A stretch of 64,000 nt of DNA from Saccharomycopsis phalli (Eukaryota; Ascomycota; Saccharomycetes; Ascoideales; Saccharomycopsidaceae): contig CP073218.1 of assembly GCA_020342235.1 (NCBI GenBank), positions 496,001 through 560,000 of the forward strand, given 5' to 3'. Numbering within the stretch: the stretch's first letter is position 1; each line of letters begins with the position of its first letter. The position numbers and the translations under genes were made by a program. Of the stretch, positions 1 to 64,000 are shown piece by piece. The notes beneath the pieces are model-generated. The model saw nothing but the letters and a program-made list of their open reading frames with translations, searched no databases and was not told the DNA's origin.

Positions 1-336
1 AAGTTGCTTGAGCATACAATCTTACCATCGACATATGACTTTGATAGCGGGAAGATCAAGGAGACACTATTGGATACTACAAAGTTGGGTAATGTGATTA
101 ATACGCTCGATGAGTTGAAGGAAAGGGGAATTCCAATTGAGGCAGTGTTTAAGAAGGAAAAGGCTCAATTGGAAAAGGAGCAGAGGGATCGTCAGGAGAG
201 GGCAAACGAAACTGCAAATGACAGTAAAATAGCAGAAGAAGACAAAGAGTCGGACTCGTACCACCCGGATATCATGAACAAGGCATATGACAACTTGGTG
301 GAAAATCTTCTCAAGGTGCGAAACAAACAAGGTTAA
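1..336 (+). CDS. 3' end of an unrecognised protein-coding gene (partial)
   Basis: An open frame enters from the left edge and ends at TAA 334-336, giving the last 111 codons or so of a gene whose start is outside the window. The visible part is hydrophilic and probably largely alpha-helical. It has a charged Lys/Glu-rich stretch in its middle (about residues 45-75), then an acidic linker, then a short amphipathic C-terminal helix. I recognise no domain and assign no function. The stop lies about 195 bases before the RIM11 start, so the two genes are tandem on the same strand. That it is a real gene rests on a long frame open to the edge with codon use like its neighbours. Confidence 0.7.
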   Translation, partial: KLLEHTILPSTYDFDSGKIKETLLDTTKLGNVINTLDELKERGIPIEAVFKKEKAQLEKEQRDRQERANETANDSKIAEEDKESDSYHPDIMNKAYDNLVENLLKVRNKQG

Positions 337-530
337 TAGAATGTATCACTAGTATTCATGTGTATGTAGACTTGCCGCCGCTATGCGCACGCCTCCTGAA
401 ACAGCGCAAAAAAAACTGGAGAAGTGGGGTCACCCTGCCCAGGTGTCGTCATGATCTCACTAAGGAAAAGGTAAATAGATATTTCGAGGTCATTTACGGG
501 TAGGATTTAAAATTATTGAACCTAGGCACA

Positions 531-1628
531 ATGACCGACTTGATTTCAGAGAGCGTCGTGGATGGGCACACGGGGGAGCGAAAAAGCATTAGTTACCACA
601 ACAAACAAATGATTGGCCATGGATCTTTTGGCGTTGTCTTTCAAACCAAGGTAGAGGAGACCAACGAAGTGTGTGCAATAAAGCGAGTGTTACAGGATAA
701 GCGATTCAAGAACCGGGAACTACAAATAATGAAGACAGTCCATCACCGCAATATAGTGGACTTGAAGTACTACTTTTACCAGAACACCGATAGCGATGAG
801 CTATACTTGAATTTAATATTGGAGTTCATCCCGGAGACTATATACAAGGCTTCGCAGTTCTACTTGCACCATCGCACAAATATGCCCTTGTTCGAGATTA
901 AGCTATACATGTACCAACTCTTGCGAGCTCTCAACTATATTCACTCTCAAAAGATATGTCACCGAGATATTAAACCTCAGAACCTCTTGTTGGACCCTGT
1001 AACCGGGGTCTTGAAATTATGCGACTTTGGCTCGGCAAAAGTCTTGAATCCAACCGAGGCGAACGTCAGTTACATATGCTCCAGATATTACCGGGCCCCA
1101 GAGTTAATATTCGGCATAACCAATTACACTACCCAGATTGACATTTGGTCTGTGGGCTGCGTCATGGCCGAACTTATCATTGGACAGCCTTTGTTCCCTG
1201 GTGATAATGGTATTGATCAGTTAGTCGAAATCATTAAAATATTGGGTACTCCATCCAAGCAAGAAATTAGATCCATGAACCCCGAGTATATGGAGCAGCG
1301 TTTCCCACAAATAAGACCAATCCCACTTGCAAAAGTATTGAGCAAATCCAAAATCCTGGTCGACGATCTCACAATACAGATTTTGTACAAGATATTGAAT
1401 TACAATCCACAGAAACGTGTCAATGCCCTCGATGGCATGGCTGATCCGTTCTTCAACGAACTACGAGAAGTCAATGTGCGATTACCAAATTTCCGAAAAA
1501 AATTGACAGAAAAGTCAGATACCATGGAGTTCAGTCTGTTGCCTGAATTGTTCGACTTTGATGATCAGGAATTTGTTCTAAATCCGCAGTTGAAGTCTGT
1601 ACTAATTCCAAAGTGGAAGCTGTCTTAA
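531..1628 (+). CDS. RIM11: GSK3-family serine/threonine protein kinase, Rim11 type
   Basis: Complete kinase of 365 residues. The first ATG is at 531; the frame stays open upstream only through a TTG at 516, so 531 is taken as start. Visible elements: glycine loop IGHGSFGV (28-35), catalytic lysine in AIK (51), KRFKNREL with the arginine of the primed-phosphate pocket, HRD (144-146), DFG (165-167), and the GSK3 signature [12 protein letters not shown] with activation-loop tyrosine near 181. The sequence, including [20 protein letters not shown], resembles S. cerevisiae Rim11/Mrk1 more than Mck1. The family phosphorylates primed substrates; Rim11 acts on Ume6 and Ime1 in meiotic entry and in stress signalling. 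The substrates here are inferred from the family. Some CTG codons (e.g. in KI-CTG-VDD) lie at non-hydrophobic sites and are likely serine. Confidence 0.93.
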
Positions 1629-2015
1629 TCTGGTGTTTTTTGCTTTGATTTTATCTTTGATCCGCTGATGGACGTTGACTACAGACAATTAGAGAGTGTT
1701 AATTAATGAATCCTCTCAAAAGAAATCCATGTGGCCAAGATACGTATATTTGGCTGGTACGAGTGGAGAATAGATGAACTTGAATCGGTGTAGTGGTCTT
1801 TGTCATATGGTCTTGTTTGGTATGTATATAGTCACGTGTTTTCTGCCTAAGCAGTAGAGTGGGGTGATGGTCAATGACATCATTCGACGTCAATACACAA
1901 TAGCCATCCTAACTGTATTTTACATAAACAAATGTGACTTGCAATTTAAAAGCAAATGCAATGCTGTAATGAAGAAATTTTTGTACTTCTCCTCGGAATC
2001 CCCGAGGACTCTTGA
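1629..2015. other. intergenic, convergent 3' ends of RIM11 and CAX4
   Basis: No credible ORF or RNA gene. It holds one CACGTG at 1833-1838 in a non-promoter position between two converging genes. I see no long repeat. Confidence 0.6.
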
Positions 2016-2699
2016 CTAATTATTCTTTTTTAGGTTTCTGTCAATCTTTTTCTTCTTCCGCTCAACATACAACGCATAGTCTTCGCCCCACGTCAACCGG
2101 CAATCATAAGTATCCTTGATATACAAAAAGCTGACGTAATTCAACAAGTAAGAAATGACCCCGGCATCTCTGAGAAAAGAAATCACCAAATAGTACGCGG
2201 TAGCAAGGATATTTCCCACCAACAACCCAATCACCACCTGGTCTGCCTCGTGATACAAGAGGTAAATCCTCGAAAACCCTGTCAAACAAGCAAGAGAAAA
2301 GAGCATAGCTATTATGACAACTTTAATTTTGAGGTTAATGGTGTGATATTGAAATAAGATTCTCAAACTGCAGAAGGTTGCAAAGAACCCCATAAACTGA
2401 GAATGGGCACTTGGCATGCCATACTGATTCTTCAACATTGGATAATCAACAAACTGATACAAGCTCAGTGGTCTCTGTTGCCTGATTACTCGCTTCAAAA
2501 TATAATTTGCTATGTTGTTAGCAACTTGGCCAGCAGCAAGTATCACCGGCTCTATTTCTCTGGAGGTGATAAACCAACTAAAGTAAAATATCAAGACACC
2601 AATTGGCAATAGTGAAAATACCACTGAAATGAAGGAAATGGGGTCATTTGGATCATATAAAATATACGTCTCGTCAAATGGAACTGGTTGATACGACAT
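2016..2699 (-). CDS. CAX4: dolichyl-diphosphatase (PAP2 superfamily)
   Basis: Protein of 227 residues starting at ATG 2699 (the codon just upstream is GTG and is not used). It carries the three-part lipid-phosphatase signature: KRVIRQQRP (KxxxxxxRP), then PSAHSQ in place of PSGH, then SRIYLLYHEADQV (SRxxxxxHxxxD), whose His is the nucleophile and Asp its partner. Four or more hydrophobic helices span the protein, as expected for an ER membrane enzyme with a lumenal active site. The family removes phosphate from dolichyl diphosphate released after N-glycan transfer, recycling the carrier. This links it to ALG11 later in the window. The C-terminus is a lysine-rich tail, KKKKIDRNLKKNN. A CACGTG box lies at 2743-2748, about 45 bases upstream. 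Confidence 0.93.
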   Translation of the reverse strand: MSYQPVPFDETYILYDPNDPISFISVVFSLLPIGVLIFYFSWFITSREIEPVILAAGQVANNIANYILKRVIRQQRPLSLYQFVDYPMLKNQYGMPSAHSQFMGFFATFCSLRILFQYHTINLKIKVVIIAMLFSLACLTGFSRIYLLYHEADQVVIGLLVGNILATAYYLVISFLRDAGVISYLLNYVSFLYIKDTYDCRLTWGEDYALYVERKKKKIDRNLKKNN

Positions 2700-3216
2700 C
2701 ACCTCGAAATATCTGTAGCCAAAAATTTGTCAACATCGACATCACGTGAGTCACGTCATGTTTGATGTCCATGGCGCCTCAAAATGTAGTTGACATCGAA
2801 CGGTACCAACCGTCTGGTTTCATATAGCAGGAGATCCGGGGTATAGGAATTCTTGGAGAATAATGAATGATTACAAGTCACGGCTGGCATGTGTTATTCG
2901 GGTAAGAAATCTATATGAGGTGCTGACCTATTAGAAATAAGACAATAAAATAACGGGCACTACACTGTGGAATGAACACTTTATGATTAGACTTATACTC
3001 GCTCAATGTCAAAGGTGGAAGCACTATATATATATATATAATCATGTCTGATTAGCCTGTTCATTCTCTCAGATTAAATTATGACTGCTAGTGCATACAT
3101 TAATTTGAAGTTTATATTTGCTTTTTTTTTCTTTTTTTCTTTAAATAAAACACTCGGGGTTTGCCCGACAACACTGAAAGATTACGTTAAATTTTTTAGA
3201 ATAATCTGTTTTTTTT
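2700..3216. other. intergenic between the CAX4 start and the GATA factor stop
   Basis: AT-rich. It contains CACGTG at 2743-2748, a Reb1-like CGGGTAA at 2899-2905, a short TA dinucleotide run near 3030, and T-rich tracts near 3120-3145 and 3205-3220. I see no ORF or RNA gene. Confidence 0.6.
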
Positions 3217-4044
3217 TTATTCTTCTGGCAACCTCCGGTCCCCTTTGATGCCCTGTTTTCTCATTTTCAAAAAATGACCAGTCGCCTTTTCCTTTCCCAT
3301 CTTTTTTGTTAATTTTGAGTGGAAAAGACCACACGCATTACATAGGGTTCTTGCCCCATCTGGACCTCTTCTCCATTCAGGAGTAGCTTTTGTACCACAT
3401 TGTGCACATTGTAAAACTGGTTTTATACTGAGTTCATGATGAAGCTGACCCTGTGCCTTGCTGGAAGGTGGCTTTACAGATTTTGCAAAATCCTCCAAAT
3501 TAGTAGCGCTTATTGGATTGACGCGGAGTAAAATAGTTTCATTGTGATTCATTGTTTCAAAATTTCCGTTGGTGCGTTTTCTTGATTTTTTGACTTCGGC
3601 CAGAGTGTCAGGATTTGTCTTTGTTTGATCGTTTGGTTGACCAGCTGTCAGGGCTAGAATACAAGGCGAGACACTATGTGCATAGGCATTTGTGTCAAGT
3701 GCACCACTGCAATTTTGCTCCTGATCAATGCATGTATGATTATAAGCAAAGTTTGTCCAGCTGTTTGGTGAATTTGAGGCTTTCTTGTCGCACGATCGAG
3801 GGAATGTGGTGGTCTGTGTATATCTATATTGTAATGTCCCTGAGATGGAATTGCTCCCATGGTTGGTCTTGACAGCCGGTGGAAATCTGCAGTTTTGGTT
3901 TCTCGAAAGACCAAGTTCCAAAGAATTCTCTAGATCTTCAAACGAGGGAAGCCTGTGAATTAGTATCTTGAAAATGTAGTTTCAAACATGGGGTACTTAC
4001 TTGTACTGAGGTTTCCTATTACTTTCTACCATAACACTCATCAT
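3217..4044 (-). CDS. GATA-type zinc-finger transcription factor (spliced)
   Basis: Two exons on the minus strand: 4044-4001 (44 nt) and 3952-3217, together 259 residues. The ORF of exon 2 alone has no ATG near its start. Upstream I find ATG 4044 preceded by an in-frame TAA, a GTAAGT donor at 4000 and TACTAATTCACAG ending at 3953. Joining restores the frame and gives an N-terminus with LPSFEDLENSL, a motif type seen at the start of several Candida GATA proteins. The zinc finger lies near the C-terminus: CAQC, then TPEWRRGPDGARTLCNAC, giving CX2CX18CX2C, followed by GLFHSKLTKK and a basic tail. The spacing resembles the yeast Gat2/Gat3/Gat4/Brg1 group. Targets are unknown. The middle is low-complexity, Ser/Asn/Thr-rich. 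Confidence 0.85.
3953..4000 (-). other. spliceosomal intron (48 nt) in the GATA factor gene
   Basis: Donor GTAAGT at 4000-3995, branch TACTAAT and acceptor CAG ending at 3953. The branch-to-acceptor gap is only six bases. Removal joins AA|G as a lysine codon and keeps the frame. Confidence 0.85.
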
Positions 4045-4729
4045 TAGCAACAAGAATGAATTATCAAAATCCCATATACTCCTTTAAAAAATGTAGCGAT
4101 GACAAATATTTATATATAAAAATTGTAAAATTAGACACTGAAATCTGTTTGTTTGGACCTTGAGGCCCTTTATTTATACATATAGAAAGTTAAACTGAAT
4201 AAATGAAGTTTAGCAATTACGAGATATTTAATTTTGCGTGCCTAGACTTGAATATACATTTTGTATTTCAAAACGTTGATTTTGAGTTTCTAGAATATCA
4301 TATCATGCAAATCTTTGCACCAAATGCAGCGGGTTAAACCTGCATTACAGTCAGGCCTCTTTGGAGACTTCAAGCTTGAAAGATTTGATTTGCCATATAG
4401 TATATATTTTAAACACATTTAACTTCGAATTATAAGTCATATAAAAAGGAGGACATGCTTTGTGTCCCGTCTAGCCTGTTGCTAATCAGTACATATATTG
4501 TCTGCGATTAGCGACGTGATTACACAGGATTTATTGAACATCTCCTGAACATGTTAGACGCCGCCGTTGGTGTCTGCAGTCCTTTACATATGTTACATCT
4601 GTCCCTTAGTCTCCCCCCTATTACGACATCACCCAACCCGTCCCAGTAACCCACATATACACTCATTTGGTGTCATCAATGCCAATGCCAAGTGTATTCC
4701 AAGTGACAATTACTCTACTGAAGAATTGC
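4045..4729. other. intergenic, promoter side of the GATA factor gene and 3' side of ERV2
   Basis: AT-rich sequence of about 685 bp upstream of the GATA gene. TATATATAAA-like runs occur near 4110-4125. There is no convincing gene; the short frame near 4567-4758 runs into the ERV2 3' end and has no coding character. Confidence 0.55.
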
Positions 4730-5371
4730 TCATCCACCTTTTTGTAGTTCCTCCTTAGATTCTATTTGAATACTCTTCACATGCTCCATCTCCTCCTGTT
4801 CATTATGCCTTCCCTGCAGCGATAATTCCAAGAAATCATTCTTTTCGTCATCACTCCCACAACCACAGTCGTAGTCATTCAAAATATTCGAACAGTCGTA
4901 AATTGGCTTGCTTAATCTTTCATTCACCTTATTGTGAACGTGGCAGCCCCACAATGCCGCAGTCTGCCTGTTTTTAACTTGGGGAGGATACTTTGTAAGC
5001 AATTTCTGAAAGTGAACCGCACAGTCACCACATGGGTACACTTTTACAAACAAGTCCAAAAAGCTCAATAGCGACTGTTTCTCATTCTCCTTCGGGTTCT
5101 CTGGGTATCTAGCCAAAATATTATGCACTAGCTTCCAAGTGGCCCTCCCAAGCTCCTGTTTGAGTGTCTCATTTTCCATCTTGGGCATAAATGGCTCTAA
5201 AAGCACAGGTTTGTCAATAATTACCTCGCTATCCTGTACCACAGGCATAGCATCAACGTCTGCGGGGGTGCCTAATTGATCATTTGATTTGGAGGTGTAA
5301 AACACTGCCAATGTTACCAAAAAAAATATCACTGACAACACAATAGGTCTTTTGACAAACTTGTTTACCAT
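4730..5371 (-). CDS. ERV2: ER-resident FAD-linked sulfhydryl oxidase
   Basis: Protein of 213 residues from ATG 5371. Residues 9-26 form a hydrophobic N-terminal signal anchor. The ALR/Erv domain spans about 70-160: WKLVHNI, YPCGDC with redox cysteines C114 and C117 next to the flavin, and WGCHVHNKVN, which binds FAD. After it comes CGC (C169, C171). A Cys-Gly-Cys shuttle at this place is the mark of Erv2, not of mitochondrial Erv1, whose shuttle pair is N-terminal. The enzyme makes disulfide bonds in the ER lumen using oxygen, passing them to protein disulfide isomerase. The acidic tail after the CGC is longer than I expect for the S. cerevisiae protein. Family assignment is firm; ER location follows from the anchor and the CGC. 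Confidence 0.93.
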   Translation of the reverse strand: MVNKFVKRPIVLSVIFFLVTLAVFYTSKSNDQLGTPADVDAMPVVQDSEVIIDKPVLLEPFMPKMENETLKQELGRATWKLVHNILARYPENPKENEKQSLLSFLDLFVKVYPCGDCAVHFQKLLTKYPPQVKNRQTAALWGCHVHNKVNERLSKPIYDCSNILNDYDCGCGSDDEKNDFLELSLQGRHNEQEEMEHVKSIQIESKEELQKGG

Positions 5372-6301
5372 AGTTGATCTGCTGGTAACATGTTACTCTC
5401 TCATGATGGTTTTTCATCGCCCCGCGTTACGAAGCCCTGTTACTGGGCCACGAGGTGCATACACTAGTTATTACCTGGTCAAGCCTAACTCCGGCTAAAT
5501 GTGGGGAGAAATGAAATTCACTCAATGAATTTACCACTAAACTTCTATTAAGGCGTTTCAAATTGAATCGAGGCAATCTATGCAGTGTTGTGCCGTTCAT
5601 CTTGAAGAGAGGCCACCAGAGTGACACATACTGCAAGTCCAAGCATCAATGTGCTAAAAAGAGGTATTTTTTTTTGTAGCATGGCGATTTGTTCCATGTA
5701 ATGTTATCCTTCTGTTTAGCACTCTCAGCAGATAGGCGACGAAATACAACAACAACAACAACGACGCAGATATATGGTTTAATAGTACCTCATAAATCGA
5801 TTGAATTACAAATTAATCGATGTCTTTCCTCAAGCACCAGCACCAAGTTCAACGAGCTCGTTCCGCTTGGCTATGCTTGACTGCATTATCTTGATCGCTG
5901 TGTGTTTTCTCCCTCTTATCTCAGACCTGCATGTTGCCTCAAACCAAGATATATGCCTATATTGAACTCAGATGTTGTTCCACTCTACCGCGGCATTAGA
6001 CTCTATATTTCTTTTGCATAGCCCCTTTGAAGGTAGACCAATAAGAAGTAAAGTTCGGCTAATTGCAATGCTATACAAGTGATATTAGCAACTTGATACA
6101 TTGCATTGATGCTGTAGTAGGATTAAGTAAGCACTCCAGTCAAAATTTCAAACCCGCACATACCCTTGTATCATGCACGTGATATACAAATGATTATGTT
6201 TGACAGCGAAAAATATCCATCAATGGCCGGGTGATAATTTGTAGTACTGTGAAAATTTGAGAATATACCAACGTCTGGTTGAATAATTAAAGACAGTAAA
6301 A
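5372..6301. other. intergenic upstream of ERV2 and RPL42
   Basis: About 930 bp between two divergently read genes. It contains a short CAA-repeat near 5746-5764 and the CACGTG box of RPL42 at 6176-6181. The small ORFs at 5427-5642 and 5689-5880 show no domain and look random. Confidence 0.55.
6176..6181. promoter_or_regulatory. CACGTG box upstream of RPL42
   Basis: A perfect palindromic CACGTG 121 bp before the RPL42 ATG. In Candida albicans Cbf1, which binds this sequence, is known to sit at ribosomal protein promoters, so a Cbf1 role is plausible. Binding itself is inferred. Confidence 0.5.
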
Positions 6302-6800
6302 ATGGGTAAGTAAACTGCGAAAAGAATTGGTGAAGTTTGATATTGGAAAATGCGTCAATGAAATATCTCAGATCAATAGCAAAGAGAATAGCGTTGTGGA
6401 ATTATAGCACGAGAAAATTCAATTAGTACCAGAAGATATACAATGATTCACTCAACTGGCTTTATCCAAGTACTAACATTCAGTTAACGTTCCAAAAACT
6501 AGAAAGACTTACTGTAAGGGTAAAGCTTGCAGAAAGCACACCCAACACAAGGTTACCCAATACAAGGCTGGTAAGGCTTCTTTGTTCGCTCAAGGAAAGA
6601 GACGTTATGACCGTAAGCAATCCGGTTACGGTGGTCAAACCAAGCAAATTTTCCACAAGAAAGCTAAGACCACCAAGAAGGTTGTTTTGCGTTTGGAATG
6701 TGTTAAGTGCAAGACCAAGGCTCAATTGCCATTGAAGCGTTGTAAACATTTTGAGTTGGGTGGTGACAAGAAACAAAAAGGTCAAGCTTTGCAATTTTAA
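6302..6800 (+). CDS. RPL42: 60S ribosomal protein eL42 (L42/L44), spliced
   Basis: Exon 1 is only ATGG (6302-6305); exon 2 is 6484-6800. Joined they give 106 residues, the exact family length, beginning [12 protein letters not shown]. The intron has GTAAGT at 6306, TACTAAC at 6471 and CAG at 6481-6483. The zinc-ribbon cysteines are present (TYC, KAC, LECVKC). The protein sits by the large-subunit E site. Residue 56 lies in [11 protein letters not shown] and is Gln, where cycloheximide-sensitive yeasts have Pro. The Q form is known from Candida maltosa, Kluyveromyces lactis and other yeasts to confer resistance, so this organism is predicted resistant. Codon use is strongly biased (TTG, AAG, GGT), as for a highly expressed gene. 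Confidence 0.97.
6306..6483 (+). other. spliceosomal intron (178 nt) in RPL42
   Basis: GTAAGT donor, TACTAAC branch at 6471-6477 and CAG acceptor six bases later. It lies after the fourth base of the CDS, where the S. cerevisiae RPL42 genes, as I recall them, also have their intron. Confidence 0.95.
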
Positions 6801-7258
6801 GTTACTTGTATTAATTAATGACAGTAATTTGAATGTATACTTATACGATGTGTGTAGAGAATCAGTGAGAGTAGAGGTGTTTACAGTATTTGAACATGGG
6901 TCAAAAAAATTGTTTGAGCATCTTATATCTCAATATAAATTTCTATTCAACCATGATAGGTTGTAATGACTAGAGACACAATATTAAGCATTTAGTGAAC
7001 CATTGTGCTGGTACTGTCGAGAATACAACAATAACCTGTGATACAGGGAAAAAACAGCAATGGCCGGTTGGGATCCCAAAACGGAAATGATCCTGGTCAA
7101 CCACAGCTTTAGGTAGTGTCATTTATTTCCAGAAATGTAAGGGTAACAACTGTTTTGTCTCATCTACCAGAATACACATTTATCACGTGACCAACTCTAA
7201 GGAGTTTTTCTATAAAAGCATTACAAGCCAGACATATATTGTTGTGACAGGATAGGTC
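6801..7258. other. intergenic, RPL42 3' side and CBK1 promoter
   Basis: Contains CACGTG at 7184-7189 and a TATA-like TATAAAAG near 7212, about 45-75 bases before the CBK1 ATG. I see no gene. Confidence 0.55.
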
Positions 7259-8872
7259 ATGTTTGGATTTAGTTTTCGGGGTCAACTGGCTAAGCAGCCA
7301 AAAGAGTCCCCAGCACGTCCCAATGAGAAGGAAAGTAGCCCGAGACATGGAAACGTGATAAACCAGCAGCCAAAAAGAACACTGTACTTGAACATTCAGA
7401 AGTTTTATCCAAAGAACGAGACCAGCCTGGAGTCTGCTTCTTTGAAGAGTCCTACCCTGGTGTATGTGCGGTTTGTTAGGAAGCCCGAATCATTGCCGAA
7501 AGGTTCCGTGGATAGTGCAGCAGCTGCAAAGTTGCGGATTGAGAATTATTACCAGCAGTGCATAAGCTATGCCATTGATCGAAACAAGCGACGCATTCAG
7601 TTGGAGAGGGAGTTGGAGGCGGAGGGCTCAGAGGAACGCAAGAGTCGAGCAAAAGCAGCGTTAACATTTAAAGAATCGCAGTTTGTGAGGCTCAGACGGA
7701 CGAGGTTGACCTTGGGGGACTTCAAGACAATACAGGTTATTGGAAAAGGAGCCTTTGGCGAGGTTCGTCTTGTGCAGAAGGTTGACACCGGGAAGGTGTA
7801 TGCCATGAAGACGTTAATAAAGTCTGAGATGTCGAGCCGAGATCAATTGGCGCATGTGAAGGCAGAACGAGACATTTTGGTAGGAAGCGAAACGGACTGG
7901 GTTGTCTCGTTGTTCTATTCGTTCCAGGATCCAAACTTTTTGTACTTGATTATGGAATTTTTGCCTGGTGGTGACTTGATGACGATGCTTATCCGATGGC
8001 AAGTTTTCTCAGAGGATATCACCCGATTCTATATTGCCGAGTGTATTTTAGCGATTGAGGCCGTGCACAAATTGGGGTTTATACATCGGGACATCAAGCC
8101 AGACAATATCTTGATTGACATCCGTGGACACATCAAGCTCAGTGATTTTGGATTGGCCACGGGTTTCCACAAGACGCACGACTCCAACTACTATCGAAAC
8201 ATACTAGGAAAGGAGCCAATAAAAAAGCCAGCCATAGCCACCACACCAACACAGGGAGAGCAGCCTATCCATTTGACGATAAATAATAGAGAAAAAATCC
8301 AAACATGGAGACAGAATCGGCGTTTGATGGCGTACTCTACTGTGGGAACCCCAGATTATATTGCACCAGAAGTCTTTATCCACCAAGGCTACGGGCGTGA
8401 GTGTGACTGGTGGTCTTTGGGAGCGATTATGTTCGAGTGTTTAGTGGGCTGGCCTCCGTTTGCTTCAGAGACCCCACAGGAAACTTACAGAAAAATTTTA
8501 AATTGGCTGGAGTCGTTGGTGATTCCTGACGAAGTGGCCTTGGCACCAGAGAGTGCAGATATGATCCACAGATTATTGACCAAGGCTGAACACCGATTGG
8601 GTAGGGGAGGTGCTGCTGAAATAAAGGCACATTCATTTTTCAGAGGTGTGAACTGGAATACAATTCGCGACGTCAAGGCTCCGTTTATTCCAAAGTTGAC
8701 GTCCATAACTGACACACGATTCTTCCCTACGGAAGAGTTACAGAGTGTGCCAGATAATCCAATACTTGCTCAGCAAAGAGACGCGACAGGGAACTCGCGA
8801 AATAAGAACCTTAAGAGCGACTTGCCATTCATAGGATACACCTATTCGAGATTCGACCACTTAACAACTTAG
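7259..8872 (+). CDS. CBK1: NDR/LATS-family protein kinase, Cbk1 type
   Basis: Protein of 537 residues from ATG 7259. A Mob-binding N-terminal region is seen at about 97-120 (ENYYQQ...[12 protein letters not shown]). The kinase domain follows: glycine loop IGKGAFGEV (161-169), K184, HRD (276-278), DFG (296-298), an activation segment with the long NDR insert, and [12 protein letters not shown] with T361. The C-terminus ends in the hydrophobic motif FIGYTYSRF (524-532, T528), which marks Cbk1 as opposed to Dbf2. The family is the last kinase of the RAM pathway, controlling Ace2, cell separation and polarised growth, and it regulates Ssd1. Oddity: only about 155 residues precede the kinase domain, whereas the S. 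cerevisiae and C. albicans proteins have a long Gln-rich N-terminus. I found no spliced upstream exon. Confidence 0.93.
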
Positions 8873-9685
8873 AGCGGAACGCTTGCCGCGACGTTTATAG
8901 GTTATATTTTAAGATATATTACGGTGCAGTTATACTACCAAGATGTAATGTCCATGTTTCAATGATGATGATGTAGCTACAACTGATTCCCAATATATCA
9001 CATGATGTTCAATACCAGGCGCCCAGCAACGTGCTCCTTTCGGATACTCTACGCTGTAATTCTAAGTCGGTGATCAATAAGAACATCAACAATTGGATAG
9101 AATTAATGTGCGATATGATGTTAATGAAAAAGCCTTTAAAATTTTCTCATATATCACAAGCCGGGTAAGAACACGCAATGTAATGCGGGTAATAATGTAT
9201 AATATGTAAGTCGCTGGTTAGAGGCATGAGGAATGCTGGCAAAGTGGAGCGATAGGGGCTGTGGGTAGATGCTATCATACTAATAAACTAGTTTCTAAAG
9301 TAAACAATTGGCAACAAGACGGCCATGATATGTCGTATGATATAGCCGAGAGACGCTGTTTGCGCGTATTACCGGTGTAATGAGTACTGTGTCCATGGAC
9401 GAGATTTAATTTCAAGACGCAAATTCGTGGGCGATTTACAGATCTCCTTGACGCTGGTTTATGCTACATTTACGTTTCCCTCTGCACAATCGATAGGATA
9501 AGTATGTGAGTGCATAAAGTGGACAAGCCACAAGCGATCAGAAACACTACTCATTTCTGTTCTAAGAAGAGCAGGATTTTCTTTAGGAGTGCAGGCATCC
9601 CAATTTAAAAAGAAAACATATTTGCGGATCTTTTTATACTCACACTCTTTTCTTGATCGACCTTAACCAAAGTTCAATATCCAAC
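8873..9685. other. intergenic, promoter region of the first Crh-type gene
   Basis: About 810 bp. Two Reb1-like CGGGTAA motifs lie at 9162-9168 and 9186-9192. A good donor-branch-acceptor set (GTAAGT at 9206, TACTAAT at 9278, AG at 9290-9291) would make an 86-nt noncoding intron. A short GAT repeat lies near 8962. I see no coding gene. Confidence 0.5.
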
Positions 9686-10663
9686 ATGAGACTCGCTTCA
9701 ATAGCATTTACATTGTTGGCCAGCGTAAGTGCCAACTTTGCTAGTGACTGTAATCCACTTGAGTCTACTGACTGTCCTGTTGATGCTGCCTTGGGGGGAC
9801 AAGCGACTGCGGATTTCACCAAGCCAACCAATCTCTTTTCTTCATTGTATGGTGCAGACAGAACAAAGTACACCGACAATGGTCTCGTGCAATGGTATCA
9901 GGACGTTGGTGACGGCCCTTCACTCAGATCCAACTTTTATATTTTGTATGGTAAGCTAGAAATTGAGTGCCAGATTCCGCCAGGAATCGGGATAGTTTCT
10001 AATTTCTTCCTACAAAGTGACGATGGTGACGAAATTGACTTTGAGTGGATTAGCACTTTTCCAAACCAAGTTACAACCAACTATTTTGGAAAAGGGGTGA
10101 CGGGCAACTTTGATAGAGGTACTATCAACGACATGGGTGTCCCGTTGAATAGTAGTTTCCACAACTATACTATCGACTGGCGTCAAAACCAGACTACCTG
10201 GTCCGTTGACGGAAAAATCATTCGAACACTTAGCGCAGCGGGCTTACCTCAGGATGGAGCACACGACTACCCTATTTCACCAATGAGAGTATTTATTGGT
10301 CTCTGGGCTGCTGGCGACTCAACGGTAGAGGGCGTGGTGCAATGGGCTGGTGGTAAGACCTCTACGCAAGGTGCGCCATTCAACTATTTTGTAAAATCCT
10401 TTTCAGCAGTTGACTACTCGACGGGACAATCCTACGCCTATATCGACAAGACCGGCAATTCTATAGTTACCGAGGGCGGGCAAATAAACGGCAATGCTGA
10501 CGGCGACTTACCTCAAGCGGAAGTTTCAGTTAGTCGCAAGTTTCCAGTTGTGAGCGCCACTGGTGCTCCTGGAAACGGCAGTCAGAACATGGTTGACTCT
10601 ACGTTTCATGTGGAGTACAGCTTGTTTGCCTCGGTCTCGTTGATGTTGTTGATGTTGTTTTAA
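9686..10663 (+). CDS. Crh-family GH16 chitin-glucan transglycosylase, short form
   Basis: Protein of 325 residues; start taken at ATG 9686 just before the signal peptide (MRLASIAFTLLASVSA). The frame opens 33 bases earlier only with a TTG. The GH16 core holds the catalytic motif DEIDFEW (115-121), with E116 as likely nucleophile and E120 as acid/base, plus WSVDGK and the IGLWAAGD region. A C-terminal hydrophobic tail after a Gly/Asn/Ser stretch fits a GPI anchor. The family joins chitin to beta-1,6- and beta-1,3-glucan in the wall. Unlike its tandem neighbour it has almost no Ser/Thr-rich stalk, so it should sit close to the membrane. The nearest Candida relatives are probably Crh12/Crh11; I do not assign one. 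Confidence 0.9.
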   Translation: MRLASIAFTLLASVSANFASDCNPLESTDCPVDAALGGQATADFTKPTNLFSSLYGADRTKYTDNGLVQWYQDVGDGPSLRSNFYILYGKLEIECQIPPGIGIVSNFFLQSDDGDEIDFEWISTFPNQVTTNYFGKGVTGNFDRGTINDMGVPLNSSFHNYTIDWRQNQTTWSVDGKIIRTLSAAGLPQDGAHDYPISPMRVFIGLWAAGDSTVEGVVQWAGGKTSTQGAPFNYFVKSFSAVDYSTGQSYAYIDKTGNSIVTEGGQINGNADGDLPQAEVSVSRKFPVVSATGAPGNGSQNMVDSTFHVEYSLFASVSLMLLMLF

Positions 10664-11342
10664 CTGCGTTTCTCGACCATTTAGATTACTTATTCTTCTT
10701 CAAATCCATTAATTCTATGCTTATCCAGTTGTCCATTCCACATGAACTTGCTTTGTAGTGTCAGTAGCGTTGCACGACCTCGACAAGTCTTGGTGAATGC
10801 GGTAATACTAGAGTGAATATTATGATAAATACCAAAAAAAAAAACGTAGCTGAAAAGAAACATTACGAAATTATAGTGAAAAATTATTGTTTTACCTATT
10901 GGCATAAAACAGGTACCAGTTCTGATACATTCTGCGTCGATCTGGCTAGGCCAAACTGGATTGTGGGAATTGCCAATCATACAATCACCCACGTTGGTAG
11001 CAACACCAACGAGGGGAGACTCAGAGGAAGCAAAAACAATAAAAAACACGCCTTCCAGGCTGGAAATGACCCGGGAATATTATTTCCATAATAGCCGCAC
11101 CAAATCGTGTCGAGGATATATTCATGGCAAATGGCAAATGCCCAGGTGCAGGGTGAATACCCAAGGATGCAACATGTAACATGCATGGCATCTAGCAGGA
11201 TATGGTAGGCCGTGGAATTTAGGACACATACAAGGCGATTTTATAAATAAAGTGGCCGCTGCCTTTTGAGTCTATAATTTTGCTTGCGCTATTTCCCGCT
11301 AGTTCTGCTCGCGGTCCTTAGTTATCCGGACAGAATACCACA
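10664..11342. other. intergenic between the two Crh-type genes
   Basis: Promoter region of the second Crh gene, with TATAAATA at 11242-11249, 94 bases before the ATG. Short overlapping frames on both strands near 10690-11190 have no recognisable features and look random. Confidence 0.55.
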
Positions 11343-13157
11343 ATGACGCTTCTCTACTCTTTAATCGTTACTCTATTGCCGTTGATGGCCGCCGCCGGCA
11401 ACTTTGCCAGTCCTTGCGATCCTCTAACTTCCAGCTGTCCACCGGACCCGGCCTTGGGTAAGTCGATCTACTTGGACTTCACCAAGCCATCGAGCTACTT
11501 TTCACCTCTCGACTCTGGCGCACGTATTGTGTATACCTCCAATGGATTACAAGAGTCGTTCCAGAACCATGGAGACAACCCATCCTTGAGATCGAACTTT
11601 TACATCATGTTCGGCAAGATCGAGGTGCAGTCAAAGGTTGCTCCTGGAATCGGGATCATCTCCAACTTTTTCCTTCAATCCGATGACGGAGACGAGATAG
11701 ATTTTGAGTGGATCTCGGGGTTTAAAAACAGAGTCAGTACCAACTACTTTGGAAAGGGTATCACAGGAAACTATGACCGAGGCATTGACACCACCGTAGC
11801 ATTTGACATCACCGCGGACTACCACACTTATACTCTTGAGTGGACCGCACAACAGACGGTCTGGTCGGTTGACGGACAAGTTATCCGGACTCTTGTCGCC
11901 AAGGATGTCAAGCCAGGGCAAAGTTACCAATACCCAATATCTCCAATGAGAGTGTTTATTGGCTTGTGGGCTGGCGGAGACTCTTCTAGTGAGGGAACCG
12001 TGCAATGGGCTGGAGGTAAGACCACCACCGACGGTGCACCATTTAATTTTTTTACAAAGTACGTCAAGGTTTCCGACTACTCTACTGGCTCGTCATACAC
12101 GTATAAGGACAAGTCTGGGAATAACATTGGCTCCACTGGTGGAAGTATCAATGGTAGACTCAATGCCCCGTTTGCCAATTCTGTCAGTGAGGAAACAGTT
12201 TCTTCCTCCACCAGTTCGACCATGACTTCCACCCAGTCAGAAACAACTCTGTCCACCTCGACCACCTCGTCAGTTGGCAAGGCAGGTGAAGTTTCTACTA
12301 CATCTTCCACAAAGGTATCACAATCCATTGCCGATTCTTTTGCCAAGGCCGCCGAAGCACTCACTACTTTTGTGTCTGGAGATAAGACCGTAGTTGCTAC
12401 TCTTACTAGTGCAAACGTCGGCTTCAACACTTCCACTCCAACTGCCAAGGGCTTCAACTCGACTTGGGCTACAGGATCAACATTTTTCTCCGGCTCATCT
12501 GCGTTTACTGTGGATGCCCAAGGGTCGACATTCTTTGTTCCTGGAGCCACTGAATCGGTTACCAGTGTATCAAGTTCGGCAGAAGCAGGGTCAGAAACTG
12601 GATCAGCCTCAGAAGCAACTGAAACCGGATCAGCTTCAAATTCAGCGACAGAAACTGGATCAGAATCCGCAGCAGCGACACTTGCTGCAACAGGATCTGT
12701 ATCGGAAACAGAGTCAAACGGAGCACCGTCATCCACTCTTGCTGCCGGTGCCTCCATCTCTGAAGCCCCAGGTTCATTGGTGTCGGCAGACGACAACGTT
12801 TCGAGTACTGATGATGACAATTCGAGTACTGACGGCGACGTATGGATCACCAGTGCTACTACGGTGGTGTCAACCCATACTGCGTCACTCACAACGATTG
12901 TCAATGGACAAACCACTGGCCTCAGCTTGGGAGTGACTGGGTCTGTCACATTCACCACGGACTTTGTGCCGCTTACATCCACCGAAACAGACACCCACTT
13001 TGTCACGGTCAAGCGGAAGCAGTCGAGCTCAATGGCAATTTTTTCCAGCCCAGTAATCAACAGCACATTCTTTGGCGGAGCATCGCCAGTGTCTACGAAT
13101 ATACACATTGCCGGTCTTGGAATACTCTGCTTGCTTGCTACTCTTGTCACGCTATAA
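11343..13157 (+). CDS. Crh-family GH16 chitin-glucan transglycosylase, long form with Ser/Thr stalk
   Basis: Protein of 604 residues from ATG 11343. Signal peptide (about 1-18), then a GH16 domain closely similar to the upstream gene, with DEIDFEW at 117-123 and the same SNFFLQSDDG and ISPMRVFIGLWAGGD blocks. From about residue 275 a long Ser/Thr-rich stalk follows, including a GSASEATETGSAS-type repeat section. A hydrophobic end (LGILCLLATLVTL) fits a GPI signal. It acts in the wall joining chitin to glucan. The head-to-tail pair with 9686-10663 is a tandem duplication: the catalytic domains stayed alike and the stalks diverged. The next gene, GNA1, makes precursor for the chitin these enzymes cross-link. 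Confidence 0.92.
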   Translation: MTLLYSLIVTLLPLMAAAGNFASPCDPLTSSCPPDPALGKSIYLDFTKPSSYFSPLDSGARIVYTSNGLQESFQNHGDNPSLRSNFYIMFGKIEVQSKVAPGIGIISNFFLQSDDGDEIDFEWISGFKNRVSTNYFGKGITGNYDRGIDTTVAFDITADYHTYTLEWTAQQTVWSVDGQVIRTLVAKDVKPGQSYQYPISPMRVFIGLWAGGDSSSEGTVQWAGGKTTTDGAPFNFFTKYVKVSDYSTGSSYTYKDKSGNNIGSTGGSINGRLNAPFANSVSEETVSSSTSSTMTSTQSETTLSTSTTSSVGKAGEVSTTSSTKVSQSIADSFAKAAEALTTFVSGDKTVVATLTSANVGFNTSTPTAKGFNSTWATGSTFFSGSSAFTVDAQGSTFFVPGATESVTSVSSSAEAGSETGSASEATETGSASNSATETGSESAAATLAATGSVSETESNGAPSSTLAAGASISEAPGSLVSADDNVSSTDDDNSSTDGDVWITSATTVVSTHTASLTTIVNGQTTGLSLGVTGSVTFTTDFVPLTSTETDTHFVTVKRKQSSSMAIFSSPVINSTFFGGASPVSTNIHIAGLGILCLLATLVTL

Positions 13158-13269
13158 TGTGTGAGCTGCTTCAATTCTTTTACACGCGACTGCATTTTGC
13201 AAATGCCTTGCTTCAATTCTTTGTTAAAGTGTAATGTACACTTGTTGTGTAATGTATAATTACCATGCT

Positions 13270-13446
13270 TGCTTATATAGTCTCATACATTTGTTTATTT
13301 TTAATAGGCTTTCCGCTCGGTTATATAGTCTCATACACTTATTTTTAATAATTCCGCTCGGTTATATAGTCTCATACACTTATTTTTAGCAGGCTTTCTG
13401 CTCAGTATAGTACCATACATTTGTTTTATTTTTAGTAGGCATGCCG
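13270..13446. repeat. imperfect tandem repeat between the second Crh gene and GNA1
   Basis: About four copies of a 40-48 bp unit built from TATATAGTCTCATACA, a T-rich stretch and a GC-richer end (CCGCTCGG). Copies begin near 13274, 13322, 13362 and 13407. The last two have diverged most. It fills the 3' flank of the long Crh gene. Confidence 0.85.
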
Positions 13447-13543
13447 TTTGGACGCATCATGTCTCATCACTGGGTCACGTTTTACACCGGGTAAGCGCAC
13501 ACTTTCCTTATACCCAGAGTGCTAACTTCAGTCTAGTTGTACA

Positions 13544-13999
13544 ATGGCCGAACTTCACTCTGACTATATCATTAGACCTGTCGAAGCTGACGACTACGAG
13601 GGAGTCGTCGAGACTTTGCTGGTGTTGACGTCCGTTGGCAAACTCTCGAGAAACAAGTTTGCCCAGACCGTTGCTTATATGAAGAACCACCCAGATATCT
13701 ACAACACGGTTGTGATTGTGAATAAGGAAAAGAACAACAAGATTGTCGGGGTTGGCTCTATTTTGATCGAGCAGAAGATCATCCACGAGTGCGGCAAAAT
13801 CGGCCACATCGAGGACATTGCCATTTCTTCCACTGAGCAAGGTCGCCGTTTGGGATACCACTTGATCAAGCACTTGACGAAAATCGGCCAGGAAAACAAC
13901 TGCTACAAGGTGATTTTGGATTGTGCCGAGAAAAATATCAAATTTTACGAAAAGTGCGGCTATAAAAACGAAGGCTATGAAATGACTGCCCGATTTTGA
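13544..13999 (+). CDS. GNA1: glucosamine-6-phosphate N-acetyltransferase
   Basis: Protein of 151 residues from ATG 13544, a normal Gna1 length. GNAT fold features: GKIGHIEDIAISS (beta4, active site), QGRRLGYHLIKHL (acetyl-CoA pyrophosphate loop, Q/RxxGxG/A type), CYKVILDCAEKN and FYEKCGY. The reaction transfers acetyl from acetyl-CoA to GlcN-6-P, giving GlcNAc-6-P on the route to UDP-GlcNAc for chitin, N-glycans and GPI anchors. It is cytosolic. One CTG codon in TL-CTG-VLTSVG aligns with a Lys in the S. cerevisiae protein as I recall it, which suits serine rather than leucine. A CGGGTAA site lies at 13488, about 55 bases upstream, and a possible 41-nt leader intron overlaps it. Confidence 0.96.
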   Translation: MAELHSDYIIRPVEADDYEGVVETLLVLTSVGKLSRNKFAQTVAYMKNHPDIYNTVVIVNKEKNNKIVGVGSILIEQKIIHECGKIGHIEDIAISSTEQGRRLGYHLIKHLTKIGQENNCYKVILDCAEKNIKFYEKCGYKNEGYEMTARF

Positions 14000-14085
14000 A
14001 ACAGCTAATTAACATGGTGTTCTTAACCTGTGTAGTACTGCAGGCTGTGCTCTGCCTCAGTTTCCCCCACGTTCCTTTCCTTGCA

Positions 14086-14346
14086 TTATATTTTCTCCAA
14101 TACTTCAATCGACAATATACTATTGCCTCGCACCACCGAGGCCCCAACCTGTACCTTATCGCCATTGGCCGCTACTTGCACCGTATTGTCAAGCGTCAAG
14201 TTCAAGAAGATGTCGAACCCTCGAAGGGTGCCTATTATCTTGCGCGATCCATTAAGCTGCACACTTATGGACTTGTCCATGTACTGTCTGTTAGTAACTC
14301 CAAAGAATTTGCAACTTACCGTTTTCAACTCGGGGGCAGATACCAT
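14086..14346 (-). CDS. SMX2: Sm protein G of the spliceosomal Sm ring, spliced
   Basis: Exons 14346-14320 (27 nt) and 14283-14086 give 74 residues: MVSAPELKT joined to YMDKSISVQLNGSR and on to RGNSILSIEV. These are the Sm1 and Sm2 motifs of Sm G. The unspliced frame is also open and would insert twelve foreign residues between ELKT and YMDK, which breaks the conserved alignment. The protein forms the heptameric ring on U1, U2, U4 and U5 snRNAs. The start is at ATG 14346; the frame opens further upstream, but that part overlaps the NAM2 start region and has no Sm features. It is divergent from NAM2 with 94 bp between the two start codons, so they probably share a promoter. Confidence 0.93.
   Translation of the reverse strand: MVSAPELKTVSCKFFGVTNRQYMDKSISVQLNGSRKIIGTLRGFDIFLNLTLDNTVQVAANGDKVQVGASVVRGNSILSIEVLEKI
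14284..14319 (-). other. very short spliceosomal intron (36 nt) in the Sm G gene
   Basis: GTAAGT donor at 14319, TACTAAC branch and ACAGACAG acceptor ending at 14284. The length is a multiple of three and there is no in-frame stop. An earlier AG lies two bases after the branch site, probably too close to be used. Confidence 0.85.
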
Positions 14347-14440
14347 CTTGCCTTGCCTGAAGCCCTCCAAATTTTCATGAAGCCCGGGTTGCGTGCCCGC
14401 GCACACAGGTCCTTTGGTGGAGCCAGAGTGACTCAAGAAC
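14347..14440. promoter_or_regulatory. 94-bp shared divergent promoter of SMX2 and NAM2
   Basis: The two start codons face away from each other across only 94 bases, so initiation elements for both must lie here or inside the coding regions. I see no obvious TATA box. Confidence 0.5.
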
Positions 14441-17203
14441 ATGATCAGCAGAAACTTTCGAGTGGGATGGACCTGTCTGCGTGCAAATTATTCCAGCATG
14501 CAGACCATGAGGTCGACTCGTCCGCAGTTGGATAGTAAGTGGGCCCAGATTTGGAAAGAATCCGCACACACCAAGGTCTTGCACCAGCCAGAGACCAGGT
14601 ACATTCTATCAATGTTCCCATATCCCTCGGGGATGCTACACATGGGCCACTTGCGCGTATACACAATCAACGACGTTCTCGCCCGGTTCCATCGCTTGAA
14701 GAACCGCAAGGTGATAAACCCAATGGGGTGGGACTCTTTTGGTCTACCGGCCGAAAATGCAGCCAGACAGCGACAGTTGAACCCAAAGGAGTGGACCAAC
14801 TCCAACATTGCGAAAATGAAGATGCAGTTGGACAAGATGTTGGCCACCTTTGACTGGGACCGTGAATTGAGTACTTGTAGTCCCGAGTACTACAAGCATA
14901 CCCAGCAGATCTTTCTCTGGCTCTATGAGCATGGATTGGCGTACAAACGGTTCAAGGAGATCAACTGGGACCCTGTGGACGAGACTGTGCTTGCAAACGA
15001 ACAGGTCGACTCGAATGGAAGATCGTGGCGTAGCGGGGCAGTGGTAGAGAAGAAAGTGTTGAACCAATGGTTTCTCAAGATCACTGCGTTTTCCCAGCAG
15101 TTGGAAAACGACTTGCTGCTCTTGAAGCAGTGGCCGGGGAAAGTGAAGTTAATGCAGCGAAACTGGATTGGGAAATCCGAAGGCTGTATTGTTAGGTTCT
15201 TTGTTGGCGAAAACCAGTACTCCGATGAAGAGTACGAGATCGCAGTGTTCACCACTCGTCCAGATACCATCTTTGGCGTCCAGTACCTCGCCCTCAGCTT
15301 GGACCATCCAATGACGTTGGCTGCTGCTGAAAAAATCCCCGAGTTGTACGAGTTTGTCCGAGCCACTAAGGAAGAGGAGACCAAGAATTCATTCAAGTAC
15401 AGTGAGCATGATAAGCAGGCAAAAAACAAAAAAGGATTCTTGATTCCTGGACTTCGGGCAATTAATCCACTTGGCAGTGATGAAACCCCGATTCCCGTGT
15501 ACGTCAGCCCATATGTCATTTCAGGCTATGGACCTGGCGCGGTTATGGGGGTTCCTGGACACGATCAGCGTGATTTCGATTTCTGGGCAGAGAACAGTGG
15601 CGGCAAGCCAGTCATTAAGGTGATTGACCCGGTTGATGGCGAAGTGTCCGAGGGGCCATACACCAAGAAACAAGGAGTGTTGAATGAGAACAACTCCCGG
15701 GCATATGCCGGATTCACCACCAAGGAAGCTGCCAAGTTGATCCCTCATAATTTACTGAGATGCAACGGAGGAGGCCCTGGTACAACATACAAGCTCAGAG
15801 ACTGGCTCATTTCTAGACAAAGATACTGGGGTTGCCCAATCCCAATTATTCGCTGTGACAACTGTGGGAATGTCCCGGTTCCCTCCAAAGATTTGCCTGT
15901 GCTTTTGCCAGACATTACCGAGTTTTCTTCAAAAGGCAATCCTTTGGACTCACACCATGAGTTTGTAAACTGCAAGTGCCCCGAATGCGGTGAACCTGCC
16001 AAGCGAGAAACCGACACAATGGACACGTTCATGGATAGCTCCTGGTACTTCTTCCGGTTCCTTGATGTGAAGAACACAAAAGAACCGTTTGATACAAGCG
16101 TCATCAACAAACATATGCCGGTGGACTTGTACCTTGGAGGCATTGAGCATGCCATCTTACACTTGCTATACTCCCGCTTTTTGGGCAAGTTCTTCAAGCA
16201 AATTGGCAAGTGGGATGGCGGTGATTTGAACGGAGAACCATTCAAGCGGCTTGTAAGTCAGGGAATGGTCCACGGGAAAACATATGTCCACCCAGAAACT
16301 GGAAAATTCTTGAAGCCCCTGGAGCTAGACTTGTCCCAGACAAAACAAGTGGACCCGCTCACCAACGAAACTTTTGAGCCCGAGATCCGTTATGAGAAAA
16401 TGTCCAAATCGAAGTTCAACGGGGTTGACCCAGTAGAATGCATCGAGAAGTATGGTGCCGATGCTACTCGTGCCCACATTCTTTTCCAAGCCCCAGTAGA
16501 GCAAGTGCTATTGTGGGATGAGACCAAAATATCCGGAATCGAAAGATGGCTCAGCAAATTGACCCGTCTTACAGATACTGTGTTGTACGAATACGCCAAA
16601 GTGGCTCCTGCAGGGTGCCTGTCCATTGATGACGTTCTAAAATCCAACCAGAAGTATGTCAACGAGAAAATCGAAATAAATGACACAGAGAAAAATATCC
16701 ACAATACGGTACACAAGTTTATCAAGAAATTGGACGGTTCCTTTGACTCGAAGCTCAGTTTGAATACTGTCATTTCAGATTACATGAAACTAACCAATGG
16801 CCTTATAACCAGCAGCCCTGATGTGGATATTCACTTGATGTTCAACTATCTAACCAAAATTTTAATTATGGTGTCACCTGTTTGCCCAGTGACGGCTGAA
16901 GAGTTGTGGCAAAAGACCCAAACTACACTTGACTTGAAATGGTCTTCTATTCATCAACAAAGTTGGCCAGACATCTCCACCGGCTTGTCGTTCCAAAGCT
17001 ATTCTGTCCATGTGAACGGCTCATTCTGCTTCCGATTCGAGGCTTCTCCATCTATTGTGGAGCAAGATACTATCGGTGTGGTCAGAAAGCATGCTAATGA
17101 GCATAGCTCAACGCTTGAATATGTGAAATCTTGCTTGATTTCCAAAGAACGCAATCGAAATTATATTATTATTCACACAGAGAGTTCTAATAAGTTCGAT
17201 TGA
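14441..17203 (+). CDS. NAM2: mitochondrial leucyl-tRNA synthetase
   Basis: Protein of 920 residues from ATG 14441. The N-terminus (MISRNFRVGWTCLRANYSS) is basic, Ser/Arg-rich and free of acids, as for a mitochondrial presequence. The class I signatures are HMGH (67-70, in PYPSGMLHMGH) and KMSKS (653-657). Between them lies the editing domain with TTRPDTIFG; RDWLISRQRYWGCPIP is also present. The size matches bacterial-type LeuRS, not the larger cytosolic form. It charges mitochondrial tRNA-Leu; in S. cerevisiae Nam2 also aids group I intron splicing, which cannot be judged here. A CTG in DL-CTG-LLKQWP sits at a variable site, in line with CUG as serine. Confidence 0.95.
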   Translation: MISRNFRVGWTCLRANYSSMQTMRSTRPQLDSKWAQIWKESAHTKVLHQPETRYILSMFPYPSGMLHMGHLRVYTINDVLARFHRLKNRKVINPMGWDSFGLPAENAARQRQLNPKEWTNSNIAKMKMQLDKMLATFDWDRELSTCSPEYYKHTQQIFLWLYEHGLAYKRFKEINWDPVDETVLANEQVDSNGRSWRSGAVVEKKVLNQWFLKITAFSQQLENDLLLLKQWPGKVKLMQRNWIGKSEGCIVRFFVGENQYSDEEYEIAVFTTRPDTIFGVQYLALSLDHPMTLAAAEKIPELYEFVRATKEEETKNSFKYSEHDKQAKNKKGFLIPGLRAINPLGSDETPIPVYVSPYVISGYGPGAVMGVPGHDQRDFDFWAENSGGKPVIKVIDPVDGEVSEGPYTKKQGVLNENNSRAYAGFTTKEAAKLIPHNLLRCNGGGPGTTYKLRDWLISRQRYWGCPIPIIRCDNCGNVPVPSKDLPVLLPDITEFSSKGNPLDSHHEFVNCKCPECGEPAKRETDTMDTFMDSSWYFFRFLDVKNTKEPFDTSVINKHMPVDLYLGGIEHAILHLLYSRFLGKFFKQIGKWDGGDLNGEPFKRLVSQGMVHGKTYVHPETGKFLKPLELDLSQTKQVDPLTNETFEPEIRYEKMSKSKFNGVDPVECIEKYGADATRAHILFQAPVEQVLLWDETKISGIERWLSKLTRLTDTVLYEYAKVAPAGCLSIDDVLKSNQKYVNEKIEINDTEKNIHNTVHKFIKKLDGSFDSKLSLNTVISDYMKLTNGLITSSPDVDIHLMFNYLTKILIMVSPVCPVTAEELWQKTQTTLDLKWSSIHQQSWPDISTGLSFQSYSVHVNGSFCFRFEASPSIVEQDTIGVVRKHANEHSSTLEYVKSCLISKERNRNYIIIHTESSNKFD

Positions 17204-17263
17204 TAGACTGTACATAGCTAAAATTATTTCTTGTAATACACCAATGCAAAACTTTTACCAAAA

Positions 17264-18814
17264 CTAGGCAATTCCTAGAAAATTCTCAACCACCGCAATA
17301 ATTCCATCATGCACTCCAATCTCCAGGACTGCATCGCTCAATATTGTGTTTAAGCGATTATATATCTTTGGCATTTGGGGAAGAATAGGTTCATACGTCG
17401 CTTCAAAACTGGAAAATGGTTCCACAGAGTCCTCAAAATGTATTAGCCAGCTAATAGTCAACGAGTACTTAAAAGAACCACCGAATGTGACGCTCTGGAA
17501 ATTTCTAAAATATGATATTAATGAAATCAAGAGATTCTGTCTTTGTAGATCTTTCCCGCCAAACAAATCCATCACATAATTCTCAATGTTTGTATCTTTA
17601 CTAATACCCAATTTCTCCAATAAGGTCCTCAACTCAAGATCCTTTTCAATGAACTCCATTCTTTTCTTTATAAAATCCTGGAATTCCGCAGACAAGACAT
17701 TTGAATTTTCGAAATAATCTACTACTAGAAGTAGCATAACAAGTCTTTTTACCAGTAATAAACAGTAATTATTTAAACTTGCTAACCAATTCGATAAGTT
17801 TCTATCACTTTGAAGGAGTAACGTATAAGATTGATCATTCATATCTAAATAGCTTACGTCAGTGACTTCACCAAGCGGTAGACTCGTACCAGAATTATTC
17901 AATGTATTAAGTAAAGTTGAATCTTCCAAGGAAGTATGTCCATTGTGCGTCTCTGATATCGACTCTGCAACTCTGAAGTAAGCATTAATCAAACCATTTA
18001 ATTCTGCCTTGGCAAGTCCATTTAAGTTTTTATTGCTGTGCTTGACGATACTAAAGGATACTAAGCTATCGGAAGAGTTATCAAGCACTAACTGAAAATG
18101 ATACTCAAAAAAACTTTTGAAAACACAGAAAAACTGCAAGTCTCGAGTGCTATCTGATATCTTGGTACTCAAGTTTTGGATCTCCATAAAGGGCGTGAAT
18201 TTCCGGAGTAATGCATGTCGTAACGGCCAGTTATTTGACAAAGGCATGACACTAAACTGGTTTAAATCATCCAACACCACTAAATCGTGGTTTGAACTAA
18301 TTTCCTGCAAATCCATCTTTTCTCGTAACAAGGTCTCAATCAATTGACGATCTTCTACCGTCATTATTTGGTTATTTGAATACCCACCTTTTAGACTGTT
18401 CAATTTAGAAGTCAATATTTTATTTAGTTTTAACAATTCTGCCTTTCTAGATAGTAATGGGTCTGTACTATTCTCCTCTTGACCAAAAACTGCACTATTA
18501 TCTTCCAGGCCAGAAACTGCACTATTCTCTTCTTGATCAGACTCCGGTAGCTTTGTAGTACTACTATCAATATCATTGACAACAAAATCATCCTTATCTT
18601 TCAGCGACCGGTTCTCTATAATATCATCTCCATCTGATTCTTTCTGCTCATTGTTCTCGGGCTCAGTAGTGGTCTGTTGCTTCTTTCGCCTTTTGATTCT
18701 TTGTACACCCTGATATAATACACTTTTTCCCTCAAATGATGAAGAGGAATCATCTGGTAAATTATCAGAGTCAGACTTCACCGCTGTGATATCCACAAAT
18801 TCCGAATCACTCAT
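17264..18814 (-). CDS. possible kinetochore protein of the COMA complex (CENP-P/Ctf19-like)
   Basis: Protein of 516 residues from ATG 18814. About 115 acidic, Ser-rich, disordered N-terminal residues include a basic patch RIKRRKKQQ. A short coiled coil follows near 120-145. Then come two alpha/beta modules whose strand pattern (LQFFCVFKSFFEYHFQLVLD, later FKYSLTISWLIHFED) looks like the paired RWD domains of Ctf19/Mcm21. The layout (acidic head, coiled coil, two RWD) and the FEYHFQL...LVSFSI block recall S. cerevisiae Ctf19 from memory, but identity is low. I offer this as inference only; an uncharacterised clade-specific protein is the alternative. It is divergent from RAD2 across 90 bp. Confidence 0.4.
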   Translation of the reverse strand: MSDSEFVDITAVKSDSDNLPDDSSSSFEGKSVLYQGVQRIKRRKKQQTTTEPENNEQKESDGDDIIENRSLKDKDDFVVNDIDSSTTKLPESDQEENSAVSGLEDNSAVFGQEENSTDPLLSRKAELLKLNKILTSKLNSLKGGYSNNQIMTVEDRQLIETLLREKMDLQEISSNHDLVVLDDLNQFSVMPLSNNWPLRHALLRKFTPFMEIQNLSTKISDSTRDLQFFCVFKSFFEYHFQLVLDNSSDSLVSFSIVKHSNKNLNGLAKAELNGLINAYFRVAESISETHNGHTSLEDSTLLNTLNNSGTSLPLGEVTDVSYLDMNDQSYTLLLQSDRNLSNWLASLNNYCLLLVKRLVMLLLVVDYFENSNVLSAEFQDFIKKRMEFIEKDLELRTLLEKLGISKDTNIENYVMDLFGGKDLQRQNLLISLISYFRNFQSVTFGGSFKYSLTISWLIHFEDSVEPFSSFEATYEPILPQMPKIYNRLNTILSDAVLEIGVHDGIIAVVENFLGIA

Positions 18815-18904
18815 TGTCTTGTTTATTTACTAACGCGCGTATATATGGGTTACGAACGCTGGCGAGATATGATTTCGAAGCTCATCTCAAGAGAAGTTGT
18901 GTGA

Positions 18905-21769
18905 ATGGGTGTTAATAATTTATGGAAGATCGTACAGAATGCAGGTAAACCAGTTCGCCTAGAGAGCATGAGGAGGCAAAGACTAGCCATTGATGCTTCT
19001 ATTTGGGTGTATCAATTTCTCAAAGCAGTACGGAATAAGGATGGAATCGGGTTGAGAGGGTCTCACATTGTGGGATTCTTCCGACGGATCTGTAAATTGC
19101 TTTATCATGGAGTGAAGCCTGTTTTTGTCTTCGACGGAGGTGCCCCATTAATTAAACTAAGAACTATTGCCAGAAGAAGGGAGAGAAGAGAAGGAAAGCA
19201 CCAGAGTGCGAAAGCTACCGCCCAAAGATTGTTGCTTCTTAAAATGCAAAGAGAGGCAGAGAATCATGTGCGCAAAATCAAACAGCCCGAGACCAAAGAA
19301 ATCACTTATTTTAGAAAAGAGGATGACTACCACTTGCCGGAGATTGACAAATTTGTTCGGAAAAAGAATGATGCTAGAAGCTTATCTGCAGAAGAATATA
19401 CCAAATACAAAGAGAGTCTTGACGATAGCATTGAGGACATTGATCTAGATGAAATAGACCCAGCATCAGAATACTTTGAATCCTTGCCTTTGGCAAAGCA
19501 ATATCGGATATTACACTTGTTACGGCTCAAGTCTCGATTGAGAATGGGGTATTCCAAGGAGCAGCTCCAGGACATTTTCCCAAATAGTCTTGATTTTTCC
19601 AAGTTTCAGATAGAGATGGTAGCCAAGCGAAACTTTTTAACTCAGAAGCTACTCCATGTCGTTGGATTAGACGATAATTTGCCTGATATGGAAGGTATAG
19701 AATCTGCTACGAGGAGAATTGCAGGGGAGAAAAACCGGGCCTATACACTTCAAAACAATAATATTGGCTGGTCCATGTCCTTGAATGATGAGGGAGCTGA
19801 GAGCAAGCCAATTGTGATAGACGATCAGAAGAAACGCGGCTTTGGTGAGGTCGATGCCCCCAATAAGAAAATGAAGCTAGAAGAATCTGATGAGGATTTT
19901 GATGATATCGAATGGGAAGATGTGCAGGTTTCTGTTCAAAAACCAAAGGAAAACTTTTCTTTGAACTCATTACCTCTTCCCCCGGCTACACATGGTGTGG
20001 ATAACATTGGCACTAGTAGTTGGGTAATGTCAAAAAGCACACTTAAGTACGATACTGCGTTTGAAGATGAGAGGCACGACATTAGGAAAGCAACGGAAGA
20101 ATCTCTTAATGAGGTAGACCAAGAGTATCAATTGGAATTGAAGAAGGCCATCGACTTGTCCAAGAAGGAGATCGAGCAATTGCACCAGGAACAAGAGGCG
20201 CTTCTAGAAGGTCCGTTTGAATTTCTGGAGGTGATAGACGCGAATGATGAGGAAAAGAAAGAAACTTCAAAGGAAGAGCCTCCTGCGATAGATCTTGGGA
20301 CGTCCATGTTTAAAAAGAAGAATGCTAAAAATGGGGATACGAATAAAAGCTTACCTATGCCAAACTGGTTTGGTAATAGCGACATGACGAAATTGGCATA
20401 TTCCACAGAGTTTGTTCCTACAAAAGAAAGTAAACCGGATGATGATAAATTAATTGAAAGATTTAATTATCAGGAGGTAAAGGGTGTTGATAAATTGGAG
20501 GACCAGCAAATTGTCGAGGTAGGCAACGTTCCAGATGTTATTGATTTAGAAGAGGAAACGGTAGAAAGCATTGAAGTGGATAAGGACAATATACCAGGCG
20601 ACAGAGAATACATTTCAACGCCACAGGAGATAGATTCCGATGACAATGCTAATAAAGCAGGTCAAACACTGGAGAACACAAAAAAGGCAGATCTGACAGA
20701 TATGGCGGATGCTGTAGAAGAGCCGAATGACGGCTTGAGGACACTAGAAAAAGACTCCACAGTAGAAATCCAGAAGAAGTTTGGATACGATATGACTAAA
20801 GAAGGAAGTGCTTCAGGGCAAAAACAGATATCAGACGAGGTCACGAATATTGAGAAGCAACAATTATCAAGCCATGTATTGGAGAAGGACGATTCAGATA
20901 AAAAGCAAATTACATATTATGACTTTGAAGAAGAGGAAGAGACTGAACTTGTAGAGCAGATTGAGCGAGAAGAAGAGTCCAATAGAGAATTCACTCAATT
21001 GCTACAGAAAGGCTATCAGGATAGGGGGCGTGTATATGACGAGGCTTCATTGAAGACGCTCCACAGCAAGGAATTGAGAGATTCCGATGAAGTGACAGAT
21101 GTCATGATAGAAGAGGTTAAGGATTTGTTAACATGTTTTGGCATTCCATACATTACAGCACCTATGGAAGCAGAAGCCCAATGTGCTGAGCTATTGAAGC
21201 TTGGATTGGTGGATGGAATTGTCACTGATGATAGTGATTGTTTCTTGTTTGGAGGAGACAAGGTGTATCGGCACATTTTCACTGAGAAGAAGTTTGCTGA
21301 ATTTTATGAGGTGAAAGACCTTGAAAAGAAATTGGAATTGAATCGGGACAATCTTATTGAGTTGGCATATTTATTGGGGAGTGATTATACCGAAGGTTTG
21401 AAAGGGATTGGGCCAGTGATGGCAGTGAAGATAATCAACGAATTTGGTGACTTGATGAGATTTAAAAAGTGGTGGGATGAAATCCAGGATATCACGCTAC
21501 TGGGGGAAGTGTGCGATACTGCCTTTAAAAAGTCCTTACGGAAACGATTAATTAACAATGAGGTGTACCTTGATGAGTATTTCCCTGACACACGGGTTCG
21601 AAAGGCATATTTGGATCCAGATGTGGACAAGGATGAGACGAAGTTTGTGTGGTCGACTCCGGATTTGGAGATGTTGAGAAATTATATGGAGAATAAAATT
21701 GGATGGAATCAAAAGCGGTCGGATGAGGTGCTCATACCGTTGATACGAAGAATTAATTCGCCGTGGTGA
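18905..21769 (+). CDS. RAD2: XPG/Rad2 single-stranded DNA endonuclease of nucleotide excision repair
   Basis: Protein of 954 residues from ATG 18905. The N region (about 1-100) begins MGVNNLWKIV and has LAIDASIWVYQF and PVFVFDGGAP. The I region (about 745-870) has MEAEAQCAEL and DDSDCFLFGG with catalytic acids, and GSDYTEGLKGIGPV, the helix-hairpin-helix. Between them lies a long acidic spacer, which in Rad2 contacts TFIIH. The enzyme cuts 3' of a lesion. Oddity: the protein stops soon after the nuclease core (IRRINSPW), whereas S. cerevisiae Rad2 runs on into a basic tail with a PCNA-binding motif. The stop codon lies inside a 26-bp tandem repeat, so the original tail may have been lost. Confidence 0.95.
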   Translation: MGVNNLWKIVQNAGKPVRLESMRRQRLAIDASIWVYQFLKAVRNKDGIGLRGSHIVGFFRRICKLLYHGVKPVFVFDGGAPLIKLRTIARRRERREGKHQSAKATAQRLLLLKMQREAENHVRKIKQPETKEITYFRKEDDYHLPEIDKFVRKKNDARSLSAEEYTKYKESLDDSIEDIDLDEIDPASEYFESLPLAKQYRILHLLRLKSRLRMGYSKEQLQDIFPNSLDFSKFQIEMVAKRNFLTQKLLHVVGLDDNLPDMEGIESATRRIAGEKNRAYTLQNNNIGWSMSLNDEGAESKPIVIDDQKKRGFGEVDAPNKKMKLEESDEDFDDIEWEDVQVSVQKPKENFSLNSLPLPPATHGVDNIGTSSWVMSKSTLKYDTAFEDERHDIRKATEESLNEVDQEYQLELKKAIDLSKKEIEQLHQEQEALLEGPFEFLEVIDANDEEKKETSKEEPPAIDLGTSMFKKKNAKNGDTNKSLPMPNWFGNSDMTKLAYSTEFVPTKESKPDDDKLIERFNYQEVKGVDKLEDQQIVEVGNVPDVIDLEEETVESIEVDKDNIPGDREYISTPQEIDSDDNANKAGQTLENTKKADLTDMADAVEEPNDGLRTLEKDSTVEIQKKFGYDMTKEGSASGQKQISDEVTNIEKQQLSSHVLEKDDSDKKQITYYDFEEEEETELVEQIEREEESNREFTQLLQKGYQDRGRVYDEASLKTLHSKELRDSDEVTDVMIEEVKDLLTCFGIPYITAPMEAEAQCAELLKLGLVDGIVTDDSDCFLFGGDKVYRHIFTEKKFAEFYEVKDLEKKLELNRDNLIELAYLLGSDYTEGLKGIGPVMAVKIINEFGDLMRFKKWWDEIQDITLLGEVCDTAFKKSLRKRLINNEVYLDEYFPDTRVRKAYLDPDVDKDETKFVWSTPDLEMLRNYMENKIGWNQKRSDEVLIPLIRRINSPW

Positions 21770-21852
21770 TTGATGAAGAATTAATTTACCGTAGTGATGA
21801 TAAGAATTAATTCGCGGTGGTGATAAAGAATCAATTTGCCGTAGTGACTGAC
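21749..21852. repeat. 26-bp minisatellite running through the RAD2 stop codon
   Basis: About four imperfect copies of a unit starting AGAATTAATTCGC and ending CGTGGTGAT. The first copy encodes the last RAD2 residues and its TGA; the rest form the 3' flank. Copies vary by base changes and 1-3 base length differences. Confidence 0.85.
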
Positions 21853-21994
21853 ACCATTGCGGTTTGCATTGTACGAGGAGAGGAAAATAACCATTGCAAA
21901 ACGCCGATACCCAATGGGTGATATTACACGCTACAGAGTAGCATTACAGGCATATACTCATAAATAAAATCATAACCATTCCAAGACTCAACTA

Positions 21995-24019
21995 TTAATC
22001 TAGCTCTGTAATATTATCTGCTTTCTCCACGGACTCAAAGTCCAAAATCTCTATCCACGCCTCGTCATTCTTCTTCACTGCCGCGATGCAGGTCTTGTCA
22101 TTGAATTTAACCTGCCACACAAACGAGCTGTCGTGAATCAACTCCCTAATCTTCTTACCGGTCTTTATATCCCATAGGTGTAGCGTGGTGGAGCCAAAGA
22201 TTACACGGTTGTCGTTGTTCTCCACGCAAGTGATTGGCCCCGAAGGGCTGTTGAACTCGTACTTTTGCTCCACGTCTTCCGGGTCCCATATGCGGACGGT
22301 TGAGTCGGCGGCGGCGGTGACCAAGTTTTTGGGCGAGACCTGGATAAGGCCAACGAGCGACTGGTGGGCTTTCAACGTCTTCAAATTCGTGCCTGTCTCA
22401 ATGTCCCAGATGTTGATTGTGTTGTCGAGGGACCCCGATATGATGCGGTTGCGCAACTTGTCAATGGCAAGGGCATACACTTTGCGGGTGTGCTCCGAGA
22501 GCACATGGGTGCAAACTCCCGTTCTGGCGTCCCAGACACGGACGTTAGTATCATAGGACCCCGAGACGATGACCTTTCCATATGCAGCGACGGTGCGGAC
22601 TGCGTCTGAATGTCCCCTGAGGCAGCGGATGAAGTATTTGCTGCCCGGGGTCATTTCAATCGGCCGTTCCAAGTCGCTCATCTCCTGCTGGTACTCGGCA
22701 ATCTCGTCGTCCGAGTAGGTGATGCCGTACATTTCGTTTAGCACCGGGTCGTCCTTGACCATGGACAAGTCCCACATGTTCAAGTTGGAGTCGCGCGACC
22801 CGCTCACGAGTATTGGCCGCTGGGGAAACACCACGGGTTGGTGCCGGGAGTCGTGGCCAATGACAACGGGTTCGATTATTTCCATACAGCGCACCGTGGC
22901 ATTGTGCCCGCGGAGCACGTGTGTGCACTTGCCGGTTTTCAAGCTCCAGACGCGCAATGTCTTGTCGGTTGCGGCACTGACCAAGGTGTCGCCAATGTAC
23001 TTCAAGCCCCAGACTTCGCCCTCGTGGCCTTCGAGCAGCATGAGCTTGCGCCCTGTTCGGGTGCAAAAGACGTTGACCACGTTGTCGTTGCCTCCGCTGA
23101 CGATTTTGTCCTCGTCAAACTGGAGGCAGGTGATCAAGTCCTTGCCATGCGCCTTGAACGAGATGTTGCGTGGGCGGAAGCTGCGCGAGCTCCAGTTCTT
23201 GTTAATGAGCGCCTGCTTCTTGTAAAGCAAGCGGAAGAAGTTCGGCTCGAAGCAGGCCCGAGTCACGCTGTCGCAATGTGAGTAAAGTGACGCGTCGACG
23301 GAGGAGTAGTCGCGCACCAACGCCTCGAGATTCCGCGGCAGCTGTGCGGGCTCGTTGATGAGAAGATTGTCCTTGGCGATCAAGTCCTGCCAGACCTTGC
23401 TGTTTTTGTTGACGATCGCACCCCAGTTCTTGCACACCATCCCGGCCAGCACAAGCGACCGGTAGTCGAGATTTGACAACACGTTGCTCGCAAGCTCTGT
23501 TGGGAGATTCGAGAGAAGGTCAAACAGGAGCCGTTTGCTGATGTGGTTCACCAACGTCGAGAGCACGGTCCGGTCCGTCTGCTGGAGTAGCTTGTACACC
23601 AACGCGTTCCTCGTGTTGCGCGACATGTGCTTAAAGAGCTGCTGCGCCCGCGTCACCGAGTCGCTCATCTCCTCATCCTCTGCATCCAGCATGCTCGATT
23701 GTACTGGGGATGCCGACGGTGAAGGTAACGGCAACTTGCTCCGCTTCTGGTCGACTTTCGGCCGCTTGCAGTCCTCGCTGGCCTCTGGAGAACCCTTCCG
23801 CTTGCGGGACTCCACAGGCGGATCGACTGCATCGATGTCGATGGAGAGCGGGTGGATAGACACAGTGTCTCTGATCTCAGGCTCCTTGTTGGTCAGCTCT
23901 GCAAACAAGTTGGCCAAGATATCGTCCTCCAAGGCATCAAAGATGTACGGCGTCGCGTCGCACAAAAGCGGGAACTTCTTCGGCCGTGCGTCCTTCAAGT
24001 ACTTGGCTTCGTCCGACAT
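21995..24019 (-). CDS. CDC4: F-box WD40 substrate receptor of the SCF ubiquitin ligase
   Basis: Protein of 674 residues if started at ATG 24019 (MSDEAKYLKD). The frame is open to 24313 but without an ATG at its head, and that part overlaps the divergent FRA1 start, so the short form is preferred. Order: a variable N-terminus with a basic KRKGSPEASEDCKRPK stretch (likely nuclear signal), a helical dimerisation region, an F-box near 160-205 (LPTELASNVLSNLDYRSLV, Skp1 binding), then WD40 repeats (GHEGEVWGLKY, GHNATVRC, GHSDAVRTV, DAVRTV...WDARTG, IISGSLDNTINIWD). Cdc4 binds phosphodegrons and destroys Sic1, Far1 and Cdc6. A FAR1-like gene is present at 50.7-53.4 kb. Confidence 0.95.
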   Translation of the reverse strand: MSDEAKYLKDARPKKFPLLCDATPYIFDALEDDILANLFAELTNKEPEIRDTVSIHPLSIDIDAVDPPVESRKRKGSPEASEDCKRPKVDQKRSKLPLPSPSASPVQSSMLDAEDEEMSDSVTRAQQLFKHMSRNTRNALVYKLLQQTDRTVLSTLVNHISKRLLFDLLSNLPTELASNVLSNLDYRSLVLAGMVCKNWGAIVNKNSKVWQDLIAKDNLLINEPAQLPRNLEALVRDYSSVDASLYSHCDSVTRACFEPNFFRLLYKKQALINKNWSSRSFRPRNISFKAHGKDLITCLQFDEDKIVSGGNDNVVNVFCTRTGRKLMLLEGHEGEVWGLKYIGDTLVSAATDKTLRVWSLKTGKCTHVLRGHNATVRCMEIIEPVVIGHDSRHQPVVFPQRPILVSGSRDSNLNMWDLSMVKDDPVLNEMYGITYSDDEIAEYQQEMSDLERPIEMTPGSKYFIRCLRGHSDAVRTVAAYGKVIVSGSYDTNVRVWDARTGVCTHVLSEHTRKVYALAIDKLRNRIISGSLDNTINIWDIETGTNLKTLKAHQSLVGLIQVSPKNLVTAAADSTVRIWDPEDVEQKYEFNSPSGPITCVENNDNRVIFGSTTLHLWDIKTGKKIRELIHDSSFVWQVKFNDKTCIAAVKKNDEAWIEILDFESVEKADNITELD

Positions 24020-24075
24020 GTATACCTGGGTGTTTACTGACCATTGTGGAAGCAATTTCCAACTCGGATATACCT

Positions 24076-24081
24076 CACGTG
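24076..24081. promoter_or_regulatory. CACGTG box between CDC4 and FRA1
   Basis: A perfect CACGTG in the 213-bp divergent intergenic stretch, 57 bases from the CDC4 ATG and about 150 from FRA1. Confidence 0.4.
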
Positions 24082-24232
24082 ACTGCTTGCTGGTACCAGT
24101 TGGGCAGCATGCATGTAATAGGTGAGACCGTGCGCTAGATTGCATGTTACAAGTGATATATTCATCGAGCTGTTCTCCAGTGTTTGTTGTGTGGCATTTC
24201 TTCAATTGGCCGAATAGAGGAAAATACACAGT

Positions 24233-26416
24233 ATGGACCCCGAGATAATATCCTCCGAAAGCTCTTTGGCCAAGCCTTCGTCCCTTGGCACTTCGTTTGA
24301 TTCCGCCAGACAAGACAAAACTACAAAAGCGAACAAGTCACCATTGTTAGCCTGCTTTCCCGCGGTGTTTAACAAGATTTCAAACAAAAAGTCTAGCAGA
24401 CTCTCAGAGAAAAGCCCCACAGACAATGTCCCTAGCTGCCTGCTGGATGGGCAAGTGGAATGCAACGTCAACAGCGTAATTAGCTTTGGCACCGATGAGA
24501 TCATCACCGCAAAACACAGCTTACAAGCCGATCGCGACAACGACACCCAGATCTTCGCCAAGGAAACCGACCCAGCTTTGCAAGGAAACACCACAAAGTC
24601 CCGCGTAGACACCTCAAAACGTCTCCTCAGACTCAGACAGCTCATGAAAGTCAACTCCATTGACGTCTATGTCGTGCCTTCTGAGGATGAGCACCAGAGC
24701 GAGTACACCGCGCCTAGCGACAACCGCAGAGAATACATATCTGGGTTCAATGGCTCAGCTGGTGTCGCCGTGGTGTCGCTATCCGGTGCAGTATTGTCCA
24801 CCGACAGCCGGTACTTTTTGGAGGCCGAGAAGCAGCTCGACGAAAACTGGGAGTTGATCAAGCAGGGCACAGACGGCAGCATCACATGGATGCAGTGGGC
24901 GTTTCAGCAATTGAAACAGCTGAAGAACAAGACGTTGTCCTTGGACCCAAAGTTGGTGTCCTTAACCTCGGGGAACTTTCTCAAGAAGCGGTGCGAGGAG
25001 ACCGACTGCGTGTTCAAGCCGTTGCTCAATAACCTCATTGATGAAATATGGGACTCCCAGCCGGAACGACCGCTGGAGCCAGTGTACGAGTTGCCGTACA
25101 AGTTCAGCGGAGAGTCGTCCAATAAGAAGATTGCCAGAATACGCGAGGCATTGGAGGCCGAGAACGCCACGGGGATCATTGTCACAAAGTTGGACGAGAT
25201 TGCCTGGACGTTGAATTTGCGTGGGCATGACTTTGAGACGTCGCCCTTGTTTTTCTCGTACTTAATCATCACCCATGAGGAGGTACGCTTCTACATCAAA
25301 TCGGAGCAGTTGTCCAAGGGCGTCGAGAGCTACTTGCATGTGGAGATTGCAAACTTGAAAATCAAAAACTACACCTCCTTCTGGATCGACTTGTCTGCGC
25401 TAGCCATCAACTTCGAGAACTACTACTACATTCTCTCCACCGATGTGTCCTACGGGCTCATCTCCCGCTTGTCCGTCGTCAACTACAAGCTCTCCAACTT
25501 GATCGAGTTGCTCAAGAGCGTCAAGAACCTGACGGAGATATACGGCATGAAGCTATCGCAAATCAAGGACGGTGTCGCCTTGGTCCGCTACTTTGCCTGG
25601 CTCGAAGAAAACTTGCTCGGCTCCTCCCGCACCATCAATGAATACCAAGGTACACTAAAGCTCGCCTACTACAAGTCGCTCATGTCAAACTACAGAGGCG
25701 TGAGCTTCCCCACAATATCCTGCTCAGGCGCAAATGCTGCGTCAAACCACTACGAGCCGACTATCGACAAAAACTCGCCCATTGATCCGTCGCAAATATA
25801 CCTTTGCGACGCGGGGTCACAGTATTTGGATGGTACCACCGACATCACCCGAACACTACACTTTTCCCAGCCTACAGCAGAGGAGAAACTAGCGTATACT
25901 GCCGTGCTCCGTGGTCACTTGGCCATCGCCAGAGCCCAGTTCCCAATCTCTAGCACCGGAGCACTGCTTGATTCCATTGCTCGTGCTCCCTTGTGGGAAG
26001 AGGGTCTCGACTACGGACATGGTACTGGTCATGGTATCGGGTCGTTCTTGAGCGTCCATGAAGGCCCTATATATTTTGGACGCAACTCAACGTTCCAAGC
26101 GGGACAGATTGTCAGTGACGAGCCTGGTTATTACAAGAACTACGAGTTCGGCGTGCGTCTCGAAAGCGACTTGGAAGTAGTAAAGAACAAGCACAAGAAG
26201 GATTTAAAGGGCCGGTCGTTCTTGCGGTTCGAGTACCTCACATTGGTGCCGTTTAGCTTGAATCTTATCGATAAAAGCAAGTTGTCGCAGTTTGAAGTCA
26301 GTTGGATCAACAAGTACCACAGTCACGTAAGAAACACCTTGACCCCATACTTGATGAAATTTAACGATCTCCGGGCAGCCAAATGGTTGTACAAGGAAAC
26401 AGTCCCAATACCTTAG
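24233..26416 (+). CDS. FRA1: Xaa-Pro aminopeptidase P family protein
   Basis: Protein of 727 residues from ATG 24233. An extended N-terminus of about 120 residues is followed by two creatinase-like N domains (RLLRLRQLMKV, GFNGSAGVAVVS, STDSRYFLEAEKQLDENWELIKQG) and the M24 metallopeptidase fold. The metal ligands are visible: LCDAGSQYLDGTTDITR (two Asp), GHGTGHGIGSF (His), SDEPGYY (Glu) and RFEYLTLVP (Glu). It should cleave the first residue before proline in the cytosol. The S. cerevisiae relative Fra1 works with Fra2 and Grx3/4 to hold Aft1 in check in iron signalling, so an iron role is possible but not shown here. Confidence 0.9.
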   Translation: MDPEIISSESSLAKPSSLGTSFDSARQDKTTKANKSPLLACFPAVFNKISNKKSSRLSEKSPTDNVPSCLLDGQVECNVNSVISFGTDEIITAKHSLQADRDNDTQIFAKETDPALQGNTTKSRVDTSKRLLRLRQLMKVNSIDVYVVPSEDEHQSEYTAPSDNRREYISGFNGSAGVAVVSLSGAVLSTDSRYFLEAEKQLDENWELIKQGTDGSITWMQWAFQQLKQLKNKTLSLDPKLVSLTSGNFLKKRCEETDCVFKPLLNNLIDEIWDSQPERPLEPVYELPYKFSGESSNKKIARIREALEAENATGIIVTKLDEIAWTLNLRGHDFETSPLFFSYLIITHEEVRFYIKSEQLSKGVESYLHVEIANLKIKNYTSFWIDLSALAINFENYYYILSTDVSYGLISRLSVVNYKLSNLIELLKSVKNLTEIYGMKLSQIKDGVALVRYFAWLEENLLGSSRTINEYQGTLKLAYYKSLMSNYRGVSFPTISCSGANAASNHYEPTIDKNSPIDPSQIYLCDAGSQYLDGTTDITRTLHFSQPTAEEKLAYTAVLRGHLAIARAQFPISSTGALLDSIARAPLWEEGLDYGHGTGHGIGSFLSVHEGPIYFGRNSTFQAGQIVSDEPGYYKNYEFGVRLESDLEVVKNKHKKDLKGRSFLRFEYLTLVPFSLNLIDKSKLSQFEVSWINKYHSHVRNTLTPYLMKFNDLRAAKWLYKETVPIP

Positions 26417-26683
26417 ACAAGCTCGGGGTCCAACTACAACAAGATGCGGGGATATATACAGGATGCGGTTGTATCATACAAAGCCAGGGAAATATCTTCA
26501 AAACAGACCCAGGCGGCAGTGTAGTATGTATTAATAGTTGAGTATACATTAATTCAGTTAGCTGGTAGCGTAGTGTCAACAGGACTTCACTAGAAGTAGG
26601 ATACAGTCTAAACCCAATAACAAAAATCGCCCACCAATCGAAAATTTGACCACAAAAATATTAGATGAAACGCAACTGCCTCG

Positions 26684-27484
26684 TCAATTTATATTTCCCA
26701 ATGTGGCTGCCATTTGCGCTTGAATTATACTAACTGGACTTTGGCTTCTTTCAGTGTTTCCATTATTGGCCACATTCACCGTCGAAGCTTCTCGTCGTCT
26801 ATCCTTTTTGTAAAAGTACCGGTACACCCTCTTGAACAACGGCAATTTCCAGTTCTTACCAGGCAACACTTGGCCCTGGATCAACACCGCCAAAATCCAT
26901 CCACTAATTAGCGGAACAATCAGACCAAGGCCCTCACTTAGTGCCAACTGTATCCCCAAGATATACACAAAAGACTTGTCCGAAAACACCGCTCTGCCAC
27001 TAATCCACGGAAGCATCTCGGAAATTTCAAACCTATATGTCACAGGAATCAAGGAATAGTATTGAAACAATAGTGCACCAACAACAGGAAATGGACCACT
27101 AGAATACTCGAATCGCTGAAGATAGTTCCATTTATCGGGCACAAGCAGTTTACACAACAAGTTTGTCACCAACACAAGACAGATATTGCTAAAGTAAACT
27201 AGCACTAAGAACGAAGCATACTTGTGCGATGATTGCAACCTTTCCAATGTCCGTAAATGATATATCACAATCGAAGAGAAAAACACCTGCGACTCATTGG
27301 TGAAGCTCAATTGACTAGTGAATAGCCTCCAAAATTGACCCCACTGGTATATATATTTATCAAACGACAAATAGAAGACATATTTCAAGCCCAAAGTTGA
27401 AAACAAAATAGGAATAGCTAGATTGAAAATAAGAAAATATTTTGTAACTGGCACTAATTTAAAACCCCTAGGAACAGAAGTCAT
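26684..27484 (-). CDS. DSC2: rhomboid-like membrane protein, Dsc2/UBAC2 type
   Basis: Protein of 266 residues from ATG 27484; TTG and GTG just upstream are not used. It opens with RGFKLVPVTKYFLIFNLAIPIL, the start typical of UBAC2/Dsc2. It has about five to six membrane helices and the WGQFWRLFTSQLSF block typical of Der1/rhomboid pseudoproteases, with no catalytic Ser-His pair visible. The tail is polar and ends near QAQMAATLGNIN, with no clear UBA domain. In the family it belongs to the Dsc ubiquitin ligase of Golgi and endosome membranes, which tags orphan membrane proteins. The assignment rests on fold pattern and the opening motif, so it is fairly but not wholly sure. Confidence 0.75.
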   Translation of the reverse strand: MTSVPRGFKLVPVTKYFLIFNLAIPILFSTLGLKYVFYLSFDKYIYQWGQFWRLFTSQLSFTNESQVFFSSIVIYHLRTLERLQSSHKYASFLVLVYFSNICLVLVTNLLCKLLVPDKWNYLQRFEYSSGPFPVVGALLFQYYSLIPVTYRFEISEMLPWISGRAVFSDKSFVYILGIQLALSEGLGLIVPLISGWILAVLIQGQVLPGKNWKLPLFKRVYRYFYKKDRRREASTVNVANNGNTERSQSPVSIIQAQMAATLGNIN

Positions 27485-27940
27485 CACCAACTATCCAAAG
27501 TTCCCATCACAATAATCATCGCATGTCACGTGACGCATCAGCTGGAGGTAATTCAGGTATTGGTGACATTTATCAGTCTTGGTAATGCCTATAGGTTATT
27601 ACAGATTGAGAATATAATTTTCTGTATTATAGGTTAGCTCTGGTCGTATTATCTCTGGTCATACTATCTCTGGTCGTATTAGCTCAAGGGTTCACTTCGG
27701 ATTAAATCAAACTGTAAACCCTCCTAGAAACATAGACTACCCCCACTAGTCAAACTATTTTCTGCCCTTTCATTAATAAGAATAATTTGATATATTATTA
27801 AAGTAATGACTTAAAATCACAAAGAGTGCATCACGTGACACGTGATATTTGAACGTCGCTGAATTGACATTTCCCATGTTAGCCTAGCGGTAAAACCTTT
27901 AAGCAATACTTTACAGGTTAATAAGCTAAATTTAATAAAT
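27485..27940. promoter_or_regulatory. divergent promoter region of DSC2 and TAF12
   Basis: Holds three CACGTG boxes: 27527-27532 near DSC2, and the pair 27832-27837 and 27839-27844, spaced by one base, about 100 bases before TAF12. A 15-bp direct repeat (CTCTGGTCGTATTAT) occurs three times at 27638-27682. There is no gene. Confidence 0.6.
27638..27682. repeat. three tandem copies of a 15-bp unit
   Basis: Unit CTCTGGTCGTATTAT, with two changes in the middle copy and a changed last base in the third, in the DSC2-TAF12 spacer. Confidence 0.85.
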
Positions 27941-30900
27941 ATGAATAACCAACAAGGGATGAACGGAATAACATCACAAGACTCGCAACATCCGAGACAA
28001 AGTCATGCCCAAATTCAAGAGTTAATCGCGCAGTTTACTATGGAGACCGAGGAGGCTTCGAGATGTGGAAGGTCAACAGAAGAAGGAAAGAAGCATCTCC
28101 AGGCCGCGGCAAAAATCCGCACGGTTTTAATTGATATAAGAAACCAGAATAAATTACGACAACAACAACAGCAGCAGCAACTGCAACTGCAGCAACTGCA
28201 GAAGCAAAAGCAAGAACTGCATGATCCGCAAGATCAACAACAGCAACTTTTACAGCAATTACAACAACAACAACAACTCCAGCAGCAGCAACTTTTACAG
28301 CAACTGTTGCAGCAGCAGCTTCAACAACAGTTACAGCAGCAGGGACAAGGGCAAGGACAAGGGCAGCAGATGATGGATAGTTTCCAGATCAACACTCCGC
28401 TAACAAACTCTTCGATGGATAATCTTCAGAATGTTGGCAGTGGCGGGATGTCTAGTAGCACGATTGACAATATTCAGGGTGGTGGGATGTTGAATAACTC
28501 CATGGACAATTTCCAAAATGTTGGAAGCAAGGGCATGCTTAATAATAACATGGAAAACTTTCAGAATTCAGGGAATAATGCGGTTGTGAATAATACAATA
28601 GATAATTTCCAAATGGTTGGCAATACTCAGATGGCCAACGGTAGCATCGATAATCTTCAGAGTAATGGAGGGATATCGAACAACACCATGGATGGTTTCC
28701 AAAACTCGTCAATGATGAACAGCAGTGTGGATAATTTCCAGAATTCAACGGGCTCGCCGATGTTGAGTCACTCGATTGAGAATTTTCAAGGCAGTGGTAT
28801 GGCAAACAATAACATGGACAATTTCAACTCTGCCATTTCGGGTGGGGCGATGGAAAATTTTCAGGGTGTTGGAAATTCTGGAATGTCAGGGGATAATCTA
28901 CTGAGTACCGGAAACAATGGTGTGATCAATGGCACCATGGAGAACTTCCAGAATACTGGGATGTTAAATAACAACATGAACATGAATGGGTTACAGCGAG
29001 GAGGAAATCCCATGGGTATGCAGTTCAACGGAGCACAGAATAACAGCAACGATTTGAACTTTATGTTTAACAATAACAGCACCAACAGCAATACCAATAC
29101 CAATAACAATAACAACCAGGGCAGCAACGGCAACAGCAATTTCAGCGGCGCGAGTGGTGTTAGCGGTGAAAATTCCGAGAGAGTAAACAGTGAGCAAGGC
29201 AATGACGCTAATGGGATGCCTCGGCAAACACGTGCTACGCCGTTGATGACGCAGATTCGGCACTTTAAGAAGTTTAACCATTTTCTTCTTGAGTGCCAGA
29301 AGAAGCTACAGTATATGCGGAGCACGCTCCAGAAGCCGGACTTGCCTGTTGAGTCGAGACAGTCGATTACAAAGGAAGTTCAGGCGCTACAGGTGAAGAT
29401 GGAACAGGCGAAAATGGTCATGCTCAGGCTTAGCAACAGCATCCGTTCGAGCCAGCAGCGAATGAACCAGGGTCGGGTGAACCTGAATAATCAAGCACGC
29501 GTCACTCAGCCGGGACGTGTAGGACAGCCACAAATGAACCTGGCGCAAATGAACCTGGCGCAAATGACAAACGCGCAAATGAACCAGACACCAATGACAA
29601 ACGCGCAAATGAACCAGGTAAGATTAAATCAGGCCCGGATGAACCAGGCGCGAATGAACCAGGCGCGCATAAACCAGGCACGGATGAATACGTTGATTTC
29701 GCAGCAGAACCAGCTGACGATGCAGATACAGCGGCTGCAGCAGGAACTGGATCTGAAACCACAGGAGGACCAGGATGCCAAGCCGGATCCAGATTCAGAG
29801 CTCAAGTCGGAGCAGTCTCTGGAACAGGACAAGTCGCAAATTGGGATGCTGATGCCGTCACAGAACATAAACCTCATGGGAAATTCGATGATGGAGTCAC
29901 CAAACAACATGCCGATCCTGCCTAACCCTGCGCTTGTGAACCAGAACATGATCAATATGATGGGGATGAAGACCGTGGCCAACAATGGGAACCAAGGTGG
30001 TAACGGAAACATGATGACGCAGGGAATGGGCAACATCCCGTTCAGCCAGGCGATGCTTGCAAACCTCACGCCTCACCAACGTACCAGTTTGCTTATGCTG
30101 TACCAAAAGCAGCAGCTGTTAAAGAACGCGGCATCAATGGGCACCAATGGACAGCTACAGAACCAAATGAACCAGAACCAAATGAACCAGAACCAACAGC
30201 GAAACCACCCAATGATGAACCAGATGTCGCCCCACAATGTGCCTGCTAATCTCACCGGACTGCCAAATATCAACTTGCAACTTCAGAACACAGCCTTGAA
30301 CAACCAGCAGATTTCCACCGGCAGCTCCCCAGTCACTGCACCATCGCCGTTGATGAACCTGCAACGGCCCCACCAGAGCATTTCTGCGCCTAACCAGCAA
30401 AATCTCCATCAACTGTCGCAGGCAATGCAGCAAAAGCAACTGAATATACAGAACGCACGAGCCCAAGGCACAGCTGCAAAGGTCCAGCGCAAGGCTAATG
30501 ACAAAAACCCACAACCTCCTCCACAGCAGCCTCAGCAGCAACCAAAGAAAAACCAGCCTCAGCCGCCAAACAAACCAGCTCAGACAAAGTTTCCTGAGGC
30601 CCAGATAAAAACCCAGCTTGCGCCAAAGGTCTTGATCACGTCTGAGCCTCGCATTCATCCTCTTGTTGGTGACAAGTCAGAGCACACTGCGTCGTTGGTC
30701 AAACAGAACATCTTGAAGGAACCGGTGTCGTCCATTCCAATCCCAAAACAGTTGAACATCAAGCAGGAGGGGCCCTTCCTTGCAGAGAAGTTGAACCCCA
30801 GTGTCAATAACGGGTTTGCATGTGCTCCTATATTGTCCAGACCAGGACTAATCAAACTCCCGGAACTCCCAACATTAGACTACGAGGATAACGAAAGCAA

Positions 30901-31255
30901 TAATAGAGTCGTCACTAAGCGGAAATTGATAGATTTGGTTAAATCTGTGGGGATGGATGACGGTGATGGTGAGACGTACGTTGCTGGAGACGCTGAGCAT
31001 ATCTTACTTGATTTGGCTGACGAGTTTGTCACTAGTGTCAGCAACTTCGCATGTCAGTTGGCAAAGAGAAGAAACGCCGACGCAATAGAGTCCAAAGACA
31101 TCCAGCTACATTTGGAAAAGAACTGGAACATCAAAATACCAGGATATGCCAACGATGACATCCGCAGCATTAGAAAATGGCATCCGACAGCTGCATATAC
31201 TCAGAAGATTAATGGAGTCGAGGTTTCTCGTACAGTCAACAAACAGCCAAAGTGA
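27941..31255 (+). CDS. TAF12: TFIID/SAGA subunit Taf12 with greatly enlarged low-complexity region
   Basis: Protein of 1104 residues from ATG 27941. The C-terminal histone fold (about 988-1065: KRKLIDLVKSVG, AEHILLDLADEFVTSVSNFACQLAKRR, IQLHLEKNWNIKIPG) is the H2B-like fold that pairs with Taf4 in TFIID and Ada1 in SAGA. Ahead of it lie a polyglutamine tract (about 70-140), a repeat block near 150-355 with about a dozen copies of a DNFQN-centred unit, an Asn/Ser tract, a predicted helical region near 425-510, and a five-residue repeat (NLAQM/NQARM) near 530-580. S. cerevisiae Taf12 has 539 residues, so this one is about twice as long, nearly all by repeats. Several CTG codons break the glutamine tract and are probably serine. 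Confidence 0.95.
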   Translation: MNNQQGMNGITSQDSQHPRQSHAQIQELIAQFTMETEEASRCGRSTEEGKKHLQAAAKIRTVLIDIRNQNKLRQQQQQQQLQLQQLQKQKQELHDPQDQQQQLLQQLQQQQQLQQQQLLQQLLQQQLQQQLQQQGQGQGQGQQMMDSFQINTPLTNSSMDNLQNVGSGGMSSSTIDNIQGGGMLNNSMDNFQNVGSKGMLNNNMENFQNSGNNAVVNNTIDNFQMVGNTQMANGSIDNLQSNGGISNNTMDGFQNSSMMNSSVDNFQNSTGSPMLSHSIENFQGSGMANNNMDNFNSAISGGAMENFQGVGNSGMSGDNLLSTGNNGVINGTMENFQNTGMLNNNMNMNGLQRGGNPMGMQFNGAQNNSNDLNFMFNNNSTNSNTNTNNNNNQGSNGNSNFSGASGVSGENSERVNSEQGNDANGMPRQTRATPLMTQIRHFKKFNHFLLECQKKLQYMRSTLQKPDLPVESRQSITKEVQALQVKMEQAKMVMLRLSNSIRSSQQRMNQGRVNLNNQARVTQPGRVGQPQMNLAQMNLAQMTNAQMNQTPMTNAQMNQVRLNQARMNQARMNQARINQARMNTLISQQNQLTMQIQRLQQELDLKPQEDQDAKPDPDSELKSEQSLEQDKSQIGMLMPSQNINLMGNSMMESPNNMPILPNPALVNQNMINMMGMKTVANNGNQGGNGNMMTQGMGNIPFSQAMLANLTPHQRTSLLMLYQKQQLLKNAASMGTNGQLQNQMNQNQMNQNQQRNHPMMNQMSPHNVPANLTGLPNINLQLQNTALNNQQISTGSSPVTAPSPLMNLQRPHQSISAPNQQNLHQLSQAMQQKQLNIQNARAQGTAAKVQRKANDKNPQPPPQQPQQQPKKNQPQPPNKPAQTKFPEAQIKTQLAPKVLITSEPRIHPLVGDKSEHTASLVKQNILKEPVSSIPIPKQLNIKQEGPFLAEKLNPSVNNGFACAPILSRPGLIKLPELPTLDYEDNESNNRVVTKRKLIDLVKSVGMDDGDGETYVAGDAEHILLDLADEFVTSVSNFACQLAKRRNADAIESKDIQLHLEKNWNIKIPGYANDDIRSIRKWHPTAAYTQKINGVEVSRTVNKQPK

Positions 31256-31597
31256 TTGGCATAGTCATTTGTATTTTGCCTTCAGGCTACATAGTATACG
31301 TGCTGTATTTGGGCTGCCACTACATTGAAAGCATCAAGTCCTCGTGAGGACTATATTGTTATTTGCCGTCATTGAAGAAGTGTTAGTAATAAATAAAATA
31401 TGTATAATTTTTATGTTTAATGGATAATCAGATAATTTTTATGTTTAATGGATAATTAGATAATTAGAATATGTTCGTATTCTCATACACCGCCATGGTA
31501 CACTACATCTCTAATAATTTTTTACAAGGCTTGTATATTTGCTACTATTTTTCAATTAAACTTGAAAGGTAATATATGCCAATGGAAGCCACATAAA
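31256..31597. repeat. intergenic between TAF12 and KRI1 with a 29-bp duplication
   Basis: Convergent 3' flanks. A 29-bp unit containing TTTTTATGTTTAATGGATAA occurs twice at about 31404-31462, nearly identical. Nothing else is apparent. Confidence 0.7.
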
Positions 31598-33151
31598 TCA
31601 ATCAGCCAATCCATTCTCATCGTTAAAGGTAGACTTTCTCCATTCTCGTAGTCTCCGAGCCTTTGTGACCTTTCGCTTGTCCTTATTGATTAATTCCGTG
31701 CTTCTGTACGGCGCAAACTTTTTCAAACTAATGTACTCATTCAATGCTTTATCACCAGCAAGAAGAATTTCCCGATTAGTCAAGCCAAACGATTCTGGAT
31801 CCACTTCACGGTACTTGAATCTGATTGTACCCCCGTCCCCATTTTCTAATTCCTCTTGTTCCACTTCTTCTTCCACTTTCAACAAATTCGACTGAACAAT
31901 ATCCTCGGCTTGTTTTTTTAATTGTTCTTTGGACTTTTTGTTTTTCTTCTTATCAGCCAATTTTTGCTTTTTGGATTTTCGAGGCGCATCTTCTTCTGGT
32001 TCGTCTTCCGGTTCGCCTTCTGGGTTCTCTTCCACATCTTTTTCTTCAATTGGCTCGTCCTCTGGTCCTGCAATATCTGCATCATCCCATTCCGGTTTAC
32101 CTTCCTCATAGAACTTGTCATTGAATATCTGACTCATCTTTTCATCCCATTCCCCATCATTGAAGTCATCATTCAACAAACTGTCTCCAAATACTTTTTT
32201 AATCAATTCATTGTCTACTTCGTCACCCACTGCCTTCTTAATATCTTCTAATCGGTCCATCACCTTATTGATCTTTTGTTGCTTCTTTTTAGCCAATCTA
32301 GCTTCATGTTCAAGCTTCTCCTGCTTCTTTTTGTCCTGCTTCTTTAACCGCTGCTTTTTTCTACTGTTCATATTTGAGCGACGGATTGTGGCTTGGTTTC
32401 TGGCATATGTGATGATTTCAGCGGAATTTGAGTCTTCGTACCTAAAATTGTAGACCTTTTCAAAATTCTCCACTGCATCATCAAAGTCTTGTTCCTCTTC
32501 GATACCGTCATTGTCTTCACCGAAGCCCAAGTCCTTCATATCGGCCTTGGTTTTCGGTATCCAACCTTGCTGTTTCACATACTCTTCAAGATACTTTTCC
32601 TGGTTAGCATCTGGATCAGGAAGTGTGGTGAGGTTAGCCTTCTTTACAGGCTTGGATTTCTTTGTTAAGAAGTCTCCATCATCATCGTCATCCTCAAAGG
32701 CCTGGTTAATTTCAGACATTAAAGAGTCCTTAGCTTCCTTCTGCTCCTCTTCATATGTCATAACCGGTTGCTCGTCGGCATCGTCCTCATCATCCACTCG
32801 ACCCTCAAGAAGCTTGATTCTGTGATAATCTTTCAAATACATGGGTTTGTTTTCCGGCCCACTGGCCTCCAATTTCCTTACTGCATCTTGTGGGTCTTCA
32901 AAAAATTGAACTTTGGAGTCCAAAATTGACTTGTCATTGTTCCTCAAGGCTTGCAATACCTTGTTGATACCCTCATCTGTAGCTTGGTCCAACAACTCCC
33001 CATACTCATCCTCTACTTCTTCGCTGGAATCCAGTTCGTTATCAAATTGCTCCTCATCCGATTCCAATGGCTTTACAGTTACCTTCTTATTCTCCTCCTC
33101 CTTCTGCTTCTTTTCCTTTTCTCTTTTGCTAGCAGACTTCTTTCGTGGCAT
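31598..33151 (-). CDS. KRI1: nucleolar ribosome-biogenesis factor Kri1
   Basis: Protein of 517 residues from ATG 33151 (MPRKKSASKREKEKK). It is highly charged, with many acidic patches (DDEDDADE, EDDDDDGDF) and Lys/Glu coiled-coil stretches. Diagnostic blocks are VQFFEDPQDAV, PMYLKDYHR near 105, YNFRYEDSNSAEIITYAR near 235 and a conserved C-terminus (FKYREVDPESFGLTNREILLAGDKALNEY...FAPYR). Kri1 binds Krr1 in the nucleolus and is needed for 40S subunit assembly. It is divergent from URE2 over 377 bp that contain a CACGTG. No introns and no oddities. Confidence 0.94.
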   Translation of the reverse strand: MPRKKSASKREKEKKQKEEENKKVTVKPLESDEEQFDNELDSSEEVEDEYGELLDQATDEGINKVLQALRNNDKSILDSKVQFFEDPQDAVRKLEASGPENKPMYLKDYHRIKLLEGRVDDEDDADEQPVMTYEEEQKEAKDSLMSEINQAFEDDDDDGDFLTKKSKPVKKANLTTLPDPDANQEKYLEEYVKQQGWIPKTKADMKDLGFGEDNDGIEEEQDFDDAVENFEKVYNFRYEDSNSAEIITYARNQATIRRSNMNSRKKQRLKKQDKKKQEKLEHEARLAKKKQQKINKVMDRLEDIKKAVGDEVDNELIKKVFGDSLLNDDFNDGEWDEKMSQIFNDKFYEEGKPEWDDADIAGPEDEPIEEKDVEENPEGEPEDEPEEDAPRKSKKQKLADKKKNKKSKEQLKKQAEDIVQSNLLKVEEEVEQEELENGDGGTIRFKYREVDPESFGLTNREILLAGDKALNEYISLKKFAPYRSTELINKDKRKVTKARRLREWRKSTFNDENGLAD

Positions 33152-33528
33152 TGTATCTCTTGCTTCTCATCAAAAACCAATAAATTTTTATGCAGATGCG
33201 TATGGCAGCATACAATTGCGTCAGCACGCTTGTTACGACTTAAACTGGAAACCTCTGGAAGGCGTGAAATGTCCAAAGTTCTGGTAGCAAAGACGGACAA
33301 AATTTAAGATGGCTGGATAATTTTCCCCATTAGAACTTAAACCATTTCGGTTTTTTCCTGTTCGTGTCCCTACTGTGTAGACACGTGCCCGATTGTAGTC
33401 ACACTTTCCGCGGAAAATACAAAACAATTTCTTGCCACGAAAAAAAAAAGGATCACGATTACTCGGTTCTGGTCGTGCAAAGCATAATACAAGAGACTTA
33501 TATTACAGCCAAATAAATAATATTAGAT
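33152..33528. promoter_or_regulatory. divergent promoter region of KRI1 and URE2
   Basis: CACGTG at 33382-33387 and an A-rich run at about 33440-33450. There is no gene. Confidence 0.45.
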
Positions 33529-34512
33529 ATGGAGAATAAACCTCCTATATCGAATCTTTCTTACGCGTTAAGGGGCGTACACATTTCCAACCCGAACGGT
33601 GCGGAGGCTGATAGCTTCAAAAATAACGGTCACACAGATAACAATAATGGTGGTGCACCAATACGGTTACCACATAGTACTGGAAACTCGTCGAGTGAGT
33701 TGGAAGCGCACTTGTTAAATGAGACCAAGGACTCGAGAATATCCAACTTCTTCCTGAATCAGCCTGCATCCGGCATCACGTTGTTCTCGCACCGGTCAGC
33801 TCCAAATGGGTTCAAGGTGGCCATCGTGTTATCGGAGCTCAACTTCAAATACCTGACAATATTTCTTGACTTTAACAACGGCGAGCAGCGGGCACCTGAG
33901 TTTGTTTCGATAAATCCTAATGCGCGAGTGCCAGCTATAATAGACCATGACAACGGGAACTTGGCCATTTGGGAGTCGGGTGCGATTATCTTGTATTTGG
34001 TGGAGAAGTATATAGAAAGCGACTACAATGGGAGGGGCAGTTGTGCCCTTTACTCTAACAACTTGGGAGCCAAGTCGCAAATACTATCGTGGCTTTTTTT
34101 CCAGACTTCCGGCCACGCCCCGATGATTGGCCAAGCTCTCCACTTTAGATACTTCCACTCGCAGTCGGTGCCTAGTGCGGTAGAAAGATATACGGACGAA
34201 GTGAGACGTGTTTACGGTGTTATAGAAATGGCATTAGCCGAGCGGAGAGAGTCGTTGATTATGGAGTTGGACTCTGATAATGCGGCAGCATATTCGTCAG
34301 GTACCACGCCAATATCGCTGTCAAAGTTTTTCGACTATCCGGTGTGGTTAGTGGGCGATCAGGTGACTGTGGCGGATTTATCCTTTGTGCCATGGAACAA
34401 TGTCGTTGACCGTATTGGCATTAACATAAAGGTGGAGTTTCCAGAGGTGTACAAGTGGACTAAGCATATGATGAGAAGACCTAGTGTGATACGAGCATTA
34501 CGGGGAGAGTAG
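33529..34512 (+). CDS. URE2: nitrogen catabolite repression regulator with a GST fold
   Basis: Protein of 327 residues from ATG 33529. From about residue 70 it matches S. cerevisiae Ure2 closely: TLFSHRSAPNGFKVAIVLSE, APEFVSINPNARVPAIIDH, FFQTSGHAPMIGQALHFRYFHSQ, ERYTDEVRRVYGVIEMALAERRE and PEVYKWTKHMMRRP. Ure2 keeps GATA activators in the cytosol under good nitrogen supply and has glutathione-linked peroxidase activity. The N-terminal 70 residues hold only a short Asn stretch (HTDNNNGG), not the long Asn/Gln prion domain of S. cerevisiae. The three CTG codons checked (residues 76, 109, 264) align with Gln, Asn and Gln of S. cerevisiae, the clearest sign in this window that CUG is serine. Confidence 0.97.
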   Translation: MENKPPISNLSYALRGVHISNPNGAEADSFKNNGHTDNNNGGAPIRLPHSTGNSSSELEAHLLNETKDSRISNFFLNQPASGITLFSHRSAPNGFKVAIVLSELNFKYLTIFLDFNNGEQRAPEFVSINPNARVPAIIDHDNGNLAIWESGAIILYLVEKYIESDYNGRGSCALYSNNLGAKSQILSWLFFQTSGHAPMIGQALHFRYFHSQSVPSAVERYTDEVRRVYGVIEMALAERRESLIMELDSDNAAAYSSGTTPISLSKFFDYPVWLVGDQVTVADLSFVPWNNVVDRIGINIKVEFPEVYKWTKHMMRRPSVIRALRGE

Positions 34513-34673
34513 TCTCTATGATAATGAATGTGTAACTTTCAAAGTTTTGGACCACCAACGTAGTTGTGGGGTTGTAAGTGTGGGGCGGCGTAGGTCTGCT
34601 GACTGTGGAGCGGTTTTTTTTTTTCATATCATGTGACTTATCACTAATCAAATCTTACAAGCACTTCCACTAC

Positions 34674-36164
34674 ATGAAGGCCGACTACTATGAGCTCCTA
34701 GGAGTCGAATTAAGCTGCAATGACTCGGATTTAAAGCGGGCATATAGGAAGAAAGCACTCCAATTCCATCCAGACAAGAATCCAGACAATGTAGAAGAAG
34801 CCACACGGGTGTTTGCCGAAATCAAGGCTGCATACGAAGTGCTCTCAGACCCACAAGAGAGAGCCTGGTATGACTCCCACAAGTCTCAAATTTTGGAGGA
34901 AAATGAAGGAGAGGAGCATGGCGAAGGTATAAGCGCCGAGGAGTTACTCAGATTCTTTGATCCTGTTTTATTTCAGCGGTACGATGACTCTATAGCTGGT
35001 TTCTATGTGGTCGCTGGCCGGGTGTTTGAGAGCCTTGCCTCTGAGGAAGTGAGCTATGGTAAGAAGCAAGGTCTAGACGGATTTGAATTCTACAACGATG
35101 ATATTGAGGGATATGTGGGGCCGGACAGTTTGTACCCTGCGTTTGGACAAAGTCACTCAGACTATGAAAAGTCGGTGCGTGGGTTCTATACTGCCTGGGG
35201 TAACTTCAGTACGGTGAAGCCGTTCACTTGGAAGGATAACTACAAGTATTCGCAATCCATGGACAGAAGAACCCGCAGAGCCATTGAGAAAAACAACAAA
35301 AAGGCTCGTGACAGCGGAAAGAAAGAATACAATGAGACTGTGCGGTCGTTTGTGACGTTTATAAAAAAGCGAGATCCACGGGTCAAACAGGGGGTAGAGA
35401 TGCTTGAGAAGCGGCGCAAAGAAAAGCATAAAGAAGACTACGAGCGGCAGTTGGAGCAGCAGCGAATTTCACGCAAGAAGATGCAGATGAGTGAAAACTT
35501 TGAGTTACAAGACTGGCAGAGATTTGATCCCGAAGAGCTTGAAGAGATTGAAAACAATTTTAATACAACTGCGCTGACGGCAGATGAGGAACCACTGGAT
35601 GACGAGTTACTCGAGATGTTTGAGTGCGTGGTATGCAACAAGCTGTTCAAGAGTGACATGCAGTTTAAGAGCCACGAGAAATCAAAGAAGCACAAGAAGG
35701 AGTTGAAGCGATTGCAGTGGGAGATGAGAAAGGAGGGATTGGAATTGGGTCTTGACGACGAAGAGTTTCAAACTGCAGACGAGAATTCTCTCTTGAGTGA
35801 TGAAGAGAGCAGGGAAGTCAAACAGGAAGTTGAGCAAGAAGTAAAGAATGAAGTCAAGGAAGATAAACAGAATTCCAATGGAATTTTGGAAGATGGATTC
35901 ACAGGGCAATTTGGAGGTAAAGAAATCGACAATGATATCAATGAGTACGATGATGTTGAACCAGTACAGGAGCCAGTGCAGGAGCCAGCCAATATAAAAG
36001 GTAAAAGAAATAAAAAGAATAAAAACGGATCTACACAACAGAAGCTAGATGAAGAGTTGAAAAAACTCTCAGAGGCAATTGAAAAGGGCATGTCATTGGA
36101 CTCAGACGATGAATGGGCTACCAATACCAAGTCTAAACTGAAGAAGAAGAAGCGAGGTAAATAG
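34674..36164 (+). CDS. JJJ1: J-domain and zinc-finger protein of 60S subunit maturation
   Basis: Protein of 496 residues. The start is ATG 34674 ([12 protein letters not shown]), directly at the J domain; the frame opens 96 bases earlier without an ATG. The J domain spans 3-70 with the HPD motif (FHPDKNPDN). A middle region follows with [17 protein letters not shown], typical of Jjj1/DNAJC21. A U1-type C2H2 finger lies at about 316-340 ([25 protein letters not shown]). The tail is acidic then lysine-rich (KLKKKKRGK). It stimulates Ssa-type Hsp70 to release Arx1 in late 60S export. S. cerevisiae Jjj1 has a second C2H2 finger near its C-terminus; I see none here. ULP1 begins 51 bases after the stop. 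Confidence 0.95.
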
Positions 36165-36215
36165 TCGTCTGCATATGAGCCCTGCGTGCACATGAGCCCT
36201 GGCAATAACAAATGA

Positions 36216-37949
36216 ATGAAGAATCACAAAGTGGTTGGAGACCAAATGACTACCCCAGATGAAAATATAACAGTGAGCAGGAGTGAGATTCGTGCAATTC
36301 GGAAAAGAAAGTTCGATGGTTTCAGTGCTGATAATTCAGGGTATTCGGCGGATAACAAGAACTTGACTTCAAATTTAATAAACAATAAGTATATATATCA
36401 AGAGAGCCCTAAGCCAATAAACAGGCACTTGGCTGTTTCGACAGCAACAACACGAAATGAGCCCAAATTCCCTTCTTTGCACCATGTATGCCATAAGCTA
36501 TGGTCTAGTTTGAAAGATACTATTGACCCATACTTTGTGAGGTATGAAGACGAACAGATTAAAACCGAGAGCAGGTCTAACAAAAGGATGAAGGATAACT
36601 GGCAAAACGAGCCCCTTGGCATATTCAATAAAATAAGAATACACGCAAAGGCTCCTGTAAATAGAATGCATGTGAAGTTGGATGTGGATAATCAGGATGT
36701 GAAATTTGCCAAGGATGCAATAGACGACTTTGAGAAAAACAAGCGAAAGTCAATGAGACTAAATAGCGAGACTTTTTTTGCCGAGTCATTGTTCAAGGAT
36801 GATAACTTGAAAGAAGTTATCCAGCCGTACGGCAGCATGATCGCGCGACGAAGGAAGTTTAAACATCGTGAGAGAGGCAAGAATGAGGCAAGAAGCCCTA
36901 ATGAATCAATTGAAAGTATTAAGTTGACAGGTGAATTTGATAGTATCAAGTCAACTGGGGACTCTATGGATATAAGTGCTAATGACATTCGGTCACTTTC
37001 GCATATCTTTGAGAGTACCAAGATGGACAGTTCGTTTCGGGAAAGTACTAAGATTGACGATTCATTTAGAAGCAGTATCAATGGGTTGAAGAATGAAATA
37101 ATCATTACTAAAGTGCGGTCAATTCCACGGTATGCACCAGTCCATTATATTAGTCCTTCATTCACAGAATACAGAAAGATCCTTGAGAAGAAGAAGAAAT
37201 TGCATCAGGACGTGTATCAGCTGTATTTACACAGCGAGAAGAAGGGGATAAAGCAATTGGACGATGCGCAGTTGGCCAAAGTGTATAAAATCTGGAAGGG
37301 CAATCAGAGACATAATGCAGTGGTAACTTCGTTGGCAAACATAGATATCACATACAATGACTTGTTTACTTTAAGGGACAATGAATGGCTCAACGACAAC
37401 ATAATGGACTGCTATTTGTCCATGATTGTTTCTCGCAGCAAGAAGAATAATGATAATAAAAAATTACCACTGGTATTTGTGTTCACCACGCATTTTTATT
37501 CGACTTTGTTGGCCAAGGGCTACAATGGAGTTAGGCGATGGGCGAAGCGACTGAAGGTCAATGTCACCACGTTAGACTATGTGTTCATTCCTATTAATGT
37601 GATGAATTCACATTGGTCATTAGCGGTGATAAATAATAAGGAGAAAAAGTTTCAGTACTATGACTCACTCAATGGATATGGAGGCACAATCCTCGATAAC
37701 TTGCAAAAGTACATGGAAGAAGAAACTAACCGGTTGTATCCCGACCAGCAAGCAGACTATTCCCACTGGCAGCACGACTCAAGCCACGAATTCCCACAGC
37801 AGAAGAATGGCTCTGATTGCGGAGTGTTTACGTGCACGGGAATAAACTATTTGAGTCAGGAATTGGATTTAACCTTCACACAACTGGATATGAAAAATAT
37901 CCGTCGGCGGATGGTATTTGAAATTCTTGATAATCGGTTACTAAGCTGA
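36216..37949 (+). CDS. ULP1: SUMO-specific cysteine protease
   Basis: Protein of 577 residues from ATG 36216; a later in-frame ATG at 36246 is possible. The C48 peptidase domain occupies about 365-577. Catalytic residues are visible: His466 (SHWSLAVI), Asp483 (YYDSLNG), oxyanion Gln529 and Cys535 (QKNGSDCGVF). LRDNEWLNDNIMDCYL precedes them. The N-terminal two thirds are poorly conserved, with basic patches (IRAIRKRKFDGF near 28-39, RRRKFKHRERGKN near 210-222) fitting nuclear pore targeting. A short SIKLTGEFDSIKSTGDS repeat lies near 229-245. It matures Smt3/SUMO and removes it from targets. With 51 bp after JJJ1, its promoter must overlap the JJJ1 3' end. Confidence 0.95.
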   Translation: MKNHKVVGDQMTTPDENITVSRSEIRAIRKRKFDGFSADNSGYSADNKNLTSNLINNKYIYQESPKPINRHLAVSTATTRNEPKFPSLHHVCHKLWSSLKDTIDPYFVRYEDEQIKTESRSNKRMKDNWQNEPLGIFNKIRIHAKAPVNRMHVKLDVDNQDVKFAKDAIDDFEKNKRKSMRLNSETFFAESLFKDDNLKEVIQPYGSMIARRRKFKHRERGKNEARSPNESIESIKLTGEFDSIKSTGDSMDISANDIRSLSHIFESTKMDSSFRESTKIDDSFRSSINGLKNEIIITKVRSIPRYAPVHYISPSFTEYRKILEKKKKLHQDVYQLYLHSEKKGIKQLDDAQLAKVYKIWKGNQRHNAVVTSLANIDITYNDLFTLRDNEWLNDNIMDCYLSMIVSRSKKNNDNKKLPLVFVFTTHFYSTLLAKGYNGVRRWAKRLKVNVTTLDYVFIPINVMNSHWSLAVINNKEKKFQYYDSLNGYGGTILDNLQKYMEEETNRLYPDQQADYSHWQHDSSHEFPQQKNGSDCGVFTCTGINYLSQELDLTFTQLDMKNIRRRMVFEILDNRLLS

Positions 37950-38714
37950 TTAGTGACAGGATGGGGCCAGACCATTCTGAGGATGGAATTTTCATGAGTG
38001 AATAAGTATATGTAAGTACTCACATATTAAACAATAGATGAAGTGGAGTATAGCAAACAAAGTTCAAGGAATTGGTAGGTTTCACGTTGAGGTATTGAGC
38101 TTGAAATGGAAACGGGGACCGAAGAACAACACATAGCGTTTTAACGGTATGTACCAAAAGAAAAGTGGAAACCGCCAGAGTCAAGAAATGAGTGAAATAA
38201 GAAATAGTAACAATAGGAAATCAGGAGGCATATCCAATTGTAGCAATCCTCAGTAGTCGCATTAACAATAAAAGCAAATTTGACACATGTCCTTTACTGT
38301 TGTAGGTAGGGTCTAGCTACCTTATTCCAGCCCCAAAAACCACAAATAATCTAATTGACCATTAATATCTGTCGGGCAATATATACAGTACGTGTGTCTT
38401 ACTCATTAGTACGTGAGATACCACTACTAATGTAATTAGGATGCTTGTCTGAGACAACACTAATCTCGACCACCTCTTTGGAAATTGACATTCGAAAAGT
38501 AAGGATCTACCATTAGGTTAAACTTCAAGTTTGATTGGCATGCTACCATCCCTACCAGCAAACTACGTAATCGGGACATGAAACAATGATCTTCGGGATT
38601 TACATACAAGATTGATTTTCGTACAAGTTTAATATGCGCTATATTATAATATATTTACAAACTCAAAATACAAAACAAACAAGAAAAAAAAAAAATCCGT
38701 TATCGTTTTTCTCC
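37950..38714. other. intergenic, convergent 3' flanks of ULP1 and the PUF gene
   Basis: About 765 bp, unusually long for convergent genes. GTAAGT near 38013 and TACTAAT near 38417 occur but give no sensible exons. I see no conserved RNA or ORF. Confidence 0.45.
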
Positions 38715-40679
38715 CTAATAAGAGTTCATTGCAATTCCCTGTGTAGGATAATTGTCTGTGTTGAGATTCATTGCCAGAATTCCTTCCGACAATTTCTGTT
38801 GAATTTTTCTGCCGTATGGAGTATTCTTAACAAATGGCATCAACAGTCCAATTTTGTTAATGGCTTCGATACGCTGATCACCAATGGCAACATCCAAAGC
38901 TGTCTGTACCACGTAATTTCCATAGGGATCTTTCAAGACCGACTCCAAGTTCTTGAAGTTCAAAATCTCTTCCACTAGTACACTTCTGAGCTCGCTGTCA
39001 TTCATAAACTCAAGACATTTTTCAACCACGTTCGAGGCAAACTTTTGGATGCTCAAGTCCTCCAACCGACCAACAATCTGTCGGCCAATCATATCACTAA
39101 AGTTTGGATTCAACTCATGACGTTTCTCTGGCAATAAGTACTGAATCACATAGTTCCCAAACGGATCTTGCATTAGTGCTAGCCCATTCTTCACGATTTC
39201 GTAGCCCAATTTGATGAATTGATCTTCATTAGATTTTCCAAGACATTTTTGCAAAACACAGCAACCATGTCTGTGTGTAGCAACTTCAACTATGCTGCTG
39301 CATATTCCATCAATTATAAACTGACGTTGCTTAGGATTAAATGTGAAAATACACTTCTGGATGACGTGATTACCGTTCAAATCCTTGATCAACCGCACCA
39401 CATGGTTACGAAGGTTTTGTATGATTAAGTCCGCCTGCTCCGGTAGGCTAATGTACTCGATCATCTTTTGCAAAGCTCTGGTACCATGTTGGTTTAAGGA
39501 AATTTCATCAAACTTACCGCCGCATAGCTTGATAAGCTCAGTAAGTTCCTTAGGCGAGATGTATTCAATAATTTTCTGAATAAGGTAGTTCCCAAAAGGA
39601 TCAATAACCAACTCGTAAATTCTAGGCTTGATTTGCTTATAGATAGTTCGGATAACAACAGGATTATTATCCTCCAACATCTTTTGCAAGAACCGGCAGC
39701 CATTCTGATCTGTACTGAGCCGAATGATTTGTCCAGACAACTGCTCAAATGGAACGTTCTTGAACTGGTTGAAGTAGTCTTTTTCAATTTTTTTGTCGTT
39801 CTTCTTAATAAAACCCTCCGACATTCTTCGCATTTGTGCAGGGGAGTGATCGTCCTCGATGCTTAACGAGTTCATGGACAATTCGCCAACATTTAAACCG
39901 TTACGGTTACCGCGATAGTTATTAATGAAATTATCCATGGGCAGCTTTCCAGTCAAGTTCACCGACTGACTCTTGTTGAAGTGCAGCTTGGAGGTATGTG
40001 GCTTTTGATCAATGATTGACTCATTAATGATACCATTCTTGAGGTCCTTGAACGAACCAACCGACCGAAGCGAAGGAGGCGACAGGCCGTCAATATAGAA
40101 GTCATTTATCGTTCCCATTGATCCTGAATAATTATGAGACTTGGCAGCAGAGCCATTAAGCGAATCAATAAACTGTGTGTTGAACGAGTAGTTGTTGAAC
40201 CGTCTGTTAGCATCAGTTTCGATCATTTCATGGCTGAGTGGTGGTGATGGGGTAGTGTCTTTTGTAAACAAATTGCGGCTGTCCATCATATTTGGAAACG
40301 CAAAGCCTTGGTTCAACAACTTCAGGCTGTCTGGCCGAAAAATAGGATTCACTTTATTGTAGAAGGATGTATTGACACTGAACTCATCGCTGAACAAGTT
40401 GGGGTCATAGTTGTTTTGCGTGAAAATTTTGCGGATGTTCTCATTGGAGTTGGCATACTTCAACGATTCATTTGATCTTGCAAGCTTCAAGTCGCCAGAA
40501 TTGCCAGCCAATCTCAAACTTTCATTGGACGACGCAAAGCGCAAGCTTTCGTTAGATTGTGTCACTGACAGTGACAACGAAGGAATCAGCCCGACCGAAG
40601 AGCGGTGACCGTAGTTGAGGTTCGGGCTTCCGTTGGTAAGGATACCGTTGACATAGTTATAATTTGAATCAGAAAACAT
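38715..40679 (-). CDS. Pumilio (PUF) family RNA-binding protein, Puf4/Mpt5 type
   Basis: Protein of 654 residues from ATG 40679. Eight PUM repeats cover about 310-640. The base-reading triads are seen in NGCRFLQK, FGNYLIQK, HGTRALQK, NGNHVIQK, HGCCVLQK, FGNYVIQY, FASNVVEK and YGNYVVQT. ISLNQHGTRALQKMIE and ATHRHGCCVLQ match S. cerevisiae Puf4 best; Mpt5 is the alternative. Such proteins bind UGUA-type sites in 3' UTRs and promote mRNA decay through Ccr4-Not. The N-terminus is low-complexity Asn/Ser, with four to five copies of an (S)NESL motif at about 37-85. CTG codons there (e.g. in SLS-CTG-S) lie in Ser-rich context; I found none in the PUM core blocks I inspected. Confidence 0.9.
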   Translation of the reverse strand: MFSDSNYNYVNGILTNGSPNLNYGHRSSVGLIPSLSLSVTQSNESLRFASSNESLRLAGNSGDLKLARSNESLKYANSNENIRKIFTQNNYDPNLFSDEFSVNTSFYNKVNPIFRPDSLKLLNQGFAFPNMMDSRNLFTKDTTPSPPLSHEMIETDANRRFNNYSFNTQFIDSLNGSAAKSHNYSGSMGTINDFYIDGLSPPSLRSVGSFKDLKNGIINESIIDQKPHTSKLHFNKSQSVNLTGKLPMDNFINNYRGNRNGLNVGELSMNSLSIEDDHSPAQMRRMSEGFIKKNDKKIEKDYFNQFKNVPFEQLSGQIIRLSTDQNGCRFLQKMLEDNNPVVIRTIYKQIKPRIYELVIDPFGNYLIQKIIEYISPKELTELIKLCGGKFDEISLNQHGTRALQKMIEYISLPEQADLIIQNLRNHVVRLIKDLNGNHVIQKCIFTFNPKQRQFIIDGICSSIVEVATHRHGCCVLQKCLGKSNEDQFIKLGYEIVKNGLALMQDPFGNYVIQYLLPEKRHELNPNFSDMIGRQIVGRLEDLSIQKFASNVVEKCLEFMNDSELRSVLVEEILNFKNLESVLKDPYGNYVVQTALDVAIGDQRIEAINKIGLLMPFVKNTPYGRKIQQKLSEGILAMNLNTDNYPTQGIAMNSY

Positions 40680-42309
40680 GAGAGCAATAGCAATAATAAA
40701 ATAACAAGAAGGAAGTTAATAGCAAATAACTATGAATAGAGCAAATTGAACGGCGTGCTTGTTGTATAGTATAATAAAGTATAGTATATCCCTGGCAAAA
40801 AAAAAAAAGCAAGAGTGGCCAGAGAGTATTGCGGATGAAAATCTATTATAAAAGAAGTCTCTTTATTTCAAAATAGATTTTTAATAAACGCTCTAACAGG
40901 ATGTAATCATGAAATGTATATGGTACCTCAAAAACCTGGTGGATTCGTAGATATTATATAAATATAGGACGATGAAAAAATAGCTAAAGGTACATTTGGA
41001 ATTGGGTGAAAGGTGAGACAAAAAGACCACTCACCTGTAATTGCATGGAAGAGATTGCATAGTGCCCATAATAATAAAGTTTAAGAACTGTTCTATGGAC
41101 GTGCAGAAATGCGGTCGACACTTTATCCAGGTTAAGTATCTAACCACGAGGATGCCGTAACAATAGCCGACGTTATTTGTAATGAGGTCAGAGTCATTGC
41201 TGAAATGAAATGTTAACACCACATTTTTTGCTACATAGGAAGCGAGAGACTCATGACATGGTTCACTCATCATGACAGGGCTACTACGATATATTTGTTA
41301 CTTTGTTTGTTGGGTATCCACTTCAATAAAGTTTTTTTTTTCTGAGACATTCCCAACCAGTTGATCTCAAACATGCCTTGTCTATTATAATAATGGCGAC
41401 AGATATACAGGGGACAATCCATTGATGCTCCCTATTTATTATGACTGGTTAAAGTTTAGCGCACGAGATTTGCCACTCCTAGCTCAGCGCGCGTCCGACT
41501 GCCTGAAGAAGAAGATCTTTAAGCGGTGATCATTGTCATCAGTTTTCACTCAGAGGCGGTTTCCTGACTGGGCAGGCAACTTTACTTTTTAAATTGCTTC
41601 ACAGGCTATTGGATTTCCAATTCCTCAATTTGAGGAGGCTACTAGCGAGAACAAGGAAAGTTCCTACGTTACATGCTATTGTTAACTCTGTTTGTATTGA
41701 GTGTGTCCATCGGTTGTTGCTATTGTTTAGACGTGTGATTGTCACTCACTCTCAATTTTTGCCACATATACGCCTACCCTGTTGACGTATACCAGGCAAC
41801 GTTCTCCCATCCACAGTTTGCTGTTGAAGTAACGTTACCCTGGCAGCAGGTTGCGTGCCCTGCCTTGTGGGCTGGTTGTTTCAGGTCACCATACTGAAGA
41901 TTAACGCGATGAACTAGTAGGTTTCACTAGATACCGAGAATGAGGATTCCTTTTTAGACAATAGGTATATAAGTCGTATTACAATCAACTCTCGGAGTTG
42001 TTAGTCATTTGTACATTTGCTGCAGATATCGAGATTCAACTGTGAGACAACATCAGATTGTGTACTCTTATCAGCCAGGTAGCAGAACTACAAGTAGCCA
42101 TTGAATATAAAGAAGGTTTTATATTGCAATTAATTTACCAGTTGGCAGGAATTTTTTTAGCGCGAGGTAAGTTGCATCCTAAAATGGTCGTGTAGTAACC
42201 AGCACACGCTATGCAGCCAGCATTCCACAGGCAAAAATATTTCAATATAATGAAAGCCAACTTCCCTTTTTTGCCTTTTTTTTTTCTTGTTCTTTAGGCT
42301 AATTTCTAG
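40680..42309. promoter_or_regulatory. 1.6-kb divergent upstream region of the PUF and SUN genes
   Basis: The longest gene-free stretch here. It contains TATATAAG at 41966, T-rich tracts near 41330 and 42270, and a GTAAGT near 42166 followed by a pyrimidine-rich ...TTCTTTAG just before the SUN ATG. That could be a leader intron, but it lacks a TACTAAC branch. Small ORFs at 41031-41273 and 41594-41785 show no domain. Long upstream regions are usual for highly regulated wall genes. Confidence 0.5.
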
Positions 42310-43497
42310 ATGCGATTTTTATCATTATATTTGATTCTAGTGATTACCGGAGTTGTTGCTGATTCTCCGTGTGGGACCTCGGTGTTGTTGAAGAGACATG
42401 CTCACAAGAGAGCTGTTGTGGATACTGAAATTTTCACGGCCTTTGTCACTGTGACTTTGACTGAAGTCACTGGTGGTGAGACTGACTCACCAGATTCCAG
42501 TACCGACTCTTCCTCAAGTCAATCTTCAAGTCAATCTTCTTCATCAGCTTCATCTTCCTCTTCATCGTCCTCTTCATCATCATCTTCTTCCTCTTCTTCT
42601 TCATCTTCTTCCTCCTCCTCCTCCTCCTCCTCCTCCTCCTCCTCTTCCTCCTCTGGTGACCCACCAAGCGGCGATTTAAGCGACTTCAGTAATCCTACAA
42701 AGGAATTCGTTGACGACACCGTTGACTGTGGCGATTTCGCCTCAATTGTTGGCCAAGGTGTCATCCCGCTTGATCATTTGGGCTTTGGAGGCTACTCTGG
42801 TATCGAGCACATTGATCTGAACGGAGTTGTCTCCACTGGGGGAAGCTGTACTGAAGGTGCATACTGTTCATATGCATGCCAGTCGGGAATGTTAAAGACC
42901 CAATGGCCGTCGAACCAGCCATCCAACGGAGTTTCTATCGGAGGGTTGCAGTGTGTTAATGGCAAGTTGCGACGTACCAACCAAGCGAGCAACTTCTTGT
43001 GCGAGTGGGGCGTTGACAGTGCGTATGTGCAAAATGATCTTGACCAGACTGTGCCAATCTGTTGTACTGATTATCCAGGTACCGAGAACATGGTGATTCC
43101 TACTGTTGTGGATGCCGGGTCGCAAAAGCCATTGGCTGTGGTGGATAGCGGCACGTACTTCAAGTGGCAGGGAAAGCCAACGTCTGCGCAGTACTACGCG
43201 AACAATGCTGGTGTTGATTGGCAGTCTGCCTGTTCGTGGGGACAACCGGGCAGTGGGTTGGGCAACTGGTCGCCAATCAATTTTGGGGCTGGGGCTACGA
43301 ATGGATTGACGTATCTTTCGATCATTCCAAACCCGAACAATCGGCAAGCGGCCAACTACAATGTGGACATTCTTGCCAGCAGCGGATCGACCATAAACGG
43401 GCAATGCTCGTATGTGAACGGTGCGTACAATGGGGGCTCTGATGGGTGCACCGTTACTGTGACTTCTGGCAAGGCATACTTTAGACTCCACAACTAG
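42310..43497 (+). CDS. SUN41: SUN-family secreted cell-wall glucanase-like protein
   Basis: Protein of 395 residues from ATG 42310. Signal peptide (about 1-17), a KR site at 33-34 (HAHKRAV) fitting Kex2 processing, then a serine run (about 63-115) encoded by a TCT/TCC/TCA microsatellite. The C-terminal SUN domain (GH132, about 130-395) has the cysteine pattern [13 protein letters not shown]...GLQC and later CSWG and [14 protein letters not shown]. Sun proteins act on beta-1,3-glucan in septation and biofilm formation. The close relatives Sim1 and Uth1 cannot be excluded. The opposite strand reads as poly-Glu and poly-Arg, an effect of the microsatellite only. Confidence 0.9.
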
Positions 43498-43551
43498 ATA
43501 GAGTATAATAAATTTTTTCAGTTCTCGTGCGTAGCTTGCAATGTATAGTGG

Positions 43552-43692
43552 AAGTATTATGTATACTGGATGTTTTATGTATACTGGATGTTTTATGTCC
43601 CTGGCTATGTTTTATGTCCCTGGCTATGTTTTATGTCCCTGGCTATGTTTTATGTCCCTGGCTATGTTTTTTGTCCCTGGCTATGTTTTATA
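43552..43692. repeat. 19-bp minisatellite in the 3' flank of the SUN gene
   Basis: Five copies of TGTCCCTGGCTATGTTTTA with one change, beginning near 43597, 43616, 43635, 43654 and 43673. They are preceded by two copies of a related 18-bp unit (TATACTGGATGTTTTATG). The rest of 43498-43899 holds no gene. Confidence 0.9.
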
Positions 43693-43899
43693 GATTGTAG
43701 CCAAGCACGGGTACATGGGCTGGTGATTTAGCCTGGGATGGGCGTTTTCTCATGTGCATGGGATCTTCGATGCAGCTTGCAATCAGTCGAGTACCAAGGG
43801 ACTGGCTACATGAGAATGGTGTGAGAATAGAATGATCGGCTCTCCTGGGCATTATACAATGGCGACATTTTTGTGTATTAGACTGTATATACGAGTCAA

Positions 43900-45147
43900 C
43901 TAAAACGACAAGAGGTCTAGCTCACCGCTGGTCTTGGCTGGTGGCTGGCTGGTGGCTGGGTGGGACTGTGTAGTGGACTGTGTAGTGGACTGGGCCTTTG
44001 GTGCCGTGGAAGCATGGCTCTTTGCCGACGAAAAGAGTGAGCTGAAGGCGTCGTTCGCCGACTGAGGGTTGGCAATGGCCGGGGTCACCGTGGTATTGAA
44101 GTTATAATTAGATGCTGCCGGGGTCGTTGGAGCGTCGCTGTTGAACGAGAGCCCGCCCAACAAGTCAATGTTTTGCGCTGGCGCCGCGCTGCTGGTTCCA
44201 TACAAGCTGCCCAACGAGGCGGTGACGTTGCCCGCGGGAGTGGTTCCCGAGGATCCCGTGACCGGCTGTGCGCTCTGGAAGTCGTCAAACTCGTCGTCGT
44301 CCTTTGCAGGCTCGTCGTCCTTTGCAGGCTCGTCGTCAAACGAAAACAAGTCGCGCATCACCGGTGGCTGCGCCGCCGGCTTGTCGGCGGTGCGTTGCGG
44401 CCGGGTCCGGGTGATCTTCGAAGTCTGCGGTGGCTGGGAACTGCCGGCATCATACTCCTCAAAGTCGTCGCCGCCGCGTGTAGCGGCATTGTTCTCCTCG
44501 GTGCGCCGCCCAAACACCCCGCCGTCGCCATACACCTGGTTGGCAGAGCCGCCAAACGAGGACGCATCGTAGCCATCCTCGGAGTCGAACCCGCCGAACC
44601 TTTGGCTGCCGCCAAAGGGCGCGGATCCGCCACTGACGCCGCCGAACTTCTTTGCGTTCTCGCGCGCCTTCTTCCGCTCGGCACGGATCTTGTTCTCGTC
44701 GTTCAACAACGCAAGTAGCAACTTCGACCGGTTGCGGATATTGATGCCCTGGTCGCGCCCCTGGGAGTCTATGTAGTGGAACGACTTGAGCATCGAAATG
44801 AGACTCATGTTGGCCCTGGCGTCGTCCACAAACCGCTCGGACCCGTGCTTGATCAAGTACTCGAGCAAGATGAGCGCCTTGTAAATCTGCCGCCATTCGT
44901 TCGCCGACTTCTCAGTGAACCGCCGGAAAATCATCCCCGTGATCTCCTCGCGCTCCCGGTAATTGTAGGTCCCAGAAGCAATCTCTTGCATCTTCTTGCT
45001 ACTGGTTCCCCACGGCTCATTGTTCGTGGCCTCCCGAACCTTGCCCTCCATCTCACTGTAGTTCAACACAACATTCTGGGCCTTTCGTACTTGCTTCTTC
45101 ACCTCGTACAAGCTGATATTCTTCATTCCTTCTTTTAGCAAATCCAT
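43900..45147 (-). CDS. ENT3: epsin-type clathrin adaptor of the trans-Golgi/endosome
   Basis: Protein of 415 residues if started at ATG 45147 (MDLLKEGMKNISLY), which matches the N-terminal length of S. cerevisiae Ent3; ATG 45201 would add 18 residues. The ENTH domain (1-150) includes KAQNVVLNYSEMEGKVREATNNEPWG, REREEITGMIFRRFTEK and WRQIYKALILLEYLIKHGSERF, the Ent3 rather than Ent1/2 form. The tail has acidic-phenylalanine motifs (DDFEEYD, EFDDF) for GGA and AP-1 ears, and a C-terminal DLLSF clathrin-box-like motif. It binds PI(3,5)P2 and sorts SNAREs and cargo. A small DDEPAK repeat is present. The GC content of this gene is higher than that of its flanks. Confidence 0.93.
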   Translation of the reverse strand: MDLLKEGMKNISLYEVKKQVRKAQNVVLNYSEMEGKVREATNNEPWGTSSKKMQEIASGTYNYREREEITGMIFRRFTEKSANEWRQIYKALILLEYLIKHGSERFVDDARANMSLISMLKSFHYIDSQGRDQGINIRNRSKLLLALLNDENKIRAERKKARENAKKFGGVSGGSAPFGGSQRFGGFDSEDGYDASSFGGSANQVYGDGGVFGRRTEENNAATRGGDDFEEYDAGSSQPPQTSKITRTRPQRTADKPAAQPPVMRDLFSFDDEPAKDDEPAKDDDEFDDFQSAQPVTGSSGTTPAGNVTASLGSLYGTSSAAPAQNIDLLGGLSFNSDAPTTPAASNYNFNTTVTPAIANPQSANDAFSSLFSSAKSHASTAPKAQSTTQSTTQSHPATSQPPAKTSGELDLLSF

Positions 45148-45403
45148 CTTGCCTCTGTGTTCCCGTTTCAAATCAAAGGTTACAGCTGTGTCACTTTTCA
45201 TTTATTCGCTCTTGCAGTCCGCCTGGTGCTCGGGTGTCCACACCCGAACATTCACCTATACGCCTTGTCTACGCCAGATCCCCACTAGCTCGCCAACTTA
45301 TATCAGTCTTATCTGCCTGCCCATTTGCATTAGCTGCTACTTGCTTGCCCACATTCACCCAGGCTCTCCGCCATTTCCATCGACATCTTTTACTCGCCAA
45401 ACA

Positions 45404-47110
45404 ATGCTGGACCAAATCGACAATTCCACTCAATTGACAAAAGCAATGCTGGACCCAATTGACAACTCCACTGGACCCCCGGGAATTGTCGCTAGACAGG
45501 AAATCGCCAATTATGGATCCATCAACCAATCCGTGCAACCTCTCATCGAGGAAGAACCGCTTTCCCGAGGAAGAAGAAATATCATCCTTCTCTCCATTTA
45601 CACCTCGGTTTTTCTAGGGGCCCTAGACACAACCATTGTCGCAACCCTACTTACAGTCATTGCCAATGAATTGAACTCGCTCCCTCAAATTTCATGGATC
45701 GCCACATCATATCTTCTTTCCTGCGCAGCTTTCCAGCCGCTTTTTGGCAAGTTGTCTGACATTTTTGGTCGCCGCTCCTGCTTGATCTTCTGCCACGGAT
45801 GCTTCATAGCTGGCTGCATCATGTGTGGATTTGCCGGCTCGTTCTCGACCTTGATAATCGGGCGATTTCTTACAGGAATTGGCGGCGGGGGGTTCAACAC
45901 TCTAGGCACAATCACAACCTCAGACGTGGTGAACCTACGACAAAGAGGCGTGTACCAGGGTTATGGCAACATTGCATTTGGGCTTGGGGCCGGTAGCGGA
46001 GGAATCGTGGCTGGTATATGCCAAAATGCCTTTGGCTGGAGACTGGCGTTTCTCATCCAAATTCCCATTTGCCTTGTGGCCGCTTGGTGTATAGTGGGCT
46101 TCTTGTATCTTCCAGAGGGCCTGCCTGGATTAGGGGCTCACGGTAGTGATATCAGCAAAAAATTAAAGAAAATCGATTTCGTCGGCTCCCTAATTCTTGT
46201 TGTCTCGCTCATGTTTTTCATGACCGCATCGTCGATTGGCGGGGAGTTGATCGCCTACAGCAGCCCGCAATTCATATTCTTATCATTGGGCAGTGTCCTC
46301 GGCCTTGTGGCGTTCTACCAGTACGAGCTCCGTGTCCCACTTGAGCCTGTGATCCCAGTACACTTGTTGAAGCAGCCCACTGTGATATTTTCCTCATTGA
46401 ACTGCTGGTTCATGTCCATGACCATGTTCAGCTACGTATACTTCACGCCGTTTTTCTGGCTCAGTGTGAAAAACATCTCACCAACCGAGAGTGGTGTCCG
46501 GCTCATCTCCAACTTCCTTGGGGTCTCCTCGGGATCGGTGTTTGCCGGCTTCTACATGAAGCGGACCGGGAAATACTACAAAATGAATATTGTTTCTGGC
46601 ATCCTCACGTTGGTTGGCGTCGCTCAGATATTCTTTCTCTCACGATCATCCTCTTCCTTTTACGAGAATATCGTGCTCTTTCTCCCTGGATTTGGGTCCG
46701 CTGTCATGCTAACAGTGTCATTGGTGGCTATGATCTCCTCAGTAACTGCGGAACAACAGGCACTCACTACTTCTATTCAGTACGGCTTCCGGTCTACAGG
46801 ATGCACCCTCGGAGTTTCTTTTGCTTCTGCGATATTCAGAAAGCTTCTAGTCGATAACCTTAGTTGGAATTTTAGCCACTTGCAAAATGTACCTTCGAAA
46901 TACACACCTGCAGTGGTGCGTCAGGTCTTGAAAGCGGCTCTAGAAAACTCCAGCTATGCCCACACCGAAGCACCTCGGTTCTTCAAGGAGGCGATCATAA
47001 GTGCATATGATGTTGCTTGCCACGGTGCGCTTCTATTTGCCTTTTTGACTTGTGTCTTGGGCGTGGTCTGCAACTTTTTTATCCATGAGCATCTGCTCAA
47101 CAAGAAATAG
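45404..47110 (+). CDS. major facilitator superfamily transporter, vacuolar basic amino acid (VBA) type
   Basis: Protein of 568 residues from ATG 45404; the frame opens 255 bases earlier without an ATG and overlaps the ENT3 promoter. About 14 membrane helices fit the DHA2 layout. The first helix has GALDTTIVATLLTVI, then WIATSYLLSCAAFQPLFGKLSDIFGRRS (motif A), RFLTGIGGGGFNTLG and GNIAFGLGAGSGGIVAG (motif C). This resembles S. cerevisiae Vba1/Vba2, which move Lys, His and Arg into the vacuole; an Azr1/Sge1-type drug exporter is the alternative. The first 28 residues are an imperfect tandem duplication (ATG-CTG-GAC...GACAA-TCC-ACT), giving two possible start codons, 45404 and 45446. Confidence 0.85.
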   Translation: MLDQIDNSTQLTKAMLDPIDNSTGPPGIVARQEIANYGSINQSVQPLIEEEPLSRGRRNIILLSIYTSVFLGALDTTIVATLLTVIANELNSLPQISWIATSYLLSCAAFQPLFGKLSDIFGRRSCLIFCHGCFIAGCIMCGFAGSFSTLIIGRFLTGIGGGGFNTLGTITTSDVVNLRQRGVYQGYGNIAFGLGAGSGGIVAGICQNAFGWRLAFLIQIPICLVAAWCIVGFLYLPEGLPGLGAHGSDISKKLKKIDFVGSLILVVSLMFFMTASSIGGELIAYSSPQFIFLSLGSVLGLVAFYQYELRVPLEPVIPVHLLKQPTVIFSSLNCWFMSMTMFSYVYFTPFFWLSVKNISPTESGVRLISNFLGVSSGSVFAGFYMKRTGKYYKMNIVSGILTLVGVAQIFFLSRSSSSFYENIVLFLPGFGSAVMLTVSLVAMISSVTAEQQALTTSIQYGFRSTGCTLGVSFASAIFRKLLVDNLSWNFSHLQNVPSKYTPAVVRQVLKAALENSSYAHTEAPRFFKEAIISAYDVACHGALLFAFLTCVLGVVCNFFIHEHLLNKK

Positions 47111-47476
47111 AAGCAGGTTGAAGTATATGCTAGTGTAGACAATAGCGATATCTCCAATGCATCTATATTGATGGAACACCCAAATTTCTGGGGAGCTTGC
47201 ACTTCGGAAAATCAGCAACCTCGATACGAGACCCCTGCAGTTTTCTCGTACTGATCTACCTTCGATCACATTTTTAATCACTCTAGGTAATGACCAATTG
47301 TAAACTTGATCTGCACCGATCGACATCTTTCAACTTAGACATGCGTTCACATGCAGTCCCCTTTCAGAAAAAGAAAAAAAGACACATAGAAGCACTAGGA
47401 CTTCCACTAATTAAACCCATTGGAGCACAACAGAATTTTTACATAATATTCGAATTTCAGCTCAGCGTGTGCTTAA
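47111..47476. other. intergenic before the CNBD-F-box-LRR gene
   Basis: About 366 bp, moderately AT-rich, with a purine-rich run near 47365-47385. I see no gene or repeat. Confidence 0.5.
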
Positions 47477-50400
47477 ATGAAGCCCAGTAAATTCTTTGTC
47501 CCCACAAGTCACTCTCCGTTGGCCTGTGACAACATGAGGTCCAGACATAATCACACAAAGAATAAAGGCCAAGAAATTACCACCACCACTTTCAAATGGA
47601 AGGATTCATTCGCCGGAAAGCTGGAGGAGATCTCTCCATTTGAGGGACCAGAGTCTACTTCTTTGAAGCTGGCTGGAGATGGCATATCATATGAACAGGA
47701 GCATGAAGAAAACCTATCCGTCTTGAGTGACTTGTTTGAGACCTTTCAAAGATATTCCCTCTTTCTGGGGGCGCCAAAGTCTTTTTATTCCGCACTTGTC
47801 GCTAATGTCAGGCTTGTGACACATCATCCGCAAGAATATATCCTACAATTTGAAGAAGAGTCCAAGTCAATGTATGTGCTTCTCAAGGGAAAGGTGGCTG
47901 TGACCTCGCCTGATGGGGAGGCAGTTCACGCAGTCTTGGAGTCCGGATCCTACTTTGGGGAAATTGGCGTTTTATTTTCACGTCCTCGAACAGCTACTGT
48001 GATTGCAAAGACCAAGACTCTACTGGCTGTGCTAACCAAGGAGAGTTTGGACACAATTCTTCCGAAATACCCTTCGGTGGAACGGGTGATACGAGATGAA
48101 GCGCAAAAGAGATTGTCCATGCAAAATAAACGAAGCAAGAACCTCAGTGCGCTGCTAAATGCCGCTGAGTCGCCCAGTGCGGAATTTCATCAATCCAGTC
48201 AGAGTCTAGAAAACGAAAGAGAACGGAAAAAGTCGATAATTCTCCCCAGCATTGCAAATTTCAACTCTGGGAATTCCATCAAGGTCACTGACCCAGAGTT
48301 TCAACCATATACTTCTAAGCAGGATGTTCCAGCAGTTGATGACGAAATACCCGAGCTCGTGGGCCCCGTGAGGAGATTCTGGGAGAAGTTGAACTTGCCA
48401 AATATCATTTCATTTGATACTTTCATGAAGTTTTCTATCGACTCGTCAAAATACGTGATAAAGAAGCCTGATGAATTTATCTTTCACAAAGGAGATACCA
48501 GAAAGGACGTGTACTTTATTCTAGAAGGATACGTGGAAGTTTTGGACTCCATCGAGATTTATTTCAAGAGCAGTGACTTGCAAGGCACAAAATTTGAGAA
48601 GATCCTTGCTACCTTGGGTCAGTATGACTACTTTGGCGAAATGGCATTCATACACTATTTGGCATCTTTAAGTCAGCCTACCAGTAGAGAACTGGACAAA
48701 CACCATGTCCGATCGGCACATATCAGAGCAAAAACTGGCGTGAAGTTGCTCATCTTTCCATTTGAAAAGTTGACAGAGTTGTGCGCCCAATATCCTGAAT
48801 TGTATACTGAGTTGCATAAAGTGGCTGACAGAAGAACATACCAGAACAAATTATTTACTGATCAAGGTAATCTAGACTTACGGTCAGAGACTCCTCTGCC
48901 AGTTACTCCTTCGTCTAAAGACATGCACTCAGGTGTTAAATGGAATAGCAGCTTTCTCTCTGGAGGTAACATATACGGCACACCCGACAGCTGCACTACT
49001 ACAGAAACTTCGTCGGTGCTTTCTTCAAACCAGAGAAGATCCTCCATAGCGACGGTTCTTTCAGTTGATCCTAAGGATTCAGTCAGACATCGAACCTATT
49101 CAATTGCAGAATTTCCTAAAAAGAGAAGAATGTCAACCATGGATTTTTCTGATTTACCAAGTCGCAGAGATCCAATTATTTTATCTTTACCTTCTTTGAA
49201 TCCTCTAACTCCATCATTGAACTCGTTTCCAGGTCAGCAGATTGCACCAAGAGGAAAGCCATTTCAATATGTGACACATCAGAAACGTATGAAATTAAAC
49301 TCTGTCAGCTTAGGAAGAAGAAGTGTGTCATTGCTTCGATACAATACAACTCTTCCCGACGATATTCTTATTAAAGTTTTTGAGTATCTTGACTTGAAGA
49401 CACTAATCAGATTGAGGGCTGTGTCTCATAGATGGAGACAGGTGTTATATTTTGCACCAACGTTATTTGAAACACTAGACTTGTCGATTTACAATATTCA
49501 GCTAACGGATGAAGTGCTTATTTCTATAGCGGACTTTGTGGGACCAAGAGTAAAAGTGTTGGATATATCTGGCTGCTACCATATTACGGACAAAGGTTTC
49601 AGCTACTTGATCAACGAGATTGGCATCAATGGGTGTTTGAAGGTTCTAAGGATGAGATCCTTGTGGAATATTAGTGCAATGTCGATCATGGATGTGACAG
49701 CCCCGAGTGTTGGAAAGGTTTTAGAGGAAATAGACTTGTCCAACTGTAACAAGGTACGAGATGAAGTGATAGAACGGTTAATTGGAAATTCCTCTGAACC
49801 ATGGGAGATGGATTCGTTTCGCATGGCCATGAGATTCAGTCAGGGGAATTTTGGTTGCATCAATTTGAAGCGGTTGAATTTCAGTTATTGCAAGCATCTA
49901 ACTGACAAGACAATGTTCTACATTGCGGATCACATGAATGATCGTCTAGAATATTTAAACATACGAAGATGCACCACAATCACTGACCAAGGTTTCTCCA
50001 GCTGGGATTACAAGCGCTTTCCAAGATTGACAACTTTGATTTTATCTGATTGCACATTTTTGACGCAAAAATCGATTTCGGCCATTGCTTCCTCATGTGG
50101 TTCACTTAAGGAATTGGACCTTTCGTTCTGCTGTGCCTTGGATGAGAATAGTTTGGAAATTCTAAGACTAGGATGTCCTTACTTGGAAACACTCAACTTA
50201 TCCTTCTGTGGCAGTGCGGTTAGTGACAATAGTCTTCTCTCCTTGTCCCTTTCGCTAATGTACCTACTGAGACTAATTCTCAAAGGTTGCATTAGAGTTA
50301 CTAGAGCCGGAGTGGATATATTGTTATCGGGATGCTGTCCTCTTAAGTATTTGGACATATCCCAGTGTAAATATCTGCACATGTATCCTGGTGGTATTGA

Positions 50401-50488
50401 GGCAGTTATGTTACCTGTTAATGAAGGGACTCGGTCGTCCTTCATCACCACATCTGCTGAGAAAGGCGTGGTGGAAATTGTTTTATAA
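47477..50488 (+). CDS. dual cyclic-nucleotide-binding, F-box, leucine-rich repeat protein
   Basis: Protein of 1003 residues from ATG 47477. CNBD 1 (about 90-215) has the phosphate-binding cassette FGEIGVLFSRPRTATV, with E162 and R171 both in place. CNBD 2 (about 310-455) has FGEMAF (E388), but its arginine (R412, in VRSAH) is pushed away by about 15 extra residues. A linker of about 170 residues follows, then an F-box (about 625-660: LPDDILIKVFEYLDLKTLIRLRAVSHRWRQVL) and AMN1/Grr1-like leucine-rich repeats to about 970 (VKVLDISGCYHITDKGF, LEEIDLSNCNKV, LKELDLSFCCALDENS). It should bind Skp1 and choose substrates for ubiquitination, possibly under nucleotide control. I know no S. cerevisiae protein with this order; ligand and substrates are unknown. 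Confidence 0.92.
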   Translation: MKPSKFFVPTSHSPLACDNMRSRHNHTKNKGQEITTTTFKWKDSFAGKLEEISPFEGPESTSLKLAGDGISYEQEHEENLSVLSDLFETFQRYSLFLGAPKSFYSALVANVRLVTHHPQEYILQFEEESKSMYVLLKGKVAVTSPDGEAVHAVLESGSYFGEIGVLFSRPRTATVIAKTKTLLAVLTKESLDTILPKYPSVERVIRDEAQKRLSMQNKRSKNLSALLNAAESPSAEFHQSSQSLENERERKKSIILPSIANFNSGNSIKVTDPEFQPYTSKQDVPAVDDEIPELVGPVRRFWEKLNLPNIISFDTFMKFSIDSSKYVIKKPDEFIFHKGDTRKDVYFILEGYVEVLDSIEIYFKSSDLQGTKFEKILATLGQYDYFGEMAFIHYLASLSQPTSRELDKHHVRSAHIRAKTGVKLLIFPFEKLTELCAQYPELYTELHKVADRRTYQNKLFTDQGNLDLRSETPLPVTPSSKDMHSGVKWNSSFLSGGNIYGTPDSCTTTETSSVLSSNQRRSSIATVLSVDPKDSVRHRTYSIAEFPKKRRMSTMDFSDLPSRRDPIILSLPSLNPLTPSLNSFPGQQIAPRGKPFQYVTHQKRMKLNSVSLGRRSVSLLRYNTTLPDDILIKVFEYLDLKTLIRLRAVSHRWRQVLYFAPTLFETLDLSIYNIQLTDEVLISIADFVGPRVKVLDISGCYHITDKGFSYLINEIGINGCLKVLRMRSLWNISAMSIMDVTAPSVGKVLEEIDLSNCNKVRDEVIERLIGNSSEPWEMDSFRMAMRFSQGNFGCINLKRLNFSYCKHLTDKTMFYIADHMNDRLEYLNIRRCTTITDQGFSSWDYKRFPRLTTLILSDCTFLTQKSISAIASSCGSLKELDLSFCCALDENSLEILRLGCPYLETLNLSFCGSAVSDNSLLSLSLSLMYLLRLILKGCIRVTRAGVDILLSGCCPLKYLDISQCKYLHMYPGGIEAVMLPVNEGTRSSFITTSAEKGVVEIVL

Positions 50489-50694
50489 CGTTCTATTGTC
50501 CTCGATGCATGAGACATGTGCAGTTTGAAACATCATCCAAATGGGTATATGCTTTGAATTAATGTTTGGGGCTTTGACAGAGTTTTTTCCGTCTCCTTTA
50601 TTGATACATGGAATAATTTGGGAAACAATAGAGTGAAGCTTTGAATCCGGATTACGTTTATAAAATACATAATGAAAATATTGATGATACAATG

Positions 50695-53364
50695 CTAAGG
50701 TAAACAAAGCGAGAACACTAATTCATAGCTGCTCCTTATGGCGTCTTCGGGGTTGTGTATGAATAAGGAAGCTATGCTCAGGAGTATGAAGCTCAAGTAT
50801 TCGACATATAGGACGTTGCTTGAGGACATGTCGCGTTCTATAACGAAGTCCTTGGCAGAGTTTACTATGATTTTGCAATCTTTTGCAATTGCATAAATGT
50901 GGCTAATGCATTCGTGCAATACGTCCAGCGAGTGGTCATTTTTTAGGCCAATCGCTCTTAGTAATTGCTTTGCCACTACCAACTCCACCTGGTTTTTAAC
51001 AAACTCCGGGTCCCTGCTGCTAAAGAGTGGCTGACAAAATATTGGAATCTCGTATTCAGATGTGATGGACGTTCTAAAGTCAGAGTGCAACAGATTATGC
51101 TCCTGGTCGTGCCTCCCGCTGAGAAAGTTTACTTGAATGGCCATGTCACTTGAATGTAATGTATTTCCAATTGAATATTCGCACCGGACAGCGGGTAAGG
51201 TGAATCCGTCTTCTGATGGAAACAAGTTGGAATTTTCCAAGACCTGTCTGAGTTTTCGCGTGACATTCAACCGGATATTTATTGGAATAGTCTTTGAATA
51301 TCCAGGGTATATGTCATTGACGTCTATTTCTAGCGATTTCTCATCGTTGTAGTGTACTTCGAGACTCTCGTTATGCGGATCTTTGAGAGCACCTTCTCCC
51401 CAAGTGTTTCTGGAAATGGAGATATTTTCTGACTTCAAGCTGGTGAGATTGACCTTCAATCGGGGCACTGTGATCTTTCTGACGTGGGTTTTCCTCCATT
51501 CTGCAATATCCAATGCCTCGAGAGAGCTGATTTTCGAGAAGGAACTTCCAAAAGTAATGGAGTTTTCATTGATGACTCTCTGAATGATATCAATATAGTA
51601 GTCGTCGAAACTGTCGTTTATCAAGTACAATGAGAGATTAAACCTGTACTTTATCATTATCTTTTCCAACAAGGTCGGAAATTTGGTCTGCTGCAACTTA
51701 TCCTGGTAAGAAAGTGCCTCTGGTTTGGTAGTGAAGCAGTCGTTGATGATGACAAGTCGATTAACAGAATCTGTATCAAGGTCTCCCCAGAACTCCAACA
51801 ACTTGCTGGCACTTTCCAAGTAGTACACCATCTGATCTAGGTTCGTGATTGAAGTGGAAGGCCTTTGGACACTTAGACACTCGAAATGCTGTTCGAACGA
51901 CTCTGGGGTTGAGAAACCGGTCAAAAAGGATGATTTGGGTCCTGCTGGATCATTGTACAAGTACACCACGCCTAGTTTATCATATTCTGGGTTCAAGCAA
52001 GTGATGATTTCGAATATTTTATTTTTGACCAAATTGCGGTACTGGCTGTTGGATAACTTCAGGTTGTTGATTAGGGAGATCCCCACGATTAGGTTCAATG
52101 GGAGAGGAACAGGCGAAGGGATCAATCTCTTGAGGAACGGGATGGGCAAGTCCAAGTTGCTAGCGAGCAATTCCTGCATGTGTCTGACTTCCTCTGGGAT
52201 TAAGCGGCCATTGTGGATTAGTGACTGGGGGTTTGCTGACATTTGAATCAAAGGTACGGGCTCACAGAATAGGCCGAGGACTATCTTGGTGAGGTAGTTG
52301 TACCACTTTTTGATGATGGTCTTGACAGGTGAGCGTAGAGTGAGTGTGGGGAGGTTGATTGAGGACAAGTTCAAAGTCATTGTATGGTCGTCGATGAGGA
52401 TCACTGAAGCAAGGTCGTGCTGATGCTTGATTCTGGCGACGACGGAGTCTGGGTTGGACAAGATCAAGTCGTTTTCAAAGAGGTAGCAGTTGAAGACATC
52501 CCACTGGTTGATTGCGATTTCCACCTGGAACAAGTCGAACATGACGATTTTCTGGCCTTGCATCATTGGAAGTTCGCCGTCCTGGAGCATGCTGAGAGTC
52601 TCAATCAAGTGAGCGGAGATCTCCTGTCTCCGTTTGTCCTCGAGGATGAGTTCGTCCTGGGACTGGTTACCATTGTCGACTGGGTATTCGCCCATTTGGA
52701 TGTGGAGCACGCAAGGCAAGGTGTAAGTCTTTTTGAGCAGGTCGATGGACAATCTGCGAGTCTCTGGTATTAGGCGGACGGATGGGGTAACTGTTTCGTC
52801 CAAGAACGACTCGTTGTATTCTATAAAGGAGCAAGGCATGTTGAATTGGGAGGATACCGGGGAGGAAGATTCGATTGGGTGAGGCTGGATGGTTTCTTCC
52901 AAGGAGAGCTCGTTGATGTAGTCTTCCAAGTGCCAGTCGTTGGGCAAGGATATGGAATAGAGGCTGTTTGCAATGGAGGTGGTTTTCTTGCATTGGCTGC
53001 AGAACAACTGGTTATTGTTGACTGCGACTGCCATGAAGCACAGGTAGTGACTGTCATGGCTGCAAGCGAATGTGACGATTTCCTCACTATCGAGGAGGAC
53101 CAGGTACACATCCTTACAGATGCTGCAGGATGTCAGGGAGAATCTGGGCTTTGTTGCACGGGAGCTACTGGAGATCAATGTGTTTGTTGACGACAGGGTG
53201 GAAGTTCTCTTGTATGAGTCTGACCACAGGGCGTCGATGTTGTCCAGCGGGGAGACGGGTGATGCGGGGGAGCCAAAGAGCAGGCTGTTTGTGAGCTTGA
53301 TTTTGGAGAGATCTTTTCTGAAGGAGCCTTTTGATCTGAAGGAGTAGATGGAGGAGCTAGGCAT
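50695..53364 (-). CDS. FAR1: Far1/Ste5-family scaffold with RING-H2, PH-like and VWA-like regions
   Basis: Protein of 889 residues from ATG 53364. A RING-H2 motif is complete: C80, C83, C101, H103, H106, C109, C122, C125; in Far1/Ste5 this binds G-beta. A PH-like region follows near 255-375 (KIVMFDLFQVEIAINQWDVFNCYLFENDLIL). Then comes an alpha/beta region near 420-620 (VGISLINNLKLSNS, NRLVIINDCFTT) like the VWA of Ste5/Far1. The N-terminal RSKGSFRKDLSKIKL could be an amphipathic membrane helix. The family links pheromone receptor signalling to MAPK, polarity and cell-cycle arrest. Far1 is preferred over Ste5, since the Candida Ste5 counterpart (Cst5) is reported to be much shorter. Several CTG codons occur. 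It converges on the CNBD-F-box gene 206 bp away. Confidence 0.75.
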   Translation of the reverse strand: MPSSSIYSFRSKGSFRKDLSKIKLTNSLLFGSPASPVSPLDNIDALWSDSYKRTSTLSSTNTLISSSSRATKPRFSLTSCSICKDVYLVLLDSEEIVTFACSHDSHYLCFMAVAVNNNQLFCSQCKKTTSIANSLYSISLPNDWHLEDYINELSLEETIQPHPIESSSPVSSQFNMPCSFIEYNESFLDETVTPSVRLIPETRRLSIDLLKKTYTLPCVLHIQMGEYPVDNGNQSQDELILEDKRRQEISAHLIETLSMLQDGELPMMQGQKIVMFDLFQVEIAINQWDVFNCYLFENDLILSNPDSVVARIKHQHDLASVILIDDHTMTLNLSSINLPTLTLRSPVKTIIKKWYNYLTKIVLGLFCEPVPLIQMSANPQSLIHNGRLIPEEVRHMQELLASNLDLPIPFLKRLIPSPVPLPLNLIVGISLINNLKLSNSQYRNLVKNKIFEIITCLNPEYDKLGVVYLYNDPAGPKSSFLTGFSTPESFEQHFECLSVQRPSTSITNLDQMVYYLESASKLLEFWGDLDTDSVNRLVIINDCFTTKPEALSYQDKLQQTKFPTLLEKIMIKYRFNLSLYLINDSFDDYYIDIIQRVINENSITFGSSFSKISSLEALDIAEWRKTHVRKITVPRLKVNLTSLKSENISISRNTWGEGALKDPHNESLEVHYNDEKSLEIDVNDIYPGYSKTIPINIRLNVTRKLRQVLENSNLFPSEDGFTLPAVRCEYSIGNTLHSSDMAIQVNFLSGRHDQEHNLLHSDFRTSITSEYEIPIFCQPLFSSRDPEFVKNQVELVVAKQLLRAIGLKNDHSLDVLHECISHIYAIAKDCKIIVNSAKDFVIERDMSSSNVLYVEYLSFILLSIASLFIHNPEDAIRSSYELVFSLCLP

Positions 53365-53686
53365 GGCTGTGTGTCAAGATATCCGGGCGGTGTATTACTT
53401 AAGTAGATCTTACATTATGGCCTAATGCAGACGATAAGGATCAACCTTAAATGTGATTGAGACGTATCTGCTACATTATACGGACCCCGCAGCCGCCTCA
53501 TTTCAGGTGAGGCTACCTGGCACTAGTGTCTAGGCAGTGGGTTACTTTGGGCAAGTGGTTTAATTGGGTAGGGTTGTCAAAGTGTACAGGAAGTGTACGA
53601 TGCATTGAAGTGTACTAGGAGATGTATTTGAAATACTTGAAATGTTTAAATGTTTAAATGTACTTGCATTATATTAGCAATGCCGT
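53365..53686. other. intergenic between FAR1 and the glycerol-3-phosphate dehydrogenase gene
   Basis: About 320 bp holding the FAR1 promoter. A TTTAAATGTTTAAATG direct repeat lies near 53645. I see no pheromone-response-like TGAAACA. There is no gene. Confidence 0.45.
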
Positions 53687-54844
53687 CTAGTCTCCAGAGG
53701 CCTCCAACAACTCAGGCAACTTGTCCATTGGCATACCATTGTAGATAATCTGGTACGTAGCCTCAAACAATGGATAGTCCCCCGTGACCCCGTCTGCAGA
53801 GAGCAAATCATGCACTTCCTTAGTGGTAATGATTCCCTGCGACGATTGTCCATTCAAGAGCTGCTTCTCGGCCTCGAGCGCACTAGCCCCGGTTTCGGCC
53901 ATGTACTTGCCCACCCTGACGTTCCGTCCGCCGGAACAGGTGGTGATGAGATCAGCCACGCCCGCAGACTCGTGAGTAAACGTCCGTGGGTCGCACCCAG
54001 GGAAGTACCGCTCGGCAAAGTTGATGGTCTCGGTGAGCCCGATCCGCATCACCGCCGACTTGGCGTTGTCGCCCCAACCAAGCCCCTCCACAAACCCAGC
54101 AGCCATGGCCACCACGTTCTTCAATGCTCCGGCAATCGACACTCCGGCCACGTCAGAAACCACGCGCACGTGGAAGTACGGCCGATGGAAGAGTTTCTTC
54201 AAGACAAACGCGTCAATGTCGCGTCCCGGGCCGCGGAAGTCCACTGGCTGGTTGTACGCGACCGTGGTCTCGGACCAGTTTTGCTTAGCGACCTCTGGTG
54301 CCAAGTTTGCCCCGGACAACGCGCCGCAGTAGACGCCCAACTGCTCGGTGATGTAGCTCGAAAGGAGCTTGCACCCGCTGGGGGTCACCTCGAGCCCCTT
54401 GAGGCAGGAAACTGCCCGGGCGTGGTGTGGCACATGGCCCTTGAGCTGCTTGCAAACCGACTTGAGGAACTGGTGCGGGATGTTGAAGATGATCAAGTCG
54501 GCGTCCTCGACGGTCTTGACTATCGACGGCTCTGCGACCACGTTGCTGGGCAACTTGATGCCTGGAAGGTACTTGACGTTCTCGTGCTCTTGGTTGATGA
54601 TCGCAGTGAGATTGCGCCCCGCGATCTTCTCCTCAAACACCCACATGTGCACCAACGGGGCAAACACCTTTGGCGACTCCCCAACACTTTCGGCCACAAC
54701 CTTGGCGATCGTGGTGCCCCAATTGCCAGACCCAATCACACAGATTTTGTATGGCTTCACTGGCACCACCAACGACTTGATCTCCGTGGCAGAGGGGTTC
54801 AAAATCCGGCTGATTTGCGTTAATCGTTGAGCAGCAGAGTTCAT
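53687..54844 (-). CDS. GPD1: NAD-dependent glycerol-3-phosphate dehydrogenase
   Basis: Protein of 385 residues from ATG 54844 (MNSAAQRLTQ); the longer frame to 54955 lacks similarity and is taken as leader. The Rossmann motif VIGSGNWGTTIAK lies near 35-47. HMWVFEE, FNIPHQFLKSVCKQL and GALKNVVAMAAGFVEGLGWGDNAKSAVMRIGL (with the catalytic lysine) identify the family. The reaction turns dihydroxyacetone phosphate into glycerol-3-phosphate, feeding osmotic glycerol, redox balance and lipid synthesis. No peroxisomal tripeptide ends the protein (EASGD). The gene is GC-rich and strongly codon-biased (TTG, GGC, AAG), suggesting high expression. CACGTG lies at 54938-54943, about 95 bases upstream. GPD2 is the alternative name. 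Confidence 0.95.
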   Translation of the reverse strand: MNSAAQRLTQISRILNPSATEIKSLVVPVKPYKICVIGSGNWGTTIAKVVAESVGESPKVFAPLVHMWVFEEKIAGRNLTAIINQEHENVKYLPGIKLPSNVVAEPSIVKTVEDADLIIFNIPHQFLKSVCKQLKGHVPHHARAVSCLKGLEVTPSGCKLLSSYITEQLGVYCGALSGANLAPEVAKQNWSETTVAYNQPVDFRGPGRDIDAFVLKKLFHRPYFHVRVVSDVAGVSIAGALKNVVAMAAGFVEGLGWGDNAKSAVMRIGLTETINFAERYFPGCDPRTFTHESAGVADLITTCSGGRNVRVGKYMAETGASALEAEKQLLNGQSSQGIITTKEVHDLLSADGVTGDYPLFEATYQIIYNGMPMDKLPELLEASGD

Positions 54845-55065
54845 TTTCGGTATTTCAGCGCCTTGGCCAGGTCTATTTATCTCCAGGATACAACTGCCGT
54901 GTAGAAAAATCTTGCATCGCAATGATTCATAAATCTTCACGTGTAAGCAATGCAAGCCGCTGCGCGCTCATCTCCGAGCGACGCTAGTTGTCCATCCATC
55001 CCGAGTTCCTCCCTATATTGGATTCCTGTCTATACGTTCCACACATGGTCATACATTAAATCCAC

Positions 55066-55280
55066 CCCAACATCCAGTCTTTTACATTGAGACCACAACA
55101 TCCAGTCTTTTACATTGAGACCACAACATCCAGTCTTTTACCTTGAAACCCCAACATCCACTCTCTCACTACCTGCTCAACTCTCTCACTAATACACCTG
55201 CTCAACTCTCTCACTAATACACCTGCTCAACTCTCTCACTAATACACCTGCTCAACTCTCTCACTAATACACCTGCTCCA
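55066..55280. repeat. two adjoining minisatellites, the second covering the ALG11 stop codon
   Basis: First array: three full copies and a partial one of a 28-bp unit containing CATCCAGTCTTTTACATTGA, with period starts at 55071, 55099, 55127 and 55155. Second array: about four to five copies of a 25-bp unit containing ACCTGCTCAACTCTCTCACT, at 55171, 55196, 55221, 55246 and 55271. Each unit of the second array contains CTA, and the copy at 55264-55266 supplies the ALG11 TAG. Confidence 0.92.
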
Positions 55281-57045
55281 CCTTCCCCTTGCGCTCCCGG
55301 AAATACGTTTCATACTTCACCAACTTATCCAAGTAATCATCCCACCCAGCCTCAAACACCTCGTTCGAAAACTTGTCCAACACACACGACTTGCCTCGCA
55401 CAGTCATTGCAATCTTCTCTTCGCTACTCATTGCAACCACCCGCGAAAAACAGCTCGCAAGATCCCCATACTTGCTCTCCACATAGTCTGGATCCTCCAG
55501 AGACTTGAAGAAAAAACCCGTCCGCTTGTCCTCGTCCTCACACTGTCTCTTGTCTTTCACGTCCCATGGCACCGCAATATCCAAAAATGGCCCGGCACTG
55601 GCATGGCTTATTGGAATCAACCCGGCCGCAATCGCCTCGACAACCGCAATGCCAAAATGCTCGTTCCACATGGCATTCACACTGAATGACGACTGTGCAA
55701 AGTACTCCTTCACCGTGTCAAATGGCGCGTCCAAGATAAACTCCACATTCTCTTCAATGCCCAACTCCTTGGCCAAATCCTTGAGTCCCTGCACAAACTC
55801 AAGATCCTTGCCTGTCCGCGTTGAGCCAATGAGCACGAGCTTCGTGGCCTTGGGCTTTGTCGCCAAAAACTTGGCATACTCCCTCAAGATTAGCCCATGG
55901 CGTTTCTCCGGCCGGAACTGCGCAAGACATACAAACCAGTCCCGCCGTTCCCAATCGGCACTTGGTCGCGCAAGTGTGGCTTTATCAACCAACTGCTCAG
56001 TGGAACACGGGGGATACAATATCTTCAACTTCACCGTGCCTTCCTCCCGGCTCTTCCCATCCAACATCCACCAGATGTTGTTCAAATGCTCAAGCGTCCA
56101 CGACCCGTTGCATAGTGGAATGTCCACATAGTACCCAATGAACGAGTAGACAATAATAAACGCACGCCAATAACAATACTTCACCATAAGCTTCGCCCGG
56201 CCCAAGAGCAGGGTGCTCTTCGCAATCTGCGTCGTCAATTTGCTCAACATCTCCCTTTGGATTATCGGAAAGTGCGTGTACGAGAGAATTGGAATCTTGA
56301 GAAGATGGTACACTAGTGGGTACGCAAAGGGATACCCCATGGTGTCGAGAAACGAATCCGGTGGTAGCGCATTGATCGCCTCAAACGCCAAGACAATCGA
56401 ACCAAATGCCTGGCCAAGAAGTGTCCAGTTCTTCCAGTAGCTGCCATCCACCAAGTACCGTCTAGAAAGGTAGACAAATACAATTCTCTCCAGCTGCAAA
56501 TTCAAGTCAAAGCGTGTCTTCACCAGTCTCAAGATCGTCTCCTTGTCCTCAGGGTCGCCAGTATAAATTGCCACAATGTAATTTTCAGACGCTTCTAGAG
56601 TAGCATGCACCGCTTGCCAAAGAACGCGTTCACCACCACCACCTGCGTTACAATACGGGTGGAAAAACCCGAAAATTATCTTCCGTCCGCCGTCAGCAAC
56701 TTGCTTCGGACTGATTGCATCTAAAAACTTCTCTCCATCCTTGGCATCCTCTGGAGATATCTCCACGTAGTTCTTGTTGGCCGGCGTGACTGAATAAAAC
56801 GACGGATTTTGCGAGCCAAGTACAACACGGCGTCTGAAAGATGCCAATTTCAATCCTAGGGTCTTCTTATGAAGTATCCGAGACCCATTCAAGCTCTGTC
56901 GGATCTTCTTCTTGTAGTGTAAAGTAGGAACATAAAACAACCGCTGGCACACTGTCAGAATAGTATAGCACAGCATCAATACAATCACAAGCGTTGCAAT
57001 CAAGTACTTTGCCGCTGCAAACACGAGATTCAAAAGGTCGCTCAT
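55264..57045 (-). CDS. ALG11: GDP-mannose: dolichyl-PP-glycan alpha-1,2-mannosyltransferase
   Basis: Protein of 593 residues from ATG 57045. An N-terminal membrane helix (about 14-32) anchors it on the ER. The GT4 glycosyltransferase fold follows: FGFFHPYCNAGGGGERVLWQAV (N-terminal domain) and FRPEKRHGL, EHFGIAVVEAIAAGLIPISHASAGPFLDI (GDP-mannose site, with the EX7E pattern). It adds the fourth and fifth mannoses of the lipid-linked oligosaccharide on the cytosolic face. Together with CAX4, this window holds two steps of the dolichol cycle. The last codons (GAG CAG GTG TAT TAG) fall inside a 25-bp tandem repeat, so the C-terminal end is set by the array. Confidence 0.95.
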   Translation of the reverse strand: MSDLLNLVFAAAKYLIATLVIVLMLCYTILTVCQRLFYVPTLHYKKKIRQSLNGSRILHKKTLGLKLASFRRRVVLGSQNPSFYSVTPANKNYVEISPEDAKDGEKFLDAISPKQVADGGRKIIFGFFHPYCNAGGGGERVLWQAVHATLEASENYIVAIYTGDPEDKETILRLVKTRFDLNLQLERIVFVYLSRRYLVDGSYWKNWTLLGQAFGSIVLAFEAINALPPDSFLDTMGYPFAYPLVYHLLKIPILSYTHFPIIQREMLSKLTTQIAKSTLLLGRAKLMVKYCYWRAFIIVYSFIGYYVDIPLCNGSWTLEHLNNIWWMLDGKSREEGTVKLKILYPPCSTEQLVDKATLARPSADWERRDWFVCLAQFRPEKRHGLILREYAKFLATKPKATKLVLIGSTRTGKDLEFVQGLKDLAKELGIEENVEFILDAPFDTVKEYFAQSSFSVNAMWNEHFGIAVVEAIAAGLIPISHASAGPFLDIAVPWDVKDKRQCEDEDKRTGFFFKSLEDPDYVESKYGDLASCFSRVVAMSSEEKIAMTVRGKSCVLDKFSNEVFEAGWDDYLDKLVKYETYFRERKGKVEQVY

Positions 57046-58342
57046 GTAGTAAATGTCTCGGGATAAACTATAATTATTGAAACTGACATATGCTATCTAA
57101 TACATGGTGTCTGGGTGTGTAAATATTCTGATAATGTGCTGTCTGGATGGCGCATGCCCTTGGTCAGAATTAGTCCCAAAGATAGTGTATTTATTTTGGT
57201 GAGGGTTTCCCTAATTGCCAATTTGGTGTTTTGGCGATATCCTTATCTATTTCCAACGGACTAGCTATTTGGCGTTGGTAAAAAGACAATATTCTGTTAT
57301 GCAGACCTTCAATGTAGCACAATTTAAATTTTTGAAAATAACCAGTGTTGATGGCGTAAATATTTAAATTAGATTCAATTCAAATATTCTTTAATTGTAG
57401 AAAACCGTCTGTGAGGCGCACTATGATAAACAATCTAGTTCAACTTTCCAATAAACAATCTAGTCCAACTTTCCAAGCCGTAACAACCGCGCAAGTGTTT
57501 TAACTGGACTTGATTATTTACTAATTCACATTATATATATTCCTACTTGCAGATATTATTTAGCAATATCCACTATTAGCAAAGGTCAAACTATAGTGCA
57601 CTTTGTTTTAGGTAAATCTTTCGCCAAAGGAATAATTATTTAGCTATGCTCCAAACTTTTGACAATAGAGAGCAGCACAAATATTAAGTTTAATTGTTCT
57701 GATTTAAAAACAATCGAGAATTGATCAATCTCGCTAGGTTATACCAAGGTTTGGTAAACTCATTATTTGTAGTTTGAAAAGTAAGCTGATTTGGTACATC
57801 CACAATAGTATGTAAACTTTATATAATGCATTATTTTATAAAATCCTTGGATATGATATAGTGCATTATATTATTAAACCTTTTTTATCTAATGCATTAT
57901 AATTGCCCAGTTCATATTCAAAAGTAATACCCTTGTCAGTATTAAATTACAAAATGCCTTACAGGTAATGTGCCCTACGGTTGACTATTTGAAATCGCCA
58001 AGAACTACTTATCGTGAAAATTATCAAGGTGGATCAATTATTTAATCAAAACACTTTATCTTAGCCAAATTCCTCGGTTCTGTCACCTTGGCTCAGGTAC
58101 CCGAGCCATACCCTCGCGACCCTGTAAACGGTCTCAAGCCAACACAGCGCGCCAGTGTACAGTATAACATATCTACTCTATTTCTACAGGTATAATTTCA
58201 CTTAAATTTCATTTTCTAAACCATCAGATAGCCATTGTCCCTACCTTTAATCTACAAGGTGTATATGGATAATCAGGCTATTCAGTTACCCTACCTGTGA
58301 TTCAAAGCCTTGATAATAGGCAAATTGTTGGCACCGAAACAA
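57046..58342. other. 1.3-kb AT-rich gene-free region between ALG11 and PAM17
   Basis: No credible ORF. It contains a perfect-period 25-bp duplication at 57426-57475 and three ATGCATTAT/GTGCATTAT motifs at about 57825-57905. A GC-richer island near 58080-58160 includes CCTTGGCTCAGGTACCCGAG. I could not match any snRNA, snoRNA, RNase P, SRP or telomerase RNA signature. The length is large for two housekeeping promoters. Confidence 0.5.
57426..57475. repeat. 25-bp tandem duplication
   Basis: Two adjacent copies of a unit containing AAACAATCTAGTTCAACTTT, differing at one base (TTC versus TCC). Confidence 0.92.
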
Positions 58343-58897
58343 ATGTTTATGAATTTTTCAAAAGCAAAGCTTTTTACGAGATCCTGGATAGGCTTGGGCA
58401 AGGCTCGGTACCTGAGCCAGGCTCCACGCATGAACTGGAACGAGTATCTTTCTCTCCGAAAGCAACAAAGAAAGTTGAATATTGGCAGCTCCATTGCTAC
58501 CACTTTCTTGGGTGCTGTCACAGGCTTGGGTCTTATTTCGCAAGCTGAAGTAGACGGGTTCCTGGAATCTGATGGGAATTTGCTGTTGTTTGGGTTTGAT
58601 CCTATTTTGGTTGTGGTGGGCTCTGTGTTTTGCTCAGGAGCACTTGGCTATTTGGCGGGGCCATCTGTAGGTACGTTTATCTTCAAGATGCAAAACAAGG
58701 CGGTATTGAATCAATTCCAGCAGAAGAACTCCATTTTCTTGAAGCATGTCATTAAGAACCGAGTGGATGCCTCTCGACAGAGTTTTTCGAACCCGGTGCC
58801 TGATTTTTATGGGGAAAGAATCACCAGTTTGTCCCAGTACAAGCAGTGGTTGAGGGACTGCAATGCGTACAGAAGAAAGGCAGTGGATTTTCTTTAG
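58343..58897 (+). CDS. PAM17: presequence translocase motor subunit of mitochondria
   Basis: Protein of 184 residues from ATG 58343 (MFMNFSKAKLFTRSW), a basic amphipathic mitochondrial presequence. Earlier codons in frame include only a TTG. The mature part matches Pam17 closely: NWNEYLSLRKQQRKLNIGSS, then two inner-membrane helices (ATTFLGAVTGLGLI and ILVVVGSVFCSGALGYLAGPSVG) around FGFDP, then NRVDASRQSFSNPVPDFYGERI and YKQWLRDCNAYRRKA. It stabilises the Pam16-Pam18 module of the Tim44/mtHsp70 import motor on the inner membrane. Confidence 0.96.
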   Translation: MFMNFSKAKLFTRSWIGLGKARYLSQAPRMNWNEYLSLRKQQRKLNIGSSIATTFLGAVTGLGLISQAEVDGFLESDGNLLLFGFDPILVVVGSVFCSGALGYLAGPSVGTFIFKMQNKAVLNQFQQKNSIFLKHVIKNRVDASRQSFSNPVPDFYGERITSLSQYKQWLRDCNAYRRKAVDFL

Positions 58898-59007
58898 AAT
58901 GAAAAAAAAATATTGATGAATATTCCAGAGACTAATGTAAATAGATAATCTACAAGGTTTAGTGACGTAGCATATTCCAGCTGAGAATCTGTATACAGGC
59001 TATTTGT

Positions 59008-59898
59008 CTAGAGCTTAAAGTCTCGGAACCCGTTTCTCTCAAAGATGACCTTATTCTCAATAGACCCAATGTTTTCAATCTGGCAAACACAGGAGTCTCC
59101 GTCTTTGAGCCATTTTGGAAACTTCATTCCTGCTGCCACTCCGCTTGGAGTTCCAGTGAAAATCAAGTCGCCCGGAAGCAAAGTAGTACCCTGACTCAAA
59201 TAATGGACAGTGTTGGCCACATTGAAGATCATGTCCAGGGTGGTCGATGACTGTCTCTTTTCCCCGCTAATCACCGACTCGATCTTCAAGTCGTTTGGAT
59301 TGCCAATCACTTGTGGAGACACAACTGCAGGGCCAATTGGGGCCCAAGTGTCAAACATTTTTCCAACCGAGAACTGAGAGCCGCCCCGAGGGATTTGCCA
59401 GGTTCTTTGCGACACATCATTTCCGATGGTGTACCCGAGGATATGATCAAAGACCTTGTCCTTTGGTATGTTGGACCCCTTTTTACCAATGACAATAACA
59501 AGCTCTGCTTCATAGTCAACTTGGATATCCTTGTTCTTATCGTCTAAGATCTGCGCAAACCGTGGCACCACAATTGGGTCAGTTGGATTTGTCACTGCTG
59601 TCTTGGGCTTGTAAAACACCACTGGGTACTTTGGGATAGGACTGCCTAGTTCCAAGGCATGTTTGGTGTAATTCATACCGAGAAGCCGCACAGAGTTGAT
59701 CTTATCTTGCGGGATGGGCGAGAGTAGCTTTTTTACCGGCTTAATCTCGTTGGTTATGGTGTAGCTGCCAAAGATGTCGCCAATGATAACAATGGCCTGA
59801 GTAGCAAACCGCGAGTCCAGGACCCCATTTAAAATCGCTTCACCGAAGTAGACATTCCCATCCGAGGAGAGAAAACGAATCAATCTGTTGAAAGACAT
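59008..59898 (-). CDS. fumarylacetoacetate hydrolase (FAH) family protein
   Basis: Protein of 296 residues from ATG 59898. A short N-terminal domain is followed by the FAH C-terminal fold: RLLGMNYTKHALELG, FYKPKTAVTNPTDPIVVP, VDYEAELVIVIGKKG with the metal-binding Glu pair, GYTIGNDVSQRTWQ, GKMFDTWAPIGPAVV and GDLIFTGTPSGV. The family includes FAHD1/FAHD2 (acylpyruvate hydrolase or oxaloacetate decarboxylase) and bacterial 4-oxalocrotonate-pathway enzymes. The substrate cannot be told from sequence. It ends in FKL, at best a weak peroxisomal signal, and has no clear presequence. It shares a 338-bp divergent promoter with PEX5. Confidence 0.88.
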   Translation of the reverse strand: MSFNRLIRFLSSDGNVYFGEAILNGVLDSRFATQAIVIIGDIFGSYTITNEIKPVKKLLSPIPQDKINSVRLLGMNYTKHALELGSPIPKYPVVFYKPKTAVTNPTDPIVVPRFAQILDDKNKDIQVDYEAELVIVIGKKGSNIPKDKVFDHILGYTIGNDVSQRTWQIPRGGSQFSVGKMFDTWAPIGPAVVSPQVIGNPNDLKIESVISGEKRQSSTTLDMIFNVANTVHYLSQGTTLLPGDLIFTGTPSGVAAGMKFPKWLKDGDSCVCQIENIGSIENKVIFERNGFRDFKL

Positions 59899-60236
59899 TG
59901 TTCTGGTTCTTTGAAGGTTATTTTCAGAGATGATATGTAAGCAATGGTGTAGATTCTTGACAGTGTTCCAGGGTAGTCATATGACCATCGGAATCCGGGC
60001 CAGCTGCTTACCGAAAACTCCAGCTACAAAAGGGGAGTCTGAAATATCATATTATGTTGCTTCCGTAAATTGAAGAGAAAATTTTAGAATATTAGTAATT
60101 CATCGATACGCTACCCCCTCCGGTGTTCCGCATACATGTACCGTGGGTGGAAAAATTCACATGATCGGGAAAGTGCAAATACAGGTAAATCGCCACCCCA
60201 CAATCCAGCTTTTTCACTACTTTGGCACATACAGTC

Positions 60237-62027
60237 ATGTCCATGTTTGGTGGTTCCGAATGTTCTACCGCAAAGAATCCTTTATCACAGTTTTCGCAGC
60301 AGCAAAATAATGGTAACAGTGTTAATCGGCAGCTCGCTGAGCAGAGCACCGGTAATTCTTCAATCAATAAAAACTTCATCTCGGAGCGGAGCATCAATCA
60401 GAGAGACCAAAAGAATTTGGGCCAGTTTCTTGACAACCGGGCTGGAATTCCAGGTGCCTCGTTCAATATGGCGCCCCTTAATCGCGAATTGATAGGCATC
60501 CAGCGAAGCCTGAATGCACCTGGAGTCTCCGGAGTCGGCCAAAAGAACAATGCATGGACACAAGAGTTTTCCAGCCTGATGAGCTTGCCAATATCCACTC
60601 AGGGCGGATCGTCTGTACAGGTGCCCCAAGTTTCTCTGGGATTGCACAACAACCAGTCGAGTTTCCGGCCTCGGTTTACTCCTCAGCTCCGATTCGGTCC
60701 TTCGGCCTCGATGATGGGGAAACAAAATCTTGAACAGCCTTCCCAGAAGATTTCAGATGCCGAATGGGATCAGCGCTTCCGCCAAGTTGAAGAGCGGTTG
60801 GCGAACGAAACTGTCAGTGCAAATATCGAGGAAATCGCCCAAGAAGGCGACCAGGCCCAGAAATCAGAAGCGTTGCAAGGCACTGATTTGGACCTGACAG
60901 TGGAAGTGTTGGTGGGCGAAGATAATTTGAAGCACAATATTGACCGGAACATGAACCGGGAATTTGAAGACGTGTGGAATGGCGTAAAGTCTGAGATGGC
61001 TGACTTTGATGATTTTGAAGAATACGACGAGTATGAGCAATTAGGTCCGAGTTTGGCCGACTTGGAGAACTACAAGTTTGACGAATCAGTCACCAACCAG
61101 TTTTCCAATTACCCAAATCCGTATGAAATCGGAGTGCAGTTGATGGAAAATGGTGCAAAACTTTCTGAGGCTGCTCTTGCCTTTGAGGCTGCCGTGAAAT
61201 TGAATCCAAAGCATCTTGATGCTTGGTTGAAATTGGGACATGTGCAGTCTGCCAACGAGAAGGAGGTTCCAGGAATAACGGCGTACAACGAGGCTTTGAA
61301 ATTGGACCCTGACAACCACTATGCTCTTGTAAATTCTGCCGTGGGATATATTAATGAATGTTACGATAATGCCGCTACTGAAAATTTGAAGCGATGGATC
61401 TTGAGTAAGTATCCGCGATCGCTGAATTTTTTCGACTCCTGGATGGAAAAGCCACAGGATGCACTTGGACATACCAACAAGTTTCAACACTTGATTGACA
61501 CGTACTTGAATGTGATCCAAACTCAACCAGAGGCGAGGGAAGACCCTGACTTACAACTTGGCTTGGGAGTGTTATTCTATGTGTCTGGAGACTTTGAAAA
61601 GACTATAGACTGTTTCCGGGCTGCGTTAAAGAAAGACCCAAACAATGAGATCTTGTGGAACAGACTTGGTGCTGCCTTGGCCAATAGCAATCAACCCGAA
61701 GAAGCTATCAATGCATACTACAAGGCTCTTCAGTTGAGACCTAGCTTTGTGCGAGCACGGTACAATTTGGGGGTATCGTGTAGCAACATTGGATGCTACA
61801 AGGAGGCTGCGCAGCACTTGCTTGCTGGGCTAAGTTTACATAAAGTGGATGATACTAGTGGAAAGGATTTTGAAGATGGGAATTTGTTTTCGTTGAATGC
61901 AAATCAAAGTAACACGTTGTTGGAAAGCTTGAAGCGAGCCTTTCTTGCGATGGATAGAAGTGATTTAGTGGAGAAGGTCAAGCCAGACATGGACTTGAAC
62001 CAATTTAGAAACGAGTTTGACTTTTGA
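60237..62027 (+). CDS. PEX5: peroxisomal targeting signal 1 receptor
   Basis: Protein of 596 residues from ATG 60237; a second ATG lies two codons on and a TTG opens the frame before it. The N-terminus MSMFGGSEC holds the conserved cysteine (C9) that is mono-ubiquitinated for recycling. NPLSQFSQQ follows, then a WxxxF docking motif in AWTQEF for Pex14/Pex13. The C-terminal half is TPR repeats (LSEAALAFEAAVKLNPKHLDAWLKLG, DPDLQLGLGVLFYVSGDFEKTIDCFRAALKKDP, ILWNRLGAALANSNQPEEAINAYYKALQLRP, ARYNLGVSCSNIGCYKEAAQHLLAGL), which grip the PTS1 tripeptide. It carries matrix enzymes into peroxisomes. Size and layout are normal. Confidence 0.96.
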   Translation: MSMFGGSECSTAKNPLSQFSQQQNNGNSVNRQLAEQSTGNSSINKNFISERSINQRDQKNLGQFLDNRAGIPGASFNMAPLNRELIGIQRSLNAPGVSGVGQKNNAWTQEFSSLMSLPISTQGGSSVQVPQVSLGLHNNQSSFRPRFTPQLRFGPSASMMGKQNLEQPSQKISDAEWDQRFRQVEERLANETVSANIEEIAQEGDQAQKSEALQGTDLDLTVEVLVGEDNLKHNIDRNMNREFEDVWNGVKSEMADFDDFEEYDEYEQLGPSLADLENYKFDESVTNQFSNYPNPYEIGVQLMENGAKLSEAALAFEAAVKLNPKHLDAWLKLGHVQSANEKEVPGITAYNEALKLDPDNHYALVNSAVGYINECYDNAATENLKRWILSKYPRSLNFFDSWMEKPQDALGHTNKFQHLIDTYLNVIQTQPEAREDPDLQLGLGVLFYVSGDFEKTIDCFRAALKKDPNNEILWNRLGAALANSNQPEEAINAYYKALQLRPSFVRARYNLGVSCSNIGCYKEAAQHLLAGLSLHKVDDTSGKDFEDGNLFSLNANQSNTLLESLKRAFLAMDRSDLVEKVKPDMDLNQFRNEFDF

Positions 62028-62126
62028 GGTACAAACATGCTGGTGATAAAATAATACGTTACGATACAAATGTAGAAGGCCAAAATTTACAGACCACAGA
62101 TATACTCTTCGTACTGCTAGCTTACC

Positions 62127-63116
62127 ATGACTCTAAGTGTTGTTCTCAAAAATATCCGGTTTTTCCCATACAAGATTTCTCCCGAGGGATATTCGTTTGA
62201 TAAGCTGTTGGACCTTACGTATGTTACTCCGCGAGTGATTGTGTGTTCTGAGCCTGTGAGCGGCGAGTTTCTCAACAAGCACTACAAGAACTCGTTGAAC
62301 GACTTGATTAGCTATTTGAACAAAAAATACAAGGATCACTGGATGGTGTATAATCTTTTACAGGAGCCTTCAAAGTATGAGGATTGTCAGATGTTTGGTA
62401 ACGTGGAGCACTATCCGTTTCCAGACCATCAGCCTCCGTCATTTGCGGTACTAGTGAAGATTATCCGGTCCATCAATGACTATTTAGAGGCTGACAGCAA
62501 ACGGGTTGTGGTTATCCATTGCAAAGCAGGAAAAGGCCGGTCAGGCACGGTTGCCAGCAGCTACTTGATTAACCAGTTTAAGCTTAATGACGAGGAGGCC
62601 AACAAGTATTATAGTGCCAAGAGGATGCGATTTGGGCAAGGGGTGTCTATCAACAGTCAGCAGAGATACTTGAGGTACTACTATCAGTGGTACTCTGGAG
62701 GGTGCAAGCCGTATGTGAACCGCAAGACTAGGATTGTGAGTATCAAGATACGGGAGCCATACAATGATGATTTGCGGTTGATGATCTGGCACTACCGAAT
62801 GGATGTGTTGGAGAAGGTGTATGAGTTCAACAATGAGCTTGACTCGGTGAACGACCTTGACAGGAACTGGACCCTTTATTCTGGGGACAATGTGACGAAC
62901 TCCGACGTGAAGATTTCGATTTCGACGAACGAGAAGTATGCGGTGTCGCGTCTATTCCACGGAAGCTGCTGCTCGTTCTGGTTCAATGGTGTTTTCGAGG
63001 CTCCAAAGCGGAAGTTTGTGATACAATATCGGGACACTGACGGGGTCACCGGCTTTGATTTCAAGCCGAGCACGAAGCTATTTGAGTCGGTTGAGGTGGA
63101 GTTTGTTTTGGAGTAG
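62127..63116 (+). CDS. TEP1: PTEN-like phosphoinositide 3-phosphatase
   Basis: Protein of 329 residues from ATG 62127. It aligns along the PTEN phosphatase domain: a YVTPRVIV-type start, HYPFPDHQPP (PTEN: QYPFEDHNPP) and the P-loop HCKAGKGRSG, with C132 and R138 plus both lysines that set PTEN's preference for PI(3,4,5)P3. Ser replaces the usual Thr after Arg. The C-terminal 140 residues look beta-rich (FVIQYRDTDGVTGF) and could be a C2-like domain shorter than that of human PTEN. In S. cerevisiae Tep1 affects sporulation wall formation and salt sensitivity. It lies about 100 bp after PEX5 on the same strand. Confidence 0.94.
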   Translation: MTLSVVLKNIRFFPYKISPEGYSFDKLLDLTYVTPRVIVCSEPVSGEFLNKHYKNSLNDLISYLNKKYKDHWMVYNLLQEPSKYEDCQMFGNVEHYPFPDHQPPSFAVLVKIIRSINDYLEADSKRVVVIHCKAGKGRSGTVASSYLINQFKLNDEEANKYYSAKRMRFGQGVSINSQQRYLRYYYQWYSGGCKPYVNRKTRIVSIKIREPYNDDLRLMIWHYRMDVLEKVYEFNNELDSVNDLDRNWTLYSGDNVTNSDVKISISTNEKYAVSRLFHGSCCSFWFNGVFEAPKRKFVIQYRDTDGVTGFDFKPSTKLFESVEVEFVLE

Positions 63117-63139
63117 GCTAGCGGGAGACATGAGTAGAT

Positions 63140-63221
63140 GATACCTGGTGTGGGTAAATAGTACCTGGCATGGGTAAATAGTACCTGGCATGGGTAAATA
63201 ATACCAGGTGTGGATAAATAA
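63140..63221. repeat. 20-bp minisatellite in the 3' flank of TEP1
   Basis: Four imperfect copies of GTACCTGGCATGGGTAAATA; the two middle copies are identical. It begins 24 bases after the TEP1 stop. Confidence 0.92.
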
Positions 63222-64000
63222 ATGGCAGTTTTACATTGTTTAGATTGCAAATCCTGGCTATGCATGCCACGGTCAACACGCAACGCCCTAAACCCCGAGG
63301 ATATTTTTAGTAGTCATCCCTTCCTAGCTTACAGGCACACACAGGAGCCGGAGGGCGGCATATGCTGGGTGCGAGCGATTTAGGAAGGTTGTGGAGGGAC
63401 GACTGTGATGTTTGCAAGTGGAATTTTACATGAGAGCAAGACAATACGTACAGACGAGGGCATTAGGGCTTGACGGTATTGGGAAACGAGAGCCGAGTGG
63501 AGGGAGTGGGGGGGATAATTGCCGGGGAATAATATGGTGGATAATAAATGTGAGATGTGGCTGGGTGTGAATATATATATAAATGTATATAAATATATAT
63601 TTGAAATGCGGATGAGTGTTGCTGTGATTGGGGTCCCCCTTCGCAACTAATGCACAACCCAGTCTTGTCTCAAGTGTTTTTCAAGGGGAAATTTCTCAAT
63701 CGATTAAACCTTTACAAAGTGAACAAGTCAGGCAGTACGGAGGTCTTTTTTTTTTATACGCTTTTTTTTTGTCATCTTTTTGTCCCATTGGCCGTTTGTT
63801 TCTTTTTCTTTTAATATATCTTGTTCCTTGTATTGAATTTTGTCGAGATAGCTGTGAGTTCAATTCTACATGTCACTGTCCAGATTGAAACTTCACTTGC
63901 TGTTGATTACAAGAGACGTACAAGACCACCAACCCATCAGATAGACCTGCTGGATCCGCCAAGAGGCCAGTCAATTTCAGGTGAGGCTGTTTTTCTATTT
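63222..64000. other. right edge, intergenic, probably promoter of a gene beyond the window
   Basis: TATATATATAAA-type runs lie at about 63574-63600 and long T tracts at about 63746-63770 and 63800. A plus frame is open from about 63812 to the right edge but lacks an ATG, and CAG-GTGAGG near 63980 could be a splice donor. The small frame 63628-63888 has no features. Confidence 0.4.

What the first reader, a model, noticed from the sequence alone, without database searches (positions are those of the whole stretch)
47477..50488. Two cyclic-nucleotide-binding domains fused to an F-box and leucine-rich repeats: a candidate nucleotide-gated ubiquitin ligase
Seen: CNBD1 keeps a full phosphate-binding cassette (FGEIGVLFSRPRTA, E162 and R171). 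CNBD2 keeps FGE but has about 15 extra residues before its likely Arg (R412). An F-box and about 300 residues of Amn1/Grr1-like LRR follow. Known: CNBDs of this type in Bcy1 bind cAMP, and F-box-LRR proteins choose SCF substrates. Inference: ligand binding could switch substrate capture, a cAMP output independent of protein kinase A. I know of no S. cerevisiae protein with this order. It sits next to the FAR1-like gene, although convergent orientation is weak evidence for a link.
Basis: partly seen in the sequence, partly recalled or inferred. Interest (0 to 1): 0.78.

Follow-up and report, generated by a model that had tools for sequence, protein, structure and literature searches.

The report
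FbxA-type F-box protein with cAMP-binding domains
A yeast gene encodes a ubiquitin-ligase adaptor that carries two intact-looking cyclic-nucleotide-binding domains; it belongs to a fungal family (FbxA) already linked to sugar repression, but whether it senses cAMP directly is untested in anything we found.

Summary
Window 47477-50488 (+) is a 1003-aa ORF with two cNMP-binding domains (CNBDs), an F-box and about 300 residues of leucine-rich repeats. The architecture is not new: this is an ortholog of FbxA/Fbx19, listed here from many yeasts and filamentous Ascomycota. In Aspergillus nidulans and Neurospora that gene is linked to carbon catabolite repression, and A. nidulans Fbx19 comes down in Skp1/cullin pull-downs and is mainly nuclear. 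I found no test of nucleotide binding.

Added here: the phosphate-binding Glu and Arg of CNBD1 are invariant in 198 of 198 aligned proteins, and kept in 118 of the 120 best relatives found through the F-box/LRR half alone. CNBD1 models at about 2 A from cAMP- and cGMP-bound structures. A largely disordered arm before the F-box is enriched in PKA-type sites (421 found, 35 expected by shuffling). The in-genome contrast with other CNBD proteins is only partial.

Best reading: an SCF substrate receptor with a direct cAMP-sensing head, possibly also a PKA substrate. The receptor part is near certain; the cAMP part is a good, unproven hypothesis. The FAR1 link is unsupported.

The parts
47477..50488 (+). 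whole ORF, FbxA/Fbx19-type CNBD-CNBD-F-box-LRR protein, 1003 aa
47744..48121 (+). CNBD1 (residues about 90-215)
47954..47995 (+). phosphate-binding cassette 1, residues 160-173, with E162 and R171
   Evidence: E162 and R171 in 198 of 198; 118 of 120 in the set found by the F-box/LRR half only; short helix 162-167 in the model
48389..48841 (+). CNBD2 (residues about 305-455)
   Evidence: Pfam PF00027 second stretch; model
48632..48718 (+). phosphate-binding cassette 2, residues 386-414, with E388, insert and R412
   Evidence: E388 in 194 of 198, R412 in 197 of 198
48842..49342 (+). arm before the F-box (residues 456-622), largely low-confidence in the model, rich in RRx[S/T] motifs in the family
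   Evidence: 421 motifs in 198 proteins against 35.1 expected by shuffling; pLDDT below 50 over 465-563
49034..49045 (+). RRSS, residues 520-523, strict PKA-type motif
49124..49135 (+). RRMS, residues 550-553, strict PKA-type motif
49316..49330 (+). RRSVS, residues 614-618, where many relatives have RRRSSVL before the F-box; departs from strict RRx[S/T]
49349..49447 (+). F-box (residues 625-657)
   Evidence: Pfam F-box-like 2.8e-10, F-box 1.4e-9; genome-wide hit at the same place
49472..50377 (+). leucine-rich repeats (residues 666-967)

Best explanation
It is the FbxA/Fbx19 ortholog: the substrate receptor of an SCF ubiquitin ligase. Shown in an ortholog: association with SCF parts and a link to carbon catabolite repression. 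Inferred: CNBD1 (and in most relatives CNBD2) binds cAMP, since the six-frame search of this genome found one class III cyclase match. Occupancy changes what the CNBD head touches, so that substrate presentation or nuclear location of the receptor follows cAMP without PKA. The flexible arm before the F-box carries PKA-type sites, so PKA may add a second, phosphorylation-based input. I put SCF receptor at about 0.93, CNBD1 binding a cyclic nucleotide at about 0.7 (lowered from 0.75 because the in-genome contrast proved partial), and control of ligase output by that binding at about 0.5.
Against: I found no binding assay. A kept Glu/Arg pair shows a cyclic-nucleotide-type pocket, not its ligand or effect: the second matched domain of the Nte1-like protein here also keeps GE and an Arg at +9 (LGE..KRPS), and Nte1 is not known to me as a cAMP receptor (recall). 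CNBD2 loses its Glu in some relatives (4 of 198; 6 of 120). The arm between CNBD2 and the F-box is low-confidence in the model, so coupling is not visible; domain placement was not tested. In the A. nidulans collection screen the five 2DG hits did not include fbx19, and my term search found no mention of fbx19 in that text (PMC6016232), although PMC6838226 cites it for fbx19. The N. crassa deletion secreted 624.5 +/- 83.4 against 575.5 +/- 36.8 mg/L, no clear effect. No phenotype that I saw ties FbxA to cAMP. In this protein the pre-F-box site is RRSVS, not RRx[S/T]. Such sites could also serve other basic-directed kinases or nuclear import; shuffles do not correct for common descent.
Confidence: 0.5

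Rival explanations
1. The CNBD pair is a protein-docking or substrate-binding module, or binds another small ligand; it keeps the pocket for that and cAMP plays no part. The protein is a constitutive or phosphorylation-controlled SCF receptor.
For: No binding data found; a trypanosome PKA is cAMP-independent and takes nucleoside analogues (PMC6440977, start of abstract in the listing; titles of 6flo and 6hyq). Low-confidence arm between CNBD2 and the F-box. The Nte1-like second CNBD keeps Glu and Arg too.
Against: E162/R171 invariant in 198 of 198. The PDB title of 6h4g, a T. brucei mutant that includes T318R, suggests that the canonical Arg matters for the ligand (title only, cut short); here the Arg is present.
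Confidence: 0.26
2. cAMP acts on FbxA only through PKA, which phosphorylates the RRxS sites in the arm; the CNBDs recruit the PKA catalytic subunit or have lost signalling.
For: RRx[S/T] enrichment is strongest in the arm, 421 observed and 35.1 expected, against 1/12.0 in CNBD1, 5/16.2 in CNBD2, 23/28.9 in F-box/LRR, 30/7.4 in the linker between the CNBDs and 31/15.8 in the N-terminus; hydrophobic residue after the S/T in 260 of 421. N. crassa NCU08642 has 5 phosphopeptide variants in a table (sites not seen).
Against: Does not explain the invariant pocket. Which kinase acts is unknown.
Confidence: 0.2
3. Ordinary SCF receptor with domains that mean nothing: a lineage-specific fusion or a mis-joined gene model.
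For: None found beyond the lack of assays.
Against: Single uninterrupted ORF with the same domains in listed rows from yeasts to Aspergillus and Fusarium.
Confidence: 0.03

Closest known systems
FbxA / Fbx19 (A. nidulans AN4510; N. crassa NCU08642, fbx-19)
   Same: Same domains in the same order; P0081, named 'protein fbxA' by NCBI, E 2.1e-128 over the full-length search; 38.6% identical over 738 aligned columns.
   Different: CNBD2 cassette has no insert in P0081; many of the filamentous rows also carry PF16643. I read of no function in yeasts.
PKA regulatory subunit Bcy1
   Same: Two CNBDs with FGE and Arg at +9; first Foldseek row of the pair, 3of1.
   Different: Has an F-box and LRRs; 59 residues of pLDDT below 50 lie between the CNBDs (231-289); the pair aligns to 3of1 at rmsd 17.6 A over 243 residues, so the domain placement differs or is not predicted well; no RR ahead of CNBD1.
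FBXL2 / FBXL17 / Skp2 (F-box-LRR SCF receptors)
   Different: No CNBDs (general knowledge).
Epac
   Same: A non-PKA cAMP effector that joins CNBD to another output (general knowledge); 4f7z is in the Foldseek list.
   Different: Its output is a Ras-family exchange factor, not an SCF receptor.

Membership tests
FbxA/Fbx19 family | CNBD-CNBD-F-box-LRR order, full-length similarity | tested here: met
FbxA/Fbx19 family | single gene of this kind in the genome | tested here: met
   Of 7 PF00027 and 11 PF12937 matches only the frame at C7 543822-545447 has both; six-frame search, counts are lower bounds
FbxA/Fbx19 family | role in carbon catabolite repression or xylanase control | not testable with these tools
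   reported for A. nidulans and N. crassa (passages)
SCF F-box protein | F-box over the curated cut-off | tested here: met
   F-box-like 40.3 bits, cut-off 24.3
SCF F-box protein | binds Skp1 | not testable with these tools
   A. nidulans Fbx19 interacts in the SkpA/CulA pull-downs
cyclic-nucleotide-binding protein | cassette Glu and Arg in at least one CNBD | tested here: met
   E162, R171; E388, R412
cyclic-nucleotide-binding protein | binds cAMP or cGMP | not testable with these tools
   no assay found
PKA regulatory subunit | RR-type inhibitor site ahead of the first CNBD (feature recalled) | tested here: not met
   no RR in residues 1-89; the genome's Bcy1 is another gene, L002

The most novel reading that the evidence does not exclude
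FbxA is a second direct cAMP receptor of Ascomycota: an SCF ligase whose receptor subunit binds cAMP itself and is also phosphorylated by PKA, so it reads the same messenger twice and turns glucose/cAMP state into protein turnover. It may have escaped notice because Saccharomyces seems to lack it.
Probability: 0.35. Interest if true: 0.85.

Novelty: new member of a known kind. Interest (0 to 1): 0.55.

Why it matters
Fungal cAMP signalling is usually taught as acting through PKA alone (general knowledge). If FbxA binds cAMP, ubiquitin-ligase activity becomes a direct cAMP output, and the reported sugar-repression phenotypes of fbxA deletions gain a molecular explanation. The test is simple because deletions exist in two model fungi and the two residues to change are known.

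Tried and rejected
Rejected: chance or fusion artefact (same domains in relatives). Rejected as support: the neighbour at 50695-53364 (-), convergent, only sub-threshold RING matches, no PDB match. Biased conservation, because the homolog search needs shared words: controlled by searching with residues 620-1003 only. Mended on re-check: I had taken the in-genome contrast as clean; one search shows that the second matched Nte1-like CNBD keeps GE and Arg at +9, so it is partial. Not settled: distribution outside Ascomycota, since each protein search lists only its best 120 (of 290, 320 and 643 matches) and most rows bear no organism; I saw no non-Ascomycota name, which proves nothing. Absence from Saccharomyces rests on seeing no Saccharomyces name in those lists, while Lachancea, Kluyveromyces and Eremothecium are named, and on recall. 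Synteny was not tested. VIA-align on the full-length model filled with LRR rows, so the CNBD pair was modelled alone; its VIA rows again fill with CNBD1, and CNBD2 was not folded or searched by itself. Pocket geometry could not be computed: no coordinates were given out. Selections: alignment A1 holds 83 of the 120 homologs then known plus the query; A2 holds 57 of 197 plus the window piece, and a few residues at its tail align to LRR columns, which I left. Paper searches used 10 of 10. One NCBIfam scan named only CRP-like and other families far below their cut-offs.

Full report
OBSERVATION. Window 47477-50488 (+) is one open frame of 1003 aa. Pfam finds two cNMP-binding stretches (2.1e-29), an F-box (625-657) and LRRs over their cut-offs. 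By sequence the best PDB match is FBXL2 (6o60_C, 5.4e-27), then a many-domain Toxoplasma protein with CNBDs (9ya0_MA, 5.1e-21) and the SthK channel CNBD (4d7s, 1.3e-17).

WHAT IT IS. The full-length homolog search gave 290 proteins at E 1e-10 or better, 120 listed, with names from yeasts and filamentous Ascomycota and mostly the same Pfam set; a few rows, such as P0026 and P0040, lack an F-box model. One, P0081, is named 'protein fbxA' of A. nidulans. A search with residues 90-480 of a Lachancea relative gave named rows from Lachancea, Kluyveromyces, Eremothecium, Hanseniaspora, Ogataea and Komagataella among others (120 of 320 listed). FbxA's identity with this family is supported along a second path: N. 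crassa NCU08642 is called a cyclic nucleotide-binding domain protein in PMC4545925 (table row), is Fbx-19 = AN4510 in PMC6838226 (passages), and Fbx19 is FbxA in PMC9744329 (passage). So this is a new member of the known FbxA family.

WHAT IS KNOWN OF THE FAMILY. [quoted passage not shown] It is in the mainly nuclear group, expressed from a gpdA promoter (passages). PMC6838226 (passages): the N. crassa deletion grows less on arabinan and pectin and is allyl-alcohol sensitive; the A. nidulans fbx19 deletion has reduced xylanase activity on xylose. PMC8359064 (passages) reports, citing Colabardini 2012, reduced xylanase and 2-deoxyglucose resistance of the fbxA mutant. Colabardini 2012 itself is not held; that it showed Skp1 binding is recalled. 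Against: the five 2DG hits of PMC6016232 do not include fbx19 and a term search found no fbx19 in that text (passages); the N. crassa deletion has no clear secretion change (PMC4545925, section 5 part 1 of 2).

IS THE POCKET REAL. In 198 aligned proteins (the 197 relatives listed, plus this one) E162 and R171 are invariant, E388 is kept in 194 and R412 in 197. The 13 columns invariant in all 198 are G138, D146, L154, F160, G161, E162, G164, R171, A173, E202, R212, G351 and G387; 11 lie in CNBD1 and 6 in its cassette. Because the search needs shared words, I repeated it with residues 620-1003 only: of the 120 listed (643 matches), 118 keep both E162 and R171; the two others are an 836-aa and a 600-aa protein. 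Most of these 120 were also in the earlier lists, so this is a control for bias, not a new sample. In the same genome Bcy1 keeps FGE with Arg at +9 twice; the SulP/STAS-like protein reads FGS and the first matched Nte1-like CNBD has no Glu, but the second keeps GE with Arg at +9 (LGE..KRPS). That contrast is therefore partial and tells that the pair alone does not prove binding. CNBD2 is less strict: the Glu is lost in 6 of 120, among them named Debaryomyces rows, and the Glu-Arg spacing runs from 9 (66 of 198) through 13-20 (125 of 198) to 23 here and more in two rows.

The arm between CNBD2 and the F-box is rich in RRx[S/T]: 421 in 198 proteins against 35.1 in composition-preserving shuffles; 190 of 198 have at least one; 137 have one within about 30 residues of the F-box (21.3 expected). 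Other regions, observed/expected: CNBD1 1/12.0, CNBD2 5/16.2, F-box/LRR 23/28.9, linker between the CNBDs 30/7.4, N-terminus 31/15.8; so the other two loose regions are also enriched, less so. In a set thinned to below 60% identity, 36 of 41 have a site in the arm and 32 of 41 near the F-box. After RR, S/T stands at +2 in 76% of 383 RR ends (22% background), then often V/L/I. The arm has 12.7 sites per 1000 residues, 26 other ORFs of the window 5 in 14,535 aa (ORFs taken mechanically). Shuffles do not correct for common descent. This looks like PKA consensus (recalled), but other kinases or nuclear import are possible. This protein has RRSS 520 and RRMS 550 in the arm, and RRSVS at 614.

HOW IT PROBABLY WORKS. 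F-box to Skp1, LRR to substrate, CNBD head to cyclic nucleotide, arm to kinase. One PF00211 cyclase match in a six-frame search makes cAMP the likely ligand. Gating across a loose arm would have to work by changed contacts, location or avidity, not by a rigid lever. Shown: domains, conservation, fold. Reported for orthologs: SCF association, nuclear location, sugar-repression phenotypes. Inferred: ligand, gating, PKA input.

NOVELTY. In some searches I found no paper listed that proposes FbxA as a cAMP effector; I read only passages of a few, and the library holds open-licence papers only. The family is known and its CNBD is in print as a gene product name; the idea of direct cAMP input appears open. 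On re-checking, the odds for CNBD1 binding went from 0.75 to 0.7 because of the Nte1-like domain; the others stand.

Noticed in passing
47477-50488, residues 456-622: Conserved enrichment of PKA-type RRx[S/T] sites just before the F-box across the family.
   Followed up: yes
21995-24313 (-): A second F-box gene in the window, with WD40 repeats; Cdc4/Met30-like by domains.
   Followed up: partly
   Followed up: partly
L007 1408-3228 (-): SulP/STAS-like frame (by eye) whose C-terminal CNBD matches PF00027 below the cut-off and has Ser for the cassette Glu.
   Followed up: partly
L004 1501-1746 (+): Nte1-like protein: its second matched CNBD keeps GE and an Arg at +9, which is unexpected for a protein not known to me as a cAMP receptor.
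   Followed up: no
relatives P0048, P0051, P0204, P0205, P0206: CNBD2 cassette Glu replaced by Ile; two of the five are named Debaryomyces, hinting at loss of the second pocket there.
   Followed up: partly
literature (PMC4545925): The Trichoderma reesei ortholog (Trire2 78268) is listed among the mutation-hit genes of strain RUT-C30.
   Followed up: no
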